This document shows, in pieces, positions 1-64,000 of a stretch of DNA of 64,000 nt. The stretch spans positions 1-64,000 of the forward strand of contig NZ_CAJYGK010000145.1 of the NCBI RefSeq assembly GCF_913773725.1, read 5' to 3'. The DNA is from an uncultured Aquabacterium sp. (GTDB taxonomy: Bacteria > Pseudomonadota > Gammaproteobacteria > Burkholderiales > Burkholderiaceae_C). Position numbers and translations under genes: made by a program. Within the stretch, counting starts at the first letter, position 1; each line of letters begins with the position of its first letter. The notes below the pieces were generated by a model. The model had not been told where the DNA came from. It made no database searches and worked only from the letters and a program-made list of their open reading frames with translations.

Positions 1-871
1 GCACAGGCTTCTCGATGTGGGCCCGCACGGCCACGCGGCGGGTAGCGGGGTCCAGCACGCCGCTGACATGCACGATGCGGCCATCCATGGGGGTCAGAGC
101 ATGGGCGTCGTCTTCGATGCGCACGGCCTGCCCCACACGCAGGACGTTGGCCTCTGCCTGAGGCACGTCAGCCAGCACGTCGATCCGGGCGGGATCACTG
201 ATCACGAAGGCCGGCTCGGGCGCATCGGGTCGCAGCTCCTGTCCGGGGTTGAGCTGACGGGACGTCACCATGCCGGCGAGCGGCGCCCGAAGCGCAAAAC
301 GCCCGTCGGCCCCCACCGGGCCGAGGCTGTGCACCCGAGCGGAGGCACGCTCCAGCTCGGCCTGTGCGACCCGGGCCTCGGCGCGGGCGGTTTCCAGCTC
401 CCGCGTGGCAATGACCCCGGCTTCGCTGAGCCCCTGGGCACGGCGCCAGGCAGCGTCCCGGCTGTCGCGATCGGCCTCCGCCTTGCGGACGTCGGCCACC
501 GCTGCCGCCGCATCCGGCGCGACCAGCCATGCCAGCACCTCGCCTGCCTTCACGGCCTGCCCGGGGCGCGCCACCACTTCCACCACCCGACCGGGCAAAG
601 GACTGAAGACCCGCACCGTGTGATCTTCGTCGGGCACCAGGCGAGCAGGCAGAGGTTCCACCAGCGGTGGAACCGACGCGGTCACGGCTTGGATGGAGAG
701 ATAGGCCAGCTGCTGTGATCCGGGCGGGTAGCGAAGCTGGTCCGCAGCCACGCGGATGGTGGTAGGTGCCGCCACTGCTTCCACATCGGCCGGGGCGAAG
801 CGCGAGCTCACGACAGCCAGGGCCACCACGGCGGCCGCCGCACCGGCGTACATCAGAAAAGTCCTGTTCAT
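1..871 (-). CDS. Efflux RND transporter periplasmic adaptor subunit (membrane fusion protein), 3' end outside the window
   Basis: Reverse-strand reading from ATG at 871 (MNRTFLMYAGAAAAVVALAVVSSRFAPADVEAV...) runs open to position 1; HlyD-like pattern (PGRVVEVVARPGQAVKAGEVLAWL) and coupling to a TolC-family gene. Confidence 0.8.
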   Translation of the reverse strand, partial: MNRTFLMYAGAAAAVVALAVVSSRFAPADVEAVAAPTTIRVAADQLRYPPGSQQLAYLSIQAVTASVPPLVEPLPARLVPDEDHTVRVFSPLPGRVVEVVARPGQAVKAGEVLAWLVAPDAAAAVADVRKAEADRDSRDAAWRRAQGLSEAGVIATRELETARAEARVAQAELERASARVHSLGPVGADGRFALRAPLAGMVTSRQLNPGQELRPDAPEPAFVISDPARIDVLADVPQAEANVLRVGQAVRIEDDAHALTPMDGRIVHVSGVLDPATRRVAVRAHIEKPV

Positions 872-875
872 GGGA

Positions 876-2192
876 TCACGGCTTCCAGGAATCGGGTTCG
901 GCACCGGGCAGCGGGGCCGTCAACGTGAGGGTCAGCAGCGAGCGCGCAATGGCGTGGTCGGCCTGCGCTGCGGCGTACTCGAGCTCCACGGCATGCAGGG
1001 TGCGTCGCGCATCCAGCAGGTCCTGCAGGCCCAGGGCGCCATGGGCCCGGGCGTACTCGCTGGCTTTCAAGGCATCACGGGCCTGAGGCAGCAACTGGCC
1101 CTCGATGCGGGACAGGCGGGAGCGGGCGGTATCCCACGACTCCAGCAGCGCCCGGGTTTCCGCGAACGCGGCCGCAGTCACCCGCTCGAGTTCGGCCCGG
1201 GCGTCATCCAGTTGCACCTGGGCCCGGGTCAGCGCACCGGCCTGCCTGTCCGCCACGCCGAGCGGAACCGAGAACCCCACACCCCACAACCGCTGACCGA
1301 CCGGCGGATCGTGCTCGAACTGCACCCCCACCGTCACATCGGCCTTGCGCTGGGCCTGTGCCAGCGACAGGGCGGCTTCGGCCTGCGAAACGCGCTCTGC
1401 GGCAGCCCGCACATCGGGACGCTGCGCCACGGCATCCTGCGCCGCCTCGGCCTTCACGGGAGGCTGCGTCTGCACCTCGGGCCACGGGTCACCGGCCACC
1501 AACGCGGCCGTGCTGTCATCGCGCTCCAGCGCCAGCAACTGGCGCAACTTCCATCGGGCCTGGCGCCACTGCAGGTCGCTGTGGGCCAGCTCGTTGGCTG
1601 CCCGTTCGGCCTCCACCGACAAGCGGGTGGCTTCCAGTCTGGAGAGGTCGCCACGTGCCAGCCGCTGCAGCGCGATGTCGCGCCCTTCCGCCGCCAGCAC
1701 AGCATTGTCCCGCGCCACCCCTGCCTGCACCTGGGCGAGCTTGAGCTGCCAGTACGCCTCGGCCACGGCCGCAGCCTGCTGCCGTCCCGTGGCCCGCAGC
1801 TCCAGCTCGGCCGCCGCCACGCCGGCGTCGGCCACACGGGTGCGCCAGACGCGCTTGTCGCCCCGCTCCAGCGTCTGCTCCAGCCGCACGGTGGTGTCGA
1901 ACGGCCGCGACCAGGGGCCGCCATGCCCCATCTGGCTCGGGTTGATGGACTGGGTGTTGACGCTGAGCTGCGGCGGCGGCGTGACTTCTGCCGACACACG
2001 GTCAGCACGGGCGCCTTGCACCGCTCGGCGTGCCATGGCCACCTCTCGCCCGCCGTCCAGGGCACGTGCCAGGGCGGCCGTCAGGCTCCAGGACGCGTCA
2101 CCCCCATCGGCCCCACGGGCCGGCAGCTCGGCGGCAGCGGCCCATCCACCCACGCACATCAGAAAGAGAACAAACAGCCTGCGACATCTCAT
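876..2192 (-). CDS. TolC-family outer membrane efflux protein
   Basis: C-terminal part of the 876..2867 ORF; start at MRCRRLFVLFLMCVGGWAAAAELPARG (signal peptide); repeated coiled-coil pattern (RAEAALSLAQAQRKADVTVG.., RRTLHAVELEYAAAQADH). Confidence 0.82.
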   Translation of the reverse strand: MRCRRLFVLFLMCVGGWAAAAELPARGADGGDASWSLTAALARALDGGREVAMARRAVQGARADRVSAEVTPPPQLSVNTQSINPSQMGHGGPWSRPFDTTVRLEQTLERGDKRVWRTRVADAGVAAAELELRATGRQQAAAVAEAYWQLKLAQVQAGVARDNAVLAAEGRDIALQRLARGDLSRLEATRLSVEAERAANELAHSDLQWRQARWKLRQLLALERDDSTAALVAGDPWPEVQTQPPVKAEAAQDAVAQRPDVRAAAERVSQAEAALSLAQAQRKADVTVGVQFEHDPPVGQRLWGVGFSVPLGVADRQAGALTRAQVQLDDARAELERVTAAAFAETRALLESWDTARSRLSRIEGQLLPQARDALKASEYARAHGALGLQDLLDARRTLHAVELEYAAAQADHAIARSLLTLTLTAPLPGAEPDSWKP

Positions 2193-2279
2193 GATTCGGG
2201 CCGGCGTGCCGTCGGTGGCACACTGGCTGGCGCGCAGTGTCCTGTCGCATCCTTTCACCAACCTTTCTTCGTGCCCTGC

Positions 2280-2957
2280 ATGCGGCTGCTGCTCGTTGAA
2301 GACGATGCGCCCCTGGCGTCGGGCCTGGCCGCCACCCTGCGGCTGGGAGGCTACGCCGTGGACACCGTGACCACCCTGGCCGACGCCCGTGCGGCCGTCG
2401 CCGCGCATCGCTTCGATGCGGCCATCCTGGACCTCAACCTGCCGGATGGCGACGGACTCGCGCTGCTGCGCGCCTGGCGCAACCAGCGCGTGCGGCTGCC
2501 CGTGCTCATCCTGTCGGCCCGGGATGCCATCGAAGACCGGGTGGGCGGCCTGGATCTGGGTGCCGACGACTATCTGACCAAGCCCTTCGATCTGCCCGAA
2601 CTGGAAGCCCGGCTGCGTGTGCTCATCCGTCGCAACCAGGGAGGATGGGACCGGAGCCTCGTCGAGGTCGGACCGCTGTCCGTGGACACCGCGGCCAGGC
2701 GGGCCACACTGAATGGCATCGACATGGGCCTGACGGCGCGCGAGTTCGCCCTGCTGCGCATGCTGGCCATGCGCGCGGGTCAGATCCAGCCCAAGGAGGC
2801 CCTCATGGCGCGGCTCAGTGACTTCGAGCAAGACATGAGCCCCAATGCGCTGGACATCCTGGTGCACCGGCTGCGCAAGAAGCTGGCCGACAGCGGCCTG
2901 GCCATCCGCACGCTGCGCGGGCTGGGCTACCTGCTGGAAGAGGAAGCCCGGTCATGA
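2280..2957 (+). CDS. OmpR-family two-component response regulator
   Basis: MRLLLVEDDAPLASGLAATLRLGGYAVDTV...DLNLPDGDGL..GLDLGADDYLTKPFDLPELEARLRVLIRR receiver plus winged-helix C terminus. Confidence 0.93.
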   Translation: MRLLLVEDDAPLASGLAATLRLGGYAVDTVTTLADARAAVAAHRFDAAILDLNLPDGDGLALLRAWRNQRVRLPVLILSARDAIEDRVGGLDLGADDYLTKPFDLPELEARLRVLIRRNQGGWDRSLVEVGPLSVDTAARRATLNGIDMGLTAREFALLRMLAMRAGQIQPKEALMARLSDFEQDMSPNALDILVHRLRKKLADSGLAIRTLRGLGYLLEEEARS

Positions 2958-4321
2958 AGGGCCAGACCTTGCAGCGCCGGCTGGCCACCCGGCTGGGTCT
3001 GGTGCTGCTGCTCTTCGCACTGGGTGCCGCCGTGACGGTGTTCCAACTTGCCAGTGGCTTCAGTGACGATGCATACGACGAGTGGCTGCTCGATACCGCG
3101 CGCTCCATCGGGCTGCTGGTGCGCCCGCGCGACGGTCTGGTGTTGGGCGACCTCGCGCCCACGGCTCTCGATGCCGTGGTCTTCGACGCACACGACCGTG
3201 TGCTCTTTCGCGTCGACAGTCCGTCCCAGGGGCTGGTCGCGGGGCACACTCACCTGCCTGCCGCGCAGGCCCATCCCGGCCAGGATGTGATCTACCGGGA
3301 CGTCGTCATCGACGGCCAGCCGATGCGGCTGGTGCAGCTCACGCGCCACGATCTGCTGCCCGACCATCCCGTGACGATCAGCGTGGCCGAAACCCTGCAC
3401 AAACGCGACCGCCTTACCTCGCGGCTGCTGGGCACCGTGATGGCGCTGATCGGCCTGCTGGCCTTGATCGCCCTGTGGATTGCCGGCGACGTGATTCGGA
3501 CGGGCCTGCGGCCGCTCGTGGCCCTGGCCAATGCCCTGCGCGCCCGTCAGCGGGGCGACCTCGACCCCATTCCTGATGCAGGGCTGACCGACGAGCTACG
3601 CGTCTTCACCACGGCCCTGAACGACCTGCTCACCCAACTGGACGAGGCCGTGAAGCTGCAGCGTCGCTTCGTGACCGATGCAGCCCACCAACTGCGGACC
3701 CCGCTGGCCACCCTGAAGGTGGAACTGGCCCATGCAGAGCGCGAGACGGACCCGGTCCGACGCCAGGCGGCCCTGCAGGATCTCGGCCACGCCATTGACC
3801 GCCTGGCACGACTGGTTCACCAGCTGCTCGGACTGGCGCGCGCCGAGCCGGGTGCGCTCACGCACAACGCCTTTCAGCCCGTTCCCCTCGCCCCCCTGCT
3901 GCGCGAAGTCACCACACGGTTCATCCCCAAGGCCCTCCGGGCTGACATCGACCTCGGCTTTGAAGAGCGCGCCACAGCCACCGTTCGCGGCGACACCCTG
4001 CTGCTCGAAGAGGCCGTGTCCAACCTCATCGACAACGCCCTCTGCTATGCGGGCCCGGGTGCTCAGGTCACCGTGCGGCTGCGGCACGAGCGCAAAGAGG
4101 AAGTCTGCATCGAGGTCGAAGACAACGGGCCCGGCGTTCCGGCGTCCGAGCTGCCGCATCTGGCTTCGCGCTTCCACCGCTGCCCCGGCAGCCCGGCTGG
4201 CGGCTCGGGTCTGGGCCTGTCCATCGTCGACGAAACAGCACGCCTGCACGGCGGGCAACTGTGCATCATCCCCACCGAGCCACACGGCCTGCGCGCGTGC
4301 ATGACCCTGCCCGTGCACTGA
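2954..4321 (+). CDS. Two-component sensor histidine kinase
   Basis: 455 aa; RRFVTDAAHQLRTPLATLKVELAHAE (H box), N box NLIDNALCYAG, G boxes EDNGPGVP and GGSGLGLSIV; overlaps the response regulator stop. Confidence 0.93.
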   Translation: MKGQTLQRRLATRLGLVLLLFALGAAVTVFQLASGFSDDAYDEWLLDTARSIGLLVRPRDGLVLGDLAPTALDAVVFDAHDRVLFRVDSPSQGLVAGHTHLPAAQAHPGQDVIYRDVVIDGQPMRLVQLTRHDLLPDHPVTISVAETLHKRDRLTSRLLGTVMALIGLLALIALWIAGDVIRTGLRPLVALANALRARQRGDLDPIPDAGLTDELRVFTTALNDLLTQLDEAVKLQRRFVTDAAHQLRTPLATLKVELAHAERETDPVRRQAALQDLGHAIDRLARLVHQLLGLARAEPGALTHNAFQPVPLAPLLREVTTRFIPKALRADIDLGFEERATATVRGDTLLLEEAVSNLIDNALCYAGPGAQVTVRLRHERKEEVCIEVEDNGPGVPASELPHLASRFHRCPGSPAGGSGLGLSIVDETARLHGGQLCIIPTEPHGLRACMTLPVH

Positions 4322-4369
4322 ACAGGCGATGTCAAAGAGGCTTCATCTGTGCGCCCTACACTGCGCGCC

Positions 4370-5065
4370 ATGAAAGCGATCACCGCGCTGAGCTTGGCCA
4401 TGGCGTGCCCTGCTCTGGCCCACGCCGCACGCCCTCTGGTGACGGACGATGCCCGCCTCACCACGCCTGGCAGCTGCCAGCTGGAGGCCTGGACGCGCCA
4501 GACGCCGCACAGCACCGAGTGGTGGGCCATGCCCGCGTGCAACCCGTGGGGATCGGTTGAAATCACGGCCGGCGGGGGCATCGCGCGCCCGGACGGACTG
4601 CCCCGTACCCACGACACCATCCTGCAACTCAAGACGCTGTGGCGAGAGGTCGAACCCAACGGCTGGGGGGTCGGGCTGGCCATCGGCACGGTCCAGCACC
4701 CGTCGATCCACCCGGGCCCGAACCAGCTTGGCAACGATTACGCCTACATCCCCATCTCCGTGTCCTTCGATGACGACCAGCTGGTCATGCATGCCAATGT
4801 GGGACACCTGCGGGATCGGGCCAGCAAGCAGCGCAGCACCACCTGGGGACTGGGCGGGGAGGCCCGGCTTCACGATCGCGTTCACGGCGTCGCCGAGGTG
4901 TTCGGCGACCACCGCACCCGACCTTACATTCAGGCTGGCGTGCGATGGAGCCTGCTGCCGGACCGCATCCAGATCGACGCCACAACAGGCCGGCAGCTCA
5001 ACGGCCCGCACGACAGCCGCTGGTTCTCTCTGGGCATCCGCGTGACACCCCGCGAACTGTTCTGA
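4370..5065 (+). CDS. Hypothetical secreted protein
   Basis: ORF with signal peptide MKAITALSLAMACPALAHAARPLVTDDARL; no family recognised. Confidence 0.65.
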   Translation: MKAITALSLAMACPALAHAARPLVTDDARLTTPGSCQLEAWTRQTPHSTEWWAMPACNPWGSVEITAGGGIARPDGLPRTHDTILQLKTLWREVEPNGWGVGLAIGTVQHPSIHPGPNQLGNDYAYIPISVSFDDDQLVMHANVGHLRDRASKQRSTTWGLGGEARLHDRVHGVAEVFGDHRTRPYIQAGVRWSLLPDRIQIDATTGRQLNGPHDSRWFSLGIRVTPRELF

Positions 5066-5089
5066 TTGCCGCAGCAGGCCATCTGCCGC

Positions 5090-6025
5090 TCAGAACGAGT
5101 CGAACAGCCTGCCTGAACCAATGTCTTGCCCCTCGCCCGCCTGCAGCCCGTCGATGGCTGGCAGCAGGGCCCGGTGGGCCGCGGTGATCGGCTCGACCCG
5201 GGAACTGTAGTCTGTCTGCCCCAACAGCTTGTTCAGGCCGCGTACCGGAGACGCCACTGCGGTGTTGACCCGCTCCATCACTCCGGCGTCGTACTGCGGA
5301 TCCAGTGTCATGGTGAAGTGGTTTCTCAGCCCCAGCGACATCGGGAAGATCACCCCCATCCTGAACAAGCCCGCGACACGGTCCACGCAGTCTTCCAGCG
5401 AAGCGTCCTTGCCAAAGGCGCTGGCGCTCAACGTCAACATGTTTCCCTCGATGGGAAACTCGATGCCGAATGCCTGCTGCGCAAAAGACAAGGGATTTAT
5501 CCGCTCGACGAGGGATTTCTGCCGGAACCACCGCACCCGGATTTTCATCTCGCCGCGATAGGCTCCCGCCCCGGAACGAACCATGTCGTCATAGGGCTTG
5601 AGAAACCGCATCGCCATCTTTTCATAGTCCTTGTTTCCGACGCATCCTTCTTCGCAGGGCAGCAGCACCAGCCTGGGAAACGTCCAGAGGACGGCCTTGC
5701 CCAAGGTCAGCTGACGCTGAAGATCGGCCGCTTTCTCATTGGTCAGTGCGTTGTTGACGATGTCCGCGTCGATGATCTCCGGCATGTTGAGGTTCGGCCG
5801 GAAATGGGCGATGCGCCACGGCGTGCCCACATGGTATCGGTGCACCCCCGGGTGAGTGGTGCTGACCAGGGGCTGCGCCGCAATGGGGGCGCCGGGAGGC
5901 ACCGCGTGCTCGAAGGCACTCTGGGTCGCCTTCGTGGGGAGATCCTGAGGCTGCCTGGCCGTCGTCGCACAACCCGCCAGGATGAATGAACCCAGCAAAT
6001 ACCCACCAACTCGCAGCATGGCCAT
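5090..6025 (-). CDS. Hypothetical lipoprotein
   Basis: MAMLRVGGYLLGSFILAGCATTARQ: signal peptide and LAGC lipobox; no family recognised. Confidence 0.7.
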   Translation of the reverse strand: MAMLRVGGYLLGSFILAGCATTARQPQDLPTKATQSAFEHAVPPGAPIAAQPLVSTTHPGVHRYHVGTPWRIAHFRPNLNMPEIIDADIVNNALTNEKAADLQRQLTLGKAVLWTFPRLVLLPCEEGCVGNKDYEKMAMRFLKPYDDMVRSGAGAYRGEMKIRVRWFRQKSLVERINPLSFAQQAFGIEFPIEGNMLTLSASAFGKDASLEDCVDRVAGLFRMGVIFPMSLGLRNHFTMTLDPQYDAGVMERVNTAVASPVRGLNKLLGQTDYSSRVEPITAAHRALLPAIDGLQAGEGQDIGSGRLFDSF

Positions 6026-6260
6026 TTCCTTCGTACAGCAAAGAGGAATCACTTCGACGGTCGCTTTCGCCATCTCCGTAAAGCCATTCTCTGGCGGTCG
6101 CCGTAACAAAATGAAACAGCGAGGAAAATCAATTCACGTGGTCAGATATTTCACGAGGGGTAAGCGCCCTGCCTCCTGGACTGTGGGGTGTCGCTCACAA
6201 CAGCGCGCCGACCCGCCGCTGCACGAATGTCTCGGGGGATAAGGAATGAAGACCGACGTC

Positions 6261-6302
6261 CAAAACAAAAATCCCCCTACGAGGATTCATCTCATAGGGG
6301 GA
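6261..6302 (-). terminator. Rho-independent terminator, apparently the ancestral terminator of the tRNA-Ser gene, now separated from it by the inserted element
   Basis: Minus strand tccccctatgag-atgaatc-ctcgtaggggga followed by tttttgttttg; lies immediately downstream (minus sense) of the left att copy. Confidence 0.7.
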
Positions 6303-6310
6303 CCGTGTGT

Positions 6311-6329
6311 TCTGGCGGAGAGGGCGGGA
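6311..6329. repeat. att direct repeat, copy distal to the tRNA
   Basis: tctggcggagagggcggga, identical to 10847-10865. Confidence 0.88.
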
Positions 6330-6546
6330 CGATCTTCGCATGGCTTCAAAAGTCGCTTTAAATCAATGACTTAGCTTTAAATCCCGCCAAAAATGGTACG
6401 CAAAACAGTACATCTTTTGGTACACATCCTAGCGTACTTGGCCCGCTTGCTGGGGGAGTACGCCTCATGTCAACGCTCCGGGCTACTATTGCGTTGCATG
6501 GGACACAATGCAACGAGAGAAGCTATCAACAACTGTGAGGGAAAAA

Positions 6547-6897
6547 ATGAGCTTTGAATTCAAGGACAAAAAGCAGGTTGAAAAAGATATTGCAAATAGA
6601 GATCAGCAACGAACGGACAAGGCTTGGTTTTTGTTTCACGCAATCAAATTTTGTATTCCGTTATACGGAGTTACAACAATAATACTTGACGATTACAGAA
6701 AATCAAAAATATATTGCCAATCATTCAAGCAACCGGCAATTTTCCTTCTCTTTGCACTTCTGTCTTTTATATGGCCTGCGGTATTTGCAGCATCACAAAT
6801 ATTTTTGCCATTAATTATCATTCCAATTTTTATGGCCTATTCATATGCAAAATTTCGTACAAAATTCTGGACCGCGGTTGGCAATAATTTTCATTAA
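6547..6897 (+). CDS. Small membrane protein of unknown function, element-encoded
   Basis: MSFEFKDKKQVEKDIANRDQQRTDKAWF... followed by hydrophobic segments (FLLFALLSFIWPAVFAASQIFLPLIIIPIFMAYSY); followed by a strong terminator. Confidence 0.65.
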   Translation: MSFEFKDKKQVEKDIANRDQQRTDKAWFLFHAIKFCIPLYGVTTIILDDYRKSKIYCQSFKQPAIFLLFALLSFIWPAVFAASQIFLPLIIIPIFMAYSYAKFRTKFWTAVGNNFH

Positions 6898-6911
6898 AAG
6901 CAATTTAAAAT

Positions 6912-6941
6912 AAAAAGGCCAGTCTACTGACTGGCCTTTTT
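6912..6941 (+). terminator. Rho-independent terminator (possibly bidirectional)
   Basis: aaaaaggccagtc-tact-gactggccttttt, 8-bp stem with U tract, 15 bp after the small ORF stop. Confidence 0.88.
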
Positions 6942-6994
6942 ATTTGCAATTACCACACTCTTGACAAATCGAGATTTTTCAATATAAGTATGAT

Positions 6995-7084
6995 AACAGT
7001 TCCCCAACTGTGCAGTTAAATCATACGAAATAAATTCAAAATGTCAAGACTGCCTAACGGGAAAAATGTTAAGGCAGTTTTTTT
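6995..7084 (+). ncRNA. Candidate small RNA of about 90 nt
   Basis: TTGACA (6961) and TATAAG (6983) promoter-like hexamers; perfect hairpin acagtt-cccc-aactgt (6996-7011); terminator stem actgcctaac/gttaaggcagt (7049-7078) followed by 7 T. Confidence 0.5.
7049..7084 (+). terminator. Intrinsic terminator of the candidate small RNA
   Basis: actgcctaac-gggaaaaat-gttaaggcagttttttt; one-nucleotide bulge, seven-T tract. Confidence 0.75.
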
Positions 7085-7085
7085 A

Positions 7086-7612
7086 TGCGTCCATAGTCAC
7101 GATTCGGAAAATTGCCAATGCGAATGGCTAATATGAAGGCAGGTTAGAAATATTGGGAGTAACGCCCCATAACTGTAAATCCCCCTTAGCAGGTAGCGAA
7201 CCAATGATCGCATTGGTTAAGTAGGCAAGAATGGGAGTTTCAGACAGAGCCACACAGAGAGTCTTAATAGGTGCAACCTGGTTTGAAGTCGTGTTAATAC
7301 GATGAATGCACTATCTAGGGATGATTAACCATTCCCAGTCCCATATGTGGTGAAAACACTACTGAGAGGAACGAGACACCAAGCAGAATTTAAAAATCTG
7401 CTTAGGGTGAGTCTTTGTCCCTCTTAGTAGTGAAGCGGAGCGGAACGCATAAGAGGGACAAAGACTTTAATGTACCAGAATCTACGAAGTAGATTCTCTG
7501 TACACAGTACAGATATATTAATAGTACATGTGCAAAGTTGACTAAACCCAGTACAGTAAATAATAATCTCGTAGAGATTTACGAAGTAAATAAAAATGGC
7601 GCGGCCAAAAAT
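7086..7612 (+). ncRNA. Candidate large structured noncoding RNA or RNA-based control/origin region; strand inferred
   Basis: No ORF in the provided track between 6897 and 7614; at least eight inverted repeats including perfect stems at 7199-7218, 7411-7465 (16 bp), 7477-7497, 7498-7512 and 7577-7591. Confidence 0.55.
7411..7465. repeat. Perfect 16-bp inverted repeat with 23-nt loop
   Basis: gtctttgtccctctta (7411-7426) / taagagggacaaagac (7450-7465). Confidence 0.95.
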
Positions 7613-7613
7613 T

Positions 7614-8756
7614 TCACACTTTTTTGAAATTTTTCTTATTTTCTCGCTCTTGGTAAACTTCTAGGCCTTGCGACAATTCATAAATTGTTTTTTCGGCACG
7701 ATCTAGCTCTGCGATTAAATTTTTATTTCTGGTTTTTTCTTGGGTCAACTGATTGGCAACTTCTGCCACTCTTCTATCAGCCCATTCCTTAGCCTGAGCC
7801 TTCACTTTTTCAGACTTCTTTTTTTCGGCTTCGGCATCCACTTTCAATTTTTCAGCAGTGGCTAATGCATTTGCACTGGGTTTGTGCCAAGCACCAGAAA
7901 TGCCAGCCAACCAACTTCCAATTTTTGAACCAAAAGCAGAAGCCTGCTTTTGTGCATTAGAAATAATTTCTTGTGCTTTCAATTCGGCTTTCTTCAAACC
8001 GACTTTGTAGGCATTTTCTCTCACAGACCTATGCTGGGCCTTGGCATCTGCAAAAAATGCAGCCTGGGCCTTTTCTGCATGCCACTGGGCACGAGTCAAG
8101 CGACGACGAGCAGGCCCAATTCTGGTAAGACCATGAGCCATAGCAACTTTTTTGCTGAACTCATCTTGAAAGGCCCTCATTGCGCCAATGTAGGCCAAAT
8201 TCTGTTCACCTTTCTTTTTGCCATCAATTTTGGCCTGTTTACTGGCCTTGTACCCCTCGTGAATGTCATCCAGTCTTTCACCGATATGGGGCACCACTGT
8301 GAAATGTAAATGGGGGTGTGATTCGTCATTATGAACAACCACGGACTTCAAACGATCCCCGTACTTCTCTTTCAACCATTCCAATGTGTCTTCTGCAAAC
8401 TGGGGAAATTCATCCTCCATTGCTCTGGGTAAAGATGCCACACCAATAATGACACAGTTGGCATCTTTTCTCAATTTTCGACCCTGGGCATCCTTGGCCT
8501 GATCTGCCCACTCATCAATTAAAGGTAAAACATCCAGAGGTGGCATCCCATATAAAAGTGTTGGTTCACCTGGATTATTTATATGAGGGCAAGCACCATC
8601 CTCCCTCCATTGCTCAGACAAAATCTCTTTTGCACAACGTGATTTTGTAGTGGTAGTAACCTTTACTCCACTTTTTTTGGTAATAGTTTTTGATTGACTG
8701 CTACCCTCACGACCATAGACATCTATGTGAATAAATTGGTAACTCCCTTCCTTCAT
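7614..8756 (-). CDS. MobV / Mob_Pre-like relaxase (plasmid mobilization protein)
   Basis: 380 aa; VVVHNDESHPHLHFTVVP (HxDE...PHLHF relaxase motif), charged coiled-coil C terminus. Confidence 0.8.
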   Translation of the reverse strand: MKEGSYQFIHIDVYGREGSSQSKTITKKSGVKVTTTTKSRCAKEILSEQWREDGACPHINNPGEPTLLYGMPPLDVLPLIDEWADQAKDAQGRKLRKDANCVIIGVASLPRAMEDEFPQFAEDTLEWLKEKYGDRLKSVVVHNDESHPHLHFTVVPHIGERLDDIHEGYKASKQAKIDGKKKGEQNLAYIGAMRAFQDEFSKKVAMAHGLTRIGPARRRLTRAQWHAEKAQAAFFADAKAQHRSVRENAYKVGLKKAELKAQEIISNAQKQASAFGSKIGSWLAGISGAWHKPSANALATAEKLKVDAEAEKKKSEKVKAQAKEWADRRVAEVANQLTQEKTRNKNLIAELDRAEKTIYELSQGLEVYQERENKKNFKKV

Positions 8757-8846
8757 TCTGACCTCTTATTGTTTTTCTTTTCATAATTAATTTTAGCATT
8801 TTGTTTTTAAAGGTCAACTTATCCTCCCGGTATAGGGACCGACTAT

Positions 8847-8871
8847 GCTTATTACACTACGTTTCATAAGC
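8847..8871. other. Candidate oriT hairpin
   Basis: Reverse strand GCTTAT-gaaacgtagtgta-ATAAGC, about 90 bp upstream of the relaxase start; contains TAGTGTA resembling the MobV nick region. Confidence 0.45.
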
Positions 8872-9015
8872 GCGGCCCTGTCTGGGGACTCTGCGAGGCC
8901 AAATACCAAACAGCCGTTGACTTCACCACCTTTGCTCATATGGTGTTTTGCTTGCTTTTTTAGCATTCCCGGCTGGGAGCACCTACTTCATTTTTGGCAC
9001 GCAAAAATAAAGCAG

Positions 9016-9045
9016 GCAAAAAAATAGCACTCCGAAGAGTGCTTT
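9016..9045 (-). terminator. Rho-independent terminator
   Basis: Minus strand agcactc-ttcg-gagtgct followed by attttttt, just after the stop of the 9048-9410 ORF. Confidence 0.85.
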
Positions 9046-9047
9046 AA

Positions 9048-9410
9048 TCAGAATTTTGGTTTTGGTTCCTTCTTGTATTTATCAGGAACATTGCCGACAT
9101 CTGCAATTATTCCACCCTCTGGTATGTGCTCAAATTCTGGCATGGAAAAACCAGAAGCGATGAACCATCGTTCAAGTTCTTTCGTCCATATCAAAAAGTA
9201 GAGAACCCCATCAACAAAACAATGGATGAATTTTTTGCTATGCTTTGTGAAAATGTACACGCATTGAACACGATCAAGGTCAATAAATTCACCTTCATTA
9301 TTGACGGTGGGCAAGTCAATTGCATTCATAAAACTCACAATCAATAATTTAATTCTGAACCAAAGCCAATTTAACCATTTCATCTGCCGTTCTCCTTTTG
9401 AGAACAACAT
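9048..9410 (-). CDS. Small hypothetical protein, element-encoded
   Basis: 120 aa ORF (MLFSKGERQMKWLNWLWFRIKLLIVSFMNAIDLPTVNNEG...), followed by its own terminator; alternative start at MKWLNW. Confidence 0.6.
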   Translation of the reverse strand: MLFSKGERQMKWLNWLWFRIKLLIVSFMNAIDLPTVNNEGEFIDLDRVQCVYIFTKHSKKFIHCFVDGVLYFLIWTKELERWFIASGFSMPEFEHIPEGGIIADVGNVPDKYKKEPKPKF

Positions 9411-9429
9411 ACGAAATCAATTTAATTTG

Positions 9430-10773
9430 TCAAACACCAATCAGTGAAGTAACCTTCTTCCTTGCTTCATCCGTCCTATTGTATAGGTCATCTACATTGA
9501 ACTTATTGGAGTAAGTGGCAACATTGACGGCTTCAATTTCGTGCCCAAAATACTGGCAACGAACTTCATAGTCCACGCCATTTTTCATAAAGAAATCATT
9601 GAGGAACTTCCTCAGTGAATGAAAAACCAGCTTCGAACGGTGGATTTTTTCAGCCTTGATCTGGTAACTGAATTTTTTACCCACGGCATTACCTGCCCCT
9701 TTTCCCTCTCGGTCTTGATACCTGAAAACGAAGTCCGTCGCTTTCTTGCCATCCAGAAATTCACCGAAGCCCTGATTGAAGATCAGGGGAGGAATTGGAA
9801 CTTCTCTTTTGCCCGCAGATGTCTTGGCATCCCTAATTTGTAGGTAGTAGGTTCCTGCTTCTGAATTTTTGACATGCCCCACTTGCAGGGCAGTCAATTC
9901 ACCTACACGACAACCAGAGAAAATCTCCAACATCAAGCACCAGTAGTAATCTGGATCGCTGGTTTTTTCATTCTTGAATCGTTCAGACTGAAAGAATGTT
10001 TTGATCTCGTCAGGTTCAAAAATAGCATAACCATCGGTTAGTTTTTGCTTTTTTGTCTGCAAGTTCTTGGCGACTACTGGATTTTTCCCAACCAAGTACC
10101 CTTGATCCAGGGCAAAGTTTATCAACGATTTAAGGACAATCATTTTATTGTCAATTGTCCTTGGGTTGTTTTTCTTCGCCAAATCTTCACGATAACGATT
10201 AATATCACTTTGAAGAATTTCAGCGATCGGGCATTTACTTTTACAAAATGCTGTAAATTCTTTGACAACATTTTTGTAAGTCACAACCGTAGCAGGCTTG
10301 ACCTTTTTCAGTAAGAAAAACTTATCAAGTAGCTCACCCAGTGGCAGGGATTGCGAAGCAACGAGGGGACCGCTACGACGGTCTTCCAAGTCATGAACCC
10401 CCTTGGGGGTGGCGACAGCCGGGGTGCTTGCAGTCTGTTTATCAATCAGCCACTGAGGAAGTTTGCCAATGCTCTCCAATGCATTGAGCATGGCCGCATG
10501 GTCTTCGGCACCATCGGCCTTGAACACTCCCCGGCTCAGATCAATTTCGTACTTTTTGAACTTGTTGCGATCCTGCGACATTGGCAGCCCCTGATTCATT
10601 CTTGCTAGAAGACACGCCTCCAAGTAGGCGGCACGTTGCCGAATGATAGGAGGCTCACCTGCACCGAGTGCGAACACGAGGTACTTTTTGCCATCACACA
10701 GATGTCTGAGGGCGACAGGAACGAAGAACCTTGCATAGTTCCGTTGCTGCCTGGAAAACAAAAAAGGCTTCAA
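9430..10773 (-). CDS. Tyrosine recombinase / phage-type integrase
   Basis: 447 aa; FSGCRVGELTALQVGHV, HSLRKFLNDFF, YFGHEIEAVNVATYSN catalytic-box-like motifs; adjacent to tRNA-Ser; the called start is TTG so the true start is uncertain. Confidence 0.92.
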   Translation of the reverse strand: MKPFLFSRQQRNYARFFVPVALRHLCDGKKYLVFALGAGEPPIIRQRAAYLEACLLARMNQGLPMSQDRNKFKKYEIDLSRGVFKADGAEDHAAMLNALESIGKLPQWLIDKQTASTPAVATPKGVHDLEDRRSGPLVASQSLPLGELLDKFFLLKKVKPATVVTYKNVVKEFTAFCKSKCPIAEILQSDINRYREDLAKKNNPRTIDNKMIVLKSLINFALDQGYLVGKNPVVAKNLQTKKQKLTDGYAIFEPDEIKTFFQSERFKNEKTSDPDYYWCLMLEIFSGCRVGELTALQVGHVKNSEAGTYYLQIRDAKTSAGKREVPIPPLIFNQGFGEFLDGKKATDFVFRYQDREGKGAGNAVGKKFSYQIKAEKIHRSKLVFHSLRKFLNDFFMKNGVDYEVRCQYFGHEIEAVNVATYSNKFNVDDLYNRTDEARKKVTSLIGV

Positions 10774-10813
10774 AGTGGTACACCTTTCGGTACACGACTT
10801 TTGAAGCCTCTTT

Positions 10814-10840
10814 AAAAAAGTCCTTGCAAATCAAGGACTT
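10814..10840 (-). terminator. Element-borne intrinsic terminator immediately downstream of tRNA-Ser
   Basis: Minus strand aagtccttg-atttg-caaggactttttt, perfect 9-bp stem with T tract, located between the tRNA and int. Confidence 0.8.
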
Positions 10841-10846
10841 ACGTCA

Positions 10847-10939
<93 letters not shown>

Positions 10940-10965
10940 GAAGCCCGCTACTGTAGCACGCTTTG

Positions 10966-12123
10966 TCAGTTCAAGGCGGCCTTCTTGCCGTCCTTGTAAC
11001 CGTACAACGTCATGGCCGGGGTCTTCAGTTCGCCATTGGATTCGAACTGCACCTTGGCGGTCACGCCCTGGTAGTTGGTGTCCGACACCTTGGGACCGTA
11101 GACCTTGGGATCGGTCGAGCCTGCGCGCTTCATGGCGTCCACCAGGACCATCGTCGCGTCATAGGTGTAGGGCGAATAGACCTGGAACTGGCCCGGGAAC
11201 TTGGCGTCGTAACGCGCGCGCCATTCCTTGCCGCCAGCCAGCTTGTCCAGCGAAGCGCCGCCCACGGCACAGACCACGTTGTTCAGCGTCTTGGCGCCGC
11301 TGGCCAGCTCGATCAGCTTGTCGGTGCAGATGCCGTCGCCGCCGAACAGATAGGTCTTGGTCAGGCCCAGTTGCTGCATCTGGCGCAGCATCGGACCGGC
11401 TTGCGGGTCCATGCCACCGAAGAAGATGCCGTCCGGCTTCTTGTTCTTGATGGCGGTCAGGATGGCCATGAAGTCCACCGCCTTGTCGTTGGTGTACTGC
11501 TGGCTCACGACCTCCATGCCCAGTTCCTTGGCGGTCTTGGCAAACACCTCGGCCACGCCCTTGCCGTAAGCGGTGCGGTCGTCGATGATGGCGACCTTCT
11601 TGAGCTTGAGTGTGTCCTTGGCGTACTTGGCCAGGCCGGCGCCCAGCGCGTTGTCGTTGGCCAGCAGACGGTACACGTTCTTGTAGCCCAGGGTCGTCAG
11701 CTCGGGGTTGGTGGCCGAGGGCGAGATCATCGGCAGGCCGCATTGGTTGTACACCTTCGACGCCGGAATGGTCGTGCCCGAGTTCAGGTGGCCGACCACG
11801 CCGTTGACCTTGGCATCACACAGCTTTTGCGCAGCTGCCGTGCCCTGCTTCGGGTCGGCCGCATCGTCTTCCGCGACCAGCTCGAAGGTGACTTTCTTGC
11901 CGCCGATGGTGACGTTCTGCTTGTTCAGCTCGTCGACCGCCATGCGCGCGCCGTTTTCATTGTCGCGGCCATAGTGCGCCTGCGGACCGGACACCGGGCC
12001 CACGTGGCCGATCTTGACGACCGTCTGGGCCTGAACGGCGCCACCGGCAGCCAGGGCAGCAAACGATGCAGCAGCCAGAGCCACACGGCTCAGGCTGGTA
12101 AACGGGGCATTGCGAAGGGTCAT
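10966..12123 (-). CDS. ABC transporter substrate-binding protein, branched-chain amino acid (LivJ-like) type
   Basis: MTLRNAPFTSLSRVALAAASFAALAAGGAVQAQTVVKIGHVGPVSGPQAHYGRDNENGARMAVDELN. Confidence 0.9.
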   Translation of the reverse strand: MTLRNAPFTSLSRVALAAASFAALAAGGAVQAQTVVKIGHVGPVSGPQAHYGRDNENGARMAVDELNKQNVTIGGKKVTFELVAEDDAADPKQGTAAAQKLCDAKVNGVVGHLNSGTTIPASKVYNQCGLPMISPSATNPELTTLGYKNVYRLLANDNALGAGLAKYAKDTLKLKKVAIIDDRTAYGKGVAEVFAKTAKELGMEVVSQQYTNDKAVDFMAILTAIKNKKPDGIFFGGMDPQAGPMLRQMQQLGLTKTYLFGGDGICTDKLIELASGAKTLNNVVCAVGGASLDKLAGGKEWRARYDAKFPGQFQVYSPYTYDATMVLVDAMKRAGSTDPKVYGPKVSDTNYQGVTAKVQFESNGELKTPAMTLYGYKDGKKAALN

Positions 12124-12179
12124 GTCCACCTCGTCAGGTTGGTTGGGTTCAAACGGGAACGGTTGATGATGCCCCATGG

Positions 12180-12635
12180 TCAGCGATGGCGCAGCTTCGC
12201 CATCTCCTGTGCCACGGAACGGGCGACGACATCTCGCATCGTTCGCCCGAGCTCCTCACGCAAGTCGCGCACCAGGGCCTCGCTGTGGCGCGCCAGAATC
12301 GGCCCGATGGCCTCACGCAGACGGAAATCGAGCATGCCGTCCATCTGTTTCTGCACATCGTTGAGAACCCGCTGCGCGATCTGTGCCTCGCTCAGCGCTG
12401 GGGGGACAGGGGGCGAAGGCTCCACGATCGCCGGCGCGGCCTCCGGCGTCGGCGCGGACAGGCCGCCTCCCACAACCAGGTTAGAAATCGGCGTCCACGG
12501 GGGGCGCGCGTTCGGAAAACCGGATGTGACGACAGGCGGGGGTACGGTTTGCCCGACGCGGTCCGGCACCGCAGGGATCTCGATCACCTCGGTCAGGGTC
12601 GGCACATGAGCCGGTGGGCGTGGCGGCTGGCTCAT
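12180..12635 (-). CDS. Hypothetical proline-rich protein
   Basis: MSQPPRPPAHVPTLTEVIEIPAVPDRV...; start overlaps the end of holC. Confidence 0.65.
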   Translation of the reverse strand: MSQPPRPPAHVPTLTEVIEIPAVPDRVGQTVPPPVVTSGFPNARPPWTPISNLVVGGGLSAPTPEAAPAIVEPSPPVPPALSEAQIAQRVLNDVQKQMDGMLDFRLREAIGPILARHSEALVRDLREELGRTMRDVVARSVAQEMAKLRHR

Positions 12636-13087
12636 TCCTTGACCTCGTGCGGCTGAACCTGCCAACCCAGCGTCGCATACTGCTTCCAGCGCTGCCGCCC
12701 TTGCTGGCGGTCCTCGGCCTCGCTCGACACGATGTCGAACACGCGAGGAAAGCGCGCCATGCCAGCGGGCACCGGGTGCCCCAGGTTCACCAACACATGA
12801 CGCTCGCCCGGAGCCGACTCGGCGTCGGTCGTCAGCCAGATCGCGGTGTCATGCTGGCGCACAGGCACGTCGGCAGGCGCGATGGCCAGGACATGAGGCA
12901 GGAACTCCTGCTCATCGAACGTCCACAGCTGGCGATCCAGCGTGCGCAAGGTCGCGTCATCCCCGGTGACCACCACGCGCGCACCGGCCCGATACGCTTT
13001 GCGCAGCAGCCGGCAGGCGTAGGCCAGTTTGTCGCCAACCCCGTGGTGGAACTCGACCTTGCCGGCTGCAGGGGCATCGTGGGTCAT
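12632..13087 (-). CDS. holC: DNA polymerase III subunit chi
   Basis: VEFHHGVGDKLAYACRLLRKAYRAGARVVVTGDDATLRTLDRQLWTFDEQEFLPH...; canonical position next to pepA. Confidence 0.9.
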   Translation of the reverse strand: MTHDAPAAGKVEFHHGVGDKLAYACRLLRKAYRAGARVVVTGDDATLRTLDRQLWTFDEQEFLPHVLAIAPADVPVRQHDTAIWLTTDAESAPGERHVLVNLGHPVPAGMARFPRVFDIVSSEAEDRQQGRQRWKQYATLGWQVQPHEVKE

Positions 13088-13097
13088 GGCCAGCCCG

Positions 13098-14687
13098 TCA
13101 GGCCTTGGCAGAACGGGCCGCACGCGGGGCCTTCGTGGCCGGGGTACGGGAGGTCTTGCGGGCGACCTTGCCCGCTGCCTTCACCGGACGCGGCGCGATG
13201 GCGTCCTTGCCGGCGGCAGCCTGGTCCAGTATGAAGCGCGTCAGCAGGCCGACGGGCCGACCGGTACCGCCCTTGGCCCCGCCCGATTTCCAGGCCGAGC
13301 CGGCGATGTCCAGGTGTGCCCAGCGGTAAGCCTTGGTGAACTTCGCCAGGAAGCACGCGGCCGTGATCGCCCCGCCTTCGCGGCCACCCACGTTGGCAAT
13401 GTCCGCAAAGTTGCTCTTGAGCCCTTCCGCGTACTCATCGTCCAGCGGCATGCGCCATGCGGTGTCCTGCGCCTGCCGCCCGGCCTGCAACAGGGCCTGG
13501 GCCAGCTCATCGTCCGCCGAGAACAAACCGCTGTGCTGGTGGCCGAGCGCGATCACGCAGGCACCCGTCAGCGTGGCGATGTCGATCACGGCAGCCGGCT
13601 TGAAGCGCTCGGCATAGGTCAGCGCATCGCACAGGATCAGCCGGCCTTCGGCATCGGTGTTCAGCACCTCGATGGTCTGCCCCGACATGCTCGTGACCAC
13701 GTCGCCGGGTTTGGTGGCCGTGCCGCTGGGCATGTTCTCGCACGCAGGGATCAGACCGATCAGGTTGACACGCGGCTGCAGTTCAGCCACGGCCCGGAAG
13801 GTGCCCAGCACGCTGGCAGCGCCCCCCATGTCGAACTTCATCTCGTCCATGCCGGCGCTCGGCTTGATGGAAATGCCACCCGTGTCGAAGGTGATGCCCT
13901 TGCCGACCAGCACCAGCGGGGCCTGCCCGGCCGCGCCACCCTGGTACTGCATGATGATGAACTTCGGAGGCTGGGCAGACCCGTTGGTCACGGACAGGAA
14001 CGAACCCATGCCCAGTTTTTCCAGCGCGGGGCGCTCGAGCACCTCGACCTTCAGATGCCTGTGTTCACGGCCCAGGCGCTTCGCTTCGCTGGCGAGGAAG
14101 GCCGGCGTGCAATGGTTGCCGGGTCGGTTGCCCAGCTCACGCGCGAGCGTGACGCCCTCGGCAATTGCCTGCCCTTCGGCCAGCCCCTGCTTCACGGCAC
14201 TCGCCTCGTCCTGCTGGCAGGCCAGCGTGACCTTCTTCAGCTGCCCCGGCTTGGGCGCGCTCGGCTTGGTGTGGGTGTAGACATAGGTGGCATCCGCCAC
14301 TGCCAGCACCAGCGAGCGGGCATGCGCGGCCTCCAGGCCCACACCGCCCGCCACGGCCACGGCCGCATGGTTCGCGCCCAGGTCCTTGATCTGGGCCACG
14401 CCCTTGGCCACCGCGGCCTTGAAGGCCTTGGGCGAACCATCGGCCGCCGCCAGCAGCAGCAGGCGAGAAGCCTTCACCCCCACCGGCCGATGCACATACA
14501 GGCTCTTGCCCGTCTTGAGCACGAAGTCGCCCGCTGCCACGGCATCCTTGACGATCTGGTCGAGCACCGGGTCGCCCGTGCTGCCCTGATCGGCCGTCAA
14601 AACCACCAGCAACGCATCGGCATTGAGCTGGGACAGGGCAGGCCCGTGGGCCACGGTAGAGCGGTAGTCCATGCAGTGCAAGTCCAT
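13098..14687 (-). CDS. pepA: Leucyl aminopeptidase (cytosol aminopeptidase, M17)
   Basis: VGKGITFDTGGISIKPSAGMDEMKFDMGGAA and NTDAEGRLILCDALTY signatures. Confidence 0.96.
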   Translation of the reverse strand: MDLHCMDYRSTVAHGPALSQLNADALLVVLTADQGSTGDPVLDQIVKDAVAAGDFVLKTGKSLYVHRPVGVKASRLLLLAAADGSPKAFKAAVAKGVAQIKDLGANHAAVAVAGGVGLEAAHARSLVLAVADATYVYTHTKPSAPKPGQLKKVTLACQQDEASAVKQGLAEGQAIAEGVTLARELGNRPGNHCTPAFLASEAKRLGREHRHLKVEVLERPALEKLGMGSFLSVTNGSAQPPKFIIMQYQGGAAGQAPLVLVGKGITFDTGGISIKPSAGMDEMKFDMGGAASVLGTFRAVAELQPRVNLIGLIPACENMPSGTATKPGDVVTSMSGQTIEVLNTDAEGRLILCDALTYAERFKPAAVIDIATLTGACVIALGHQHSGLFSADDELAQALLQAGRQAQDTAWRMPLDDEYAEGLKSNFADIANVGGREGGAITAACFLAKFTKAYRWAHLDIAGSAWKSGGAKGGTGRPVGLLTRFILDQAAAGKDAIAPRPVKAAGKVARKTSRTPATKAPRAARSAKA

Positions 14688-14713
14688 AATGGACGGGTAG
14701 ACAGATCCAAGCA

Positions 14714-15808
14714 ATGTTATTCGATTCCTCCGTGCGCCGCGAACTGTGGCGCAGTTTCATGGCCACGCTCGTGGTGCTGCTCACCGTGGTGTTGACCATG
14801 GTGCTCATCCGCATCCTCGGCCAGGCCACACGAGGGGCCTTCGCGCCCGCCGATGTCAGCCTGATCATGAGCTACACGGTGGTCACGCAGCTGCCGGTGC
14901 TGCTGGCGCTCGCGCTGTTCGTGTCGGTGGTGACCGTCCTCAGCCGCATGTGGCGCGACAGCGAGATGGTCGTTTGGCAGGCCAGCGGGGCACGCCAGTT
15001 CAGCTTCCTGCGCCCCCTGCTGCGCATGGCCTGGCCCATCGTCGCCCTGGTGGCGGCCAGCACCTTGGTGGCGCGCCCCTGGGCCTACGACCAGACCGAG
15101 GTGCTCAAGCACCGCTTCGAGAAGCGCTCCGACATGGCCCGGGTGACCCCGGGACAGTTCCAGCCGTCTGCCGATGGCAAGCGCGTCTTCTTCATCGACA
15201 GCCACAGCGACGGGCAGACCACTGGACGCAACGTGTTCATGGTGCTGACGGACAAGGGCATGGAATCGGTCGTGACGGCGCGTGAGGGCCAGATCATCAC
15301 GGACAAAGGCATGCGCTATCTGATGCTGCATCAGGGCGAGCGCATCCAGACACGCCTGGACACCGGCGAGGTCACCACCGCGCAGTTCGAACAGGCTCGC
15401 GTGCTGGTCGGCGAATCACCGGACGCCGGCCTGGCCGACCCGGAACTGCGGGCCATGGCCACGCCCACCCTGATTGCGGAACGCAGCCGCGATGCCCGCG
15501 GTGAGCTGGTCTGGCGTCTGGGGTTGGTGTGGGCCGCCTTCAACATGGTGCTGGCCGGCCTGGCCCTGGCGGCGGGCAACAGCCGCCGCAACAGCAGCTG
15601 GAACCTCGTGTACGCCCTGCTGCTCTTCGTCGTGTACTTCAACCTGCTGACCCTGACGCAGTCATGGGTGGTGCAAGGCCGCATGAAATGGGCACCCGCG
15701 CTGCTCGGCGTTCACGGGGGCCTGACGCTGGCTCTGCTCGGCCTGATCGCGTGGCGAGATGGCGTGTTCCGCTCCTTGGGGCAGCGGGCATCGGAGGCGC
15801 GCCCATGA
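14714..15808 (+). CDS. lptF: LPS export ABC transporter permease LptF
   Basis: MLFDSSVRRELWRSFMATLVVLLTVVLTMVLIRILGQA...; divergent from pepA, ATGA overlap with lptG. Confidence 0.94.
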   Translation: MLFDSSVRRELWRSFMATLVVLLTVVLTMVLIRILGQATRGAFAPADVSLIMSYTVVTQLPVLLALALFVSVVTVLSRMWRDSEMVVWQASGARQFSFLRPLLRMAWPIVALVAASTLVARPWAYDQTEVLKHRFEKRSDMARVTPGQFQPSADGKRVFFIDSHSDGQTTGRNVFMVLTDKGMESVVTAREGQIITDKGMRYLMLHQGERIQTRLDTGEVTTAQFEQARVLVGESPDAGLADPELRAMATPTLIAERSRDARGELVWRLGLVWAAFNMVLAGLALAAGNSRRNSSWNLVYALLLFVVYFNLLTLTQSWVVQGRMKWAPALLGVHGGLTLALLGLIAWRDGVFRSLGQRASEARP

Positions 15809-16962
15809 GGACCGTTCGCCGACTCATCTTCGGGACCGTGGTGCGGCATGTCGCCCTTGTGGCAATCGCATTCTCTGCCCTCTTCTTCTTCATCGATTTC
15901 GTTGACGAGGTGCGCAACCTCGGGCGCCTGGGCTACCAGCTTCACCACGTGCTGTGGACCTGCGTGCTGATGCAGGGATCGCATCTGTACGACCTGTTTC
16001 CCATCTCTCTGCTGATCGGAGCCATTCTGGCGCTGTCGCGTCTGGCCCAGACCTCCGAATTCACGATCCTGCGGACGGGCGGGCTCGGTCCGGGCCGCGC
16101 CCTCGGCCTGCTGGGCCTGCTCGGTGTAGGCGCAGCAGGCCTGATGATCTTCATCGGCAACTGGTATGTGCCCTGGTCCGAAGAGCAGCTGCAGGTGCAC
16201 AAGGCCCAGTTCAGCACGCGTCAAGGCCTCAAGCTGGGTCAGTCCGGCGCCTGGCTGCGGGAGCGGCGCCCGCTGACCGATGGAGGCCATCACCTCGTTA
16301 CCGTCAGCGTCGGCAAGGCCATGCGGCAAGACCAGTTCGGCGATGTGCGCATCTTCGAGTTCGATCAGGCAGGGCGGCTGTTGCGGCGGGTATCCGCGCG
16401 CGAGGCCGTGGTCACACCGGGCGAGGACGGCAACGGGTCTGTCTGGCACCTGCGGGAGGTGAACGACACGGTGTGGTTGACCCATGACCGCCTGGGTGAA
16501 GGCGATGTGCAGCAGGCCCGCCCGGTCGTCCGGGACGAGGCCGTGGACGAACTGGCGTGGCAGAGCAGCCTGACGCCTCTGGTCGTGTCGGCTTCGGTGC
16601 TGCCGCCGGACACCATGTCGACCATGGCGTTGTGGCGTTACACCCGCCACCTGGCCAGCAACGCCCAGGCCGCCCAGCGCTACGAGATCGAGTTCTGGAA
16701 GAAGACGTTCTACCCCATCGTCTGCCTGGTGATGGTCGCCCTGGCCCTGCCCTTTGCCTACCTGCACGCACGCAGCGGCGGCATGAGCCTCAAGATCTTC
16801 GGTGGCATCATGCTGGGGATCAGCTTCGTGCTGGCCAACCACATCAGCAGCCACCTCGGACTGTTGCACCAGTGGCAGCCATGGCTTGCCGCAGCGGCTC
16901 CCAGCGCGCTGTACCTGCTGCTTTCCATGAGCGCCTTCGTCTGGCTCGTGCGCTACCGTTGA
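15805..16962 (+). CDS. lptG: LPS export ABC transporter permease LptG
   Basis: MRTVRRLIFGTVVRHVALVAIAFSALFFFIDFVDEV...; overlaps lptF. Confidence 0.94.
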   Translation: MRTVRRLIFGTVVRHVALVAIAFSALFFFIDFVDEVRNLGRLGYQLHHVLWTCVLMQGSHLYDLFPISLLIGAILALSRLAQTSEFTILRTGGLGPGRALGLLGLLGVGAAGLMIFIGNWYVPWSEEQLQVHKAQFSTRQGLKLGQSGAWLRERRPLTDGGHHLVTVSVGKAMRQDQFGDVRIFEFDQAGRLLRRVSAREAVVTPGEDGNGSVWHLREVNDTVWLTHDRLGEGDVQQARPVVRDEAVDELAWQSSLTPLVVSASVLPPDTMSTMALWRYTRHLASNAQAAQRYEIEFWKKTFYPIVCLVMVALALPFAYLHARSGGMSLKIFGGIMLGISFVLANHISSHLGLLHQWQPWLAAAAPSALYLLLSMSAFVWLVRYR

Positions 16963-16971
16963 CCCCTCATC

Positions 16972-17388
16972 ATGCCCTCCTCCTCCCTCGGCGTCCTCCT
17001 TTTCGCACATGGCGCTCGCGATCCCAACTGGGCCCGCCCCTTCGAGGCTGCCGCTGAAGCGCTGCGTGCACGGGCGCGCGAACAGGGCAACGACGCCCTC
17101 GCTGTGCGCGTCCGCCTGGCGTTCCTCGAGTTCATGACCCCCGACCTGCTTCAGGCCGGACGCGAACTGGCCGAGGCGGGGTGCGACCAGGTGACCGTGG
17201 TGCCTCTGTTTCTGGGCGCAGGCGGCCACGTGCGCAAGGACCTGCCCCGGCTGATGGACGAACTGAGCACCAGCCACCCCGGCGTGACGTGGCGACTGAG
17301 CCCTGCCGTGGGAGAGACCACCCTGCTGATCCAGGCGCTCGCCGACTCGGCCTGGCAGCTTGCCCAGCCCGATGCGCCCGACGCCTGA
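16972..17388 (+). CDS. CbiX-like sirohydrochlorin chelatase domain protein
   Basis: LGVLLFAHGARDPNWARPFEA...VTVVPLFLGAGGHVRKDLP. Confidence 0.85.
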   Translation: MPSSSLGVLLFAHGARDPNWARPFEAAAEALRARAREQGNDALAVRVRLAFLEFMTPDLLQAGRELAEAGCDQVTVVPLFLGAGGHVRKDLPRLMDELSTSHPGVTWRLSPAVGETTLLIQALADSAWQLAQPDAPDA

Positions 17389-17424
17389 CGTGAGCCGCCA
17401 CCGCGCCACGCCCGAAGGCTCACC

Positions 17425-18399
17425 ATGAACCTGCACCAGTTCCGCTTCGTCTGGGAAGCCGCCCGACGCAATCTGAACCTGACCGAGACAGCCAAGGCCC
17501 TGCACACCTCGCAACCCGGCATCTCTAAGGCCATCCTCGAACTGGAAGAGGAGCTGGGTGTCGACATTTTCGTTCGCCACGGCAAGCGGCTGCGCCGGGT
17601 CACCGAGCCCGGACAACAGGTGCTGCGCTCCATCGACATCATCCTGCGCGAGGTGGCCAACCTCAAACGCATCGGAGAGGAGTACGCGCTGCAGGATGCC
17701 GGCACGCTGTCGATTGCCACGACCCACACCCAGGCGCGCTATGTTCTGCCCGAGCCCGTGGCTGCGCTGCGGCGCAAATTCCCGAAAGTGGCCGTGAGCC
17801 TGCATCAGGGCACCCCCGAGCAGGTGGCGCAGATGGTGCTGGACGAAGTGGCCGACGTCGGGCTGGCCACCGAATCCCTGAGCGACTTTCCCGAACTGGT
17901 GAGCCTGCCTTGCTACGAGTGGCAGCACGTCGTCGTGATGCAGTCCAGCCATCCGCTGGCCCAGGTACCTCGACTCACGCTCGAACAGCTGGCGGCCGAG
18001 CCGCTCATCTCTTATCACCCATCGTTCACGGGGCGCAAACGAATCGACCAGGCATTTGCGCAGCGCGGCCTGAGTCCGAACGTGGTGATGGAGGCCATCG
18101 ACTCGGACGTGATCAAGACCTACGCGCGCCTCGGTCTGGGCATCGGTCTGGTCGCCGAGATGGCCGTCAAGGACGACCCCCTGATGCAGACCCCGGGCAG
18201 CGAGCTGGTAGCGCGCCCGGTGGGGCACCTCTTCGGACCCAACCTCGCCCGGCTGGCCTTCAAGCGCGGCGCCTACATGCGCCAGTTCGTGCTCAGCTTT
18301 GCCGAGCTGGTCTCGGACCGCTTGAGCCGCCAGCTCATCATGCAGGCCATGCAAACTCCGAGCGGCACTGGGCGCGAGGGCAGCGACGCGGGCCTGTGA
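17425..18399 (+). CDS. cysB: CysB-family LysR-type transcriptional regulator
   Basis: MNLHQFRFVWEAARRNLNLTETAKALHTSQPGISKAILELEEELGVDIFVRHGKRL. Confidence 0.92.
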   Translation: MNLHQFRFVWEAARRNLNLTETAKALHTSQPGISKAILELEEELGVDIFVRHGKRLRRVTEPGQQVLRSIDIILREVANLKRIGEEYALQDAGTLSIATTHTQARYVLPEPVAALRRKFPKVAVSLHQGTPEQVAQMVLDEVADVGLATESLSDFPELVSLPCYEWQHVVVMQSSHPLAQVPRLTLEQLAAEPLISYHPSFTGRKRIDQAFAQRGLSPNVVMEAIDSDVIKTYARLGLGIGLVAEMAVKDDPLMQTPGSELVARPVGHLFGPNLARLAFKRGAYMRQFVLSFAELVSDRLSRQLIMQAMQTPSGTGREGSDAGL

Positions 18400-18411
18400 G
18401 CCGCGCCCCGG

Positions 18412-20535
18412 TCAACCGCGCTTGATCTGCTCGGACGGCCCGTCCACATGGAAGGGCAAGGGGTCGAGCGTGCGCCCTGACGACTCGGTGCCTGGGCCCT
18501 GCGCCAGGCCAGCAGACGGCTCAGGCGCCGTCAGGTCGTCCAGATGCAGGTCAAGGCTGATGGTGGGACGCGCCTCGGGCTGCGCCTTCACGGGGCGCGT
18601 GGCCATCAGCGGCTCGATCTCTTCCGCACCGATCTCGTTGTCGGTCAGGACCTCTGGCCCGGACACGCCGACCTCGGGCAGCAGCAGATCCACGGCCTGG
18701 CGGTCGCGCGCATCGCGCTCGGAAAGATCACGTGCCACGGCGTACAGGAACAGCAACTCGCGGTATGCAGGCAGGTCGAAGGTTTCGGCGTCGCGGTCCG
18801 GACGCGTCAGCGATTTTTCGAGCAACTCCATGGCGCGCGCAGGCGTGGGCCACAGGCTCTGGATGCGCTCCACCACGCCGGGGTAGTCACTCAGCGTGTG
18901 ACCCTGCTGCAGATCGGACTCCCAGGCCGGCGCGTAGCCGTTGAAGCGCGCGTTGAAGTCGGTCTGCACGCGCTCGTAATCGGCACGCTGCCCCAGGCGC
19001 TGGTAGATCTCGAGCAACTTGAGGTAGGGCAAGGGGCTCGCACCCGTGGTGCTCTGCACGTGGCCTTCCAGCAGGTCGATGGCCGCATCGTCCTGCCCGA
19101 GCACCACGAAGAACTCGGCTTGCTGTTCAAGGTCGATCAGTTCCTCGACGGAGACCTCGCGCAAGGCCTCACGCTGGACGGGCGAGGCCAGCGTCATCAC
19201 CGGTGATGCGGGCGGCGGGGTCATGGCCGGCGGCGGCGGGGGCTCCAGGCTCAGGCCGTCGGCCGTGGAAGGCACTCCGGCCGACTGGAAGACCGGCGCG
19301 GGCTGGAAGGACGACGCCACCGACTCGGGCCCCATGGACGACGCCGGAGACAGCGATGCCTGATAGGTGTCCACCTCCGACGCCACGTCGGGCGGGGGGC
19401 GGCGCACGAAATCCACCGACGTGCGGTCAAGGTCGTCGTCCACACCGGTCTCGCGCGGCTCCTGTGCCATCGCAGATGCCATCCAGTCGGACGAGGCTTC
19501 CTTGCGATAACTGCGCCACAGGCGCAAGCCCAGCCAGGCCACCAGCGGCAGCAGCACCGCCACCAGACCGGCCAGAACCATGATCAGCCAGGAGGGTACG
19601 TCGCCCAGGGGCCCGCGGGCCTCTCGCGCCTGCTCCAGCGCGGCACGGGCCTTGTCGCCCTCGGCCTGCAGGGCCACGAGGCGCTGCTCCAGTTCGGTCA
19701 GGCGCTGGCGGTCACGCGCCAGTTGCTCGGGTGTGGCGTTCAGAGCCTGCCAGAGCGCGGCGGCCGCAGCCCGTCGCTCGCGCGCGGCCGGCGAGTCATC
19801 CACCGACGACGTGACGAGCGTCTGGCTGAGTTGCAACTGCGGGATCGCCAGCGCGTCCTGCTCGACAGGGTCCAGCAGGAGGCGGCTGGCGGGCTGCGCG
19901 GGCTGGACCTTGGCGCCCAGCGAGGTGCTCAGGCCGGGCGTCCGAGGTGCAGCGGCGGCAACCGGGGAAGACGGGTCGGATGCGGCAGGCTGTCGCGGGG
20001 CCGAGGCCCGGGCTGGTGCCGGAGTCCGGGCAGCCGAACGCCGAGGAGACGCAGCGCGTTCTCCCCCCGCGTCCGCAGGGGCGCCACCGGCCACAGGGGC
20101 AGCGTCGGGCAAGGTCGGGGCCGGCACGGCAGCGGCTTCGACCGCCAGCGACGGCGGATCGACGAACAGCACGAACTTGCGGGTCACGCGGGCCTGGCAA
20201 CCCGCGGCAAGGTACACCGTGACCACCGGCTCATTCACCGAGACGCGGGTCTGGAGTCGCAGCGTGGCCTCGGAGCCTCCGACGGCGCGGTCGACCGCCA
20301 GGGCCACGGCGCTGGCTGCGAGCTTGTCGTCGCCAACGTACACATCACCGACGAGGCATTCGGGGGTGAGGTCTTCACCGGCTTCGAGGCGGACCGGCAC
20401 CTGCATCTGCAGGCGTTCGCCAAGGATGGCACGGCTGACGGGGCGACCGAAGCCCAAGCCGTGAGATGCAACCGGCACGAGACCCAGTGCCACTCCAGCG
20501 AGAACCGCGGCCGACACCTTGTTGAAATGCATCAT
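18412..20535 (-). CDS. FimV-like protein
   Basis: Signal peptide, FGRPVSRAILGERLQMQVPVRLEAGEDLTPECL N-terminal pattern, central TM and LIDLEQQAEFFVVLGQDDAAIDLLEGHV C-terminal region. Confidence 0.82.
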   Translation of the reverse strand: MMHFNKVSAAVLAGVALGLVPVASHGLGFGRPVSRAILGERLQMQVPVRLEAGEDLTPECLVGDVYVGDDKLAASAVALAVDRAVGGSEATLRLQTRVSVNEPVVTVYLAAGCQARVTRKFVLFVDPPSLAVEAAAVPAPTLPDAAPVAGGAPADAGGERAASPRRSAARTPAPARASAPRQPAASDPSSPVAAAAPRTPGLSTSLGAKVQPAQPASRLLLDPVEQDALAIPQLQLSQTLVTSSVDDSPAARERRAAAAALWQALNATPEQLARDRQRLTELEQRLVALQAEGDKARAALEQAREARGPLGDVPSWLIMVLAGLVAVLLPLVAWLGLRLWRSYRKEASSDWMASAMAQEPRETGVDDDLDRTSVDFVRRPPPDVASEVDTYQASLSPASSMGPESVASSFQPAPVFQSAGVPSTADGLSLEPPPPPAMTPPPASPVMTLASPVQREALREVSVEELIDLEQQAEFFVVLGQDDAAIDLLEGHVQSTTGASPLPYLKLLEIYQRLGQRADYERVQTDFNARFNGYAPAWESDLQQGHTLSDYPGVVERIQSLWPTPARAMELLEKSLTRPDRDAETFDLPAYRELLFLYAVARDLSERDARDRQAVDLLLPEVGVSGPEVLTDNEIGAEEIEPLMATRPVKAQPEARPTISLDLHLDDLTAPEPSAGLAQGPGTESSGRTLDPLPFHVDGPSEQIKRG

Positions 20536-20651
20536 GAGGGTGTGGGATGAGGCCAGGATTTCACTCTAGCATGAAGACAATTGCTTCCCTGGCCGGACAA
20601 TCGCGAGGGATTCCCATCAGTTTGTTGCATCTCGTCCCGGAACATCACGGC

Positions 20652-21422
20652 ATGACCACTGAACTGCAGACTTCGCGCCACGGTGCCACCCTCGTGCTCA
20701 CGCTGCACGGCCCCGCCAACCGCAATGCCCTGTCGCCTCAGGTGTACGCGGCCGGCATCGAGACCCTGAGCATGGCGGAGGACAACCCCGAGGTGTCGGC
20801 CGTGGTGATCACCGGTTCAGGGGGGCACTTCTGCAGCGGGGGCGATTTGATGCGTCTGGCCCACAACCGGGAACACGATCTGCCCGCGCAGGCGGCTGCG
20901 ATCGAGGCCTTCCATCAGTGGGTCGAGGCCTTGCAGACCTTTCCCAAACCGGTGCTGGCAGCCGTGGAAGGCCGCGCCGCAGGTGGTGGGGTGTCGCTGG
21001 CGCTCGCCTGCGATCTGCTGGTGGCCGCCGAGGACGCGCGGTTCACCATGGCCTACAGCCAGATCGGACTGTCGCCGGACGGCGGTGCCAGCTGGCAGTT
21101 GGCACGGCGGGTGGGACAAGGCCGCGCGCTGGCCTGGCTCTGGAGCGGTGGCACCCACACCGCACAGGAGTGGGCATCGGCCGGGCTCGTGCACCGGCTG
21201 GCTCCATCCGGAACGGCCCTGTCGGCTGCGCTGGGCTGGGCAGAGCAGCTCGGCAAGATGCCACCGGGCGTGCTGACCAGCATCAAGCACCTGGTTCAGT
21301 CGGCAGAAGGCCGGCCATTGCACGCCCACTTGCAGGCCGAGCAGGCTCACTTTCTACAGAATCTGGTGGCCCCGGCCGCGGGTACGGCGATCAAGGACTT
21401 TCTCCAGCGCAGGAAATCATGA
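20652..21422 (+). CDS. Enoyl-CoA hydratase/isomerase family protein
   Basis: NRNALSPQVYAAG...VVITGSGGHFCSGGDLMRLA...VLAAVEGRAAGGGVSLALACDLLVAAEDARF. Confidence 0.92.
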   Translation: MTTELQTSRHGATLVLTLHGPANRNALSPQVYAAGIETLSMAEDNPEVSAVVITGSGGHFCSGGDLMRLAHNREHDLPAQAAAIEAFHQWVEALQTFPKPVLAAVEGRAAGGGVSLALACDLLVAAEDARFTMAYSQIGLSPDGGASWQLARRVGQGRALAWLWSGGTHTAQEWASAGLVHRLAPSGTALSAALGWAEQLGKMPPGVLTSIKHLVQSAEGRPLHAHLQAEQAHFLQNLVAPAAGTAIKDFLQRRKS

Positions 21423-21439
21423 GGCCGTGACGTGGGGCC

Positions 21440-22096
21440 TCAGGCCTTTGCGACCGTACGGCAGCGTTTCGCGGCACGCTCGAACAGCGGCGCCACCAGA
21501 CGCAACTGCGTGTCTTCCAATCCGTCGCCGCTCATGCGCAGCGTGAGCATGCCGCGATTGAGCGTGAGCACGAGCAACAAGGCATCGCTCCACCAGTTGG
21601 CTGCTGCCTCGTCCAGCGCAGACAGCATGCCGTCGTCCAGCCAGGTACCGGCCACCTCTTCGGCATTGCAGAACAGGGCGAAGCGCCGCGCGAGCACCGG
21701 CGAGGCCGCCAGCGAGACACGCTGGTGCATGGCCAGCCACCGCATTTCCTCTGGCAGGGTGTGGTCCACCTGGGTCTGCATGGCATTGGTGTAGCGGCTG
21801 AAGACGTCGGTTTCCAGCGTCTGCGCCAGCGCCTTGCTCAGCAACATCATCTGCACGTCAGGCGGGAGACCGGTGTCGCAGCGAAACCGCAGCTCGTGTC
21901 CGCTGATGTAAGGGCGCTGCGAAGCACCCCATTCCACGCGCCATCCTGCGGCGGCCTCGGCCACGAAGCCCCCTCCCCGCCCGTCCTTGACACGTTTGAA
22001 CTGATGCCCTTCTGACCGGGCCCATGCGGCCAACGTGTCAGCCTCACGGCCGGCTGCTCGTGGGGCGCCGATGAGTCGCTTGATGGCGGCAAACAT
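21440..22096 (-). CDS. Hypothetical protein
   Basis: 218 aa ORF MFAAIKRLIGAPRAAGREADTLAAWARSEGHQFKRVKDG...; strand and codon pattern consistent with coding. Confidence 0.7.
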   Translation of the reverse strand: MFAAIKRLIGAPRAAGREADTLAAWARSEGHQFKRVKDGRGGGFVAEAAAGWRVEWGASQRPYISGHELRFRCDTGLPPDVQMMLLSKALAQTLETDVFSRYTNAMQTQVDHTLPEEMRWLAMHQRVSLAASPVLARRFALFCNAEEVAGTWLDDGMLSALDEAAANWWSDALLLVLTLNRGMLTLRMSGDGLEDTQLRLVAPLFERAAKRCRTVAKA

Positions 22097-22174
22097 GGCT
22101 GATGTCGGTCCCGGGTGGGACGCACGGCAGACGGCCCGAGACCCGGGCCCCTCGCACCGCGCGACGCGTTGGAG

Positions 22175-22251
22175 TGGCCTGTCCGGAGGGACTCGAACCC
22201 CCGACCTGCTGCTTAGAAGGCAGCTGCTCTATCCAGTTGAGCTACGGACAG
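22175..22251 (-). tRNA. tRNA-Arg(TCT)
   Basis: CTGTCCGTAGCTCAACTGGATAGAGCAGCTGCCTTCTAAGCAGCAGGTCGGGGGTTCGAGTCCCTCCGGACAGGCCA. Confidence 0.95.
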
Positions 22252-22651
22252 CGATGCCGGCGAGTTTACGCGATGCCCCCCACAGGGGTGACCAGCGACC
22301 TCCGCGACGTGGCCGCTGCCCCACGAAGTACCGGGCCAGGCGGAGGTTCCCGCCTCCCGATCGGGCATCGGTCATCTTGCCGATGTAACCCGAACGGGCG
22401 ATGAACCGTTTCGTAACATCTGGGGAGAACCCGGGGCGTCGGCTGTGGCATCCGCGGCAACGACACACCCCGCGCGGGGGATGGAGGGCATAAAACACGC
22501 GCGCCCCCCGGTAATCAGGGATTCTGCCCCTCGCGGCGATCCAATTACAGTTAGATACAAGTTTCCGTGGATAGATGCATGCCGCGTGGGTGGCAGCGGG
22601 GGCTCGCCACCGACCTCCACGCCCCATCGCCCGCCTGAAAGGTGTCAACAC

Positions 22652-23308
22652 ATGTCCCGCTTCGCCCTGGTTCTGCCCTTGATTTCGGCTCTGGCTGCCG
22701 CAGCACCCGCCCACGCGCAGCTGGTGGTCACCTCGGGTTTCGACAGCGGCGCCATCACGGTCGGCCCGCAGGCCGGAGCCGCGCAGGCATCGTTCCTGAG
22801 TGCCACAGGGGGTCAGGTCATGCTCGACTTTGAAAGCGCGTTGCCGAAGGGCGTGTCCATCAAGGGCGGCTCGATCACCAGCGATGCGACGTGCGAGCCG
22901 GTCTTCTGTGGCACCAACACCACCACGGGCGGCAGCATGTTCCTGTTGTCACCCGGGTTCAAGACCACGCTGACGTTCTCGTTCGACGAGGGCATCCACT
23001 ACTTCGGCGCCTATTTCTCCGGCCTGCAACTGGCCAAGAGCGCCATCACCTTCAGCGACGGCACGCAGCAGAGCATCACGCTGCCGTACGCCAGCGTGAG
23101 CCAGGGTGGACTGGCATTCGTCGGGTTCCAGTACAACTCGGCGCTCATCAAGTCGGTGAGCATCTACACCGGGAGCGACATCGTGGCGGTGGACGACGTG
23201 GTTTACGGCCGCGGCCCGGTCGCGGCCGTCCCCGAGGCCGGCACGCTCGGGATGATGGCGCTGGGCCTGCTGGCGGTGGCGGGCGCGGCGCGGCGCCGCT
23301 TGGGCTGA
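22652..23308 (+). CDS. PEP-CTERM-type sorting-signal protein
   Basis: Signal peptide MSRFALVLPLISALAAAAPAHAQ; C-terminal VPEAGTLGMMALGLLAVAGAARRRLG (PEA variant of PEP motif, TM helix, Arg cluster). Confidence 0.82.
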   Translation: MSRFALVLPLISALAAAAPAHAQLVVTSGFDSGAITVGPQAGAAQASFLSATGGQVMLDFESALPKGVSIKGGSITSDATCEPVFCGTNTTTGGSMFLLSPGFKTTLTFSFDEGIHYFGAYFSGLQLAKSAITFSDGTQQSITLPYASVSQGGLAFVGFQYNSALIKSVSIYTGSDIVAVDDVVYGRGPVAAVPEAGTLGMMALGLLAVAGAARRRLG

Positions 23309-23321
23309 ACGCCGCCAGCTT

Positions 23322-24914
23322 TCAGCGGGCCAGTGTGCCCGAACGCACCCGGAACACCTGCACGGAGCGCTCCAGCGTACCCGCGCGCCGCTGCAGGGCC
23401 TGGCAGGCTGCCGCGGTTTCCTGAGCCAGCGCCGCGTTCTGTTGCGCCGAGGATTCGAATCCCGCAACGGCACCATTGAGGTCCTGGATCCCACCCGACT
23501 GCTCGACGGCAGCCTGGCGAACGTGATCGACCAGCGTGCTGACCTGCGCCACCGCGTCCACCATCTCCTGGATCACGTCCTGGGTGACGCGCACACGGGC
23601 CGCGCCGTCGGCCACCTGGTTCACCGACGTGTCGATGAGCGAGCGGATTTCGCGCGCGGCCTCGCTGGCACGATGCGCCAGTGCCCGTACCTCGGATGCG
23701 ACCACCCCGAAGCCCCTGCCCTGCTCGCCTGCCCGAGCCGCCTCCACCGCGGCGTTGAGCGAGAGGATGTTGGTCTGGAAGGCAATGCCTTCAATGACCT
23801 GATTGATCTCGGCGACCCGCCGGGACGAGGCTTCGATGCTGCCCATGGTCTGCACGATGTCGCCCACTGCCTGGCCACCTCGCTGCGCCACCGCGGTGGC
23901 CCGCGCGCCGAGCTCGGCGGCCTTGTGGACCGCGTCCGCTGTGCCGCTCACCACGCTCGTCATTTCCTCCATCGTGGAGGCCGTCTTCTGCACTTCGGCA
24001 GACTGCTGCTCGGTGCGCCCGGAGAGGTCGTCGCTGCCTTGGGCGATTTCCTGGGCACCAGCCTTCATCGCATCCACTTCGGTGCGGACGTCTTCGACGA
24101 TGGCCTGCATGTTGAGGTTGATGAGCCACAAACGGCGCAGGAGCTGCCCAAGGGGGTGCCGGCGCATGAACCGCACGTTGCCATTCAGATTGCAGCCCGC
24201 GATGTGGGCAGCCAGCTCACTGGCCTTCTCGAGTGGCCGAGAGACGTAGCCCTCAAACCACCAGACGACCAGCCCGACCAGCGCGAGGGCGGCTGCCGTC
24301 TGCACGGGCCACGGCCATGCGCTGTGCCAGACCCAGGCCTGCGCGGCCATCAAGGCGAGCAGCACCAGGGCCATGCGTTGAGTGAGCGTGAGACGGTGCA
24401 CGCGCTGGGGCCAGTCCCGCCAACCCACCAGGCGCATCGCGCCGGCATGGATGCGAACGGTCTGACGCCCGCTGGCGCGCTCACGGGTGACCTTGCCATA
24501 CAGGGCTTCTGCCCGTTCGATCTGGTCGCGACTGGGCTTGATGCGAACCGACATGTAGCCCTTGGGCTTGCCGTCTTCCATGACCGGCGTGACATTGGCC
24601 AGCACCCAGTAGTGGTCGCCGTTCTTGCGCCGGTTCTTCACCAGGCCGGTCCAGGGGCGCCCGCGGCCGATCGTGCTCCACATGTCCCGGAAGGCCTCCG
24701 GCGGCATGTCGGGATGGCGCACGACGCTGTGCGGTTGCCCCATCAACTCGTCGTACCCGAAACCGCTCACTTCGACGAAGGCGCCGTTGCAATGAGTGAT
24801 CCGCCCCTGCGGGTCGGTGGTGGAAACGAGCTTGTACTCAGCGGGATAGTCGTATTCGCGCCCGGTGACGGGTGCTTGTTCTGCTGTCATGGTCTGCATC
24901 TCGGGATACACCAA
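23322..24914 (-). CDS. PAS-domain methyl-accepting chemotaxis protein (Aer-like)
   Basis: Redox-PAS type N terminus (GRITHCNGAFVEVSGFGYDELMGQPHSVVRHPDMP), TM region, EINQVIEGIAFQTNILSLNAAVEAARAGEQGRGFGVVASEVRALA. Confidence 0.95.
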   Translation of the reverse strand: MVYPEMQTMTAEQAPVTGREYDYPAEYKLVSTTDPQGRITHCNGAFVEVSGFGYDELMGQPHSVVRHPDMPPEAFRDMWSTIGRGRPWTGLVKNRRKNGDHYWVLANVTPVMEDGKPKGYMSVRIKPSRDQIERAEALYGKVTRERASGRQTVRIHAGAMRLVGWRDWPQRVHRLTLTQRMALVLLALMAAQAWVWHSAWPWPVQTAAALALVGLVVWWFEGYVSRPLEKASELAAHIAGCNLNGNVRFMRRHPLGQLLRRLWLINLNMQAIVEDVRTEVDAMKAGAQEIAQGSDDLSGRTEQQSAEVQKTASTMEEMTSVVSGTADAVHKAAELGARATAVAQRGGQAVGDIVQTMGSIEASSRRVAEINQVIEGIAFQTNILSLNAAVEAARAGEQGRGFGVVASEVRALAHRASEAAREIRSLIDTSVNQVADGAARVRVTQDVIQEMVDAVAQVSTLVDHVRQAAVEQSGGIQDLNGAVAGFESSAQQNAALAQETAAACQALQRRAGTLERSVQVFRVRSGTLAR

Positions 24915-25070
24915 GGGCTGGCACCGGTCGCGACCATGATGGACGCCGGGAACCCTCTAGGAGTATCGGACGGGCACGCCAAGAGCACAGTGCCAGGATG
25001 CCCGCCTCGGATGCAGAAAAGATGGCGTTTGATGTATGTCAACCGTCAGTACACGGAAGGCCCGGGGGCC

Positions 25071-25490
25071 TCAACGCAGCCGGGTTCGCCCCAGCCTCCG
25101 GGCGTTCGCGGTGGCCTTGCGGTGCACCGGAGCCAGCCCCTTGTCCAGCACCCCCAGCGAGGCACGTTGCCAGGCTGCCGTGGCTTCCCACCATTGCGCG
25201 GCAGGATGCTTGCCGGCGCTGCCCGCCAGACCGGATTGAAGCAGCGATCCGAAGAAGCGTTGATGGGCCTGGACGCCATGGGTCCACATGGCCAGCCATG
25301 ACTGGAAGAACGCCACTTGCTTCTCGGCCACCATGCCGGTGAACTCCTTGTGGTCGCGGGATGACAGCACCGGACCCGCGAGCATCATGCGGGCCACGCG
25401 GTGTCCCATCACCTGGGGCACCGCCATCGCCAGTTCCTGGCTGCGGGTGGCGAGCCGGGTGGCGGCGACATGGGAACGACGAGCGGACAT
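25071..25490 (-). CDS. Phasin-like hypothetical protein
   Basis: MSARRSHVAATRLATRSQELAMAVPQVMGHRVARMM...AFFQSWLAMW; polyhydroxyalkanoate-granule-protein-like composition. Confidence 0.6.
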   Translation of the reverse strand: MSARRSHVAATRLATRSQELAMAVPQVMGHRVARMMLAGPVLSSRDHKEFTGMVAEKQVAFFQSWLAMWTHGVQAHQRFFGSLLQSGLAGSAGKHPAAQWWEATAAWQRASLGVLDKGLAPVHRKATANARRLGRTRLR

Positions 25491-25601
25491 GATCGGATCC
25501 TGAGGAGTGGTCTTCCCCTCATCAAGCAAGTGGCGGGCCTGCCGTGCGTGGGCACGTCGTTTGCCGCTCATGGTTCCTCACCTTCAACAAAGGAGCTTTC
25601 C

Positions 25602-25784
25602 ATGAACCGCGATCAGATCAAGGGTACGGCCAAGGACGTGGCTGGCAAGGTGCAACGCGAGGTCGGCAAGGCCATCGGCAGCCCGGAGCATCAGGGCAAG
25701 GGGCTGGCACGCCAGGCCGAGGGCAAGGTGCAGAAGGCCTATGGCGACGCCAAGGAGGAGCTGAACAAGCCTCGCCGCCCGTGA
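25602..25784 (+). CDS. CsbD family stress-response protein
   Basis: MNRDQIKGTAKDVAGKVQREVGKAIGSPEHQGKGLARQAEGKVQKAYGDAKEELNK. Confidence 0.92.
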   Translation: MNRDQIKGTAKDVAGKVQREVGKAIGSPEHQGKGLARQAEGKVQKAYGDAKEELNKPRRP

Positions 25785-25839
25785 CAGGGCCCAAAACGAA
25801 ACGGGCCGGCATCATGACGATGCCAGCCCGCTGAATGGA

Positions 25840-25916
25840 TGGTCGGGGCGGTGGGATTCGAACTCACGACCCTCTGCTCCCAAAGCAGATGCGCTACCAG
25901 GCTGCGCTACGCCCCG
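25840..25916 (-). tRNA. tRNA-Pro(TGG)
   Basis: CGGGGCGTAGCGCAGCCTGGTAGCGCATCTGCTTTGGGAGCAGAGGGTCGTGAGTTCGAATCCCACCGCCCCGACCA. Confidence 0.95.
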
Positions 25917-25976
25917 ACTGAGCCGCCATTGTAGTCGCCAATTGCGACGCCCCGGCCGCAGCGTGGTGGATCGGCC

Positions 25977-28900
25977 TCAGGCGTTGAGCTGCGCCCACGA
26001 TTTTTCCAGCCGTTTGACACTCACCGGCTGCGGTGTGCGCAGCTCCTGCGCGAACAGGCTGATGCGCAGTTCTTCCAGCAACCAGCGGAATTCGTCCAGG
26101 CGCGCGTCGTGCGTGCCCTTCAGCTCGGCCAGGCGCCGTGTGTAACGCTGGTCCAGCGGTCTCAATTCGGTCAGCCGCTGCGCGTCCCGGGCAGCGTCCC
26201 CCTTCAGTTTGTCCAGCCGCAGCACCACCCCTTTCAGGTAACGCGGGAAATGCTGCAGTTGCGTGTACGGGGTCTGCGCCACAAAGCGCTTGGGCATCAG
26301 GCGCTGAAGCTGAGCCGTGATGTCGTCGGCCACGTCCTTGGGCGGGCGGGCGTCTTTCAGCTTGCGCAGGGCGGCGGCGTACTCGGTCAGCACGGTGCCG
26401 GCCAAACGGGCCACTTCCTGCGCGATCAGATTGAGGCGTGTGCGGCCTTCTTCCACGCGCGCCTTGAAGCTGGCCGCATCGGTGGGCAACGGGTCGGCCA
26501 GGTAGGCGCGGTCGAGCGCCACATCGATGATCTGCTCGCGCAGCTCGTCCGCCGTGCCCAGGCTCATGTAGGCCATCGCCATCTTCTGCAGATCCGGGAT
26601 GTTTTTTTCCAGGTACTTGAGCGACTCACGGATCTGCAGAGCCACCAGCCGGCGCAGGCCCGCGCGGTGCTTCGCAGCGGCGACATCGGGCTCGTCGAAG
26701 ATGTCGATTTCGACGTGGTTGCCCTTGTCGATCAGCGCCGGGAAGCCCACCAGCGTGTGGCCGCCGCGCTGGATCTCCATCAGCTCGGGCAGTTCACCGA
26801 AGGTCCAGTCCGTCAGCGGCGTGCTGGCCGCGGGTGACTTGCTTTGCCCGGCGGCCGTGCCGCCCTTCGGCGTGGTGGTGGGTGCGACCGAAGCCGAAGC
26901 CGAAGCCGAAGCCGAAGCCGCAGTCTGGCCGGATCCGCCGCGCGCGACACGGGTCGCCTGAGGGGCACTCCGGGCATCCAGTGGCGACGCCGCGCCGTCA
27001 GCAGCCAACGCCCCCTCACCGCCCTGCACCACTTCCTTGGCCTTGAGCGCAGCCAGCGCCTGAAACGCGCCGCGCGCCAGCGAGCCCAGCTCGGCCTTGA
27101 GCGCCGGCAGGTTGCGGCCCATGCCCAGTTGGCGACCGTGCTCGTCGACCACGCGGTAATTCATGAACAGGTGGGGCGGCAGCATGTCGAGCTTGAAGTC
27201 GGCGCGCTTGATGTCGAGCTGCGTCTTGTCGCGCACGGCCTTGAGCAGCTGCTCCATCAGGCTGCCCTGCCCGAACTCGGCAGCCTGCACGAACGATTCG
27301 GCGTAATCCGGCAGCGGCACCAGCCGCGCGCGCGGCTTCTGATGCAGGCTCTTGACCAGCGCCAGCACCTTGTCCTTGAGCATGCCGGGCACCAGCCATT
27401 CGCCGCGCTCATCGCCGACCTGGTTGAGCGCGAAGATGGGCACGGTCACGGTCACGCCGTCGCGCGCATCGCCGGGCTCGTGCAGGTAGGTGGCCGTGCA
27501 GTCGACACCACCCAGGCGGATCACCTTGGGAAAGGCCGCACTGGTGATGCCGGCGGCCTCGTGGCGCATCAGCTCTTCGCGACTCAGGTAGAGCAGCTTG
27601 GGGTTCTCGCGGCTGGCATGGCGGTACCAGCGCTCGAAGCTGTGCCCGCTCATCACGTCGGGCGGGATCTGCGCGTCGTAGAAGGCGTGGATCAGCTCGT
27701 CGTCCACGAGGACGTCCTGGCGGCGGGACTTGTGCTCCAGCTGCTCGACCTGCGCGATCAGCTTGCGGTTGTGCGCCAGGAAGGGCAGACGGGTCTCCCA
27801 TTCCTGGCCGACCAGGGCCTCGCGGATGAAGATCTCGCGCGCCTCGCGGGCATTGACCAGGCCATAGTTGACGCGCTTGTTGTTGTAGACGACCAGGCCA
27901 TACAGCGTGGCCCGCTCCAGCGCGACGACCTCTGCGGCCTTCTTCTCCCAATGGGGCTCCAGCAGCTGCTTCTTGAGCAGGTGCTGGCCCATGAAAACGA
28001 GCCACTGCGCGTCGATGTTCGCAATGCCACGGCCATACAGCTTGGTGGTTTCGACCAGTTCGGCAGCCAGAATCCAGCGCCCCGGCTTCTTGCTCAGGTT
28101 GGCGCCCGGGTGTTTCCAGAACTTGATGCCGCGCGCACCCAGGTACCACTCATCCTCGTCGCTCTTGACGCCGACGTTGCCCAGCAGGCCGGACAGCAAC
28201 GACAGGTGCACCTGCTCGTAGGTGGCCGGCGTGCCGTTGAGACGCCAGTTGTGCTCGGCCACCACGGTGTGCAGCTGGCTGTACACGTCGCGCCATTCGC
28301 GCACGCGGCGGGGGTTGATGAAGTTCTCGCGCAGCAACGCCTCGTACTTGCGGTGGCTGAGCTTGTGCTTCTCGGGCTCGCCCGGGGCCTGGTGCCCATG
28401 ACCACCCCGGCTTTCGTCCAGCCACTTCCAGAGCTTGAGCGTGCCCATGAACTCCGACTTCTCGTCGTCGAACTGCTTGTGCTTCTGGTCGGCCTGCTGT
28501 TGCTGGTCGATGGGCCGGTCGCGCACGTCCTGCACGCTCAAGGAAGCGGCGATCACCAGCACCTCGGCCAGGGCCTGGCGGTCCTTGGCTTCGAGGATCA
28601 TGCGGCCCACACGCGGGTCGAGCGGCAGCTTCGCCAGCGTCTGGCCCAGCGGCGTGATCTCGTTGTTGTCGTCGACGGCGCCCAGCTCGTTGAGCAGCTG
28701 GTAGCCGTCGGCAATGGCCTTGCGCAGCGGGGGCTCGATGAAGGGGAAGTCCTCCACATGGCCCAGGTGCAGCGACTTCATCCGCAGGATCACGCCGGCC
28801 AATGAGCTGCGCAGGATCTCCGGGTCGGTGAAGCGCGGACGCGCGTTGAAGTCCTTCTCGTCGTACAGGCGGATGCAGATGCCGTTGGCCACCCGGCCGC

Positions 28901-29960
28901 AACGGCCAGCGCGCTGGTTGGCCGCCGCCTGGCTGATGGGCTCGATCTGCAGCTGCTCGACCTTGTTGCGGAAGCTGTAGCGCTTGACGCGCGCCTGCCC
29001 GCTGTCGATCACGTAGCGGATGCCGGGCACTGTCAGCGAGGTCTCGGCCACGTTGGTGGCCAGCACGATGCGGCGGCCGTTGCCGGTCTGGAAGACACGG
29101 TCCTGCTCCTGCTGGCTCAGGCGGGCGAACAGCGGCAGCACCTCGGCCACCGTGCGGTGCTCGGCCAGGTGCTTGCGCAGGTGGTCGGCCGCCTCGCGGA
29201 TCTCCCGCTCGCCGGGCAGGAACACCAGGATGTCGCCACTGCCCTCGCGCCAGAGCTCGTCCACGCCATCGGCTATGGCCTCGTTGAGGCCGTACTCGCG
29301 GCTTTCCTCGAACGGGCGATAGCGCTGCTCGACCGGGAACAGCCGGCCCGAGACCATGATCACGGGCGCAGGCCCCTTGGCCGATTCGAAGTGCTTCGCA
29401 AAGCGCTCGGCATCGATCGTGGCCGAGGTGACGATGATCTTGAGATCGGGCCGGCGTGGCAGCAGCTGGCGCAGGTAGCCCAGCAGGAAGTCGATGTTGA
29501 GGCTGCGCTCGTGGGCCTCGTCGATGATGAGGGTGTCGTAAGCGCGCAGGTCCGGGTCGCCCTGGGTCTCGGCAAGCAGGATGCCGTCGGTCATCAGCTT
29601 GACGGACGAACCGGGCTGCAGCCGGTCCTGGAAGCGCACCTTGTAGCCCACCACCTCGCCCAACGGCGTGTTGAGTTCTTCGGCAATGCGCTTGGCCACG
29701 CTGGACGCGGCAATCCGCCGCGGCTGGGTGTGGCCGATCAGCTTGGGGCGTTCATGCCGCCTGGCATTCAGCTCGCGCACCTGCCCCCAGCCGCCCCGGC
29801 CCATGGCCAGCGCGATCTTGGGCAGCTGCGTGGTCTTGCCCGAACCCGTTTCGCCGCAGACGATGATGACCTGGTGGTCGCGCAGGGCGGCCTCGATCTC
29901 GGCGCGTTTGCCGCTGACGGGCAGCGATTCGGGGAAGGTGATGGACGGCAAGGCGGACAC
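25977..29960 (-). CDS. hrpA: ATP-dependent RNA helicase HrpA
   Basis: VIIVCGETGSGKTTQLPKIALAMG, DEAH box, QRAGRCGR; start chosen at GTG 29960 but the open frame extends to 30185. Confidence 0.94.
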   Translation of the reverse strand: MSALPSITFPESLPVSGKRAEIEAALRDHQVIIVCGETGSGKTTQLPKIALAMGRGGWGQVRELNARRHERPKLIGHTQPRRIAASSVAKRIAEELNTPLGEVVGYKVRFQDRLQPGSSVKLMTDGILLAETQGDPDLRAYDTLIIDEAHERSLNIDFLLGYLRQLLPRRPDLKIIVTSATIDAERFAKHFESAKGPAPVIMVSGRLFPVEQRYRPFEESREYGLNEAIADGVDELWREGSGDILVFLPGEREIREAADHLRKHLAEHRTVAEVLPLFARLSQQEQDRVFQTGNGRRIVLATNVAETSLTVPGIRYVIDSGQARVKRYSFRNKVEQLQIEPISQAAANQRAGRCGRVANGICIRLYDEKDFNARPRFTDPEILRSSLAGVILRMKSLHLGHVEDFPFIEPPLRKAIADGYQLLNELGAVDDNNEITPLGQTLAKLPLDPRVGRMILEAKDRQALAEVLVIAASLSVQDVRDRPIDQQQQADQKHKQFDDEKSEFMGTLKLWKWLDESRGGHGHQAPGEPEKHKLSHRKYEALLRENFINPRRVREWRDVYSQLHTVVAEHNWRLNGTPATYEQVHLSLLSGLLGNVGVKSDEDEWYLGARGIKFWKHPGANLSKKPGRWILAAELVETTKLYGRGIANIDAQWLVFMGQHLLKKQLLEPHWEKKAAEVVALERATLYGLVVYNNKRVNYGLVNAREAREIFIREALVGQEWETRLPFLAHNRKLIAQVEQLEHKSRRQDVLVDDELIHAFYDAQIPPDVMSGHSFERWYRHASRENPKLLYLSREELMRHEAAGITSAAFPKVIRLGGVDCTATYLHEPGDARDGVTVTVPIFALNQVGDERGEWLVPGMLKDKVLALVKSLHQKPRARLVPLPDYAESFVQAAEFGQGSLMEQLLKAVRDKTQLDIKRADFKLDMLPPHLFMNYRVVDEHGRQLGMGRNLPALKAELGSLARGAFQALAALKAKEVVQGGEGALAADGAASPLDARSAPQATRVARGGSGQTAASASASASASVAPTTTPKGGTAAGQSKSPAASTPLTDWTFGELPELMEIQRGGHTLVGFPALIDKGNHVEIDIFDEPDVAAAKHRAGLRRLVALQIRESLKYLEKNIPDLQKMAMAYMSLGTADELREQIIDVALDRAYLADPLPTDAASFKARVEEGRTRLNLIAQEVARLAGTVLTEYAAALRKLKDARPPKDVADDITAQLQRLMPKRFVAQTPYTQLQHFPRYLKGVVLRLDKLKGDAARDAQRLTELRPLDQRYTRRLAELKGTHDARLDEFRWLLEELRISLFAQELRTPQPVSVKRLEKSWAQLNA
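26888..26922. repeat. Hexanucleotide (GCCGAA)n microsatellite inside hrpA
   Basis: accgaagccgaagccgaagccgaagccgaagccg; encodes SASASASASA on the minus strand. Confidence 0.9.
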
Positions 29961-30188
29961 GGGGCAGCAGGGCAGGACGGGCAGCAAAGGGGCATTATCC
30001 CAAGCTCGATCCGGTCGGGTACCGCGAGGGCAACGCCACCCTTCGGGCAAGGCGGCACACCCGGGCGAAGGAGTCAGGCTGTTGTTTTTGTGACATTGAC
30101 CACGGCTTCGTGGTTCACGTCCTGAAAAACCCCGCGACACCACCGATGTAACCTCATCATTCCTGCGGAAGCCCTCCTCCCCCACTTC

Positions 30189-31307
30189 GTGCGCCCTGCG
30201 ATCCGCTCCGATCTCGCCGACCTTGTGCTGGGTACCGACCCGCGCATGCGGAAGTCGCTCGGCCTCATGTTGCTCGTCAACAGCCTCTACCCGCTGAATG
30301 CGGTGCTGGCCTGGTGGGCCATGCGTGCGGACTTCATGCAGGACGAGGTGGGGCTCTTTCTCATCTCCTACATTCTGGTCGGCCCGGCGCTGTTCTACGC
30401 CGCCATCCGTTCAGGTTGGACGCAGCGCTTCCAAGACCCGATGCTGGTCTTCCCCATGAGCCTGTTCTGCGTGGTGAGCATCATCATCAGCTTTGCCGGC
30501 CTGAATGCGGAACTGCACGGCGTGGTGCTGGCCATCCTGCCTCTGGTGCTCATGGCCGGCCAGTTCAGCCTGGCGCCGTCGCAGATCCGGGCGCTGGGTC
30601 TGCTGTCCGTGCTCGGCATCGGGTTGGTCACGCTGTGGCACTGGCAAACGACGCCCGCCAGCGAGCACCAGTTCGTCCGCGACGTGGTGCAGGTGGTCTA
30701 CATCGCCGGGGTGTTGCTGGTGAGCTCGAAGGTCGCACAGATCGTGACCCGGTTGCGACACCAACTGGTGCGCAGCCAGACCGAACTGGGTGATGCGCTG
30801 GCGCGCGTCCAGCTTCTGGCGACCCGTGACGAGCTGACCGGGCTGCCCAACCGCCGGCGCATGGACGAGATCTTGACGGAAGAGACCCGGCGCCATGCAC
30901 GCCAGGGCGTGCCGTTCAGCATAGCGCTGATCGACCTGGATCATTTCAAGCGGATCAACGACACGCACGGCCACCATGTGGGCGACGACGTGCTGCGCCA
31001 CTTCGCTGAACGGGCCCGGTCCGCCTTGCGCGAGGTGGACGTGCTGGCCCGCTGGGGTGGCGAAGAGTTCCTGCTGCTGTGTCCCGGCAGCCAGATGGAG
31101 CAGGCCGCCGTGGGCCTGGCACGCCTTCAGGCTCGGCTGGCTGCAGAGCCCCTGTTGCCCCACCTGCCAGGGTTGAGCGTGACCTTCTCGGCCGGGCTGA
31201 CCGTGCACTGGCAGGATGAAAGGATCGAGGCCAGCATCGAGCGGGCAGACCGTGCGCTGTATCAGGCCAAGGCCCAGGGCCGCAATCGCTGGGTCCAAAG
31301 CCCGTAA
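30189..31307 (+). CDS. GGDEF-domain diguanylate cyclase, membrane-anchored
   Basis: Hydrophobic N terminus then TRDELTGLPNRRRMDEIL...RWGGEEFLLLCPG. Confidence 0.93.
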   Translation: MRPAIRSDLADLVLGTDPRMRKSLGLMLLVNSLYPLNAVLAWWAMRADFMQDEVGLFLISYILVGPALFYAAIRSGWTQRFQDPMLVFPMSLFCVVSIIISFAGLNAELHGVVLAILPLVLMAGQFSLAPSQIRALGLLSVLGIGLVTLWHWQTTPASEHQFVRDVVQVVYIAGVLLVSSKVAQIVTRLRHQLVRSQTELGDALARVQLLATRDELTGLPNRRRMDEILTEETRRHARQGVPFSIALIDLDHFKRINDTHGHHVGDDVLRHFAERARSALREVDVLARWGGEEFLLLCPGSQMEQAAVGLARLQARLAAEPLLPHLPGLSVTFSAGLTVHWQDERIEASIERADRALYQAKAQGRNRWVQSP

Positions 31308-31367
31308 CATTGGGGGTTTGCGCATCCGGCCCAGCCGCCCTCCCCTGCCCGCCCCACCGCGACCGCC

Positions 31368-32750
31368 ATGGATCTGGTCTTTCCCCACACTTTCGTGCCC
31401 TGGTTTCGATCCGTGGCGCCTCACATTCACGCGCACCGCGGCAAGACCTTTGTGGTCGGCCTGTCAGGCGAACTGATCGCGGCCGGCAAGCTCGAGAGCT
31501 TTGTGCAGGACCTGGCCCTGATGCAGGCCATGGGCATCAAGATCGTGCTGGCGCACGGCTTCCGCCCGCAGCTGGAAGAACAGCTGCGGCTCAAGGGCCA
31601 GGAATCGAAGTTCAGCCACGGCATGCGCATCACCGACGCCGTAGCGCTGGACTGCGCCCAGGAAGCAGCCGGCCAGCTACGCTATGAAATCGAAGCGGCG
31701 TTTTCACTGGGGCTGCCGAACACACCGATGGCAGGCGCGTCGGTCAGCGTCATCTCCGGCAACTTCGTGACAGCCCGCCCGGTCGGTATCGTCGACGGGG
31801 TGGACTTCATCCACACCGGGCTGGTGCGCAAGATCGACGCCGTGGCCGTGCGCCGCGCCATCGACACCGGCGCGCTGGTCATGCTCTCGCCGTTCGGCTT
31901 TTCCCACACCGGCGAGGCCTTCAACCTGAGCATGGAGGATGTGGCCACCAGTGCGGCCATCGCGCTGAAGGCCGACAAGCTGATCTTCGTGACCGAAGTC
32001 CGGGGCATCCTGCAGAGCATCGTGCAAGAGCCAGCGAGGGCCGCTGAACTGGAGGCCCGGCAACACGATCCGGATGTCGAAATCGATCAGGAACTGGCGC
32101 TGGCCGATGCCAAGCGCCTGCTGGCCGCCCTGCCCAACCCGCTGCAGCCCACCGACACGGCCTTCTACCTGCAGCACGCTGTCAAAGCCAGCGAAGGCGG
32201 GGTGGAGCGCGTGCACATCATCCCGTACAAGGTCGATGGCGCCCTGCTGATGGAGGTGTTCACGCACGATGGCGTGGGCACCATGATCGTCGACGAAAAG
32301 CTGGAAAGCCTGCGCGAGGCCACGCCGGACGACGTCGGCGGCATCCTGCAGCTGATCGAGCCGTTCGAGCAGGACGGCACGCTGGTCAAGCGCAGCCGCA
32401 CCGAAATCGAACGCGACATCCACCAGTACACCGTGATCGAGCACGACGGCGTGATCTTCGGTTGCGCGGCGCTCTACCCCTTCCCCGAAGCCAGCACCGC
32501 CGAGATGGCTGCGCTCACGATCTCGCCCAATGTGCAGGGCCAGGGCGACGGCGAACGCATCCTGAAGCGCATCGAACAACGCGCTCGGGCAATGGGCCTG
32601 TCCACCCTGTTTGTTTTGACCACGCGTACCATGCACTGGTTCATCAAGCGCGGCTTCGCGCCGGTCGATCCGGACTGGCTGCCCGAAGCGCGCAAGCGCA
32701 GCTACAAGTGGGACCGGCGCTCTCAGGTGCTGGTCAAGAACCTCAAATAA
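31368..32750 (+). CDS. argA: Amino-acid N-acetyltransferase (N-acetylglutamate synthase)
   Basis: Amino-acid-kinase domain plus GNAT domain ([47 protein letters not shown]). Confidence 0.94.
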
Positions 32751-32779
32751 CCAACGACACCTTTCCCTGGATCGACACC

Positions 32780-33052
32780 ATGGCACGCACCATCCAATGC
32801 AAGCACCTCAACAAGGAAGCCGAGGGCCTGGACTTCGCCCCCTATCCCGGTGAGCTGGGCAAGCGCATCTACAACGAAATCTCGAAGGAAGCCTGGCAGA
32901 TGTGGCTCAAGCACCAGACCATGCTGGTGAACGAAAACCGCCTGAACCTGGCCGACGCCCGCGCGCGCCAGTACCTGGCCCGCCAGATGGAGCAGTTCTT
33001 CTTCGGCGCCGGCGCCGAACAGGTGCAGGGTTACGTGCCGCCGGCTCAGTGA
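32780..33052 (+). CDS. yggX: Probable Fe(2+)-trafficking / oxidative damage protection protein YggX
   Basis: [76 protein letters not shown]. Confidence 0.95.
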
Positions 33053-33822
33053 GCGGCCGCGGGGCGGCTGATCCGCACGGGAAAGATCCGTGCGGGGTGG
33101 TCGACCCCCATCCACGTGGTGGCGGCCTTGACCGCCACCAGGGCGAAGACACTGCCCATCCACTCGAGCCCTTCTTCGAGGCTCAAGGCCACCAGCAGAC
33201 CGCGCGGCCACGCGTCACCGGCCGCTTCGGCGTGCAGCAAGCGCTCCACCATCGCCTCGCCGCCCTGGGCCAGCACCAGTGTCGCCCCTGAGAGCAGCAG
33301 CATCTGCCCGTCGGGATAACGCCAGCCATCCTCACGGAGGACATAGCGCCAACCGGCCCGGATGCTGGTCGCGAAGGACACGATGACCGCAGCCATCAGC
33401 CCCCCGGTGATCAGGCGGCGACCGACGTCGATGTCGGGATTCACGTAGTAGCGCCAGGACATCAGCTGCTTGCCGCTGGGCACCCACTCCGGCGGCAGGC
33501 CAGCCTCTCGCACGGCCAGCGTCACGAACACCAGGGCGAAAGCAAGGGCCACCCCGCGCGGTGCGCGGCTGCGCCACAGCAGGTAGAGCGAGGCCAGCGC
33601 CCAGGTCAGCACGGATGCACGTTCAACGACGCCGTCCTCGGCCATCCACGTTGCCACGGTGTCGGGATTCACCGTAAAGGGCAAGGCCACCAACATGGCC
33701 GACACCCCGCCCCAGCACCACAACACAACACGCAACAACGACACAGACAATCCCGACGGCAAAAGGCCGCGATGATTGTGGTGTGACGCCGTGATGTCAA
33801 GCCCCTGATCCGGACAGCGCAT
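33046..33822 (-). CDS. Hypothetical integral membrane protein
   Basis: Several hydrophobic segments; the start may be internal, near [25 protein letters not shown]. Confidence 0.65.
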
Positions 33823-33847
33823 GCTGCCCGGCGGGTGGCGCCGCCGG

Positions 33848-34804
33848 TCAGGCGGGCATCAGGAAGTCGCGGCTGATGCCGTAGCCCAGGTCGCTGACGC
33901 GGTCCAGAAACTGCGTGAGGTAGGCATGCAGGCCGGTGGCGAGGATCTCGTCGATGCGGCCGAACTGCAGGTCGGCGCGCAGGCGACCCGCCCGGCGCAG
34001 CGTCTCATGGCTGTGGTCATTGGCCACGGCGCGCAGGTTGCTGACCACCTCGTCCATGCAGTAGACGAGCGAGCGCGGCATCTCGGCGCGCAGGATCAGC
34101 AGCTCGGCCACCTTCTCCGGGCGGATCACGTTGCGGTAGACCTTGCGGTAGACCTCGAAGGCCGAGACCGAGCGCAGCACCGCAGACCAGTGGTAGAAGT
34201 CGACTTCCTTGCCTTCGTTGCCGGCGCCCGAGCCGAAGAACTCGGTGTTGCGGGCGTGGAACTTCACGTCCAGCATGCGCGCCGTGTTGTCGGCTCGCTC
34301 CAGGAAGGTGCCGATGCGCTGGAAGTGAAAGGCCTCGTCCTGCAGCATGGTGCCCAGCGTCACCCCGCGCGACAGGTGCGAGCGGAACTTCACCCACTCG
34401 AACACCTCGCCCGGGTCCCGCTCCAGCATGCCTTCCTTGAGCACGCGGTTGAACTCCAGCCAGGTCTGGTTGGTGGTCTCCCACACCTCGGTGGTGAGGG
34501 CCCCGCGCACGGCACGGGCATTTTCGCGGGCCGCACGCAGGCAGTTGAGGATGCTCGACGGGTTGCCCGGATCGCTGACCATGAAGGTCATCACGTTGCG
34601 GGCCGACAGTTCGCCGTGCTTCTTGAGGTAGTCGCTGGTCAGCTCGCTGATGCTGAGCAGGCCCTTCCAGCCGTTCTGCGCCGCCTCCTGCGACTGGGGC
34701 AGCAGCGAGGTCTGGTAGTTCACGTCCAGCAGGCGCGCGGTGTTCTCGGCGCGCTCCATGTAGCGGGCCATCCAGAAAAGGTGATCGGCGGTGCGCGACA
34801 GCAT
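33848..34804 (-). CDS. Alpha-E domain protein (DUF403)
   Basis: MLSRTADHLFWMARYMERAENTARLLDVNYQTSLLPQSQEAAQNGWKGLLSISE. Confidence 0.92.
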   Translation of the reverse strand: MLSRTADHLFWMARYMERAENTARLLDVNYQTSLLPQSQEAAQNGWKGLLSISELTSDYLKKHGELSARNVMTFMVSDPGNPSSILNCLRAARENARAVRGALTTEVWETTNQTWLEFNRVLKEGMLERDPGEVFEWVKFRSHLSRGVTLGTMLQDEAFHFQRIGTFLERADNTARMLDVKFHARNTEFFGSGAGNEGKEVDFYHWSAVLRSVSAFEVYRKVYRNVIRPEKVAELLILRAEMPRSLVYCMDEVVSNLRAVANDHSHETLRRAGRLRADLQFGRIDEILATGLHAYLTQFLDRVSDLGYGISRDFLMPA

Positions 34805-34942
34805 GGGCTTGGTCTCCGTGTGCGGGGCCGCCTGGCGCAGGGCCCCGGATTCAGTCTCGATCAGATGGGAGGGCAGATGGTCTTCGATGCGTTCGTTCAG
34901 CATGGTGTCCTCCTGGTCTGCGGATGTCGATGGGTTGGGGAG

Positions 34943-36376
34943 TCAGCTCTCCAGCACCCAGGTGTCCTTGGTGCCCCCGCCTTGCGAGCTGTTGACCACC
35001 AGAGAGCCTTCCTTGAGCGCCACGCGGGTCAGGCCGCCGGGCACCATGCGCACTTCCTTGCCTGACAGCACGAAGGGCCGCAGGTCGATGTGGCGCGGTG
35101 CGATGCCGCTTTCGACGAAGGTCGGGCAGGTCGACAGCGACAGCGTGGGCTGGGCGATGTAGTTGCTGGGGTTGGCCAGCAGCACCTGGCGGAATTCCTC
35201 GACCTCGGCCTTCGTGGCCGCCGGTCCCACCAGCATGCCGTAGCCCCCGGCGCCGTGCACCTCCTTGACCACCAGCTCGGCCAGGTGATCCAGCGTGTAC
35301 TGCAGGTCCGCCTTCTCGCGGCAGATGTAGGTGGGCACGTTCTGCAGGATGGGCTTCTCGCCCAGGTAGAACTCGATCATCCGCGGCACGTAGGGGTAAA
35401 TCGACTTGTCGTCGGCAATGCCGGTGCCGAAGGCATTGGCCAGCGTGACGTTGCCGGCGCGGTAGGCGCGCAGCAGGCCGGCCACGCCGAGGGTCGAGTC
35501 CTTGCGGAAGACCTCCGGGTCCATGAAGTCGTCGTCCACCCGGCGGTAGATCACGTCGACACGCTGCGGGCCGCGCGTGGTGCGCATGTAGACGAAGTCG
35601 TCCTTGACGAAGAGGTCCTGCCCCTCGACCAGCTCGATGCCCATCTGCTGCGCCAGGAAGGCGTGCTCGAAGTAGGCCGAGTTGTACATGCCGGGCGTCA
35701 GCACCACGGCCGTGGGTTCGTTGACCCCGGCTGGCGCCATGGTGCGCAGGGTGTCCAGCAGCAGATCGGGGTAATGGGCGACCGGGGCGACGCGGTGCTC
35801 GGCGAACAGCTCGGGGAAGAGCCGCATCGACATCTTGCGGTTCTCGAGCATGTAGCTCACACCGGAAGGCACACGCAGGTTGTCTTCCAGCACGTAATAC
35901 GTGCCGCTCCCATCGGGGTTGCAGGCCCGCACGATGTCGATGCCCGCGATGATGGAGTAGATGCCGCCCGGGACGTTCAGGCCCATCATCTCCTTGCGGA
36001 ACTGGGCGTTGTTGAGCACCGGTTCGGCCGGAATGACGCCGGCCTTGAGGATGGCCTGGTCGTGGTAGATGTCTTCGAGGAAGCGGTTGAGCGCCGTGAC
36101 CCGCTGCCGAAGACCCTTTTCCATCTCGCGCCATTCGTCGGCGGGGATGATGCGCGGGATGAGATCGAAGGGGATGAGGCGCTCGGTGCCCGCCCCGGTC
36201 TCGTCCTTGTCGCCGTAGACCGCGAAGGTGATGCCCACGCGCCGGAAGATCATCTCGGCTTCTTCGCGGCGGGAGTTCATCAACTCCCGAGGCTGCCGGC
36301 CGAGCCAGCGGTCATAGACCCGGTAGTGGTCGCGCACTTCGGCGCTGCTCACATGCATCTCATCGAAGAATCGCAT
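34943..36376 (-). CDS. Circularly permuted type 2 ATP-grasp protein
   Basis: MRFFDEMHVSSAEVRDHYRVYDRWLGRQP...KPILQNVPTYICREKADLQYTLDHLAELVVKEVHGAGGYGMLVGP. Confidence 0.93.
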   Translation of the reverse strand: MRFFDEMHVSSAEVRDHYRVYDRWLGRQPRELMNSRREEAEMIFRRVGITFAVYGDKDETGAGTERLIPFDLIPRIIPADEWREMEKGLRQRVTALNRFLEDIYHDQAILKAGVIPAEPVLNNAQFRKEMMGLNVPGGIYSIIAGIDIVRACNPDGSGTYYVLEDNLRVPSGVSYMLENRKMSMRLFPELFAEHRVAPVAHYPDLLLDTLRTMAPAGVNEPTAVVLTPGMYNSAYFEHAFLAQQMGIELVEGQDLFVKDDFVYMRTTRGPQRVDVIYRRVDDDFMDPEVFRKDSTLGVAGLLRAYRAGNVTLANAFGTGIADDKSIYPYVPRMIEFYLGEKPILQNVPTYICREKADLQYTLDHLAELVVKEVHGAGGYGMLVGPAATKAEVEEFRQVLLANPSNYIAQPTLSLSTCPTFVESGIAPRHIDLRPFVLSGKEVRMVPGGLTRVALKEGSLVVNSSQGGGTKDTWVLES

Positions 36377-36536
36377 CGTTGGTTCCCGTTGCGGGGTGTG
36401 CTGGAAGCTGCGGTCTTGTAACCCGTTGCACAGAGTGTGCCAGCCGCCAGCAGGGGCATGTTGAGCGGGCACAGCTTTCGGGCATGGCGTCCGCGTGGCG
36501 CCACACCAAGGTGCCTGGGCGTACCGATGTGGTGCG

Positions 36537-37481
36537 TCAGGCGGCAGCGGCGGCCGGCTCTTGCAGCAGACGGGTGGTCACGCGCACCAACAAGGTGTGC
36601 TGCCCCCCTCCGCGGATGACCCCGCGCAGGGGTGTGACGTCCCCGAAATCGCGGCCGTGGGCCACCCGGACGTGGTGGACGCCGGGGATGCAGTTGTTGG
36701 TGGGGTCGAGATCGAGCCAGTCACCGGCACGCTCGGGCCCCAGGCCCGGCACCCACACACTGACCCACGCATGGGAGGCGTCCGCACCAACCAGGGGCGC
36801 CTGACCCGGCGGGGGGCGCGTCAGCAGGTAGCCGCTGACGTAGCGGGCCGACAGGCCGCAGGCGCGCAGGCAGCCCAGCATGAGGTGAGCAAAGTCCTGA
36901 CAGACGCCCTTGCGTCGATCGAACACGTCCAGGATCGGGGTGGAGATGTCGGTGGACGCCGGCGCGTAATCGAAATCGGCATGGATGCGGCGCATCAGGT
37001 CGATCGCGGCAGCCGCCAGCGGGCGGCCCTCCTGCAGCGACAGGCTGGCGTACTCTCGCAGCTCGGCGTGCAAGGGCACGAAGGGCGAGGTGTAGAGGTA
37101 CTCGGCCGCCGGCTCGAACGGCGCATGCGCCCGATAGGCCAGGCGTTCACGCACCGCGTCGCACGTGGGACCGCACTCGGGGTCCAGCCCCTCGTATCGG
37201 TCACAGACGCGGACTTCGCTGCGGGCCACGACCTTGAGTTCGGTGTGCGGGGCATGCAGCGCAAAGTACGCCCGGCTGTTGTCGTGGCTGTCGCGGCGCA
37301 TGCTGTGCTGCGACGGCGTGGGAGAGACCGCCATCTCGAACACCTCAAGATGCTGGCCGGCATCCGACAGGGGCCGCAGACAGGCCACATGCTGCGCCTG
37401 CTCCACCGGGCTGGCGTACTCGTACAGCGTCTCGTGCTCGACGGACAGGCGGGCCCAGGCCACGTCAGACAGCGTCTTCAT
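36537..37481 (-). CDS. Transglutaminase-like family protein
   Basis: RKGVCQDFAHLMLGCLRACGLSARYVSGYLLT...DASHAWVSVWVPGLG (Cys/His/Asp core). Confidence 0.93.
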   Translation of the reverse strand: MKTLSDVAWARLSVEHETLYEYASPVEQAQHVACLRPLSDAGQHLEVFEMAVSPTPSQHSMRRDSHDNSRAYFALHAPHTELKVVARSEVRVCDRYEGLDPECGPTCDAVRERLAYRAHAPFEPAAEYLYTSPFVPLHAELREYASLSLQEGRPLAAAAIDLMRRIHADFDYAPASTDISTPILDVFDRRKGVCQDFAHLMLGCLRACGLSARYVSGYLLTRPPPGQAPLVGADASHAWVSVWVPGLGPERAGDWLDLDPTNNCIPGVHHVRVAHGRDFGDVTPLRGVIRGGGQHTLLVRVTTRLLQEPAAAAA

Positions 37482-40123
37482 GCGCTCACCATCGAATCGG
37501 TGGGCTCCGCATGCGCGAAGTAGCGCAGCCCCACCTCGTCGGACAGGCGCCAGCTGGTGTCGACAAGGCGGTTGAGCAGGGTCAGCACGCGGGCGTGGCC
37601 GTGATCCGGGTCGCACAGCTCGCCCAGGCTGGCCCCGACGCCCTCGTGGGGCAGCAGCGCCAGCAGATCGCCCCCGCGCTCGCTGCGGACGGGCAGCTTG
37701 CCCAGCTCGGTGCGGAGGCGGCGCAGCACGCAGGCCAGCGCGCGGGGGTTGCTTTCGTCCAGCACCAGCAGCGCCAGCAGGGCCGGCTGCTCGAGGCGAC
37801 GCTGGTAGCGGGCGCGGAAGGTGATGGTGCTGTCGAACAGGGTGAGGATCTGGTCGAAGCCCTGGGGGTGGCGCAGCGCGTCGGCCTGCCAGAACGCGCG
37901 CAGGAAGGCGCTGTAGCCATTCAGGCGCTCGATCAGGCGACCGACCGTCAGCAGGCGCCAGCCCGGATCACGGGTCATGCGGTCGGTCTGCGCGCCGGTC
38001 ACTGCCGCGAGCTGCATGCCCAGGTGATCCAGAGCCGGCTGAGCCGAGGCAAAGCCGAAAGGCCCCAGTGGCCGGGCGCCGGCGATGGCCGGTGTGTCGG
38101 ACGACGGGACGCCCGGGGTCGCGGCCTGCCGCAGCAGGCGCTGGAAGTCGTCCCCCATGGTGCGCAGCAGCCGGGCGTGGTCGGACGAGAACCGTTCGCG
38201 CAGCACCTGGGCGCAGCGCTGCAGCGCCCCCAGGTTGAAGGCGAGGCTGTAGGCGCCCTGCGTGGCCTGGGCATCGGCCAGGGCCTCCATGGCGGCGCGC
38301 TCGAACACCCGCGGAGACTGCCGCAGGCTCGGCGTCCCGGGGGGCACCATGCCGTTGGCAACGGCGAGGGCCGACAGGGCCTCCAGCACGGCGTCCTCGG
38401 GCTCGTCGTCGGCGGACTGCAGGTTCAGCAGGCCCTGGGCCAGACGCAGCTGCAGTTCGGTGCGCTCGGTGTAGCGCCCCATCCAGAACAGGTTCTCGCC
38501 GGTGCGGCTGGCCACCGGGCGCTGGCGTTGCTCCAGCTCGTCGAGCTTGACACGCGCTGGCAGCATGGAGAAGGTGTCCACCGGGCCGTGCGTCATCACC
38601 CAGGTGTCCAGGCTGGAGCCACCGAGCTGCATCGAGACCGGCCCCGCGTCGCGGGTCGCAATGCGGGTCATGCCGCCGGGCAGCACCTGCCAACCGCCTT
38701 GTCCGTCGGCCAGGGCGTACACGCGCACCGAGGCACCGCGCATCGCGATGCGTTCGCCCTGCCAGACCGGGGCCTGGGCATAGGGCAGGAAGCGCTGCAG
38801 GGTGTAGGCGGCTGGGTCGTGGTCGATGCGGTCGCGCCAGGTATGCAGGGCCGCTTCGGTCAGCGTCGGACCGGTGACCGCATCGAAACTCTGGCGCAGG
38901 CGGGGCGAACCGAAACCCGGCGTGCCGGCGTACGGAAAGCTCGGGCGGATGACGTGGTCGCCCAGTTCGTCGCGCACGTGCTGCCAGGCCGCGGCCTCGC
39001 CACACCACCAGGTGTCCAGCGAGGGCAACGCGAGGGGCTCGCCCAGCAGCTGCCTTGACAGCGCAGGCAAAAAGCCGTGCACGGCAGGCGACTCCAGAAA
39101 GCCCGTCCCCAGTGCATTGGCCAGCACCACCTTGCCCGCCCGCACGGCCTGCATCAGGCCCGGCACGCCCAGCGTGGAGTCGGGTCGCAGTTCCAGGGGG
39201 TCGCAGAAGTCGTCGTCCAGCCGCCGCAGCAGGCCATGGATGGGCTCGAGCCCCTGCACCGTCTTGAGGTAGACGGTGTCGTCGCGCACGATGAGGTCGC
39301 CACCTTCAACCAGCGGCAGGCCCAGGTAGCGAGCCAGGTAGGCCTGCTCGAAGTAGGTCTCGTTGTAGGGGCCGGGTGTCAGCAACGCCAGCCGCGGGGT
39401 GGCCCCGCCCGCGCACCCGGCGGCCAGTTCGGTCACGGTGTCGATCAGACGGCGGTAGCCGGTGGCCAGGTGCTGCACGTTCAGCCCGCGGTAGGCCTCC
39501 GGGAACAGCCGCGAGACGATCAACCGGTTCTGCATGACATAGCCAAGGCCAGACGGCGCCTGGGTGCGCTGCGACACGACCGACCAGTCTCCATCGGGCC
39601 CCCGCACCAGGTCGAACGCGGCGACATGCAGGTACACGCCCCCCGCGGGCTGCACGCCCTGGAGGCCGCGCAGGTAACCCGGGTGGCCGTAGACGAGCGC
39701 GGCGGGCAACAGCGCGTCCTTCAGCACGCGCTGCTCGCCGTACACATCAGCCAGGATGGCATTGAGCAGGCTGGCGCGCTGCGCCACACCCCGCTCCAGA
39801 GCGAGCCACTCGTCGGCATCGATGAGCAGCGGCAGCACCTCGAGCGACCAGGGGCGGCTGGGCCCACCCTGGGCGTTGTAGACGTTGTAGGTGACGCCGT
39901 CCTCCTGGATCTGGCGGGCCAGCAGGGCCTGCCGCCGCGCCAGGTCATCCAGCGGCGCGCCAAGCTGGGCGGCAAACGCCGCCCACGCCGGCCGCAGCTG
40001 CCCGTCCGCGTCGCGCAGTTCGTCGTGGTGCCCGGCCTCTGCCGCAGCCGCCCGGCGCAGCAGGTCGGCCGGCACCTGGCTGGCGAGATCGGCGTCGTCG
40101 AAGAGGGGCAGAGAGGAAGACAT
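37478..40123 (-). CDS. Fused circularly permuted ATP-grasp / alpha-E protein
   Basis: N-terminal half matches the ATP-grasp pattern (VLANALGTGFLESPAV); C-terminal SRTGENLFWMGRYTERTELQLRLAQGLLNLQ matches alpha-E. Confidence 0.92.
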   Translation of the reverse strand: MSSSLPLFDDADLASQVPADLLRRAAAAEAGHHDELRDADGQLRPAWAAFAAQLGAPLDDLARRQALLARQIQEDGVTYNVYNAQGGPSRPWSLEVLPLLIDADEWLALERGVAQRASLLNAILADVYGEQRVLKDALLPAALVYGHPGYLRGLQGVQPAGGVYLHVAAFDLVRGPDGDWSVVSQRTQAPSGLGYVMQNRLIVSRLFPEAYRGLNVQHLATGYRRLIDTVTELAAGCAGGATPRLALLTPGPYNETYFEQAYLARYLGLPLVEGGDLIVRDDTVYLKTVQGLEPIHGLLRRLDDDFCDPLELRPDSTLGVPGLMQAVRAGKVVLANALGTGFLESPAVHGFLPALSRQLLGEPLALPSLDTWWCGEAAAWQHVRDELGDHVIRPSFPYAGTPGFGSPRLRQSFDAVTGPTLTEAALHTWRDRIDHDPAAYTLQRFLPYAQAPVWQGERIAMRGASVRVYALADGQGGWQVLPGGMTRIATRDAGPVSMQLGGSSLDTWVMTHGPVDTFSMLPARVKLDELEQRQRPVASRTGENLFWMGRYTERTELQLRLAQGLLNLQSADDEPEDAVLEALSALAVANGMVPPGTPSLRQSPRVFERAAMEALADAQATQGAYSLAFNLGALQRCAQVLRERFSSDHARLLRTMGDDFQRLLRQAATPGVPSSDTPAIAGARPLGPFGFASAQPALDHLGMQLAAVTGAQTDRMTRDPGWRLLTVGRLIERLNGYSAFLRAFWQADALRHPQGFDQILTLFDSTITFRARYQRRLEQPALLALLVLDESNPRALACVLRRLRTELGKLPVRSERGGDLLALLPHEGVGASLGELCDPDHGHARVLTLLNRLVDTSWRLSDEVGLRYFAHAEPTDSMVSA

Positions 40124-40319
40124 CAGGGGCGCTCGGAACAACATCGGCCCGGCCATGAGGTGACCGGGTGTCGCATTGTCGGCGATGCAAGCAAGAGGCT
40201 TACCACGCGTTCACCCGGGGCGCCCTGGCCGAATGGTGGAACCCGTCACGAACAGGGCAGCACGAAGGGGCCGGAAACGCGCGCGTACACTCGTCGCCGA
40301 CCTCGCTCCTCAGATCGCC

Positions 40320-41528
40320 ATGCCCTCCATGAACCGATTCCGCCTGCTGTCGTCCCCCTCGTCGCTTCCGCGCCCTGCCCTGCTCGCAAGCAGCGTGCTG
40401 ATCCTGGCCCTGCTGGGGGCCTGCGGCCAGCGGGAACAGGCTGCTGAGGGCGCCGCGGCGTCGGCCCCGGCGGCGGCCAGCGCGGCATCGGCCGCCCGGG
40501 CGGCGCTGACGGTGAACGTCACAAGGCTGGAGGCCGCCTCCTGGCCCCGTACCGTGAGCGCGGATGGCAGCGTCGCGGCCTGGCAGGAAGCCATCGTCGG
40601 CGCCGAGACCGCGGGCCTGCGCCTGCAGCAGGTGCTGGTGAACGTCGGTGACACCGTGCGCCGGGGGCAGGTTCTGGCCGTGTTCCGTGAAGACTCGGTT
40701 CAGGCCGAGGTGGCCGCCACGCGTGCCGCCGTGGCGGAAGCGCAGGCGGCACTGGCCGAAGCCCGCGCGAATGCCGAGCGAGCCCGCCAACTGCAGCCCC
40801 AGGGCTTCATGAGCGCGCAGCAGGTGCAGCAGGCCATCACCGTGGAACAGACCGCACGGGCGCGCGTGGACGCACAGAAAGCCCGGCTCGCGGTGGATGA
40901 GCTGCGGCTGTCTCATGCACGCGTGGTCGCCCCCGACGACGGCGTGATCTCGGCACGCAGCGCCACCGTCGGCAGCGTGGTGCAGCCCGGGCAGGAGTTG
41001 TTCCGCCTGATTCGCCAGGGTCGACTGGAATGGCGCGGCGAGGTGCCGCAGGCGGACCTGCCGCAGATCAAGACGGGCCAGACCGTGCAACTGTCGCTGG
41101 CCGGTGGCACCCCGCTGACCGGCAAGGTGCGCGCGCTGGCCCCGACGGTGAACCCGTCTACCCGGCTGGGCCTGGTGTATGTGGACCTGCCGGCTGGCAG
41201 CCCGGCCCAGGCCGGCATGTTCGCCAGCGGCCGGATCGAACTCGGCCGGGTGGCCGCCCAGACCGTGCCGCAAAGCGCCGTGCTCCTGCGCGAAGGCTTC
41301 CACCTGGCCTATGTGGTGGGCGCCGATCAACGCCTGCGCGCCGTGAAGGTGCAGGTGGGCCGCCGCGAAGGAGACCGCATCGAGGTGCGCAGCGGGCTGT
41401 CGCCCGACGACCGGGTGGTGGTGGCCGGCGGGGCCTTCCTCAGTGATGGCGATGTGGTCCGGGTGGTGGACACCCCCGCCGCGCCGACACCCGCATCGGC
41501 CGCCTCCGCCGCTTCGGCCGCGCGCTGA
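40320..41528 (+). CDS. Efflux RND transporter periplasmic adaptor (lipoprotein)
   Basis: SSVLILALLGACGQ lipobox; GDTVRRGQVLAVF; upstream of an RND permease. Confidence 0.92.
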   Translation: MPSMNRFRLLSSPSSLPRPALLASSVLILALLGACGQREQAAEGAAASAPAAASAASAARAALTVNVTRLEAASWPRTVSADGSVAAWQEAIVGAETAGLRLQQVLVNVGDTVRRGQVLAVFREDSVQAEVAATRAAVAEAQAALAEARANAERARQLQPQGFMSAQQVQQAITVEQTARARVDAQKARLAVDELRLSHARVVAPDDGVISARSATVGSVVQPGQELFRLIRQGRLEWRGEVPQADLPQIKTGQTVQLSLAGGTPLTGKVRALAPTVNPSTRLGLVYVDLPAGSPAQAGMFASGRIELGRVAAQTVPQSAVLLREGFHLAYVVGADQRLRAVKVQVGRREGDRIEVRSGLSPDDRVVVAGGAFLSDGDVVRVVDTPAAPTPASAASAASAAR

Positions 41529-41539
41529 AGGACACGGCC

Positions 41540-44500
41540 ATGAGCATCAACGTCTCGTCCTGGTCGATCCGCAACCCGATCCCGGCCATCCTGCTGTTCA
41601 TCATGCTCACGCTGGTGGGCCTGCTGGGATTCAGCCGGATGAAGATCCAGAACTTCCCGGACATCGAGCTGCCCTCGGTCGTCGTCACGGCGCAGTTGCC
41701 GGGGGCCTCCCCGGCACAGCTGGAAACCCAGGTGGCGCGCAAGATCGAGAACAGCGTGGCCACCCTGCAGGGTGTCAAACACATCTACACCACGGTGCAG
41801 GACGGCCAGGCCACCACCACGGTCGAGTTCCGGCTGGAGAAGCCGATCCAGGAAGCCGTGGACGACGTGCGCGATGCGGTGGCGCGCGTGCGGGCCGACC
41901 TGCCCGCCGAGCTGCGCGACCCGGCGATTTCGAAGATCAACCTGTCCGGGCTGCCCATCCTGACCTACACGGTCGCCTCGCCGCGGATGGATGACGAGGC
42001 CCTGTCCTGGTTCGTGGACCACACCGTCACGCGGCGGCTGCTGTCGGTCAAGGGCGTGGGGGCGGTGTCGCGCGTGGGCGGCGTCACGCGCGAAGTGCGC
42101 GTCGAGCTGGACCCGGGCCGTTTGCTGGCCCTCAACACCACCGTGGCCGACGTCTCGCGACAGCTGCGCGCCATCCAGCAGGAGGCATCGGGCGGCCGCG
42201 CCGACATCGGCGGTGCCGAGCAATCGGTGCGCACCATCGCCACCGTGCAATCGGCTGACGAACTGGCCGCCATGTCGATCAGCCTGTCGGACGGCCGCCG
42301 CGTGCGGCTGGACAGCGTCGCCAGCGTGCGTGACACGGTCGCCGATCCCCGCAGCGCAGCCTTTCTCAACGGCCAGCCTGTGGTGGGCTTCGAGGTGGTG
42401 CGTGCCCGCGGCGCCGGCGAGGTCGAGGTGGAGACCGGCGTGCGCGAGGCCCTGGCCCGGCTTCAGCAGGAGCATCCCGATGTCAGCGTGACGGAGGCCT
42501 TCAACTTCGTCGACCCGGTCAAGGAGAACTACACCGGGTCGATGCACCTGCTGTACGAAGGGGCGGCCCTCGCGGTGATCGTGGTGTTCCTCTTCCTGCG
42601 CGACTGGCGCGCCACGCTGGTGGCGGCCGCCGCGCTGCCCCTGTCGGTGCTGCCCACCTTCGGCGTGATGTACTTCTTCGGCTTCACCATCAACGTGGTG
42701 ACGCTGCTGTCGCTGTCCATCGTGGTGGGTGTGCTGGTCGACGACGCCATCGTCGAGATCGAAAACATCATGCGCCACCTGCGCATGGGCAAGACCCCGT
42801 ATGAGGCCGCCATGGAGGCCGCCGACGAAATCGGCCTGGCCGTCATCGCGACCACCTTCACGCTGATCGCCGTGTTTCTGCCCACCGCCTTCATGAGCGG
42901 CGTGGCGGGCAAGTTCTTCGTGCAGTTCGGCTGGACGGCCGCGATCGCGGTGTTCTTCTCGCTGGTGGTGGCCCGCATGCTGACACCGATGATGGCGGCC
43001 TACATCCTCAAGCCGCCCAGAGGCGAGCACCATGAGCCTTTCTGGATGGCGCGCTACCTGGGGTGGGCGCGCTGGTGCCTGAAGCACAGGCTGCTGACGG
43101 TCTTCCTCACCGGCGTGTTCTTCGTCGGATCGATGGTGTCGGGTGGCAGCCTGCCGACCGGCTTCCTGCCCCCTGACGACCTGTCGCAGACCCAGGTGAC
43201 GCTGACCCTGCCGCCCGGCAGCACGCTGGAGCAGGCCAAGACACTGGCCGAGCGGGCACGCCAGATCGTGGCCGCCAATCCCAACGTCAAACTGGTCTAC
43301 ACCGCCATCGGCGCTGGCAAGGCGGGGGGCGACCCCTTCACCTCGGTCGGGGCCACCGAGGTCAGCAAGGCCACGCTGACGGTGAACCTCACGCACCGCG
43401 ACGAACGCCCCGGCCTGACCAAGCAGGACATTGAAGGCCAGATGCGCAACGCCCTGCAGGCGCTGCCCGGCGCACGGGTGCGTGTGGGTCTGGGCGGCGC
43501 CAACGACAAGTACGTGCTGGTCCTGGCGGGCGAGGACGGCAACGTGCTGAGCGCCCATGCCGCCAAGGTCGAGCGCGAGCTGCGCACCCTGCCCGGCATC
43601 GGCAACGTCACCTCCACCGCCAGCCTCGTACGGCCCGAACTGATCGTGCGCCCCGACTTCGCCCGCGCCGCCGACCTGGGCGTGACCGCCAGCGCCATCG
43701 CCGACACACTGCGCGTGGCCACCACCGGCGACTACGACCAGAGTCTGTCGAAGTTGAACCTCGCACAGCGCCAGATCCCGGTTGTGGTGCGCCTGCCGAC
43801 AACGGCCCGACAGGACATCGAGTTGCTCAAGCGCCTGCCCGTTCCCGGGGCCCAGGGTGCCGTGCCGCTGTCCAGCGTGGCCGACGTCTCGCTGGACAGC
43901 GGCCCGGCCCAGATCGACCGCTACGACCGGCAACGCAACATCAACTTCGAGATCGAGCTGAACCAGCAGCCCCTGGGCGCGGTCGAGGCCGCGGCGCTGG
44001 CGCTGCCCAGCCTGCGCAACCTGCCCCCCGGGGTGACGCAGACCACCGTGGGCGACGCCGAGGCCATGGGCGAGCTGTTCGCCAGCTTCGGCCTGGCCAT
44101 GCTGACCGGCGTGCTGTGCATCTACGTCGTGCTGGTGCTGCTGTTCAAGGACTTCATTCAGCCAGTGACCATCCTTGCAGCCCTGGTGCTGTCGGTGCCC
44201 GGCGCCATCCTGGCGCTGTTCATCACCCGCACCGCCCTGTCCATGCCGTCCATGATCGGGTTGATCATGCTGATGGGCATTGCCACCAAGAACTCCATCC
44301 TGCTGGTCGACTACGTGATCCTCGCGCAACGAGAGCGCGGCCTGGGGCGGCTCGAGGCCATCCTCGATGCCTGCCGCAAGCGGGCGCAGCCCATCATCAT
44401 GACGACCATGGCGATGGGCGCCGGCATGATGCCGATCGCACTGGGCATCGGCGTCGACCCCAGCTTCCGTGCCCCCATGGCCATCGTGGTGATCGGCGGC

Positions 44501-44614
44501 CTGATCACCTCGACCTTCCTGAGCCTGCTGGTGATCCCGGTCGTCTTCAGCCTGGTCGATGGCGGCGTGAGCTGGCTGCAAGCCCGCCTGCGCCGCTCTG
44601 CCCACGCCCGTTGA
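41540..44614 (+). CDS. Efflux RND transporter permease (AcrB/MexF-like)
   Basis: 1024 aa; [62 protein letters not shown]... Confidence 0.95.
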
Positions 44615-44628
44615 AACGCACACGCACC

Positions 44629-45429
44629 ATGCCGCGCTTTGCTGCCAACCTCACGATGCTCTACAACGAGCTCGCCTTCCTGGACCGCTTCGATGCCGCC
44701 GCCCGCGATGGCTTCCAGGGAGTCGAGTACCTGTTTCCGTATGCCCACCCCGCCGACGAGCTGGCCCGACGGCTTCAGGCAAGCGGCTTGCAGCAGGTGC
44801 TGTTCAATGCCCCGCCGGGCGACTGGGATGCCGGCGAGCGCGGTCTGGCCTGCCTGCCCGGGCGCGAAGCCGAGTTCAAGGCCGGCATCGAGCAGGCCCT
44901 GCGCTATGCCGAGGCCTTGAACTGCCACCGTGTTCACGTGATGGCCGGGCGCGTGCCCGACGGGCTGGGCCGAGAAGAGGCGGAAGCCACCTACGTGCGC
45001 AACCTGCGTGTGGCGGCCGAGCTGGCCCGGCCTGCCGGCGTCGATCTGCTGATCGAGCCCATCAATGGCCGGGACATGCCGGGCTACTTCCTCACACGCC
45101 AGGATCAGGCCCATGCGCTGATCGCGTCGATCGGCCAGCCGAACGTCAAGGTGCAGATGGACCTGTACCACTGCCAGATCGTGGAGGGCGACCTGGCGAT
45201 GAAGCTGCGCCAGTACCTGCCCACGGGCCATGTCGGCCACCTGCAGATTGCCGGCGTGCCCGAACGGCATGAGCCCGATGTGGGGGAGCTGAACTACCCC
45301 TACCTGTTCGAGCTGATCGATGCGCTGGGCTTTGACGGCTGGCTGGGCTGCGAATACAGGCCCGCCCGCGGCCCGGTGGCCCGGGGCACGACGGACGGAT
45401 TGGGCTGGCTCAGGCCCTGGCTGGCCTGA
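44629..45429 (+). CDS. Hydroxypyruvate isomerase family protein
   Basis: [41 protein letters not shown]...[16 protein letters not shown]. Confidence 0.9.
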
Positions 45430-45441
45430 GCCCGACCCTCC

Positions 45442-48400
45442 TCAGGGCTGGCGGGCCACGCGCAGGTCCAGCGTGAGCGGGTGCTCGATGCCCGGCTGCA
45501 GCGGTTTGAGGTTCATCGGCCCCGGGGTGTGGCCCATGCGGAAGAAGCGCGCCAGACGACGGCTTTCCGCCTCGTACGAGTTCACCGGGAAGGTGTCGTA
45601 GTTGCGGCCACCCGGGTGGGCGACGTGGTACTGGCATCCCCCCACCGAGCGCTTGAGCCAGGTGTCCACCACGTCGAACACCAGTGGCGCGTCGACGCCG
45701 ATGGTGGGGTGCAGACACGAAGGCGGCTGCCACGCACGGTAGCGCACACCGGCCACGAATTCGCCCACGCGGCCCGTGGGGTGCAGCGGCAGGATGTGGC
45801 CATTGACCGTGACCACATGGCGGTTGCCGTTCAGGCCGGTGGCCTTGACCTCCAGCCGCTCGAGCGACGAATCCACGTAGCGCACCGTACCGCCGATGGC
45901 GCCCTCTTCGCCCATCACGTGCCACGGCTCGAGCGCCCCGCGCAGCGTCAGCTTGACGCCTGACGCGGCAAAGTCGCCGATGAACGGGAAGCGGAACTCG
46001 AAATGCGGCGCGAACCAGTCGGATTCGAAGTGGTAGCCCGCCATGTCGAGCTCGGCCAGCACATCGGCGAAGTCCTGCTGTACGAAACTCGGCAGCAGGA
46101 AACGGTCATGCAGGCCCGTGCCCCATCGCGTCAGGCGCTGTGCGCCATGGCCCTGATACGGCTCCTTCCAGAACCAGGCCACCAGTGCGCGCAACAGCAG
46201 CTGCTGCACGAGGCTCATCTTCGAATGCGGCGGCATCTCGAAGGCGCGCAACTCCAGCAGCCCCAGGCGCCCCGTGGGCCCATCCGGCGAATACAGCTTG
46301 TCGATGCAGAACTCGCTGCGGTGCGTGTTGCCCGTGGCGTCGATCAGCAGGTTGCGCAGCGTGCGGTCGATGAGCCACGGCGGGCACTGGCCCCAGATGG
46401 CCATCTGCCGCTCGATTTCCTTCAAACCCAGCTCGGTCTCGTAGACCTGGTCCTGACGCGCCTCGTCGATGCGCGGCGCCTGGCTGGTGGGGCCGATGAA
46501 GAGACCCGAGAACAGGTAGGACAGCGAGGGGTGGTTGTGCCAGAAGGTCAGCAGCGAAGGCAGCAGGTCCGGGCGCCGCAGGAAGGGGCTGTCGGCCGGC
46601 GTGGCCCCGCCCAGCACGAAGTGGTTGCCACCGCCCGTGCCGGTGTGGCGGCCATCGACCATGAACTTCTCGGTCGACAGGCGGGTCTGGTGCGCAGCCT
46701 CGTACAGGAACTCGGTGTGGTCCACCAGTTGCGCCCAGCTGGACGCCGGGTGGATGTTCACCTCGATCACACCGGGGTCGGGCGTGACCTGCAGCAGCTT
46801 CAGGCGGGCGTCACGCGGCGGCGGGTAGCCTTCCAGCACGATCTTCACGCCCAGTTCGGCCGCGGTGGCTTCAACGGCGGCCAGCAGATCGAGGTAGTCG
46901 TCCAGGCTGCTCAGCGGCGGCATGAACACATACAGCACCCCACCGCCCTGGCCTTCGGTTTCCACCCGGGGGCCGTTGGCGCGGTCCGGGTTGCGCACCT
47001 CCACGCACAGCGCCGTGCGCGTGATCCAGTGCGCCGACTCGAAGCGGCTGGGCTGTTTGTTCGGATCGACCAGGCCGGGCGTGGCCGGCCCGGCCGAGGC
47101 CACCACCGGGTTGGCGGCCAGGTGACCCCATTCGCCGTTGTGTCCCGGGCGTCCCTCCACGCCCTCACCCATCAGGCCGGCCACGCCCTGCCCTTGCACC
47201 GACACCGCCCCGCCCTGGGCAAAACCGCCGCCCACCTGGTGCGCGCCGTACTGCGAACGCAGCGCGGCCGCATCGGCCAGCGGCGCCTTGGGCGCAAACG
47301 GGTCGTGTTCGTGCACAAAGGGGTACTCGCCCTTCGTCACCCAGGGCAGCGAATCCAGCGGCAGCCGGTAGCCCATCGGCGAGTCGCCGGGGATCAGGTA
47401 CATGCGCTCATCACGGAAGAACCAGGGCCCGGTCACCCACTTCGGGCCGGACAGGCCGACCGGCCAGTCGCGCTTGAGCGGCAGCGCATAGCCCACCCGG
47501 TGATCCAGCCCCTGGTCGAACACGCGACGCAGGCGCACGCGCTCGAGTTCGTCGTCCAGGCGCGCATCCAGCGGGTCGACGTTCACGGGCAGGCGGCGCT
47601 CACGCCACAGGTAGTACCACGTGTCCTCGTAGCCAGTCTGGATGTGGTCCGTGCCCACGCCCAGCTTGGTGCTCAGCAGGTCGATGAAGCGCTTGGCATC
47701 GTCGGTGGTGTACAGCGGCGAGTGGCGTTCATCGGCAAACAGGCTGGGGTCGTGCCAGCACGGCTGGCCGTCGGCCCGCCAGAAGATGGACAGCGCCCAG
47801 CGCGGCAGCTGCTCGCCGGGGTACCACTTGCCCTGGCCGAAGTGCAGGAAGCCGCCCTCGCCGTAGCGCGCGCGCAGCTTGTGCACCAATTCGGTGGCCA
47901 GGCCGCGCTTGGTCGGACCGAGGGCGTCGGTGTTCCATTCGGCGCCGTCGCGGTCGTCCACCGACACGAAGGTCGGCTCGCCGCCCATGGTCAGGCGCAC
48001 GTCGCCCTCGCTCAGGTGCTGATCCACCGTCTCACCCAGTGCGTCGATCGCGGCCCACTGGTCGTCGGTGTAGGGCTTGGTCACGCGCGGCGATTCGTAA
48101 ATGCGCGTGATCGCCATGTGGTGCTCGAACTCGACCTCGCACTCGTCCACGGCGCCGGTGATGGGCGCGGCGCCCGAGGGCTCGGGCGTGCAGGCCACCG
48201 GGATGTGGCCCTCGCCGGCCAGCAGGCCCGAGGTCGGATCCAGGCCGATCCAGCCTGCCCCGGGCAGGAAGACCTCGCACCACGCGTGCAGGTCGGTGAA
48301 GTCGACCTCCGTGCCGGAGGGGCCGTCCAGCGCCGCCACGTCGGCCTTCAGCTGGATCAGGTAGCCGGACACGAAGCGCGCGGCCAGCCCCATGTGCCGC

Positions 48401-48972
48401 AGCGTCTGCACCAGCAGCCAGCCCGTGTCGCGGCATGAGCCAGACTTCAGCGTCAGGGTCTGCTCGGGCGTCTGCACGCCCGGCTCCATGCGGATCGTGT
48501 AGGCGATCTCCTGCTGCAGCCGCTGGTTCAGGTGGACCAGGAAGTCGATCGTGCGCACCTCGGTGCGGTCGATGCTGTCGACGAAGGCCTTGAACGCCGG
48601 TGTCAGCTCGGCCTTGGCCAGATAGGGTTGCAAGTCGTGCAGCGAGGCCGCCTCGTACGCGAACGGGAAGGTCTCTGCGTAGGGTTCCAGGAAGAAGTCG
48701 AACGGGTTGTAGACCGCCATTTCGGCGACCAGATCGACCGTGACCTTGAACACCTCGGTCTTCTCCGGAAAGACGAGGCGGGCCAGGTGATTCGAAAACG
48801 GATCCTGTTGCCAGTTGATGAAGTGGACTTCGGGCTCAACCTTCAGCGAGTACGACAGGATGCGCGTGCGGCAGTGCGGTGCGGGACGCAGGCGCACGAC
48901 CTGGGGAGACAGGTTGACCGGACGGTCATAGCGGTAATGGGTGACGTGATTCAGGGCAACGTGAATGGACAC
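45442..48972 (-). CDS. Transglutaminase plus DUF2126 large protein
   Basis: [36 protein letters not shown]... transglutaminase core ([33 protein letters not shown]) then the long DUF2126-type region; GTG start. Confidence 0.92.
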   Translation of the reverse strand: [1176 protein letters not shown]

Positions 48973-49100
48973 ACGACTCTCCGTAAGGAACCGCAACAGT
49001 GTGCAGGTACCTTGTGACACCAGCAAGTTGCGGGCCACCAACTTGGTGCACGCGGCTTGACCAGGGTCAGGAGGAAGGAGAACGGCCCTGATCCACGGAC

Positions 49101-49808
49101 TCACCGGTCGGGGCGCTGTCCCGATTCGGCGATCGCCTGGGTGCCTTCCACGATCATGCGCACCATGATGACCATCTGCTCGGCCAGTTCGCGCTGGCGT
49201 GCGGGCGGCTGGTCCATGGCGGTGGCACCCATGGCGAACACCAGCCGGGTGATCGCCTTGGCCGTGAGCGCAGGCTCGTACAGGCCGGTGCGGCCGGCAC
49301 GCGCCAGACGGATCAGGTCCAGGCGCAGCTCTTCCTCGAAGAAATTGAGCTGGCGATCGACCGCCTGTTTGAAGGCATCCGAGCCCACCGTGCCCTCGCG
49401 CAGCAGGATGTGCAGCGACTTGTCGTCCGATTGCAGCTGCTCCATAAAGGCCTCCACCGAGCTGCGCACCACGCTGCGCTCCTGCCGCGCCCGCTTGCGG
49501 GCCTCGCCGATGATGCGCCGCAAGGATTCCCCCGCGCGGTCGATCAGCGTGACGGCGAGTTCGTCGATGTCGCGGAACTGCCGGTAGAAGCTGTTGGGCG
49601 CAATGCCGGCCTCGCGGGCGACTTCGCGCAGGCTCAGGCTCGAGACGCTGCGGTGAGGCCCGAGGAGCTTCAGGGCGGCGGTGATGATGTCCTCGCGGGA
49701 GATCACGGCCTTGCGCCCGGGCCCGACGTGGGGCGAAGGTGCGACAGCGCGTGCATCCGGATCGGATTCAGAAACGATACCCATCACCGGCGAGGAAAGT
49801 GTTGTCAT
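49101..49808 (-). CDS. fabR: TetR-family regulator, FabR-like
   Basis: ISREDIITAALKLLGPHRSVSSLSLREVAREAGIAPNSFYRQFRDIDELAVTLIDRAGESLRR; divergent from a desaturase operon. Confidence 0.87.
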   Translation of the reverse strand: MTTLSSPVMGIVSESDPDARAVAPSPHVGPGRKAVISREDIITAALKLLGPHRSVSSLSLREVAREAGIAPNSFYRQFRDIDELAVTLIDRAGESLRRIIGEARKRARQERSVVRSSVEAFMEQLQSDDKSLHILLREGTVGSDAFKQAVDRQLNFFEEELRLDLIRLARAGRTGLYEPALTAKAITRLVFAMGATAMDQPPARQRELAEQMVIMVRMIVEGTQAIAESGQRPDR

Positions 49809-49940
49809 GAAGCTGGGGTAGAACTGATCGCCATCATACGGGCTAGAATTAATGCACAGCTGTATAGACAAACGTTCTCCCGTGCGTATACTGCCGCGAC
49901 GTTCCTGATTTGTGCCCTGTCCGAAAGGCCTGTCGACACC

Positions 49941-51041
49941 GTGTCTGCTTCTGTCACCGGCGCGCGCGCGCCCTCCACGCTGGGCCGGCTCATCGAGCCC
50001 TTCATCGCCCCCGACGTCTTCGACTTCTGGGTGGGCCACCTCAACCCCGCGTGGTCGTGGTCGCGCCCGCTCGCCAAGGTCGTCGAGCGCCATGTCGAGG
50101 CAGCCGACACCGTGACGCTGGTGCTCAAGCCCAACCGCCATGTGGGGCGTTTCGCGCCAGGCCAGCACGTCAACGTGAGTGCCGAGGTCAATGGCCGCCG
50201 CACCACCCGCAGCTACAGCCTGACCGGCATTCCGCAGCGCAACGGACGCATCAGCCTCACCGTCAAGCGTGTGGACGGCGGCAAGCTCAGCACCCACCTG
50301 TGCCGCGATGTGCAAGTGGGCGACGTGCTCGAGATCGGACCTGCCTTCGGCGAGATGACGCTGCCCGCCAAGCCCGAGGGCCGCTGGGTGTTCCTGGCTG
50401 CCGGCAGCGGCATCACCCCCTTGATGAGCCTGACCCGGGCCCTGGCCGCGCAGAACATGCCGGTCGACACCACGCTGATCTACTGGGCCAAGACCCGTGC
50501 CGAGCTGTGCTTCCTGCTGGAACTGCAGGCCCTGGCGCGCAAGCACCCGCAATTCCATCTGCATGTGGTGCTGACCCACGAGGCCCAGCTGCTGGCAGGC
50601 GAACACAGGGGCTTCATCAGCACCGAACAACTGGCCGAGCTGGCCGGCGACCTGTCCGATGCGCAGGTGTATGCCTGTGGCCCGAGCGGCTTTGTCGACA
50701 CCGCCCGCAGCCTGACCGAAGGCCGCGTGCGTCGCTTCCTGGCCGAAGGCTTCACCCCGGCGACGCTGGATGCGGCCGACGCGACCACGGTGCGCGTGCA
50801 GCTGACACGCACCGGCCGCACGCTGGAGGTGTCGACCGGCCAGTCGCTGCTGGAAGCCCTGGAAGCCCAGGGCCTGAACCCACGCTCCGGCTGCCGCATG
50901 GGCGTGTGCCACACCTGCGTGTGCACCAAGCGCGCCGGCACGATCGAAGACATCAACACCAAGGAACAGAGCACCGAGGAAGAAGGCCAGGTCCGCATCT
51001 GCGTGAGCCGCGCCCGCACCGACCTCACGCTGGACCTTTGA
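49941..51041 (+). CDS. Ferredoxin reductase with C-terminal 2Fe-2S domain
   Basis: RSYSLTGIP, GSGITPLMSL, C-terminal GCRMGVCHTCVC. Confidence 0.93.
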   Translation: MSASVTGARAPSTLGRLIEPFIAPDVFDFWVGHLNPAWSWSRPLAKVVERHVEAADTVTLVLKPNRHVGRFAPGQHVNVSAEVNGRRTTRSYSLTGIPQRNGRISLTVKRVDGGKLSTHLCRDVQVGDVLEIGPAFGEMTLPAKPEGRWVFLAAGSGITPLMSLTRALAAQNMPVDTTLIYWAKTRAELCFLLELQALARKHPQFHLHVVLTHEAQLLAGEHRGFISTEQLAELAGDLSDAQVYACGPSGFVDTARSLTEGRVRRFLAEGFTPATLDAADATTVRVQLTRTGRTLEVSTGQSLLEALEAQGLNPRSGCRMGVCHTCVCTKRAGTIEDINTKEQSTEEEGQVRICVSRARTDLTLDL

Positions 51042-51054
51042 GGAGACTTTCCCG

Positions 51055-52176
51055 ATGAGCACGACATCCCTGAGCCGCACGCTGAGCGCCGACGAGCTGG
51101 CCCGCTTCGGCGCCGAGATCGATGCCCTGCGCGCCCGCACCGTGGCCGACCTGGGCGAGCGCGACGCGCGCTACATCCGCCGCATCTACAAGGCGGTGCG
51201 CTACACCGAGGCCCTGGGCCGCATCCTGCTGATGGCCGCGTTCTTCCTGCCGGAAGGCTGGCTGTTCCCCGCTGCGGCAGCCGGTGTGGTGCTGCTGGCC
51301 ATGTCCAAGATCCTGGACAACATGGAGCTGGGTCACAACGTGATCCACGGTCAGTACGACTGGATGGGCGACCCCCACCTGCAGGGCAAGTCCTTCGAGT
51401 GGGACATCGCCGGCACCAGCGACAACTGGCGCAAGACCCACAACTTCCGTCACCACACCTACACCAACGTCCATGGCATGGACGAAGACCTGGGCTATGG
51501 CGTGCTGCGCCTGTTCCCCGAGCAGAAGTGGCATCCGGCCCGCCTGGGTCAGCCGATCTACGCGGTCATCTTCGCGCTGCTGTTCGAGTGGGGTGTGGCC
51601 ATCCAGGACCTGCGCCTGGGCCGCTGGTTCTCGGGCCGCGTGTCGAACAAGCAGATGTACCGGATCGCCAAGCCGGCCCTGCTGAAGATGCGCCGTCAGA
51701 TGATCAAGGACTACATCGTGTTCCCGCTGCTGGCCGGGCCGGGCTTCCTGACCGTGCTGGCCGGCAACGCCGTGGCCAACGTGATCCGCAGCATCTGGAC
51801 GTACACCGTCATCTTCTGCGGCCACTTCACGACCAACGTCGAGACCTTCCCCAAGAGCGTACTGAAGAACGAGACCCGCGCCCACTGGTACGTGCGTCAG
51901 ATCCGCGGTTCGAGCAACCTGACCGGTGGCAAGCTGATCGACCTGTGGACGGGCAACCTGAGCCACCAGATCGAGCACCACCTGTTCCCCGACGTGCCGG
52001 CCAACCGGTACGCCGAAATGGCGGTCGAGGTGAAGGAAATCTGCGCCCGCTACGGCCAGTTCTACAACACCGGCTCGATGGTCAAGCAGTTCAGCCAGGT
52101 GATCTGGCGCATCCTGCGTCACTCCTTCCCCAGCTCGCCGGCCCGCGTGCGCCCGGCCACGCAGGGCGCGAACTGA
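51055..52176 (+). CDS. Membrane fatty acid desaturase
   Basis: Histidine boxes HNVIHGQYDW, HNFRHHTYTNV, HQIEHHLFPD. Confidence 0.95.
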   Translation: MSTTSLSRTLSADELARFGAEIDALRARTVADLGERDARYIRRIYKAVRYTEALGRILLMAAFFLPEGWLFPAAAAGVVLLAMSKILDNMELGHNVIHGQYDWMGDPHLQGKSFEWDIAGTSDNWRKTHNFRHHTYTNVHGMDEDLGYGVLRLFPEQKWHPARLGQPIYAVIFALLFEWGVAIQDLRLGRWFSGRVSNKQMYRIAKPALLKMRRQMIKDYIVFPLLAGPGFLTVLAGNAVANVIRSIWTYTVIFCGHFTTNVETFPKSVLKNETRAHWYVRQIRGSSNLTGGKLIDLWTGNLSHQIEHHLFPDVPANRYAEMAVEVKEICARYGQFYNTGSMVKQFSQVIWRILRHSFPSSPARVRPATQGAN

Positions 52177-52206
52177 GACGGCGCGACGGAAGGAATCCGC
52201 CATAGA

Positions 52207-52230
52207 AAAACCCGCCGGCAGGCGGGTTTT
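52207..52230 (+). terminator. Rho-independent terminator
   Basis: aaaacccgcc-ggca-ggcgggtttt, downstream of the desaturase gene. Confidence 0.85.
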
Positions 52231-52257
52231 CTTTTGGAAGCGCGACCCGACGGGTGA

Positions 52258-53229
52258 TCAGGCGCGGCTGGCTCCGATCAGGGCCGGGTAGGCCGAATGA
52301 ATCACGTAGACGGGGATGCGCGCGAGGTAGTCGCCGAAACGGCCCTTGCGCTCGAAGCGCGCGCGGAAGGGCGAGCGCAGGAAGAAGTCACCCAGCTTGG
52401 GCACGATGCCCCCGCCGATGTAGACGCCCCCCTGGGCGCCCAGCGTGAGCGCCAGGTCGGCCGCCACGGTGCCCATCATGGCGCAGAAGGTGTTCAGCGC
52501 GGCCACGCACTCCACATCGGTGCCGTCCAGCGCATGCTGGGTCACGTCGGCCGGGCTCAGGTTGGCGTGTGCCACACCGGCCAACAGGCAGTGGGCCTGG
52601 TACAGCGCTTGAATGCCCTGACCTGACAGCGCCCCACGCTCGGCCGACACATGGTCCGGCAGCAAGGTGCGCAGCGCGCCGATCACGCGAGCCTCATCCT
52701 CATCAAAGGCCGGCAGGGTCACGTGCCCGCCCTCGCCTTCCAGCGGCACCCACAGATCCTGCCCGGGCACCGGCACGAGCCCCGACACGCCCAGTCCCGT
52801 GCCGGCACCCAGCAGCGCCTTGGCCTTGCCCGGCATGGGCTCGGTACCGCCGACCTGCACCAGGTCGGCCGCCGGCAGGCCCGGCAGGGAGAGCGCCAGC
52901 ACCGTGAAGTCGTTCAGGAACACCAGTGACGACAGCCCCAGCGCATCGCGCAGCTCGCTGATCGAGAACGCCCAGTGGGCGTTGGTCAGCGCAATCCGGT
53001 CGCCCAGGATGGGGTTGGCGATGCCGACCACGCCGGCGCGCGGACGCTGCCCGCCCGTTCGGGGCAGCACCTGCTGCAGGTAATGCTCGATGGCCTCGCG
53101 CGGACCGGGGAAGTCTTTGCAAGGCAGGTTGACGATGTGCTCGATGGGGGCATCGGGCGCTTGTTGCAAAGCCAGGCGGGCATTGGTGCCGCCCACATCG
53201 CCGAGCAGGCGGGGGTAACTGGCAGACAT
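52258..53229 (-). CDS. glk: Glucokinase
   Basis: MSASYPRLLGDVGGTNARLALQ...FLNDFTVLALSLPGL...GAGTGLGVSGLVP. Confidence 0.94.
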   Translation of the reverse strand: MSASYPRLLGDVGGTNARLALQQAPDAPIEHIVNLPCKDFPGPREAIEHYLQQVLPRTGGQRPRAGVVGIANPILGDRIALTNAHWAFSISELRDALGLSSLVFLNDFTVLALSLPGLPAADLVQVGGTEPMPGKAKALLGAGTGLGVSGLVPVPGQDLWVPLEGEGGHVTLPAFDEDEARVIGALRTLLPDHVSAERGALSGQGIQALYQAHCLLAGVAHANLSPADVTQHALDGTDVECVAALNTFCAMMGTVAADLALTLGAQGGVYIGGGIVPKLGDFFLRSPFRARFERKGRFGDYLARIPVYVIHSAYPALIGASRA

Positions 53230-53282
53230 GGTGTCGGTCTCGGAATCAGGAAGGAAATGGCAGGAGGCACGCGCCGCCCGCT

Positions 53283-53989
53283 TCAGTCGACATGGAAGAT
53301 GTGCACGGGCACGCGGTCCTGCTGGAGGACGATGCGGATGGGCAGCTCGGCCACCTCCCCGGCTTCGGATGCACGCTGCAGCAAGGCACGCTTGGCCGCC
53401 CCGGTGCAGTGGATCACCGCGCACCGCGTGTCCAGCAGCGCACGGCGCGTCAGCGTCAGGCGCGGCACCGGCACATTCGGCGGGGCCGGGGCCCCACGGG
53501 CATCGTCAACGGGGCCTGCGCGTCGTCCAGCGCGGCGGCCAGCTCCGGCGCCTGCGGGAACAGCGAGGCCGTGTGGCCGTCGCCGCCCATGCCGAACAAC
53601 GTCACCTCGGCCGGCCACGGCAAGCCGGCCAGTTCGGCCTCGATGGCAGGCTGGCCGTCGGTGGGCGTGGGCGCTTCGCTGCTGACCGGCACAAAAGTGG
53701 CCGCTGCGGCAGGCCCCTGCAGCAGGTGCGTTCGCACCAGGCGCGCGTTGCTGTCGGCATGGTCCAGCGGCACCCAGCGGTCATCGGCCAGGGTCACGAC
53801 CACACGCGACCAGTCCAGTGGCAGGCGGGACAGCGCCTCGAAGAACGGCACCGGGGTGCTGCCGCCGGACAGCACCAGCAGCACGCGCTCGCGTTCGGCC
53901 AGGGCGGCCTGCAGCCGGTCGGCCGTGAAGCGCGCCAGGTTGGCCGCCAGGGTGGCCGCGTCGGCGGCCGTGTGGTGATTGAGTTGCAT
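53283..53989 (-). pseudogene. pgl: 6-phosphogluconolactonase with a frameshift (one base short in a G/C run)
   Basis: N-terminal part in the 53456 frame (MQLNHHTAADAATLAANLARFTADRLQ...LLVLSGGSTPVPFFEAL...FGMGGDGHTASLFP); C-terminal NVPVPRLTLTRRALLDTRCAVIHCTGAAKRALLQRA continues in the 53283..53618 frame. Confidence 0.85.
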
Positions 53990-54108
53990 GGCGATTCGAA
54001 TGGGTCGACCGGGTCGGACAGAAGGTGCTGACAGCGGGCAATCAGGGTGCCCGCAGCAGGGAGCCAGGAGCAAGGCGGCCCGCTGGCGTTCGCGCGGGCG
54101 CTGCCATG

Positions 54109-55581
54109 TCAGATCTCCTCGTGCCAGGCCAGCCCGTCGCGCCCCAGCAAGGCGCTCGAGGCGGCCGGCCCCCAGGTGCCTGCCGTGTAGGGCTTGGGCC
54201 GCTCGGTGCTGGCCTTCCAGGCGTCCATGATGGGCTCGACCCAGCGCCACGCGGCCTCCTGCTCGTCCCGGCGCACGAACAGCGTCAGGTTGCCACGCAT
54301 CACATCCATCAGCAAGCGCTCGTAGGCCTCCAGGCGACGCGAGCGGAAGGTCTCGGCAAAGTCCAGATTCAGGTGAACCGGCTGCAGGTGCATGACGTCA
54401 CCCGGCTGCTTGGCGAGCAGGTGCAGCTCGACCTTTTCCTCGGGCTGCATGCGGATCACCATGCGGTTGGGGTTCAGGCTGTCGGCCGTCTGCCCGAAGA
54501 TGGAATGCGGCACGCTGCGGAAGTTGACGACGATCTCGGCCACGCGCTGCGGCATGCGCTTGCCGGTGCGCAGGAAAAAGGGCACGCCGGCCCAGCGCCA
54601 GGTGTCGATCTCGGCGCGCAGCGCCACGAAGGTCTCGGTGGTGCTGCCCGGCGGAATGCGTTCCTCTTCCAGGTAGCCCGGCACCGGCTTGCCAGCCGCC
54701 GCCCCGGCACGGTACTGCCCGCGCACCGTCTTCAGGCCCACATCGGCGCCGGCGATCGGGCGCAGCGCCCGCAGGATCTTGAGCTTCTCGTCGCGCACAG
54801 CGTCGGCAGAGATCGATGCAGGCGGCTCCATGGCCACGATGCACAGCAGTTGCAGCAGGTGGTTCTGCACCATGTCGCGCATGGCACCGACCTGGTCATA
54901 GAAGTCGCCGCGGGACTCGACCCCCAGCTCTTCGGCCACCGTGATCTGCACATCGCGCACCGACTCGCGCCGCCACAGCGGCTCGAACAGCGCGTTGCCG
55001 AAGCGCAGGGCCAGGAGGTTCTGCACCGGCTCCTTGCCCAGGTAGTGGTCGATCCGGTAGATCTGCTGCTCGCCGAAGAAGCCCCCCACAGCGTCGTTGA
55101 TGGCCTGCGATGACGCCAGGTCATGCCCCAGCGGCTTTTCCAGCACGACGCGGCTGTGCTCGGTGTTCAGCCCGCGCCGCGCGAGCTGCTCGCAGATCGT
55201 GGCAAACAGCCGGGGCGCCGTGGACAGGTAGAACACCCGCTCGCGCTGGGGTGCGCCGAGCAGCATCGCGGCCAGCTCATCGTAGGACGCCGAATCGGTG
55301 GCGTCGACACACGTGTAGTCGAGCAAGCCGGCAAAGCGGTCCCAGGCGCCGGCGTCGAAGCCCTTGCCAAGACAGGCCGCCACGCGCTGCTGCGCCAGGG
55401 CCTGGAAGCCGGCACGGTCGAGCGGCTCTCGGGCCACACCGATCACGCGCAGGCGGGCCGGCAGCAGTTCGTCCTGCTGCAGGCGCATCAAGGCCGGCAA
55501 CAGCTTGCGCATCGCCAGGTCGCCCGTGCCTCCGAAGATGACCAGGTCCAGTTCGGGGGCGGCGTGCAGTCGTGTACCCAT
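54109..55581 (-). CDS. zwf: Glucose-6-phosphate 1-dehydrogenase
   Basis: [19 protein letters not shown]...[29 protein letters not shown]. Confidence 0.97.
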
Positions 55582-55606
55582 GCTTCCTCAGATCGGCGTC
55601 AAAACT

Positions 55607-55621
55607 TGTAGTAATACTACT
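55607..55621. promoter_or_regulatory. Candidate HexR-type operator
   Basis: TGTAGTAATACTACT with perfect core GTAGT-aat-ACTAC in the zwf/edd divergent intergenic region. Confidence 0.55.
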
Positions 55622-55778
55622 TCATGAGCCATGAACACGCCACCCTGCAAATTGCGGGTTAACCCTCAGAGCCAGCCACATCAATGCGTTAACAGTACGG
55701 GCAAACACCACAGACGCTATCCAAGCGTGTGAAATTTCGCTACATTGTGAGCTCTGCCAGCCAACGCGTCCTTTCACC

Positions 55779-57623
<1,845 letters not shown>

Positions 57624-57671
57624 CCGCGCCCGCTCGCTCATTCACTGATCCTCGCCTCGAAAGACACGACG

Positions 57672-58313
57672 ATGCCCAATCTGAACCCTGGCCTTTCCTC
57701 GTTCATGCGCCTCAGCCCGGTGATCCCCGTGCTGGTGATCGACCGCACCGAAGACGCCGTGCCGCTGGGCCGTGCACTGGTCGATGGCGGCCTCAAGGTG
57801 CTGGAGATCACGCTGCGCACGCCGAACGCGCTGGACGTGATCCGCGAGATCGCCAACCATGTCGAAGGCGCCGTGGTGGCAGCCGGCACCGTGACCACAC
57901 CCGCCCAATGGGAAGCGGCCGCCGAAGCCGGCGCGCAGTTCATGGTGTCTCCGGGCCTGACGCCCGCCCTGATCGAGCACGCGCAACAGGCCGCGACCGG
58001 CCTGTTGCCCGGTGTGGCCACGGCATCGGAACTGATGATCGCCCTTGATGGCGGCTTCACCAACTTCAAGTTCTTCCCGGCCCAGCAGGCGGGCGGATCG
58101 GGCATGCTCAAGGCACTGGGGGGGCCGTTCGCCGACGCACTGTTCTGCCCGACGGGCGGCATCACCGTCGAGACTGCGCCTCAGTTCCTGAGCCTGCCGA
58201 ACGTGGCCTGTGTGGGTGGCTCGTGGCTGGCGCCGGCTCCGCTGGTCAAAGCCGGCGACTGGGCCGCCATCCGCGATCTGGCGCGCGCAGCCTCTGCCCT
58301 GAAGCCCGCTTGA
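57672..58313 (+). CDS. eda: KDPG / KHG aldolase
   Basis: [44 protein letters not shown]...[11 protein letters not shown]. Confidence 0.96.
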
Positions 58314-58382
58314 AACCGGCCTGACACGCCTTCCTGCATCTGGTGTTGTATGGGGTCAGCGCCCCGCGCGGCGCGACTTTTT

Positions 58383-58418
58383 GACCGACCCGGCCCCGCG
58401 CCCGGTCGGTCTTTTTTT
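58383..58418 (+). terminator. Rho-independent terminator after eda
   Basis: gaccgacc-cggccccgcgcc-cggtcggtcttttttt. Confidence 0.85.
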
Positions 58419-58424
58419 GCCCGG

Positions 58425-60308
58425 TCAGCGCGCGTGCGAGATCCACGCGGCCGCATCCTCACGCAGGCCGAACGGCGACTTCACGGCACCCGGCCGCTGC
58501 ATGGCTACGCCCACCGCCAGCACGTCGATCATCAGCAAGTGCAGGATGCGCGAGACCATCGAGAGCTGCTCCGTGCGGCCTTCGACATGGTCGACCGCCA
58601 GGGTGACGGTGGCACGGCGGGCCAGCGGTGAGTCGCTGGCCGTGATGGCCACCACGGTGGCGCCTGCGTTCAGGGCCTTGTCGACCGCGTGGATGAGGTC
58701 GGGCATGGCACCCGACCGGGACACCGCGACCACCACGTCGCCAGGCCCCAGCAGGTCGGCAGCCATGGCCTGCAGGGCGCTGTCGGCATGGGCCATGGCA
58801 GGAATGCCGAAGCGCAGGAACTTGTACTGGCCATCCACCGCCACGATGTGCGAGTTGCCGACGCCGTGGAACTCCACGCGGCGCGCCTGCCGAAGCAGCT
58901 CGATCGCCCGCCCAACGGCCTGCCCATTGAGCCCGTCACGCAACTTCACGATGGCCGACACCGTGTTGTCCAGCACCTTGGCCGACAGATCCGGTGCCGC
59001 GTCGTCCACCCGGACCTGGCTGTGACGCAGCGGAATGGTGCCCGTCAGCCCCGAGGCCAGCTTCAGCTTGAAGTCGGAGAGGCCCTCGAAGCCCAGGCTG
59101 CGGCAGAAACGGATCACGGTGGGCTGACTCACCTCGGCCTGGCGAGCGATCTCGGCCACCGGCTCGTTCATGAAGGCCCGTGGATGGGCCAGCAGGTGAT
59201 CGGCCACACGCTGCTCGGCGCGGCTCAGTTCATCCCGCAGGACCTTGATGCGCGCGATCAGCCCGCCGTCATGCGCAGCTGCATGCTCGCGCACATGATG
59301 GGTCAGCAGCACAGCCAGGCCCGTGAACACAGGCCAGGGCGCGGTCACCAGCACGGTGGGCACCGCCGCCAGCCAGGACGAGAAACGGCCTTTGGCTTCG
59401 AAGCGCTCGCGGAAGCCCGAGGCGGCCAACAACGGACCCATGCGGGGCAGCAGATCCCCGCCCAGATAGACACCGCCGACAGCCCCCAGCATCAGGGCCA
59501 CATCGGCCGACACCGTGCCCAGCATGCGCCCGAACACGGCCACGGCTGCAGCGCTGCGGGCGTCCCCGGCGTGGGCCTGGTCGATCAACGCCGTGGCCTC
59601 CGGAGCCTCGGGCGCGCCAGTGCCTGCATGCGGCGTGCTCCGATCCGGCCGGGGCGGCTCCCCACGCGGCCCCAGCGTCTGCCAGATGAAGCGCAACCCG
59701 TCGGCCGACACCAATCGCTCGGCCGACACGTGGGGCCAGCGGCGCCAGGCAGCCTGCAGGATGGCGAGCTCAGTGTCGTCCGCTGGGGCGAAGCTGATGT
59801 GCCCCCCCTCGCTGCCCAGCGTGATGCGGCGGTCGTCTGCCGGAATCAGACCCGACACGCCCAGCCCCTCACCGGGGCCGATGAGGCCGATCACCCCACC
59901 GGGCTGCGCGCGCCCGCCTCCCAGAGGCTGACAGGCGGACTCAGGCAGATGAGGCAAGGCCATGGCCAGTGCGGTGAAGTCGTTGACCACCAGCAGGGTG
60001 TCCAAACCCAGTGCCTCGCGCAGGGCCGCCACGGAGAAGCGCCAACCCTTGTGCGTCAGCACCACCTCGTCCCCCTGCACCGTGCCTGCCACGGCCAGGG
60101 CCAGATGCCGCAAGGTCGGCCCCTGCCGGCCGGCCCGTTCAACCCAACCGGCTTTCAGCGCCTGCGCCAACTGCGCCGGCCCCGAGCAGCTGCGCTGGCT
60201 CACCACTGGCAGGCCACCTTCGGTCTGTCCATCGGGGCGACACAGACACAGGCGACCGGCAGGGTCCAGCAGGGCAAGCAGACGAGTGTCGTCCATGGAC
60301 AAAGGCAT
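58425..60308 (-). CDS. Bifunctional glucokinase / RpiR-HexR family transcriptional regulator
   Basis: N-terminal glucokinase (LVVNDFTALAMALPHLP, GPGEGLGVSGLIPA) fused to RpiR HTH-SIS (VAEIARQAEVSQPTVIRFCRSLGFEGLSDFKLKLA). Confidence 0.92.
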   Translation of the reverse strand: MPLSMDDTRLLALLDPAGRLCLCRPDGQTEGGLPVVSQRSCSGPAQLAQALKAGWVERAGRQGPTLRHLALAVAGTVQGDEVVLTHKGWRFSVAALREALGLDTLLVVNDFTALAMALPHLPESACQPLGGGRAQPGGVIGLIGPGEGLGVSGLIPADDRRITLGSEGGHISFAPADDTELAILQAAWRRWPHVSAERLVSADGLRFIWQTLGPRGEPPRPDRSTPHAGTGAPEAPEATALIDQAHAGDARSAAAVAVFGRMLGTVSADVALMLGAVGGVYLGGDLLPRMGPLLAASGFRERFEAKGRFSSWLAAVPTVLVTAPWPVFTGLAVLLTHHVREHAAAHDGGLIARIKVLRDELSRAEQRVADHLLAHPRAFMNEPVAEIARQAEVSQPTVIRFCRSLGFEGLSDFKLKLASGLTGTIPLRHSQVRVDDAAPDLSAKVLDNTVSAIVKLRDGLNGQAVGRAIELLRQARRVEFHGVGNSHIVAVDGQYKFLRFGIPAMAHADSALQAMAADLLGPGDVVVAVSRSGAMPDLIHAVDKALNAGATVVAITASDSPLARRATVTLAVDHVEGRTEQLSMVSRILHLLMIDVLAVGVAMQRPGAVKSPFGLREDAAAWISHAR

Positions 60309-60611
60309 TCGACGGGATGGGAGACCGACCTCGTGCAGAGGCGCGTCGGACCCGGATGGCAGAAAGCGCGACACGGCATCCACGCAGGGGCGGCGTGTCA
60401 CCGAGTCATGCAGCCCAGTATAGGTGAGCGCCTTCTCTTCCCACCCGGTCCGGGGGGGGAGCCATGCAATCCCTTAGGCGAACGCCCGTTCATCTGACTT
60501 AGCCTGTCGTCAACCTGATACACGCGCTCCGATGCACGTCAACCACGCTCCGTTCAGCCCCATGAGCCGGACGCGGTGCGGCCGGCAGCCGACCTACCCC
60601 GCAGTGACACC

Positions 60612-61844
60612 ATGACCGACGCAGCCGCCCCCTCCGCCCTGGCCCGACTGAAGATCGACCGCAGCGCGCAGGCGACGGCCCGGCGAGGCCCCGCGCTCCT
60701 GCCCTGGGTCGTCGCAGCCGGCATCAGCCTGGCCGCGGCCGGCGCCTGGGCGCTGTATCCGCGCACCGTGCCGGTCACGGCCACGTCGGTCGTGCAGAGC
60801 ACCCCGTCGCAACAGTATGTGCAGCTCACGGCAGCCGGCTACGTCGTGGCCCAACGGCGGGCCGCTGTGTCGTCCAAGGCCTCGGGCCGCCTGATCGAGC
60901 TGAACGTGCGCGAGGGCTCGCAGGTGCAGAAGGGCCAGCTGCTGGCCCGGCTCGACGCCAGCGACATCCAGGCCACCATCCTGGCCGCCGAGGCGGCCGT
61001 GCACCAGGCCGAAGCCAACCACAAGCAGGCCACGGTGCAGCTCATCAACGCGCGTGCCGAAACCGCGCGCACCCGCAGCCTCGAGTCCCAAGGCTTTGTC
61101 TCGGGGCAGATGGTCGACAACGTCGTGGCCAAGAACAAGGCCGTGTTCGCCCAGGTGGCCGCCGCAGAAGCCGCGCTGGCGCAGGCGCGCGCCCAGCTCA
61201 AGGCCCAGAAGGTGGCGCTGGACTACACCGAAATCCGCGCGCCCTTCGACGGGGTGGTGCTGGTGAAGAACGCCAACGTCGGCGACATCATCCTGCCGAT
61301 GTCGAGCGCAGCGGGCGCCCAGGGTGCGGTGGTCACCATGGCCGACATGAGCACCCTCGAGGTCGAGGCCGATGTGTCGGAAGGCAACCTGTCGAAGGCC
61401 CGTCCCGGTCAACCGGTCGAGATCACGCTGGACGCCCTGCCCGGCACCCGCTTCCGCGGGCAGGTGGTCGGCATCGTCCCCACGGTGGACCGAGCCAAGG
61501 CCACCGTCATGACCAAGATCCGCTTCGACCAGCTCGACCCGCGCGTGCTGCCCGAGATGAGCGCCAAGGTCGCCTTCCTGTCCAAGGCCATCACCGAGGC
61601 CGATCAGCAACCGGTGACGGCTGTGCCCGCCACCGCCATCACCGAACGCGATGGACAGAGCGTGGTCTGGCGCCTGCAGGGCCAGGGCGAGGCCAGCACG
61701 GTCGAGGCCGTGGCCGTCAAGCCCGGACGCCAGCTGGGTGACCTGCGCGAAGTGGCCGGGGCCATCAAGCCGGGGGACAAGATCGTGGTCACACCGCCCG
61801 CGCGTCTCAAGGACGGCGCTCGCGTCGCGCTGAGCACCTCCTGA
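60612..61844 (+). CDS. Efflux periplasmic adaptor subunit (MacA/HlyD-like)
   Basis: Single TM then SGRLIELNVREGSQVQKGQLLARLDASDIQ; upstream of ABC genes. Confidence 0.92.
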   Translation: MTDAAAPSALARLKIDRSAQATARRGPALLPWVVAAGISLAAAGAWALYPRTVPVTATSVVQSTPSQQYVQLTAAGYVVAQRRAAVSSKASGRLIELNVREGSQVQKGQLLARLDASDIQATILAAEAAVHQAEANHKQATVQLINARAETARTRSLESQGFVSGQMVDNVVAKNKAVFAQVAAAEAALAQARAQLKAQKVALDYTEIRAPFDGVVLVKNANVGDIILPMSSAAGAQGAVVTMADMSTLEVEADVSEGNLSKARPGQPVEITLDALPGTRFRGQVVGIVPTVDRAKATVMTKIRFDQLDPRVLPEMSAKVAFLSKAITEADQQPVTAVPATAITERDGQSVVWRLQGQGEASTVEAVAVKPGRQLGDLREVAGAIKPGDKIVVTPPARLKDGARVALSTS

Positions 61845-61865
61845 CCGCGCGCGAGGCCGTTCACC

Positions 61866-62573
61866 ATGCAGTCCCCGAAACGTGAACCGGTGATCCGCAT
61901 CGATCACCTCAGCAAGACCTACACCCGCGGCGGGCAGCCCATTCCTGTGCTGCGCGACATCAACCTCGAGGTGACGGAAGCCGAGTTCGTCTCGCTGATG
62001 GGCCCCAGCGGCTCGGGCAAGAGCACGCTGCTCAACCTCATTGCCGGCATCGACCAGCCCAGCAGCGGCACCATCGCCATCAACGGGGTCGACATCGCCA
62101 CGTTGGATGAAACGGCCCTGGCCGACTGGCGCGCCGCCAACGTCGGCTTCATCTTCCAGTTCTACAACCTGATGCCGGTGCTGACGGCGTACGAAAACGT
62201 CGAGCTGCCGCTGCTGCTGACCCACCTGAGCCGCAAGCAGCGCAAGGCCCACGTCGAGGCGGCCCTGGAGATGGTGCGCCTGGCCGACCGCATGGACCAC
62301 TACCCGAACGAGCTGTCCGGCGGGCAACAGCAGCGCGTGGCCATTGCCCGCGCGCTGGTGACCGACCCGACGCTGATCGTGGCCGACGAGCCCACGGGCG
62401 ACCTGGACCGCGCCACTGGCGAAGAGGTGCTGGCCCTGATGGACGAGCTGCACCGTGATCTGGGCAAGACCATCGTGATGGTGACGCACGACCCCAAGGC
62501 CGCGGCCCGCGCCAGCCGCATGATCCACCTCGAGAAGGGCGTGCTGGTCAGCGACCCGGCCGAGGCCCACTGA
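61866..62573 (+). CDS. ABC transporter ATP-binding protein (MacB/LolD type)
   Basis: [18 protein letters not shown] (Walker A), [27 protein letters not shown]. Confidence 0.96.
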
Positions 62574-62585
62574 ACCGGGCCGCCG

Positions 62586-63746
62586 ATGTTCCTGTTCAAG
62601 CTGCTGCTGAAGAACGCCTTCCGGCACAAGCTGCGCACGCTGCTGACCATGGTGGGCCTGATCGTGGCCATCAGCGCCTTCGGGCTGCTGCGCACCATCG
62701 TCGATGCCTGGTATGCGGGCGTGGACGCAACCTCGAGCACGCGGCTCATCACGCGCAGCGCCATCTCGGTGGGCTACCCGCTGCCGCTGTACTACGCCGA
62801 GCGCATCCGCAAGATCGAGGGCGTCACGCACGTGACCTGGGCCAACTGGTTCGGTGGCATCTACATCGACCGCAAGAACTTCTTCGCGCGCTTTGCCGTG
62901 GACGGACCCAGCTACTTCGCGCTCTACCCGGAGTACCGCGTCAGCGACGAGCAGCAGCTCGCCTTCCTGGCCGACCGTCAGGGCGCCATTGTGGGCCGCA
63001 AGACGGCGCAGCGCTTTGGCTGGCAGGTGGGTGACACCATCCCGCTGCAGGGCAACATCTACCCTGGCAACTGGAACTTCACGATCCGCGGCATCTACAC
63101 CGGTGCCGACGCCCGCACCGACGAAACACTGATGCTGATGCACTGGTCGCTGCTGGCCGAAAGCGTGCGCAAGCGCGTGGGCTCGGCCCAGGCCAACCAG
63201 GTGGGCCTGTATGTGGTGGGCATCAAAGACCCAAATCGCGCCGCCGCCATCTCGCAGGAGATCGACGCCCTGTTCAAGAACTCCGGCGCCGAGACCCGCA
63301 CCGAAACGGAGAAGTCCTTCCAGCTCGGCATCGTGGCCATGAGCCAGGCGGTGCTGATGGCCATCCGCGCGGTGAGCTTTGTCGTCATCCTCATCATCAT
63401 GGCTGTGATGGCCAACACCATGACCATGACCGCGCGCGAGCGCCTGGCCGAATACGCGACGCTCAAGGCCCTGGGCTTTTCGCCGGCCTTCGTGGTCAAG
63501 CTGCTGTTTGGTGAGAGCCTGATGATCGCGGCCATCGGCGGGGCCATCGGCATCGCAGCGACCTTCCCGCTGGCCAGCGCCTTCCTGTCGCAGACCCAGC
63601 AGCTGTTCAAGGTCTTCGAGATCTCGCAGGAAACCATGCTGATCCAGGCCGGCGCCGCCCTGGTGGTCGGGCTGATTGCGGCCGCCTGGCCCGCCTGGAA
63701 GATGTCGCGCATCGACATCGTGCAAGGCCTGCGCCACGTTGCCTGA
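62586..63746 (+). CDS. ABC transporter permease (FtsX-like)
   Basis: 386 aa; [31 protein letters not shown]... C-terminal TMs. Confidence 0.94.
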
Positions 63747-63755
63747 CGCCTCCTC

Positions 63756-64000
63756 ATGCGCGCCATCCCCCTCTCCTACGTGATGCGCAACCTCTGGGTG
63801 CGCCGCGTCACCACCGCCCTGACGGCCGGCGGCATGGCCCTGGTCGTGTTCGTGTTCGCCACCGTGCTGATGATGAGCGAGGGCATCAACGAGACCATGG
63901 TGGCCACCGGCCAGCTCGACAACGTCATCGTGCTGCGCAAGGGCGCGGGCACCGAGATCAACTCGGCCATCACCCGCGATCAGGCCGCCGCCATCGAGGC
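63756..64000 (+). CDS. ABC transporter permease, partial (runs off the window)
   Basis: MRAIPLSYVMRNLWVRRVTTALTAGGMALVVFVFATVLMMSEGINETMVATGQLDNVIVLRKGAGTE... Confidence 0.88.
   Translation, partial: MRAIPLSYVMRNLWVRRVTTALTAGGMALVVFVFATVLMMSEGINETMVATGQLDNVIVLRKGAGTEINSAITRDQAAAIE

Follow-up and report, generated by a model that had tools for sequence, protein, structure and literature searches.

What occupies the segment between positions 6897 and 7614 of the window, the 64,000-nt stretch of DNA analyzed here? The original prediction described the segment as free of genes, packed with inverted repeats, and carried by a mobile element, and proposed a structured RNA across 7086-7612. The ORF list agrees, with no ORF of at least 60 aa on either strand across 6897-7614, and the listed repeats are found where they were placed, including a perfect 16-bp pair (7411-7426/7450-7465). 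The plus strand of 7086-7612 (527 nt) is predicted to fold at -152.5 kcal/mol, compared to -120.2 +/- 6.1 kcal/mol for dinucleotide shuffles (z = -5.3), and the minus strand yields z = -4.4 against shuffles of the same kind. As fold energy by itself is no proof of an RNA, a comparative test was made.

The mobile-element setting was borne out, in that the segment lies in an integrative mobilizable element, 4,555 bp long and AT-rich within a GC-rich chromosome (Table 1). We base this assignment on att repeats at a tRNA gene, an integrase, a relaxase, an oriT-like site, and no T4SS genes. Homologous elements have unrelated genes in place of the cargo ORF to the left of the segment, and the 120-aa ORF between integrase and oriT has an apparent counterpart at the same place in one of them (L025). 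GTACA-type repeats at both element ends (6400-6425, 10777-10795) resemble integrase arm sites, and further GTAC motifs lie directly downstream of the RNA, within 7471-7556. Another non-coding block that is conserved (TTCCCGGCTGGGAGCACCTACTT...AAGCAGG hairpin) was noted at 8965-9025 in the window, at 2100-2150 (minus) in L025, 4705-4790 (minus) in L026, and 6610-6690 in L054. This block is confined to the four copies with the RNA core AGTAGGC, whose AGTAGG and the block's CCTACT are complementary.

Table 1. Positions in the window of the element, control, and RNA features discussed in the text.
Feature	Position	Strand	Remarks
attL	6311-6329	.	19-bp TCTGGCGGAGAGGGCGGGA, exact repeat of 10847-10865; left element end
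Cargo ORF, 129 aa, hydrophobic	6508-6897	+	No Pfam match
Symmetric A5-hairpin-T5 terminator	6912-6941	both	Sequence; terminator scan shows minus-strand site
Rightward sigma70-like promoter	6961-6988	+	TTGACA-16-TATAAG; sequence
Leftward sigma70-like promoter	7020-7047	-	TTGACA-16-TATGAT, 11/12; promoter scan; faces rightward promoter
Hairpin + T7, intrinsic-terminator-like	7049-7084	+	Sequence; kept in copies with facing promoters
Conserved RNA 5' start	7085-7107	+	ATGCGTC...CACGATTCGG; CGRTTC in 10/10 copies
Helix P2	7154-7157/7166-7169	+	TGGG/CCCA; homologues CCAG/CTGG, TCAGG/CCTGA; by eye
Helix P3	7199-7206/7211-7218	+	AACCAATG/CATTGGTT; CTATAA/TTATAG in L025
Helix Pd	7221-7226/7249-7253	+	GT[A]GGC/GCCAC; 50/50 cells paired, ten copies
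Pseudoknot PK1	7239-7245/7281-7287	+	Pd loop with Pa/Pb junction; 60/60 cells paired
Helix Pa	7270-7275/7307-7312	+	46/50 cells paired
Helix Pb	7288-7292/7299-7303	+	50/50 cells paired
Helix Pc	7316-7321/7333-7338	+	58/60 cells paired
Strand X	7357-7369	+	Upstream partner of Y
Strand X'	7368-7377	+	Upstream partner of Y
Apical hairpin AGCAGA/TCTGCT	7382-7402	+	Between X' and Y
Strand Y	7411-7432	+	Pairs with X/X' upstream or Z downstream
Strand Z	7450-7465	+	Alternative Y partner
3' module	7568-7591	+	CTCGTAGAG and ATTTACGAAGTAAAT hairpins; recognizable in 8/10 copies
MobV-type relaxase (Mob_Pre, PF01076)	7614-8756	-	Pfam match
oriT-like inverted repeat	8844-8875	.	Presumably a MobV-type oriT, by likeness to that of pMV158; identical in L025, 2 mismatches in L026
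120-aa ORF	9048-9410		No Pfam match
Tyrosine recombinase (integrase)	9430-10773	-	Pfam match
attR	10847-10865	.	19-bp TCTGGCGGAGAGGGCGGGA at 3' end of tRNA-Ser
tRNA-Ser	10849-10939	-	

Nine homologues were found by BLAST, pattern, and covariance-model searches, giving ten copies with that of the window. The relaxase led to L025 (a 5-kb contig with tRNA-Asp) and L026 (tRNA-Asp), in both of which the RNA lies downstream of a relaxase with 63% identity to that of the window. A 24-base RNA pattern retrieved L032 from a collection of viral contigs, its element carrying another mobilization gene. A covariance model built from these four copies picked up L034/L037, L035/L065, and L036/L064, all in genomes from the window's order, and a second model found L061, L062, and L063. 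The contig of L025 is labelled Chryseobacterium (MAG), yet its element is close to those of the window's order, and the label is probably a binning error. The weak covariance-model hits (L041-L043), and pattern hits from viral contigs (L044-L053, L066, and L067), were set aside as apparently chance matches, as was a chance match to the 3' module inside a coding region (G323/L006).

Within the genome samples, which were small and partly overlapping and from which no prevalence can be estimated, the order yielded hits in 4 of 399 genomes, the family in 2 of 301, and two further families in 3 of 246 and 2 of 158, each count including the genome on which the search was centred. Across 369 genomes of the class, the window itself was the sole convincing hit, and no single query was run on more than ~1,800 genomes. 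When four copies were compared to 72,556 plasmids by BLASTN, and one copy to phages, no match was returned. The RNA is rare and scattered, as mobile DNA would be.

The ten copies share four helices (Pd, Pa, Pb, and Pc) and a pseudoknot (PK1) in which the Pd loop pairs with the junction of Pa and Pb. With the strands placed by hand, in sequence order, 264 of the 270 cells in these elements are paired, and when the 3' strands were reassigned at random 10,000 times, no helix ever attained its observed pair count. Up to five pair types occur per position in Pb and up to four in PK1. Since placement by hand may flatter the structure, the helices were recounted in seven copies on a MAFFT alignment built without structure, in which 91% of cells pair, compared to 67.7 +/- 2.3 when shuffled, and two-sided changes occur in 20 of 24 pairs. 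The covariation score on this alignment is 0.764, against 0.291 +/- 0.038 for shuffled strands and at most 0.242 when slid by 1-3 columns, and none of the 500 shuffles matched these measures, the tested structure itself having been derived from the same sequences. While the shuffling of strands disregards relatedness, the sliding control retains it, with the same outcome. PK1 is 100% paired on the MAFFT alignment, with a two-sided change at all four counted pairs; it is the most telling pairing, and was missing from the earlier repeat list, as was the conserved upstream control region at 6961-7084.

The extensive two-sided covariation, pseudoknot included, upholds the proposal of a structured RNA. 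L062 folds unremarkably as a single sequence (z = -1.3), so the case for the RNA rests on covariation. That the repeats arose by chance, or belong to a decayed gene, could draw on the AT-rich composition and nothing further; this reading is refuted by the covariation in ten copies, a check for a protein-coding or decayed gene found no coding match across the segment, and we give it practically no weight. The counts also speak to the strand, as the core contains 16 G-U cells and no A-C cells in the ten copies. G-U pairing is commoner in RNA than in DNA, and on the minus strand these 16 cells would be C-A mismatches, which identifies the plus strand as the functional one.

Not all of the listed repeats belong to this RNA. 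Those at 7199-7218 (P3), 7270-7312 (Pa, with Pb inside), 7382-7402, and 7411-7465 (Y:Z) are kept in homologues, whereas agaatctac/gtagattct (7477-7497) is common to the window and L032 only, and ctgtac/gtacag (7498-7512) was seen in no other copy. The gtggtg/cactac pairing (7347-7362) is present but is rivalled by a better conserved one, CACTACT (7357-) with AGTAGTG (7426-7432). Accordingly narrower than the 7086-7612 first proposed, the best conserved RNA spans ~7085-7465, and the window probably encodes there a structured RNA of ~380 nt on the plus strand. Its start may lie near 6995 or 7085, and its end could be 7465 or extend up to 7605. The stretch 7188-7226 inside the RNA contains two segments that resemble each other, TTAGCAGGTAG and TTAAGTAGGC.

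In the 3' half, strand Y has two possible partners. Pairing of X' with Y is found in all ten copies (8 of 10 bp in the window, 10 of 10 in L061-L064), and pairing of Y with Z in nine (16 of 16 bp in the window), L063 being the copy in which Y:Z was not found. Both pairings claim some of the same Y positions, pointing to alternative states or to folding in a set order, and the conserved Y with its two partners is suggestive of a switch. By eye, a second candidate long-range contact joins the loop of a hairpin at the 5' end to a complementary 3' segment in L061, L062 (GGGACTTGTT with AACAAGTCCC), L065, and, loosely, L063; the contact and its hairpin are both missing in the other six copies. The 3' module, missing in L063 and L064, may be the end of the RNA or a DNA site.

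Does the RNA belong to a known family? At the gathering cut-off, Rfam 15 returned only tRNAs in the window and in the nine locus records with the other copies, and a permissive search of 6400-7700 gave sub-threshold matches only. Group I and II introns and retron msr, as represented in Rfam 15, had no covariance-model match, and neither did the families originally floated, namely HEARO/omega RNA, GOLLD, and ROOL. HEARO/omega RNA resembles the RNA here as a structured RNA on a mobile element; however, no adjacent IscB, IsrB, or TnpB gene was found among the ORFs and in Pfam scans of selected genes, and with neither a model match nor a nuclease gene, membership in HEARO fails. The pseudoknotted fold on a mobile element would also suit a guide or scaffold RNA for an RNA-guided nuclease or retron encoded elsewhere, a reading that we regard as extremely unlikely, with no Rfam match, no TnpB, IscB, or RT gene recognized beside the copies, and only one RNA copy in the window's own genome. 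A likeness of AACTGTAA/GCCAC to the cobalamin riboswitch was dropped, as it is not conserved in L026 and has no Rfam match. No account of the RNA was found in the literature (open-access papers), and there is a fairly strong case that the family is undescribed.

The region upstream of the RNA points to regulation. Counterparts of both facing promoters of the window occur in L025, L026, L032, L037, and L064. In the window, by eye, the 5' ends of the two predicted transcripts would overlap at ~6995-7013, each folding there into a small hairpin, with loops complementary to one another (CCCC/GGGG). The terminator-like hairpin at 7049-7084, not in the list of the terminator scan, which allowed loops of 3-8 only, separates the RNA from the rightward promoter, and transcription of the RNA would require read-through or another promoter. 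In attenuation of the pT181/pIP501 type, convergent promoters and a terminator are found in the leader of the controlled transcript. Convergent promoters and a leader terminator are predicted here too, but the controlled product would be a structured RNA, not a rep mRNA.

The two -35 boxes and their flanking bases (6961-7047) form an inverted repeat, and the flanking bases are complementary and vary together (TC/GA, TA/TA). Frpo single-strand promoters likewise have promoter elements in a hairpin with compensating flank variation (PMC11541004), and one could read the conserved feature as a single-stranded DNA structure, a promoter or conversion origin of the Frpo/ssi type, instead of an RNA. 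The likeness consists of transferable DNA with -35/-10 elements in a hairpin, here a putative one, whereas the arrangement here has two facing promoters, a weak hairpin, and a position upstream of a non-coding RNA. The hairpin energy of the promoter pair is unremarkable in three relatives (z of ~0 to -1.4, compared to -3.0 in the window), the feature is limited to 6961-7047, and the G-U/A-C asymmetry across 7221-7338 favours the plus strand, while the transferred strand, judged from the orientation of the oriT, would be the minus strand. We therefore consider the DNA reading very unlikely and retain that of an RNA.

Further signs of antisense control were noted in two of the other copies. In L061, a separate 85-nt promoter-to-terminator unit upstream has 15 + 11 bp of complementarity to the RNA 5' end, with a predicted duplex of -49.1 kcal/mol (shuffle mean -26.1; 0 of 200 shuffles as strong) and a longest helix reached in 6 of 2000 shuffles; the small RNA would cover the 5' loop able to pair with 3' AAGTCCC (by eye). 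L065 has a 15-bp match to the RNA 5' end that stands out by length (2 of 2000), with a duplex energy that is not unusual (13 of 200). In L062, a promoter (11/12) lies directly before the RNA, and neither L062 nor L063 shows antisense signs. Antisense of the L061 type was not extended to the window, L025, L026, L032, and L037, in which complementarity in trans between the short plus-strand leader and the RNA is not above chance. Predicted antisense control is thus well supported in L061 and likely in L065; in the window, it is plausible from the promoter/terminator architecture, and evidence of this architectural kind makes it plausible in six copies (window, L025, L026, L032, L037, and L064).

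An antisense RNA directed at the 5' end recalls ColE1, where the likeness of RNAII/RNAI to the present system lies in a ~500-nt untranslated RNA whose 5' end is the target of a ~100-nt antisense RNA, here a predicted one in L061 and, in part, L065. The RNA could, by analogy, be an RNAII-like pre-primer with an RNAI-like antisense, allowing the excised circle to be copied without a Rep protein, and the similar length, the AT-rich 3' region with its conserved 3' module, and the lack of any recognized replication-protein gene in the 4.6-kb element would fit. Differing from ColE1, the RNA here is a deeply conserved pseudoknotted fold, beyond what a primer needs, and occurs in integrated, integrase-bearing elements only, the plasmid search with four copies having been blank; the 3' module is, moreover, missing in L063 and L064. 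RNA-primed replication is a live rival that we nevertheless hold to be unlikely.

A tyrosine integrase lies near the RNA in all ten copies, and the remaining genes vary. The mobilization protein is Mob_Pre in the window, L025, L026, and L037, TrwC in L065 and L061, MobA/VirD2-like in L062, and MobA_MobL in L063; L064 has a T4SS coupling protein, and L054 a protein that resembles the L062 relaxase, with no family assignment. Neighbouring genes differ between copies, with restriction-modification genes in L063 and a BsaWI-like protein in L065, and the gene on the 3' side converges on the RNA in some copies but runs in the same direction in others. With mobilization genes of at least four families beside it, the RNA appears as an independent module. 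Related small proteins of 144-160 aa adjoin tRNA-Arg(CCT) in L054 (1575-2057; no Pfam match), L062 (5093-5527), and L063 (3902-4360) and are possibly a recombination directionality factor. Taken together, that this is a real plus-strand RNA of an undescribed family whose carriers are integrative mobilizable or conjugative elements, forming an independent module under antisense-type control, is a conclusion in which we have good confidence.

As the integrase is the sole protein common to the copies, no protein partner is indicated. GOLLD, ROOL, and OLE form RNA-only oligomers (PMC12286853), and the RNA might similarly be an ornate, self-assembling homo-oligomer. Like GOLLD and ROOL, it is large, pseudoknotted, carried on mobile DNA (here a tRNA-integrated element), often near tRNA genes, and with no known protein partner. 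At ~380 nt, however, it is shorter than the studied ROOL (659 nt) and many GOLLD RNAs (>800; PMC12286853), it has antisense-type control signals, its carriers are integrative mobilizable elements and not clear phages, and neither family matched in Rfam. Such assembly is a live rival as well, but strikes us as rather improbable.

We favour, tentatively, a role in trans in the life cycle of the element, with repression by antisense RNA in established hosts. A conserved, ornate RNA under antisense control suggests dose-sensitive action. The non-coding product of the plus strand would be limited by an antisense RNA, made either from the promoter that faces the RNA's own (window) or from a separate upstream small RNA (L061 and, more weakly, L065). 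In an established host, the antisense RNA would accumulate and keep the RNA low; upon entry into a new cell or excision, it would be missing or diluted, and the RNA would be made in a burst and might then bind a host or element factor, aiding establishment or transfer. Relief of repression on entry is reported to be important for plasmids R1 and pMV158 (PMC5717011). More speculative, and in our view doubtful as a whole, is the wider picture of a new class of pseudoknotted RNA serving as a general and interchangeable accessory of integrating elements across a bacterial order, repressed by antisense and released on entry, with a two-fold (X'Y/YZ) switch that would act on a host factor or defence.

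RNA families with a pseudoknot backed by covariation and no known function are few, and the module described here travels between elements with unrelated transfer genes. An RNA that is kept while its surroundings are exchanged likely serves a need common to all integrating elements, for which establishment, excision control, and host interaction are candidates. The family provides a testable handle on what RNA does during the life of integrative elements, a subject with a gap relative to plasmids and phages.
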